This document shows positions 1 to 14,731 of a stretch of DNA of 14,731 bases, one piece after another. Origin of the DNA: Ruminococcaceae bacterium UBA6364 (GTDB lineage Bacteria; Bacillota; Clostridia; Oscillospirales; Acutalibacteraceae); assembly GCA_002440045.1 (NCBI GenBank), contig DJRI01000072.1:1-14731 (forward strand), written 5' to 3'. Position 1 is the stretch's first letter; each line of letters opens with the position of its first letter. Under the pieces are notes generated by a model. It ran no database searches and was not told the origin of the DNA. It worked only from the letters and a program-made list of their open reading frames with translations. A program made the translations under genes and the position numbers.

Positions 1-1
1 G

Positions 2-175
2 GGTCACGGCGGCGGCGACGAAAATCTTACCGCGGACTTTGTTGCGTTCGTCGGCGGCGGAAAGCCGAGCATTTCGTGCACCTCGGTGTGGGATTCGGTT
101 ATGGGTCACAAAATAATCTTTCTTGCCGACAAATCGCGCGAAGCGGGCGGCGCACTTATAAAAACGGGGCTGTAA
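2..175 (+). CDS. Gfo/Idh/MocA-family oxidoreductase, C-terminal end (partial)
   Basis: Only the last 57 codons are in the window; the 5' part is cut off by the window edge. The visible protein has the pattern GHGGGDENLTADFVAFV, then a Gly-Lys-Pro turn, a Ser/Thr-rich strand, and a final helix with ADKSREAGGALI. This is the usual C-terminal signature of Gfo/Idh/MocA NAD(P)-dependent sugar or inositol dehydrogenases (GHGGGD, followed by a helix carrying SR..G). The N-terminal Rossmann fold is not visible, so substrate and cofactor cannot be named. The stop codon (173-175) is one base before the ATG of the next gene, which suggests co-transcription. I am fairly sure of the family and have no view on the substrate. 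Confidence 0.7.
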   Translation, partial: GHGGGDENLTADFVAFVGGGKPSISCTSVWDSVMGHKIIFLADKSREAGGALIKTGL

Positions 176-176
176 T

Positions 177-854
177 ATGAAAGAAAATGTAAAAAAAGCA
201 TTCGGCATAGGCATAAGAGTCGCCTTTGTAATCGCCGTTACGGTTACGGTAATTGTAAAATACCGCGAGCTTGTGTCGCTCGATGTAAGAGGGCTTGTTG
301 CACACGCCGACAACGTGTATATTGCGGCGCTTTCGGTGCTCGGCGTTTATGCCTTAAAATCGGTGCTGTTTGTAATCCCCGCTTCAATGCTTTATATGTC
401 GGCGGGGCTTGCCTTCGACTTTTTGCCGGGGCTTCTTATAAACGCGCTCGGAATTTTTATAGAGCTTAACCTGACGTTTCTTGTCGGGCGGTTTTTGGGC
501 GGCGACAGAGTAGAAAAAAAGCTGCGCGAAACAAAATACGGCGAAAAAATAATAAGCCTTCGCGATGAAAAAACGGCGCAGATATTTTTAGTAAGGCTTT
601 TGCCCGTTTTCCCGATAGATTTTGTAAGCCTGTTTTTCGGCGCTTCGGGAATGAAATATCCGCACTATATGCTCGTTTCGTTTTTCGGCATCATGCCGCG
701 AGTTATAATAATAACCCTCTTGGGAGATAAGATTTACGACTATCTTCCGAGAGAGCTTATGATGATTCTTATTATTCTTGCAATAATCGGCGCGCTTATT
801 TTCGGCACCGTCAAATACATTAAAAAGGTTTCTTCAAAAAAGAACGGTCAATAA
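177..854 (+). CDS. TVP38/TMEM64 (DedA-like, SNARE-associated Golgi domain) membrane protein
   Basis: A 225-residue polytopic inner-membrane protein. Hydrophobic segments lie at about residues 9-27, 47-68, 70-104, 161-183 and 194-214, and the C-terminus is Lys-rich and probably cytoplasmic. The stretch RLLPVFPIDFVSLFFGASGM (140-159), followed by G171-x-x-P-R, matches the conserved Arg-x-x-P-x-x-P/re-entrant loop core of the VTT/TVP38 family. Members are linked to lipid or polyprenyl-phosphate transport; the exact substrate here is unknown. The ATG follows the upstream stop by one base and has no strong SD of its own, so translation is probably coupled. The last 7 nt overlap the convergent tadA-luxS gene, and the probable terminator lies inside that gene. 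Confidence 0.82.
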   Translation: MKENVKKAFGIGIRVAFVIAVTVTVIVKYRELVSLDVRGLVAHADNVYIAALSVLGVYALKSVLFVIPASMLYMSAGLAFDFLPGLLINALGIFIELNLTFLVGRFLGGDRVEKKLRETKYGEKIISLRDEKTAQIFLVRLLPVFPIDFVSLFFGASGMKYPHYMLVSFFGIMPRVIIITLLGDKIYDYLPRELMMILIILAIIGALIFGTVKYIKKVSSKKNGQ

Positions 855-1300
855 TGCATATCGCAAGCCGCAAGGTCTTTCAGTACATTGTACTGAGCCG
901 CGGCTTCTTTTTTTGCAAGGCAAAGGTTGTGGTCGCGGTAGTTTCCGCATTCTTCGGGGCTTACACCGGGAATTTCGCCCTCGTATTCGCTTATGAATTT
1001 AAGCGCCCTTTTCGTAAGCTCAAGCGCTTCGCCGTCCGTTATGCCCGTTGTGAGAAAATAAAAACCCGTTCTGCAGCCCATAGGTCCGAAATAAATTATG
1101 TTTTTTGAATATTCCGAATTGCGCGCAAATGTCGCAAAAAGATGCTCAATGGTGTGCATGGCACCCGTTTCCATAACAGGCTCTATGTTGGGGCGGCGCA
1201 TTCTTATGTCGTATGTAACCACATCGCCGTCGATTCTTGAAACATACATTCCCTTTAAAAGCTTTGTATGGTCTATTTTAAAGCTTTCGATTTTTTCCAT
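848..1300 (-). CDS. luxS: LuxS from the internal start (alternative product of the fused gene)
   Basis: Initiating at the internal ATG (complement of 1298-1300) gives a 150-residue protein beginning MEKIESFKIDHTKLLKG, the usual LuxS N-terminus and length. The metal ligands are H49, H53 and C118, with E52 and C76 catalytic in this numbering. The start is preceded by GGAGG at ideal distance. It would supply LuxS independently of the fusion, for recycling S-adenosylhomocysteine through Pfs/LuxS to homocysteine and releasing the AI-2 precursor. It shares its frame with tadA, so both full-length fusion and free LuxS may exist. Which dominates cannot be read from sequence. Confidence 0.6.
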   Translation of the reverse strand: MEKIESFKIDHTKLLKGMYVSRIDGDVVTYDIRMRRPNIEPVMETGAMHTIEHLFATFARNSEYSKNIIYFGPMGCRTGFYFLTTGITDGEALELTKRALKFISEYEGEIPGVSPEECGNYRDHNLCLAKKEAAAQYNVLKDLAACDMHY

Positions 1301-1783
1301 AGAAATTTTCCTCCGTTCCGCTTTTTCGGCGGATTTTTTTGTTCTCAGCTCTTTAAAAAAGTCCGATAAAAGCGTTTTGCACTCGTCCTCCATAAAGCCG
1401 CCCGTTTTTTGCGGCTTATGGTTAAAATCCATAACGGTCAAATCGGTAACGGAGCCGCACGCGCCGTTCTTTTTGTCATAAGCGCCGAACGTAACCTTTT
1501 TAATGCGCGAGTTTATTATAGCGCCCGCGCACATCGGGCACGGCTCAAGCGTCACAAACATTTCGCACTGCCAAAGCCGCCAGCCCGAAAGCCTTTTGCA
1601 GGCGCTGTCTATCGCCTCTATTTCGGCGTGGCAAAGCGCGTTTTTCTGCGTTTCGCGGCGGTTTCTTCCCGTGCCGACAATTTCGCCGTCAAGCGCAACC
1701 ACCGCGCCGACGGGCACTTCGCCCTCACAGAACGAAAGCTTCGCTAAAGCGAGCGCCTCTGTCATAAGCTCTTTTTCCGTCAT
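848..1783 (-). CDS. tadA-luxS: TadA-LuxS fusion: tRNA adenosine(34) deaminase joined to S-ribosylhomocysteine lyase
   Basis: One uninterrupted 311-residue frame. Residues 1-150 are a complete TadA, which deaminates A34 to inosine in tRNA-Arg(ACG). Zinc and catalytic residues are visible as CHAE (H52, E54) and PCPMCAGA (C82, C85). A 15-residue basic linker (about 147-161) follows. Residues 162-311 are a complete LuxS, which cleaves S-ribosylhomocysteine to homocysteine and the AI-2 precursor DPD. LuxS residues are the metal site H210-T-I-E213-H214, the catalytic Cys in GPMGCRTGFYF (C237), and the third metal ligand C279 in ECGNYRDH. Both are normally separate cytoplasmic homodimers of about 150 residues. 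The ATG lies 3 nt after the CPBP protease stop with no SD, so coupled translation is likely. The luxS part has its own SD and ATG. The junction crosses an A7 run, so a sequencing indel must be excluded. Domain calls are near certain; that the fusion is real is likely. Confidence 0.85.
   Translation of the reverse strand: MTEKELMTEALALAKLSFCEGEVPVGAVVALDGEIVGTGRNRRETQKNALCHAEIEAIDSACKRLSGWRLWQCEMFVTLEPCPMCAGAIINSRIKKVTFGAYDKKNGACGSVTDLTVMDFNHKPQKTGGFMEDECKTLLSDFFKELRTKKSAEKAERRKISMEKIESFKIDHTKLLKGMYVSRIDGDVVTYDIRMRRPNIEPVMETGAMHTIEHLFATFARNSEYSKNIIYFGPMGCRTGFYFLTTGITDGEALELTKRALKFISEYEGEIPGVSPEECGNYRDHNLCLAKKEAAAQYNVLKDLAACDMHY
865..914 (+). terminator. Probable intrinsic terminator of the + strand unit, embedded in luxS
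   Basis: The outer arms AAGCCGC (865-871) and GCGGCTT (900-906) enclose an inner hairpin TCAGTAC-att-GTACTGA (880-896). The structure is followed directly by CTTTTTTT (907-914). It begins 10 nt after the stop codon of the TVP38-like gene and has the correct polarity only for the + strand. It lies wholly inside the antisense luxS coding sequence. Confidence 0.65.
1298..1314 (-). promoter_or_regulatory. Internal ribosome binding site and start codon of luxS
   Basis: On the - strand, GGAGG (complement of 1310-1314) is followed by a 9-nt spacer and ATG (complement of 1298-1300). It lies inside the tadA-luxS frame, where the bases encode Glu-Arg-Arg-Lys-Ile-Ser-Met. It marks the ancestral start of a separate luxS gene and probably still works. 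Confidence 0.7.
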
Positions 1784-1786
1784 AAT

Positions 1787-3169
1787 TTAAGAAGCAAAGC
1801 TTATTTGCATTGCCGCCTCGGCAAAGAAAATCACCGTGGCGATAATGATAAGCGGATTTGTTACAAAATATTTGAACTTTGTGCCTGTCGAAAGGTCGCT
1901 TTCGCCTTTTACGGACAGCGTATTGTCCTCTTTTTTGAACTTAACAAGATAGACAACAAGCGAAACAACGCCCACAAGAAGGAACACACCCGTAATTATG
2001 CCGACAACAGAGCCTGCCGTTTCTTCGGAAGAATAAAGCGTGATTGCTGAATAAAGGCACGAAAGCGAATTGACCATGGCGTGAACGGTGATGCTCACCC
2101 ACAAAGAGCCGCTTGCCATAGCAGCATATCCGAGGAAAAGCCCGCATATAAAGGCAAAGGGTATTTGCGTGGGGTTGCCGTGGAACACCGAGAAGACAAA
2201 CGCCGAAGCAATTATTGCAAACGCGTTGCCGTATTTTTTCAAGCTTTGCATTACAAAGCCGCGCATTGCAAGCTCCTCTGTAAGCGGCGGTATTATCGCC
2301 GTGCCGACAAAGAGGAAAATAACCTCGCCGAGATTTGTGGGGTCTGGGCCTGTCGAATATTCAAAAATAATTCCCATGCTTTCAAAAAACGACACGATTA
2401 TGCTTGTGGCGTAGTTTGCAAGAAGACAGCCGCCGAAGCAGATAAATATAAGAAGCGCCGTTTTTAAGGGTGAAAGCTTTGACGCACCGAGCGGTATTTT
2501 TATGCTCTTGTCTTTTGACTTATAAATAAGCCCCGCAACGGTAAACGGAAGCGCCACCGTGAAAACAGAGTAGAATATGCCCATTGCCGAGCAGAAAAGC
2601 GAATTTGTAAGATAAAGCTCGCGGAAGTTTGAAAGAAGAAGCACCGCGCTGAAAACGGAACCCGCACCCAAAAACAGGAACATGGCAATCCCGGGGAAGC
2701 TTGCCGCTTTTCTGATATTGCGTTTTTGCTCGCGAAGCTTTGCCATTCGCTGCTGCTGCTCGTAATAATAGCGGTTGTCCATCATGGGGATAGGTCTGCC
2801 GTAGTGATACTGCGGCGCGCCGTTGTTGTTATAAGCATTATAAATCTGCGACGGGCTTGTGTTGCCGTAAGCGCCGTTATAATTGCCGTTGTTGGGGTTA
2901 AAGCCGCCGCTTTGGTTATAACCGTTGTTGGGGTTATATCCGTTATTCGGGTTAAAACCGGCATTTTGATTAAAGCCGTTATTTTGATTAAATCCGCCGT
3001 TTTGCGCGCCCTGCTGTGAATAAGCGCCGCCCTGCGGCGGGTTTTGCTGCGGTCTTTCACCGTTATTAAACGCGGTGTTTGCATTTTCACTTGTGTTTGC
3101 AAAAGAGCCGCCGCCGACATTTTGCTGAGCACCGTTAAAATCGGTGTTGTTGTTTTCGGGATAAGCCAT
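1787..3169 (-). CDS. CPBP-family (CAAX-type/Abi) intramembrane glutamic protease with N/Q/G-rich N-terminal tail
   Basis: A 460-residue protein. Residues 1-135 are a low-complexity Asn/Gln/Gly-rich tail with six hexapeptide repeats of the type GFNPNN (59-94). A basic segment rich in Arg/Lys/Gln (about 136-155) leads into about eight or nine membrane segments (roughly 157-456). The CPBP motifs are all present: EELAMR (E298, E299, R303), FSVFH (H330) and HAMVN (H363, N367). This family includes Rce1-type proteases and bacterial proteins used in bacteriocin immunity or processing; the substrate here is unknown. Length exceeds the usual 220-300 residues because of the tail and extra membrane segments. 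The start ATG has AAGGTG 5 nt upstream and sits behind a good promoter. It is the first gene of the - strand operon, 3 nt before tadA-luxS. Confidence 0.88.
   Translation of the reverse strand: MAYPENNNTDFNGAQQNVGGGSFANTSENANTAFNNGERPQQNPPQGGAYSQQGAQNGGFNQNNGFNQNAGFNPNNGYNPNNGYNQSGGFNPNNGNYNGAYGNTSPSQIYNAYNNNGAPQYHYGRPIPMMDNRYYYEQQQRMAKLREQKRNIRKAASFPGIAMFLFLGAGSVFSAVLLLSNFRELYLTNSLFCSAMGIFYSVFTVALPFTVAGLIYKSKDKSIKIPLGASKLSPLKTALLIFICFGGCLLANYATSIIVSFFESMGIIFEYSTGPDPTNLGEVIFLFVGTAIIPPLTEELAMRGFVMQSLKKYGNAFAIIASAFVFSVFHGNPTQIPFAFICGLFLGYAAMASGSLWVSITVHAMVNSLSCLYSAITLYSSEETAGSVVGIITGVFLLVGVVSLVVYLVKFKKEDNTLSVKGESDLSTGTKFKYFVTNPLIIIATVIFFAEAAMQISFAS
2886..2993. repeat. Six 18-bp tandem repeats in the protease coding sequence
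   Basis: On the + strand there are six diverged 18-bp units, each beginning CCG (at 2886, 2904, 2922, 2940, 2958 and 2976), for example CCGTTGTTGGGGTTAAAG and CCGTTATTCGGGTTAAAA. They encode the hexapeptides GFNQNN, GFNQNA, GFNPNN, GYNPNN, GYNQSG and GFNPNN in the - strand gene. In-frame units suggest copy number could vary between strains. Confidence 0.85.
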
Positions 3170-3208
3170 ATAAACACCTTCACTGATAATTTTCTGTATA
3201 CTATTAGA

Positions 3209-3237
3209 ATTATACCAATAAGCATATTAAATATCAA
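3209..3237 (-). promoter_or_regulatory. Sigma-A-type promoter of the protease/tadA-luxS operon
   Basis: On the - strand, TTGATA (complement of 3232-3237), a 17-nt spacer, and TATAAT (complement of 3209-3214). The -10 lies about 40 nt upstream of the protease start codon. It matches consensus at 5/6 and 6/6. Confidence 0.75.
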
Positions 3238-3250
3238 CAGCTAAATTGTG

Positions 3251-3278
3251 TACATATAATGAATTTTTACAATATGTA
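3251..3278. promoter_or_regulatory. Dyad symmetry between divergent promoters, possible operator
   Basis: TACATAT (3251-3257) and ATATGTA (3272-3278) form a 7-bp inverted repeat with arm centres 21 bp apart, about two helical turns. It lies just upstream of the zapA -35 box and 14 bp upstream of the divergent -35 box. The DNA is AT-rich, so chance is a real alternative. Confidence 0.3.
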
Positions 3279-3282
3279 GTAG

Positions 3283-3311
3283 TTGCGAAAATGCAAAAAA
3301 CAATGTATAAT
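3283..3311 (+). promoter_or_regulatory. Sigma-A-type promoter of zapA-dut-mnmE
   Basis: TTGCGA (3283-3288), a 17-nt spacer and TATAAT (3306-3311), 49 nt upstream of the zapA ATG. The leader contains a small hairpin GGCA-aaag-TGCC (3331-3342). Confidence 0.75.
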
Positions 3312-3360
3312 TTAGGAAAATGACTATAAGGGCAAAAGTGCCTAAAAAGGGTGAGCACAT

Positions 3361-3714
3361 ATGGAACGACATACACTTAGACTTAAAATAGCGGGCGAAG
3401 AATACCCCGTTATAACCGAAGAAGACGCAAAATATATGGAGGAGTTAGCTCACGATATTGATATGAAAATGGCGTCTATCCTCAAAAACGGCAGACTTTC
3501 GACAACACAGGCGGCTGTGCTTGTGGCGCTTGAATACGCAGACCTTGCAAAGAAAAACGGCTCGTCGTCCGACAATCTCCGCTCTCAGCTCAAAGAATAT
3601 CTTGAGGACGCGGCACAGGCAAAAAGCGAGCGCGATTTTTACAAGAGAGAGCTTGACAGGAAAAACGCCGAAAAAAAGCTTAACGACGGCGAAGACAGAA
3701 CCTTGTGGGGGTAA
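3361..3714 (+). CDS. zapA: Cell division protein ZapA
   Basis: A 117-residue protein. The N-terminal part (about 1-65) has the ZapA pattern: a short strand HTLRLKIAGEEYPV, then EDAKYMEELAHDIDMKM and a helix in the region STTQAAVLVALEYAD (47-61). Residues about 68-110 form a charged, coiled-coil-like helix. ZapA binds FtsZ protofilaments and promotes their bundling at mid-cell; the coiled coil drives dimer and tetramer formation. The start is supported by AAGGGTGA just upstream and a strong promoter. Its stop codon (3712-3714) is two bases before the dut ATG, and its last codons (tgg ggg taa) also supply the dut ribosome-binding site. Length is typical of Firmicute ZapA. Confidence 0.87.
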   Translation: MERHTLRLKIAGEEYPVITEEDAKYMEELAHDIDMKMASILKNGRLSTTQAAVLVALEYADLAKKNGSSSDNLRSQLKEYLEDAAQAKSERDFYKRELDRKNAEKKLNDGEDRTLWG

Positions 3715-3716
3715 TT

Positions 3717-4160
3717 ATGGAAAAGCTTCTCGTTAAAAAAATTCGCGACAGCGCAATAATCCCCACACGTGCAACCGACGGCAGTGCAGGATTTGACCTT
3801 TATGCATGTATTGACGCGCCCGTTGAAATAGAGCCGCATAAATGCGTCGGGATTCCCTCGGGCATTGCTGTATCCCTGCCCGACAAAAGCTGCGCCGCTT
3901 TTGTTTTTGCGCGAAGCGGCCTTGCAAGAAAGCACGGCATAGCGCCCGTTAACGCAGTCGGCGTTATCGACAGCGACTATCGCGGCGAAATAATCATCGG
4001 TCTTGTAAACCACTTTGAAGAAAGCTATGTTATAGAGCCCGGCGACAGAGTGGCTCAGCTTGTTATAATGCCTGTTTTCACGCCCGAAACCGAGGTTGTT
4101 TCGGAACTTTCCGAAACCGTTCGCGGCGAGGGCGGCTTCGGCTCGACGGGCAGAAAGTAA
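3717..4160 (+). CDS. dut: dUTP diphosphatase (dUTPase)
   Basis: A 147-residue trimeric-type dUTPase, which hydrolyses dUTP to dUMP and pyrophosphate to keep uracil out of DNA and supply thymidylate synthesis. All five family motifs are present: TDGSAGFDLYA (20-30), ARSGLARKHG (65-74), NAVGVIDSDYRGEI (79-92, with the Asp that positions the attacking water and the uracil-binding hairpin), GDRVAQLVI (109-117), and the C-terminal P-loop-like RGEGGFGSTG (136-145). I chose ATG 3717 over the in-frame GTG at 3705, because the SD GGGGGT (3707-3712) lies between them and ATG 3717 gives the usual N-terminus. It follows the zapA stop by 2 nt and precedes mnmE by 15 nt, so it is the middle gene of an operon. 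Confidence 0.95.
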   Translation: MEKLLVKKIRDSAIIPTRATDGSAGFDLYACIDAPVEIEPHKCVGIPSGIAVSLPDKSCAAFVFARSGLARKHGIAPVNAVGVIDSDYRGEIIIGLVNHFEESYVIEPGDRVAQLVIMPVFTPETEVVSELSETVRGEGGFGSTGRK

Positions 4161-4175
4161 TTCGGGGGTGTTTTT

Positions 4176-5540
4176 GTGTCGGTAATTGCCGCTATAGCCA
4201 CTTCCGCAACCGCCGCAGGTATAGGCATAGTAAGAATTTCGGGCGACGGCGCAATTGACGTCGCCGACAAAATGTTTAAAAGCGTTTCTGGCAAAAAAAT
4301 ATGCGAAAAAAAGGGATATACCGCGCTTTTCGGGCACGTTTACGACGGGAGCACGCCTATTGACGAGGCTGTCGCCCTGCTTTTTCGCGCGCCGAAAAGC
4401 TACACGGGAGAGGACGTCGTTGAATTAAGCTGTCACGGCGGACTTTTTGTTCTTTCACGCGTGCTCAAAGCCGCGTTTTCCTGCGGGGCAGTCCCCGCAG
4501 AAGCGGGCGAATTTACAAAACGCGCCTTTTTAAACGGCAAGCTTGACCTTTCAAGGGCAGAAGCCGTTATGTCTCTTATAGGCGCTTCTGGCGAAGACGC
4601 GCGCGCCGCCGCATTAAACGCGCTTGACGGCGCTTTAAGCCGCGAAATACTTTCGTGCCGCGAAGCTCTTGCAAAAATTTCGGCGCATTTTTCGGCGTGG
4701 GTGGACTACCCCGACGACGAAATACCCGAGCTTTCGCGCGGCGAGCTTTTTTCGTCTCTTTCCGAAATTAAAGGACGTCTTAACGCGCTTTTACTTCGCT
4801 TTGACTCGGGCAAAGCCGTGCTTGAAGGCGTAGACACCGTTATAGCGGGCCGCCCGAACGTGGGAAAATCGACTCTTTTAAACGCCCTTTCGGGGAAAGA
4901 GCGCGCCATTGTAACACCCGTTGCAGGCACAACGCGCGACGTACTTGAAGAAACGGTACGCCTCGGCAATGTTACGCTTCGCCTTGCCGACACAGCCGGA
5001 ATAAGAAAAAACGCGGCTGACGAAATAGAAAAAATCGGCGTTTCGCTTGCAAAAGAGCGCGTTGAACGCGCGGGGCTTGTTCTTGCGGTGTTCGACGGCG
5101 GCGAAGAGCTTTCGGAGGACGACAGAGAGCTTCTTTCATCATTAAATCAAAAACGGCTTATAGCCGTTGTAAATAAATGCGACAAAAAAGCATCTCTTAA
5201 AAAAGACGCGCTTTTGCCGTATACAAAAAATATCGTTTTTATTTCGGCTAAAAACGGCGACGGGCTTGAAGAGCTTAAAAACACCGTTGAACGCGTTGTC
5301 GGCACAGAGGGCTTTGACCCGACGGCGCCGCTTATCACAACCGAGCGCCAAAGGCTTTGCGTTAAAAAGGCTGTCGACGCTTTAACGGAAGCTCTTGACG
5401 CGCTGACTCTCGGCGTGACGGAGGACGCTGTTAACGTCTGCGTTGACGGCGCGATTGAAAATCTTTCGGTTCTTACGGGTGAAAGCGCCGCCGAAACCGT
5501 CGTAAACGAAGTTTTTAAAAATTTCTGCGTGGGAAAATAA
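4176..5540 (+). CDS. mnmE: tRNA uridine-5-carboxymethylaminomethyl modification GTPase MnmE
   Basis: A 454-residue protein. With MnmG it makes the (carboxymethyl)aminomethyl modification of wobble U34, using methylenetetrahydrofolate, FAD and GTP. The N-terminal folate-binding domain (about 1-118) is followed by a helical domain interrupted by the Ras-like G domain (about 215-375). G motifs: G1 GRPNVGKST (225-233), G2 TT (252-253), G3 DTAG (272-275), G4 NKCD (333-336), G5 SAK (357-359). The C-terminal tetrapeptide CVGK (451-454) carries the conserved Cys of the family. The start is GTG, chosen because GGGGGTG (4164-4170) precedes it at good distance and the N-terminus (SVIAAIATSATAAGIGIVRI) is the canonical one. 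Length is typical. The partner mnmG is not in the window. Confidence 0.95.
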   Translation: MSVIAAIATSATAAGIGIVRISGDGAIDVADKMFKSVSGKKICEKKGYTALFGHVYDGSTPIDEAVALLFRAPKSYTGEDVVELSCHGGLFVLSRVLKAAFSCGAVPAEAGEFTKRAFLNGKLDLSRAEAVMSLIGASGEDARAAALNALDGALSREILSCREALAKISAHFSAWVDYPDDEIPELSRGELFSSLSEIKGRLNALLLRFDSGKAVLEGVDTVIAGRPNVGKSTLLNALSGKERAIVTPVAGTTRDVLEETVRLGNVTLRLADTAGIRKNAADEIEKIGVSLAKERVERAGLVLAVFDGGEELSEDDRELLSSLNQKRLIAVVNKCDKKASLKKDALLPYTKNIVFISAKNGDGLEELKNTVERVVGTEGFDPTAPLITTERQRLCVKKAVDALTEALDALTLGVTEDAVNVCVDGAIENLSVLTGESAAETVVNEVFKNFCVGK

Positions 5541-5552
5541 CAAAAAAATCAC

Positions 5553-5590
5553 AAAACGGCAAAGTCTCTTATTGTGACAAAACCGTTTTT
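5553..5590 (+). terminator. Weak candidate terminator after mnmE
   Basis: AAAACGG (5553-5559) can pair with CCGTTTT (5583-5589), with a T5 tract (5586-5590) partly in the stem. The loop is 23 nt, long for an intrinsic terminator. The right arm overlaps the spacer of the next promoter, so it may instead be incidental. Confidence 0.3.
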
Positions 5591-5602
5591 ATATGATAGA
5601 AT
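5574..5602 (+). promoter_or_regulatory. Promoter of the secreted hydrolase/GH2/trmO/fliB-like operon
   Basis: GTGACA (5574-5579), a 17-nt spacer and TAGAAT (5597-5602), each 5/6 to consensus. There is an extended -10 element TGA-TAGAAT (TG at 5594-5595). The -10 is 43 nt upstream of the ATG. Confidence 0.6.
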
Positions 5603-5645
5603 TGTATTTGTATATCCGGCGTTAATATTTTTTAGGGGGATATTT

Positions 5646-7325
5646 ATGAAAACAAAACGAATTATTTCGCTTTTACTCGCAGTAACCTTTATGCTGCTTT
5701 CTTCAACTGCGGCATTTGCCGCGCGCCGCAAATGCACCTGCCATAATTCACCAGTTATAATAGTTAACGGTATGGGCGGCTTTTCTTACTACGTTGACGA
5801 GGGCACCGAAAACGAGCATTCGGTTTTCCCGCCCGAAAACGCGAAGCTTGCTTCAACGGTTGCCGCCGTAACACCGGGGCTTCTTGCAATGCTCGGCAAA
5901 AACAACGTTCCGTTTGAAACCGTCGGAATCCCCGCGATATACGACCTTTTAAAAGAATTCGGCTGTTCAAAAGACGGCTCTTCGACATATAACGTAACAA
6001 CATACGTTTATAAGGACTCTATAGACAACTACCCCGAGGTCCTTTCCGAAACGACCAACGAAGGCGGAATGGCGGCTTCGGCATACGAAAGGCTCGAAAA
6101 AGACCACGCCTATCGCTACACCTACGACTGGCGTATGTCGCCGCTCACAAACGCTGAAAACCTTAGAAGCTTTGTTGAGCTTGCAAAGAAAAAATCGGGT
6201 CACGACAAAGTTAACATCATCTGCTGCAGCATGGGCGGCATTCAGACCATGGGCTATATCTACAAATACGGCACAGCCGATATAGACTCGATTTCGTTTA
6301 TGTCGTCAACCTTTACGGGCGTTGATATGATAGGCGATATTCTTACAAAGAATATTGACATTGACTTTAACGGGCTTTGCAATTATCTTGAAGGCCTCGG
6401 CGACAAAGAGACCGTTAAAACAATAAGTGACGCACTAAAGCTTCTCGGCGCTTCGGGCTTTACCGACAACGCCGTCGATTATCTTCTTGAAACCGAGCTT
6501 GACAACATATACGACGAAGTGCTTATACCTGTTTTCGGCTATATGGGCGGCATTTGGGCGCTTTGCAGAGACGACAAATACGAAGAAGCAAAATCGGTTA
6601 TTCTTAAAGACGCAGACCCCTCGTTTGTTGAGCTTATCGACGAATTTCACTACAACGTTTTAAACAAGGTTGACGAAATTCTTTATAAGGCGCAAAAAGA
6701 CGGTATGAGAATACACGTTTTCGCCCACTATGACTTCGGCCCCGTACCGCTTTATAAAAGAGCTTCGCTTCACAACTCCGACAATATTCTTGAAACCGCG
6801 CTTATGGGCGGCTTTGCAACGGTTGCACCCTACGGCAAAACGCTCGGCGACGCTTCTTACAAAGCAAAAGGCACCGTCTGCTCGGACGAAAGCCACTTGC
6901 ACATCTCGCCCGACAGGGTAATAGACGCTTCGACCTGCCTTTTCCCCGAATACACATGGTTTGTAAAAGGCGTGTCGCACGTCAGGGTTGACCGCGGCTC
7001 GGATTATGAAGAGCTTTTGTGGAAGCTTGTTTTTTCAAAAGAACAGCTTACCGTTCACAGCTTTAAGCAATATCCGCAGTTCCTTTATCCGATTTTCAAC
7101 GAAGACCGCGCAAACCGCCATTCTTACGGCGATGTTGACGGCGACGGGCATGTTACCGTCTCGGACGCGCGCCTTGCGCTTTTGTGTGCGCTTGAAATTG
7201 AAGAGCTTTCAATATACGCCCGCTCTGCGGCGAACCGCGACGGCTCGGATGTTGTTACAACCGAAAGCGCGCGAAACATTTTGAAATACGCCCTCGGAAT
7301 TGACGGGGCACCCGATAACGAATAA
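5646..7325 (+). CDS. Secreted alpha/beta hydrolase (LCAT/lipase-like) with C-terminal type I dockerin
   Basis: A 559-residue exported protein. The signal peptide is residues 1 to about 25 (KTKR, a hydrophobic core, then a cut near AAFA). The body (about 34-490) resembles lecithin:cholesterol acyltransferase/lipase-type hydrolases: the early strand VIIVNGMGG (37-45), the YDWRMSP motif (160-166), and a nucleophile elbow CCSMGG with S195. D423 or D427 and H445 (KGVSHVRV) are plausible remaining triad members. Residues 495-553 form a dockerin with two repeats. The first Ca loop, DVDGDGHVTVSD, is intact; the second, NRDGSDVVTTES, is degenerate. I chose ATG 5646, after AGGGGGA (5634-5640), because it starts the signal peptide; upstream in-frame codons lie in the promoter. 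The elbow lacks the usual Gly-x at the first two positions. Substrate is unknown; a lipid or ester is inferred. Confidence 0.8.
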   Translation: MKTKRIISLLLAVTFMLLSSTAAFAARRKCTCHNSPVIIVNGMGGFSYYVDEGTENEHSVFPPENAKLASTVAAVTPGLLAMLGKNNVPFETVGIPAIYDLLKEFGCSKDGSSTYNVTTYVYKDSIDNYPEVLSETTNEGGMAASAYERLEKDHAYRYTYDWRMSPLTNAENLRSFVELAKKKSGHDKVNIICCSMGGIQTMGYIYKYGTADIDSISFMSSTFTGVDMIGDILTKNIDIDFNGLCNYLEGLGDKETVKTISDALKLLGASGFTDNAVDYLLETELDNIYDEVLIPVFGYMGGIWALCRDDKYEEAKSVILKDADPSFVELIDEFHYNVLNKVDEILYKAQKDGMRIHVFAHYDFGPVPLYKRASLHNSDNILETALMGGFATVAPYGKTLGDASYKAKGTVCSDESHLHISPDRVIDASTCLFPEYTWFVKGVSHVRVDRGSDYEELLWKLVFSKEQLTVHSFKQYPQFLYPIFNEDRANRHSYGDVDGDGHVTVSDARLALLCALEIEELSIYARSAANRDGSDVVTTESARNILKYALGIDGAPDNE

Positions 7326-7342
7326 CAAAGGCAGGAGATATT

Positions 7343-9112
7343 ATGCAAAGATTACTTACCCGTTGGGGCAAAGAATTAGATAAAAACGCCCCCCTTAACG
7401 ACTACCCCAGACCCCAGATGGCGCGCGACAGCTTTATTAACCTTAACGGCGTGTGGGAATACGCCATTTATGACGAAAACAAAAAGTTCAGCGGCTATCA
7501 GGGCGAAATTGTTGTTCCGTTCAGCCCCGAAACCATTTTAAGCGGAGTTGAAAAAGCGGTAAAGCCCACCGACATTCTTTATTACCGCAGAACGTTTGAG
7601 TTTAAAAAGACAAATCACCGCGTTCTTCTTCACTTCGGCGCGGTTGACTATGAGTGCACGGTAACTCTCAACGGCAGAGAACTGGGCTCACACAAGGGCG
7701 GCTATCTTCCGTTCACCTTTGACGTTACCGCGTCAATTCTCGACGGTGTAAACGATTTAAGGCTCACTGTAAAAGACCCCTCCAACACAGGAGTGGGCGC
7801 GCGCGGAAAGCAGACCTTTAACCGCGGTCAGATTTGGTACACGCCGCAGTCGGGCATTTGGCAGACGGTTTGGATTGAAGAAGTGTGCGAGGATTATATA
7901 AGCGCAATAAAGCTTACGCCCGACATTGACGAAAACACGCTCACAATTGAGCTTTCGTTCAGCGACAAATCCATTCACGAGTGCGCCGCAATAGCGCTTG
8001 ACGGCGACGACGTAAAAGCCGCCTGCAAAATTATTGACGGCAAAGGCGTTATGGCGCTTTCGGACTACACACTTTGGACTCCCGAAGAGCCTAAGCTCTA
8101 CACGCTTAAAATCGCCGCCGGAAACGACCGTATCGAAAGCTATTTCGGTATGAGAAAATTCAGCCGCGGCATTGCAAAAGACGGTTTCCCGAGGTTTATG
8201 CTCAACAACAAGCCCTATTTCTTTAACGGACTTCTCGACCAGGGCTATTGGAGCGACGGTATGTACACCGCGCCCTCTGACGAAGCGCTGATTTATGACA
8301 TAAAAACCATGAAGGAGCTTGGCTTCAACACATTAAGAAAGCACATCAAAATAGAACCGCTTCGTTGGTATTATCACTGCGACAGGCTCGGAATGATTGT
8401 GTGGCAGGATATGATAAACGGCGGCAGAGAATATAACTTTGCGGCAATCGGCGTCGCGCCGTTTTTCGGGCTTCTTACGGCAAACAAAAAAATCGGCCGC
8501 ATAACCGACGGCGAAAAGAATTACAAATTCTATTCGCGCGAGGATAAAGAGGGCAGAGACGAATATTACCGCGATTCAAAGCTTATGATAGACCACCTTT
8601 ACAACGTAACCTCGCTTGCTTTGTGGGTTCCCTTTAACGAGGCGTGGGGTCAGTTTGACAGCGTAAAGGCGTGCGACTTTTACCGCGAAAACGACCCGAC
8701 AAGGCTTATTGACCACGCAAGCGGCTGGGTTGACCACGGCGCGGGCGACGTGAACAGCTTCCACATCTATTTCACGCCGTTCTGGTTCCCGAAATTTTCA
8801 AAGGACGACGACCGTCCGATAGCTCTCACGGAGTTCGGCGGCTTTTCGATGCGCCCCGAGGGTCACGCGTTTAACCTTGACAAGCTTTTCGGCTACAGAA
8901 TTTACAAATCGCAGGAAAGCTTTGACGCCGCAATTAAAAAGCTTTATGAAAACAGGGTAGCCCCCGCCATAGCGCGCGGACTTTCGGCGGCAATTTATAC
9001 CGAAGTGAGCGACGTTGAGGACGAAGTTAACGGACTTCTTTCATATGACCGCGAGGTTCTTAAGGTTACGCCCGAAATTATGAAAAAAGCAAACGAAAAA
9101 ATAAAGCTTTAA
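7343..9112 (+). CDS. Glycoside hydrolase family 2 protein (beta-galactosidase/glucuronidase-like)
   Basis: A 589-residue protein with no signal peptide, so probably cytoplasmic. Domain order is GH2: a sugar-binding jelly roll (about 28-180, with LNGVWEY and the GRELGSHKGGYLPFTFDVT region), an immunoglobulin-like sandwich (about 183-275), and a TIM barrel (about 285-589). In the barrel the acid/base is E433 in VPFNEAWGQFDS, and the likely nucleophile is E497 in ALTEFGGFS. The C-terminal extensions of large LacZ enzymes are absent. The substrate (galactoside, glucuronide, mannoside or other) cannot be decided from the motifs. The start has AGGAGA (7333-7338) and the gene lies 17 nt after the dockerin hydrolase. 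It probably processes an imported oligosaccharide. Confidence 0.87.
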   Translation: MQRLLTRWGKELDKNAPLNDYPRPQMARDSFINLNGVWEYAIYDENKKFSGYQGEIVVPFSPETILSGVEKAVKPTDILYYRRTFEFKKTNHRVLLHFGAVDYECTVTLNGRELGSHKGGYLPFTFDVTASILDGVNDLRLTVKDPSNTGVGARGKQTFNRGQIWYTPQSGIWQTVWIEEVCEDYISAIKLTPDIDENTLTIELSFSDKSIHECAAIALDGDDVKAACKIIDGKGVMALSDYTLWTPEEPKLYTLKIAAGNDRIESYFGMRKFSRGIAKDGFPRFMLNNKPYFFNGLLDQGYWSDGMYTAPSDEALIYDIKTMKELGFNTLRKHIKIEPLRWYYHCDRLGMIVWQDMINGGREYNFAAIGVAPFFGLLTANKKIGRITDGEKNYKFYSREDKEGRDEYYRDSKLMIDHLYNVTSLALWVPFNEAWGQFDSVKACDFYRENDPTRLIDHASGWVDHGAGDVNSFHIYFTPFWFPKFSKDDDRPIALTEFGGFSMRPEGHAFNLDKLFGYRIYKSQESFDAAIKKLYENRVAPAIARGLSAAIYTEVSDVEDEVNGLLSYDREVLKVTPEIMKKANEKIKL

Positions 9113-9113
9113 T

Positions 9114-9839
9114 ATGCCGAACAAAGAAGATTTCAGTTTAACGCTGACTCCCGTTGCCTTTGTTGAAAACGATTTTACGGGAAGCTTCGGTATTCCGCGC
9201 CAAAGCGGGCTTGCAAAAAGCATTGTGTCTCAAATAATTTTTTGCGACGGCTTTTGCGACAAAAACGCGCTTCGCGGAATTGAGCAATACTCTCATCTTT
9301 GGCTTATCTGGGGCTTTTCCGAAAATTTTTCAAAGGGCTTTTCACCGACCGTGCGCCCGCCGAAGCTCGGCGGAAACACGCGGGTTGGCGTGTTTGCCAC
9401 GCGCTCGCCGTTCAGGCCGAACCCCTTGGGGCTGTCGTGCGTTGAGCTTTTGGGCGTTAAAAGCAAAAACGGCAGGCTTTGTCTTGAAGTTGCGGGGGCT
9501 GACATTAAAAGCGGCTCGCCCGTTTACGACATAAAGCCGTATATACCTTATGCCGACATAAAAAGCGGCGCTTCGGGCGGCTTTTCGGAGGAACACAAAA
9601 ACGACTTTAAAAACGTTGTTTTTGAAGAAGAGGTTAAAAACGCCCTGCCCGAAGATATTCTTTTTTCACTGCGCGAGGTTTTGAGCCTTGACCCGAAACC
9701 GCAATATAAAACGGGTGGCAAGGTTTATAAAATGACCTTCGGCGAATATGAAATAAGCTTTTTGTCAGACGGCGGCGACATAACGGTAACAAACGCCGCA
9801 AGGAGGGGAAAATATGTGCCGGATACCAAAGGCGTTTAA
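9114..9839 (+). CDS. trmO: tRNA (N6-threonylcarbamoyladenosine(37)-N6)-methyltransferase TrmO (TsaA/YaeB family)
   Basis: A 241-residue member of the TsaA/UPF0066 family. TrmO uses S-adenosylmethionine to methylate t6A37 to m6t6A in tRNA-Thr. The diagnostic stretches are present: LGGNTRVGVFATRSPFRPNP (85-104), directly followed by LGLS, and GADIKSGSPVYDIKPYIPYA (128-147). The fold is an SAM-binding beta-barrel acting as a dimer, with a C-terminal region here to 241, close to the E. coli length. The ATG comes one base after the GH2 stop and has no SD, so translation is probably coupled to GH2. The 3' end overlaps the next gene by 26 nt. Confidence 0.9.
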   Translation: MPNKEDFSLTLTPVAFVENDFTGSFGIPRQSGLAKSIVSQIIFCDGFCDKNALRGIEQYSHLWLIWGFSENFSKGFSPTVRPPKLGGNTRVGVFATRSPFRPNPLGLSCVELLGVKSKNGRLCLEVAGADIKSGSPVYDIKPYIPYADIKSGASGGFSEEHKNDFKNVVFEEEVKNALPEDILFSLREVLSLDPKPQYKTGGKVYKMTFGEYEISFLSDGGDITVTNAARRGKYVPDTKGV

Positions 9840-10800
9840 AAATTTCAAATGTACCGCGTCGGGGTGCAGCGATAACTGCTGCATCGGCTGGGAAATAGAC
9901 ATTGACTCTGACACTCTTATAAAATACAAAAACGTCACGGGCGGCTTTTCGGATGAATTAAGGCGCGGCATAACCTTTTCTTCCGACGGCTCTTTGTGCT
10001 TTAAGCTGATAAACGAGCGGTGCTTTTTTCTTGACGAAAACAACCTTTGCAGAATATACAAAACACTCGGCAAGGACGCGCTTTGCGACATCTGCCGCGA
10101 GCACCCGCGGTTTTATAACGACTACGGCAGCATTTTGGAAGAGGGCTTCGGGCTTCAGTGCGAAGAAGCGGTAAGGCTTCTTTTTGAGGGCGGCGGCATA
10201 AATTTAAGCGACGTTTCTTACGAAAAAAATCTTTCGCTCTCTTCTTTTGAGGACGAAAGAGCCGCGGCGGTATTCGATTTGAGAGACAGAATTTTTTCGT
10301 TTATTTACGATGAAACGCTTTCTCTCGGCGCGGTTTTTAAAAAAGCCGCAGCCGAAGCGGAGCGCACTCAAAAAAGTCTTTTCGGCGGCTTTTGCGAAGC
10401 GGATATTTTAAAAAGCGACGTTCTTTTGCGCTATATGGGCGATATGGAGCCTGTTGACGGTGTTTGGCCTTCGCTTGTTGAAAAAATGCTTCATGCGCTC
10501 CCCGCTTTAAAGAGCATAAGAAAAGAAATTACGTCATATTATGCCGAAAGAGGGCGCCAATACAGGCAGATTTTTTCTTACCTTTTATACCGCCACCTTT
10601 TTGACGCCGTTTACGACGGCGAAACGGCGGCGCGCACGGCATTTTGCATAAACTTTGTAAATATGCTCAGACTTTATGACGCCTACATAATAAAAGAAAA
10701 CGGCGCGTTTTCAAAAAACGACGCATTAAACACGGTTAAATACCTTTCAAAGCAGATTGAATACAGCGAAGAAAACACCGAGCTTTTAATGTTTGTTTAA
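9814..10800 (+). CDS. FliB-like (flagellin lysine-N-methylase family) Cys-rich protein
   Basis: A 328-residue protein. The first 120 residues are very Cys-rich: KCTASGCSDNCCIGWEIDID (12-31, C13, C18, C22, C23), then C62, C70 (RCFFLDENNLC), C79, C91, C94 (CDICREHPRFY) and C116. This matches the N-terminal cysteine pattern of the FliB/YkgJ-type family, in which Salmonella FliB methylates lysines of flagellin. The rest (about 120-328) is helical and not otherwise recognisable. No flagellar gene lies in the window, so the methylase name is by family only; another protein target is possible. ATG 9814 is preceded by AGGAGGGG (9801-9808), a strong SD inside trmO, giving a 26-nt overlap. It is the last gene of the operon, with no clear terminator before the next promoter. 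Confidence 0.75.
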   Translation: MCRIPKAFKNFKCTASGCSDNCCIGWEIDIDSDTLIKYKNVTGGFSDELRRGITFSSDGSLCFKLINERCFFLDENNLCRIYKTLGKDALCDICREHPRFYNDYGSILEEGFGLQCEEAVRLLFEGGGINLSDVSYEKNLSLSSFEDERAAAVFDLRDRIFSFIYDETLSLGAVFKKAAAEAERTQKSLFGGFCEADILKSDVLLRYMGDMEPVDGVWPSLVEKMLHALPALKSIRKEITSYYAERGRQYRQIFSYLLYRHLFDAVYDGETAARTAFCINFVNMLRLYDAYIIKENGAFSKNDALNTVKYLSKQIEYSEENTELLMFV

Positions 10801-10814
10801 TAATTTGACATCTA

Positions 10815-10843
10815 TTTACAAAACCGCCGATTTATGTTACAAT
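10815..10843 (+). promoter_or_regulatory. Promoter of the glycerophosphotransferase genes
   Basis: TTTACA (10815-10820), a 17-nt spacer and TACAAT (10838-10843), each 5/6 to consensus. There is an extended -10 element TGT-TACAAT (TG at 10835-10836). The predicted start of transcription is near 10850. Confidence 0.65.
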
Positions 10844-10848
10844 TAAAA

Positions 10849-10885
10849 AAAGCCGCAGTGAAACACCTGTTTAAAAAGCGGTTTT
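10849..10885 (+). other. Leader hairpin, possible attenuator, before the first glycerophosphotransferase gene
   Basis: AAAGCCGC (10849-10856) pairs with GCGGTTTT (10878-10885) through 8 bp including one G-U. The loop is 21 nt and itself contains AAAC-ACCT-GTTT (10861-10872). It would begin at the predicted 5' end of the mRNA and finish 6 nt before the SD GGGGG (10892-10896). The same right arm also pairs perfectly with AAAACCGC (10820-10827), available only in read-through transcripts from upstream. It could act as a weak terminator, an attenuator or a 5' stabiliser. Confidence 0.4.
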
Positions 10886-10904
10886 GTTTACGGGGGTAAA
10901 AATT

Positions 10905-12152
10905 TTGGCAAAGCTACGAAAGCTTTTAATAAACATTGCAAAAAAACACCGATGGCTCCTTAATTTTTTAAGGGGCTTAAGGTATGCGTATTTCAGACTG
11001 CGCTTTATGTTTTTTTATTATACCCAAAAGACTGATTCGCGCATTGTGCTTTTTGACGCCTACATGGGGCGGCAGTTTGCGTGCAGTCCGAAGGCTATTT
11101 ACCTCGAAATGCTGAACGACCCGCGTTTTTCGGACTTTAAGTTTGTGTGGGCGTTCAGAAATCCCGGGGATTTTTCTTACCTTAAAGGCAACAAAAACAC
11201 TTTAACCACAGTCTATGAAAGCGGCGAATATTTTAAATATTGCGCCAAAGCGAAGTATTGGATAACAAACTCGCGCCTTAACGAGGCAATTAAAAAGAAA
11301 CCCGAGCAGGTTTATATCCAATGCTGGCACGGCACGCCCCTGAAAAAGCTCGGCTACGACATAGAGGTCAAGGGCGGCAACGCCATGAACTCTGTTGCTG
11401 ATATACAGCACAAATATAAAATCGACTCAAAAAGATATACATATATGATTTCGCCCTCGCCGTTCTGCACCGAAAAATTTGCTTCGGCGTTTGACCTTGA
11501 GCACCCCGAAATTATAAAAGAAGTTGGCTACCCGAGAAACGACGCGCTCTTTAAATACACCGAAAGCAACGTTGAAAGAATAAAAACGGAACTCGGTATT
11601 CCCGAAGATAAGCGCGTTATTCTTTACGCACCCACCTGGCGCGACGACTGCCACGAATCCGGCAAGGGCTATGTTTATAAAGCTCAGCTCGATTTTAAAA
11701 GACTGCGCGACGCTTTGGGCGATAAATTCGTGCTTCTTTTCAGAACACACTATTTCATTTCAAACTATATAGACCTTTCGGAATTTGAGGGCTTTGTTTA
11801 CAACGTCAGCCGCCACAACGACATAAACGAGCTGTACATTATAAGCGATATGCTCATAACCGACTATTCAAGCGTCTTTTTTGACTTTGCAAACCTTAAA
11901 AGACCGATTATCTTTTATATGTACGATTACGACAGCTACAAAACAAAGCTCCGTGATTTTTACATAGATGTTTCAACGCTTCCGGGGCCGATTGTCAAAA
12001 CACAGGACGAGCTTCAAAGCGCCATAGCTTCATACAAAGAAAACGCCCCGCTTTATAATGACAAATATACGGCGTTTCTTGAAAAATTCTGTCCCAAAGA
12101 CGACGGCTTTGCCGCAAAACGCGTTGTGGATTGCTGTATTGAACACAATTAA
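10905..12152 (+). CDS. CDP-glycerol glycerophosphotransferase family protein (TagB/TagF-like)
   Basis: A 415-residue protein of the Glyphos_transf family, which transfers glycerol-phosphate (or a similar polyol-phosphate) from its CDP-activated form to a lipid-linked acceptor during teichoic-acid-like polymer assembly at the inner membrane face. Family motifs: CWHGTPLKKLG (140-150, with the proposed catalytic His), GYPRND (208-213), YAPTWR (241-246), RTHYF (280-284) and ITDYSSVFFDFA (318-329). The N-terminal 45 residues are basic and aromatic (KLRKLLINIAKKHRWLLNFL), suiting membrane association. I chose TTG 10905 because GGGGG (10892-10896) is 8 nt upstream; TTG 10884, seven codons earlier, has no SD. 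Whether it is a primase or a polymerase cannot be told. It lies 56 nt before a paralogue. Confidence 0.85.
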   Translation: MAKLRKLLINIAKKHRWLLNFLRGLRYAYFRLRFMFFYYTQKTDSRIVLFDAYMGRQFACSPKAIYLEMLNDPRFSDFKFVWAFRNPGDFSYLKGNKNTLTTVYESGEYFKYCAKAKYWITNSRLNEAIKKKPEQVYIQCWHGTPLKKLGYDIEVKGGNAMNSVADIQHKYKIDSKRYTYMISPSPFCTEKFASAFDLEHPEIIKEVGYPRNDALFKYTESNVERIKTELGIPEDKRVILYAPTWRDDCHESGKGYVYKAQLDFKRLRDALGDKFVLLFRTHYFISNYIDLSEFEGFVYNVSRHNDINELYIISDMLITDYSSVFFDFANLKRPIIFYMYDYDSYKTKLRDFYIDVSTLPGPIVKTQDELQSAIASYKENAPLYNDKYTAFLEKFCPKDDGFAAKRVVDCCIEHN

Positions 12153-12208
12153 ACTTTTATTCAAATCTCATTAAATTAAAAGCTGACAGCTTACAGAAGG
12201 GGAATTTT

Positions 12209-14659
12209 ATGGGTACAAAACCGCTGAAAATTATTAAAAAGAACTTTAAAAAGTACAGAACAAACGCTTTTTTCAAAGCAAAATTTGTCTACACAAAGTT
12301 CTATGAAACGCTTTCCGTCGAAGAAAACACCGTGCTTGTTCAGTCATACGGTGCAACGGGCATTAACGGCAGTCCGTTTTACATAGTAAAGGAGCTTTGC
12401 AACAATCCCGATTATGCCGACCTTTCGATTTTTGTAGTCGCAAAAAAGGATAACGAAAACAGCATACTTGAACTTCTTCAAAAAAACGGCTGCGGCAAGG
12501 TAAAAACCGTTATTTTCAACAGCAGCGAATACTGCAAGCTGCTTGCTTCCGCAAAATATTTGATAAACAATTCCACATTTCCGACCTACTATATAAAAAA
12601 GCCCGGTCAGATTTATCTCAACACCTGGCACGGCACGCCGCTTAAAGCTCTCGGACGGCAAATTAAAAATGCGCCGAACGAAATAGGCAATACGCAGCGA
12701 AATTTCATAATGTCGGATTATTTGCTTTATCCCAACAAATTCACATTTGAGGCGATGAAGCGCGACTATATGCTCGGCAATTTCTTTAAGGGCGAGTATA
12801 TCCTCTCGGGCTATCCGCGCAACGAAATATTTTTTGACAGCGCTTCAAGAGAACGCATAATCGAAGAAATGGGGCTTGAGGGCAAAAAAATAATCGTTTT
12901 TATGCCCACCTGGAAAGGCTCTCTTGTTTCAAAAAACATCGACGAGCAAATCGTTTATGCAAAACACGCGCTTTATGAAATGGACGCCCACCTTGATGAC
13001 GATACGGTTGTTTTCGTAAAACTCCACAGCCTTGTAACAAAAGGTCTCAATTTCAACTCGTTTAAAAGAATATTCAGCGTTCCCTCAGAATATGAAACAT
13101 ATGAGTTTTTAAACGCTGCCGACTGTCTTGTTACGGACTATTCAAGCGTATTTTGGGATTTTGCAAACACCGGCAAAAAAATTGTTCTTTATGCATACGA
13201 TTTCGATAAATATTTAAGCGAAAAAGGTATGTATATCGATATGAAAACGCTGCCGTTCCCCATCGTATACAACTCTGCAGAGCTTATAAACGAGCTTAAA
13301 AATCTTGACGATTATAAGCCATACAAAGAAGAGCTTTCGTCATATCTTGAATATGACTCGCCCGACGCTTCAAAAAAGCTGTGCGCATATATTTTTGCAC
13401 GCAAAAAGTCGGACGGTATGGATATTATAAAGGGCTCAACATTTGCAAACAACAAAGAAAACGTGCTTATGTTTGCCGGCGCGCTTTTAAAGAACGGCAT
13501 AACAACGGCGTTTAAAAACCTTGTCAGCACCCTTAATTCTTCGGGCGGACCCGAAAGAAACTATATCATCACATTTTATCAAAAGCGTGTAGAGCAAAAC
13601 AAAAGCGTTATTTTTGAATTTGCAAACAACGATTATATAGTCATACAAGGTCCTAAGGACGTTACCCTTTTTGAAGCCGTAATTCAATTTTTGTTCTTGC
13701 GGCTCAACATCAAAACAAAGCACATTCTTAAAATAATCAAGCGCATAAATGCGCGCGAAATAAAAAGAGTTTATCCGGGAATAGACTTTTCCTACTGCAT
13801 AAACTTTTCGGGTTATGAATCCGGATTTTTCAATATGTCATACGGTCTTGACTGCAAAAAATTCGTTTGGGTTCACAACAATATGTATGCCGAAGCCGAC
13901 AAAAAGCAGAATTTCCACATCAACTCTTTAAAACTCGGCTACAGCGAAGCTTCAAAAATAGCCGTCGTAAGAGAGAGCTTAAAAGAAGAGCTTACTTCTT
14001 ACGTCAAGCCCTCGGAGCGTAACAAGCTTTGCGTTGTTCACAACCAGAACGATATTGAGGGCATTAAAACCAAAGCCGAGCTGCCGATTGAATTTAACGA
14101 CGACACGTTCTGCAGCGTTTCTTTAAGCGAGCTTGAAGCCGTCCTTGACAGCGACTGCGAAAAATTCATCAACATTGCAAGATTCTCTGTTGAAAAAGGT
14201 CTTGACCGACTTATTTCGGCTTTTGCAAAATACAGAAGCGAAACAAATCCCGACGCCCATCTTATAATCGTCGGCGGCTACGGCAAGGAGTTCCAAAAAA
14301 CTCTTGAGCTTGCCGAAGAATTGGGCGAGGGTCATATAATTATTGTAAAATCAATTTCAAATCCCTATCCCATTCTTAAAAAATGCGGCGCGTTTGTTCT
14401 TTCGTCTCATTACGAGGGTCTTCCCATGACGATTATCGAAGCGCTCATTCTCGGCGTTCCGGTATTTTCAACAAACATTCCCGGCCCGCGCGAGTTCCTT
14501 GAAAAGGGCTACGGCACACTTGTGGAGGATTCCGAAAACGGCATTGCCTGCGGCTTTAAGGCATATCACAACGGTACGCTTAAAGCGAGCGTTGAGTTTG
14601 ACGCGGAAGAATTTAACCGCAACGCGCTTAAAGAATATTATTCGCTTTTTGACGATTGA
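12209..14659 (+). CDS. Two-domain enzyme: CDP-glycerol glycerophosphotransferase fused to GT4 glycosyltransferase
   Basis: An 816-residue protein. Residues about 1-395 are a TagB/TagF-like glycerophosphotransferase domain with TWHGTPLKALG (139-149), SGYPRNE (200-206), PTWKGS (233-238), KLHS (271-274) and VTDYSSVFWDFA (308-319). Residues about 417-816 are a GT-B glycosyltransferase of family GT4: an N-terminal lobe from NVLMFAGALLKNGITTAF, then ARFSVEKGLDRLISAF (657-672), IIVGGYG (686-692), and the EX7E motif E736 to E744 in SSHYEGLPMTIIEALILG. It probably adds both a glycerol-phosphate-type unit and a nucleotide-sugar-derived hexose to one envelope polymer. The order and substrates are inferred. 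The ATG has AAGGGGA (12197-12203). There is no signal peptide, so it acts on the cytoplasmic side. The upstream 56-nt gap holds a small AAGCTG-A-CAGCTT palindrome (12180-12192). Confidence 0.85.
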   Translation: MGTKPLKIIKKNFKKYRTNAFFKAKFVYTKFYETLSVEENTVLVQSYGATGINGSPFYIVKELCNNPDYADLSIFVVAKKDNENSILELLQKNGCGKVKTVIFNSSEYCKLLASAKYLINNSTFPTYYIKKPGQIYLNTWHGTPLKALGRQIKNAPNEIGNTQRNFIMSDYLLYPNKFTFEAMKRDYMLGNFFKGEYILSGYPRNEIFFDSASRERIIEEMGLEGKKIIVFMPTWKGSLVSKNIDEQIVYAKHALYEMDAHLDDDTVVFVKLHSLVTKGLNFNSFKRIFSVPSEYETYEFLNAADCLVTDYSSVFWDFANTGKKIVLYAYDFDKYLSEKGMYIDMKTLPFPIVYNSAELINELKNLDDYKPYKEELSSYLEYDSPDASKKLCAYIFARKKSDGMDIIKGSTFANNKENVLMFAGALLKNGITTAFKNLVSTLNSSGGPERNYIITFYQKRVEQNKSVIFEFANNDYIVIQGPKDVTLFEAVIQFLFLRLNIKTKHILKIIKRINAREIKRVYPGIDFSYCINFSGYESGFFNMSYGLDCKKFVWVHNNMYAEADKKQNFHINSLKLGYSEASKIAVVRESLKEELTSYVKPSERNKLCVVHNQNDIEGIKTKAELPIEFNDDTFCSVSLSELEAVLDSDCEKFINIARFSVEKGLDRLISAFAKYRSETNPDAHLIIVGGYGKEFQKTLELAEELGEGHIIIVKSISNPYPILKKCGAFVLSSHYEGLPMTIIEALILGVPVFSTNIPGPREFLEKGYGTLVEDSENGIACGFKAYHNGTLKASVEFDAEEFNRNALKEYYSLFDD

Positions 14660-14685
14660 TAAAATCGACTGCTTTTAAAAATAAT
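14656..14685 (+). promoter_or_regulatory. Candidate promoter of the last, partial gene
   Basis: TTGATA (14656-14661), an 18-nt spacer and AATAAT (14680-14685), each 5/6 to consensus. The -35 overlaps the stop codon of the upstream gene. The AT-rich context lowers confidence. Confidence 0.35.
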
Positions 14686-14704
14686 TTGTATCGGAGGTTT
14701 TACG

Positions 14705-14731
14705 GTGAGCTTGCAGGAATCGGGCGAAATG
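14705..14731 (+). CDS. Start of a gene, possibly a DtxR/MntR-family metal-dependent repressor (partial)
   Basis: Nine codons from GTG 14705 to the window edge read MSLQESGEM. GGAGG (14693-14697) lies 7 nt upstream, a strong SD. Many DtxR/MntR-type metal-dependent repressors begin with an L/I-Q/H-E-S-x-E-x-YLE stretch, and this fits the first part of it. Nine residues are too few to prove the family, so the gene start is well supported while the product is a guess. Confidence 0.4.

Follow-up and report, generated by a model that had tools for sequence, protein, structure and literature searches.

As listed in Table 1, it was found that a TadA-type deaminase and a LuxS are encoded by one uninterrupted ORF in the window, that is, the whole stretch of 14,731 nucleotides from the contig DJRI01000072.1 of Ruminococcaceae bacterium UBA6364 analyzed in this study. 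This ORF is a real fusion gene, probably derived from a tandem tadA-luxS pair, and, judging from sequence comparisons, it most likely gives two products, since a free LuxS is probably made from Met162 besides the TadA-LuxS chain. TadA forms inosine-34 in tRNA-Arg(ACG), LuxS cleaves S-ribosylhomocysteine, and each of them is a homodimer in known structures. Two unrelated enzymes are joined in a single chain here, and this arrangement evolved at least twice. The first-pass annotation had recognized the continuous protein but had not given its strand, which is the minus strand; the plus strand at the same positions is interrupted by stops.

Table 1. Features of the tadA-luxS locus in the window
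Feature	Position	Strand	Remarks
tadA-luxS fusion ORF, 311 aa	848..1783	minus	single open frame; stop codon 848-850
TadA part, residues 1-147 (H52, E54, C82, C85)	1343..1783	minus	Pfam, residues, fold match 7cph/2b3j
Linker, residues 148-161, TKKSAEKAERRKIS	1301..1342	minus	low conservation, low pLDDT
Shine-Dalgarno-like GGAGGA in linker, 8 nt 5′ of ATG	1309..1314	minus	pairing -12.1 kcal/mol
ATG of Met162, proposed internal start for free LuxS	1298..1300	minus	Met in all listed homologues
LuxS part, residues 162-311 (H210, E213, H214, C237, C279), 150 aa as a free protein	848..1300	minus	Pfam, NCBIfam, fold match
CPBP-type protease gene, PF02517	1787..3169	minus	directly upstream, ends 3 nt before tadA ATG
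VTT-domain gene	177..854	plus	convergent; end overlaps fusion ORF end by 7 nt

Both domains were matched by Pfam above the gathering scores, the deaminase by PF14437 (residues 3-147) and PF00383 (residues 3-100) and LuxS by PF02664 (residues 164-298, 168.4 bits). Among the NCBIfam equivalogs, the LuxS model NF002604 was passed (174.4 against a cut-off of 158), while the TadA model NF008113, one model of a narrow set, was just missed (140.4 against 150 bits). Foldseek matched the two parts with TadA structures (7cph and 2b3j) and LuxS structures (1j6x, 1inn, and 1j98), respectively. The best PDB match of the deaminase part is the Bacillus subtilis TadA 7cph, which aligns over residues 1-154 of the fusion with an E value of 3e-44 and shows 48% identity in the fold match. 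Since the NF008113 score falls short while the best PDB match is a TadA, the deaminase half is called TadA-type here, and it is very probably TadA itself. It shares the deaminase domain with H52, E54, C82, and C85 with the TadA of B. subtilis and Staphylococcus aureus (2b3j) and differs from them in bearing a LuxS at the C-terminus. The other half resembles the LuxS of Deinococcus radiodurans (1inn) and B. subtilis (1j98) in the motif residues, the equivalog score, and the fold. LuxS normally occurs as a separate protein of about 150-165 residues; here it stands behind TadA and is probably made free too.

All the catalytic and zinc residues named in the first-pass annotation (H52, E54, C82, C85, H210, E213, H214, C237, and C279) are present, and they are kept in 120 of the 120 listed homologues. 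In the LuxS part, H210, H214, and C279 are the metal ligands and E213 and C237 are catalytic. The linker had been described as basic and 15 residues long; its basic character holds, with six residues being K or R, but its length is 14 residues. Its mean conservation among the listed homologues is 0.49 versus 0.87 and 0.91 in the two enzyme parts (on the LuxS side, these means are offset by one position). An AlphaFold2 model, based on an alignment of 48 sequences (the window's protein plus 47 of the 120 listed homologues), has a mean pLDDT of 82 and a pTM of 0.49, with low-confidence stretches at residues 105-113, 153-159 (pLDDT <50), and 276-279. Because of the pTM value, no mutual orientation of the TadA and LuxS parts is fixed in the model.

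Is this architecture found in other proteins? In a protein search with the fusion, 4125 proteins passed, and the figures given here rest on the 120 of them listed; two further searches listed 120 of 4998 and 120 of 2746 matches. PF02664 and the deaminase domains occur together in 120 of the 120 listed homologues, which are 299-329 residues in length, and also in 10 further genomes of the genus; this is the joint architecture that the first-pass annotation had suggested looking for. One of the homologues, P0001, is 98% identical to the window's protein and represents a cluster of 99 member sequences. A few listed homologues, such as P0026 and P0079, have an automatic source name combining both enzymes; thus, the architecture is already present in databases. 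The first-pass annotation knew of no established TadA-LuxS enzyme, and in accordance with this, no study of TadA-LuxS fusions of either lineage described below was found in the literature searched, which consisted mostly of open-access journals. The words "fusion", "fused", and "deaminase" were not found in the accessible part of PMC9540692.

The genus of the window's organism was represented by 22 draft genomes of uncultured Clostridia with 0-4% contamination. A fused tadA-luxS gene is present in 11 of the 22 (G000, G396, G397, G398, G400, G401, G403, G406, G407, G408, and G410); the other fusions are about 66-73% identical to the window's protein, and their linker residues vary widely. One genome (G411) has a degenerate fusion and a second LuxS. 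Five genomes have tadA and luxS as separate ORFs in tandem, in different frames in G394, G402, G404, and G405 and in the same frame in G399, where a single TAA lies three bases 5′ of the luxS ATG. In the junctions that were read, those of G402 and G399, the tadA stop lies 1-3 nt before the luxS ATG. The two genes are apart in three genomes (G391, G392, and G393), and no LuxS match was found in G395 and G409, which are 81-82% complete. The first-pass annotation had regarded a stop or an indel between the domains in close relatives as evidence against the fusion. The five tandem congeners do have separated domains, but they form a clade of their own with a support of 100 and thus do not refute the fusion in the window's genome. 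As for G407, no difference was found between its two fused copies (924 bases), which lie in a 6.3-kb stretch mnmE-dut-zapA-tadA-luxS (L175 and L193). This stretch occurs on two contigs with 99.95% identity and is perhaps an assembly duplicate rather than a real duplication.

Outside the genus, a scan of 150 genomes of the family, one of which is a tandem congener, gave no full-length fusion except the window's among the matches listed, and a scan of 394 genomes of the order gave no further such fusion beyond the window's at an E value of 1e-73. In the class, 156 of 391 genomes matched PF02664; judged by open-frame length, only four LuxS frames of at least 290 residues were found among the matches listed. 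From named genomes, 80 of 268 loci were kept (72 with LuxS and 8 with TadA) in a collection from which near relatives may be absent, and both genes were found together in none of the 80. Since tadA and luxS share a locus in 0 of the 72 named and 0 of the 30 class LuxS loci, their pairing is unusual and its recurrence is notable.

Such a recurrence was found in another family of the same class, among 16 genomes. TadA-LuxS fusions occur in G128, G916, and G917, and their H, E, and C residues are those of the window's protein. In G307 and G913, tadA and luxS form tandem pairs in different frames, and G196 has TadA and LuxS halves at contig ends. In AU tests based on quick trees, a single clade of all TadA-LuxS fusions was rejected (p = 9.3e-5 for LuxS and p = 3e-177 for TadA). 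By these tests, the fusion evolved at least twice in the class. G128, G916, and G917 have no LuxS match besides the fusion and weak second PF02664 matches of 29-42 bits. These second matches (G128:C108:407-787, G917:C246:964-1347, and G916:C126:13042-13422) perhaps belong to a distant LuxS-like family.

In the window's genus, tadA adjoins zapA and dut even where luxS lies elsewhere (G392 and G393), and luxS therefore probably moved to tadA. The two genes would first have become tandem neighbours, the ribosome site of luxS lying within or close to the end of tadA. The tadA stop would then have been lost in frame, and the linker would be the former spacer, read through. The tandem pairs of the five congeners are likely a forerunner or a split state; in the latter case, a fused ancestor would have been split later to give the tandem clade. 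One clade of the genus fusions was not rejected by the AU test (p = 0.65 on LuxS and p = 0.22 on TadA). In a five-gene tree, the other fused species and the tandem clade group together to the exclusion of G000 with a support of 82, and the support at the G000 node of a neighbour-gene tree is weak (33-66). In TadA-only trees, the separate tadA genes of G392 and G393 fall among the fused ones. G411 has long branches, and its position shifts between trees. The trees omit the second copy of G407, the LuxS tree also omits the fused LuxS of G411 and P0121, and the TadA tree omits P0121. Within this one genus, apart, tandem, in-frame but stop-separated, fused, and decayed-fused states can be compared step by step as stages in the birth of a fusion gene.

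The decayed state is seen in G411, whose fusion (L181:7906-8826) adjoins the same zapA-dut-mnmE genes. In its LuxS part, the junction Met and the MEKIESF stretch are missing and the HxxEH Glu is replaced by Ala, and PF02664 still scores 82.5 bits. A homologue, P0121, is 96% identical to the G411 fusion and has 7 member sequences. The separate LuxS of G411 (L192:359-1024) has canonical motifs and groups, on a long branch, with the LuxS of other class members. Since the fused part has decayed while the separate canonical LuxS groups elsewhere, G411 fits a case in which the LuxS activity was replaced from outside.

It was found that the junction resembles a translation start. A Met is present at residue 162 in 120 of the 120 listed homologues and, over the first two protein searches, in 156 of 157 proteins, the exception being P0121. 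In all 11 fused genomes, the corresponding ATG lies behind an A/G-rich Shine-Dalgarno-like stretch, whose pairing energy with the 16S end ranges from -6.5 to -12.1 kcal/mol. The other internal in-frame ATGs of the same stretches (n = 1899) have a median of -2.3 kcal/mol; 0-7% of them match the strength of the junctions, and none equals the window's junction (Mann-Whitney p = 9e-9, with G407 counted twice and relatedness ignored). The starts of ORFs (n = 202) have a median of -7.0, and 7-61% are as strong as the junctions; thus, the junction resembles an ordinary start. In 11 of 11 fused genomes, pairing at the junction is also stronger than at the first two ATGs of tadA (+3.4 to -4.3 and -0.8 to -5.2, respectively). 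Non-ATG codons within tadA reach -7.7 in G396, which is still weaker than the junction of G396.

Random synonymous recodings were compared with the real junctions, and the junction was stronger than the mean of the recodings in 11 of 11 fused genomes. Single p values ranged from 0.017 to 0.50 (0.50 in G406 and 0.34 in G398) and gave 4e-4 by Fisher's method, with relatedness ignored; p was 0.2 or less in 9 of 11 junctions versus 11% of 202 control Met codons. Stops are absent from the reading frame of the linkers (161 codons in 11 genomes), versus 3 and 21 stops in the other two frames, and the linker is open in 11 of 11 genomes in frame versus 8 and 3 of 11 in the other frames. The junction thus seems to have retained its open frame as well as its ribosome site. 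The first-pass annotation missed this likely internal start and was in this respect incomplete.

The main alternative is that nothing but the single chain is produced, the junction ATG and its Shine-Dalgarno-like stretch being relics of a former tandem luxS or of a conserved LuxS N-terminus. Since E163, I165, S167, and F168 are conserved as strongly as Met162, part of the Met162 conservation may be structural. The second lineage also bears on this point. G128 and G917 have a junction ATG (with a pairing of -8.0, computed for G128 only), while G916 and P0162-P0165 have no junction Met, G916 having a GTG nearby. As no LuxS match above 42 bits exists besides the fusion in G128, G916, and G917, such genomes can probably live on a fused LuxS alone; this speaks against a strict requirement for the internal start. 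Nevertheless, the Shine-Dalgarno-like stretch persists in spite of divergent linkers and, on average, beyond what the amino acids need. I therefore regard the fusion chain as the sole product as rather unlikely.

Under the preferred reading of two products, initiation at tadA, which has a weak start 3 nt after the CPBP stop, would give the lesser amount, an approximately 34-kDa TadA-LuxS, and initiation at Met162 would give the larger share, a free LuxS of approximately 17 kDa. Each part would act as its usual homodimer. The free LuxS would pair with the fused LuxS and could cap chains of dimers, so that no open-ended chains would form. Use of the internal start, if it occurs, would show how the fusion is tolerated, with LuxS retaining its own supply. 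The first-pass annotation had suggested that the fusion, if real, would couple the level of TadA to AI-2 production; the idea of a rigid coupling is weakened by the predicted free LuxS.

What does the fused gene supply? In 10 of the 11 fused genomes, no PF02664 match exists besides the fused gene, and G407 has its two fused copies. AdoHcy hydrolase (PF05221) was found in none of the 22 genus genomes and MTAN was above the cut-off in 21 of them; thus, it is the LuxS route that is used. A tRNA-Arg(ACG) was found in the window's genome (L200). The sole other deaminase match in that genome, C27 (166 residues), is presumably dCMP deaminase-like, judging by its sequence. TadA and LuxS counts in these Clostridia thus stem from one gene, for which databases name either half or both.

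A second alternative is that selection keeps the fusion because it physically connects the formation of wobble inosine with SAM recycling or with the output of AI-2. The two or more independent origins indicated by the AU tests, the frame kept in all 11 junctions, and the recurrence of so unusual a pairing speak for it. On the other hand, I know of no shared substrate of TadA and LuxS, the model fixes no mutual orientation, five congeners have separate tandem genes and three have distant ones, and the LuxS part has decayed in G411. Although tRNA editing and AI-2 may be coupled, selection for such a coupling seems improbable. More probably, the two enzymes became tied when a stop was lost between closely packed genes, a by-product that is tolerated; a metabolic channel is less probable. 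Slightly more doubtful still is a selected regulatory assembly with at least two origins in Clostridia, in which fused and free LuxS would co-assemble, LuxS dimers would bridge TadA dimers, the state of the activated methyl cycle would tune inosine-34 and CGN decoding, and a G411-type LuxS would be a retained non-catalytic appendage. An assembly or gene-calling artefact was rejected and is hardly credible, for although the draft genome of the window's organism comprises 180 contigs and is 81% complete, 10 other genus genomes and 120 of the 120 listed clusters, among them P0001, share the open junction with different whole-codon linkers, and independent assemblies contradict it.

Natural fusions of LuxS with another partner were found in the class. 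L201 (G343, 376 residues) and L202 (G290, 400 residues) have LuxS at the N-terminus, and their C-terminal partner is MTA/SAH nucleosidase-like, as read by eye from the translation. MTAN is the preceding enzyme in the LuxS pathway. For Cas11b, a shorter second product from an internal in-frame start is described in the accessible part of PMC11899642. The gene studied here resembles Cas11b-type genes in having one frame, a putative inner second start, and a proposed shorter C-terminal product; it differs in that the shorter product, as predicted, would be a whole separate metabolic enzyme. The tandem tadA/luxS genes of the five congeners resemble the translationally coupled, overlapping gene pairs described in the accessible parts of PMC10666635 and PMC12548453, while in the fused species no stop is left between the halves.

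In the window, the CPBP-type protease gene is probably co-transcribed with the fusion. No known RNA elements were found in the window at the gathering score. Farther away, a FliB-type lysine-N-methylase (NF038110, 190 bits against a cut-off of 85) is encoded at positions 9814-10800 and overlaps the TrmO gene. Two related ORFs of 422 and 816 residues (positions 10884-12152 and 12209-14659), partly 31% identical, resemble polymer or glycosyl-transfer enzymes as judged by eye.
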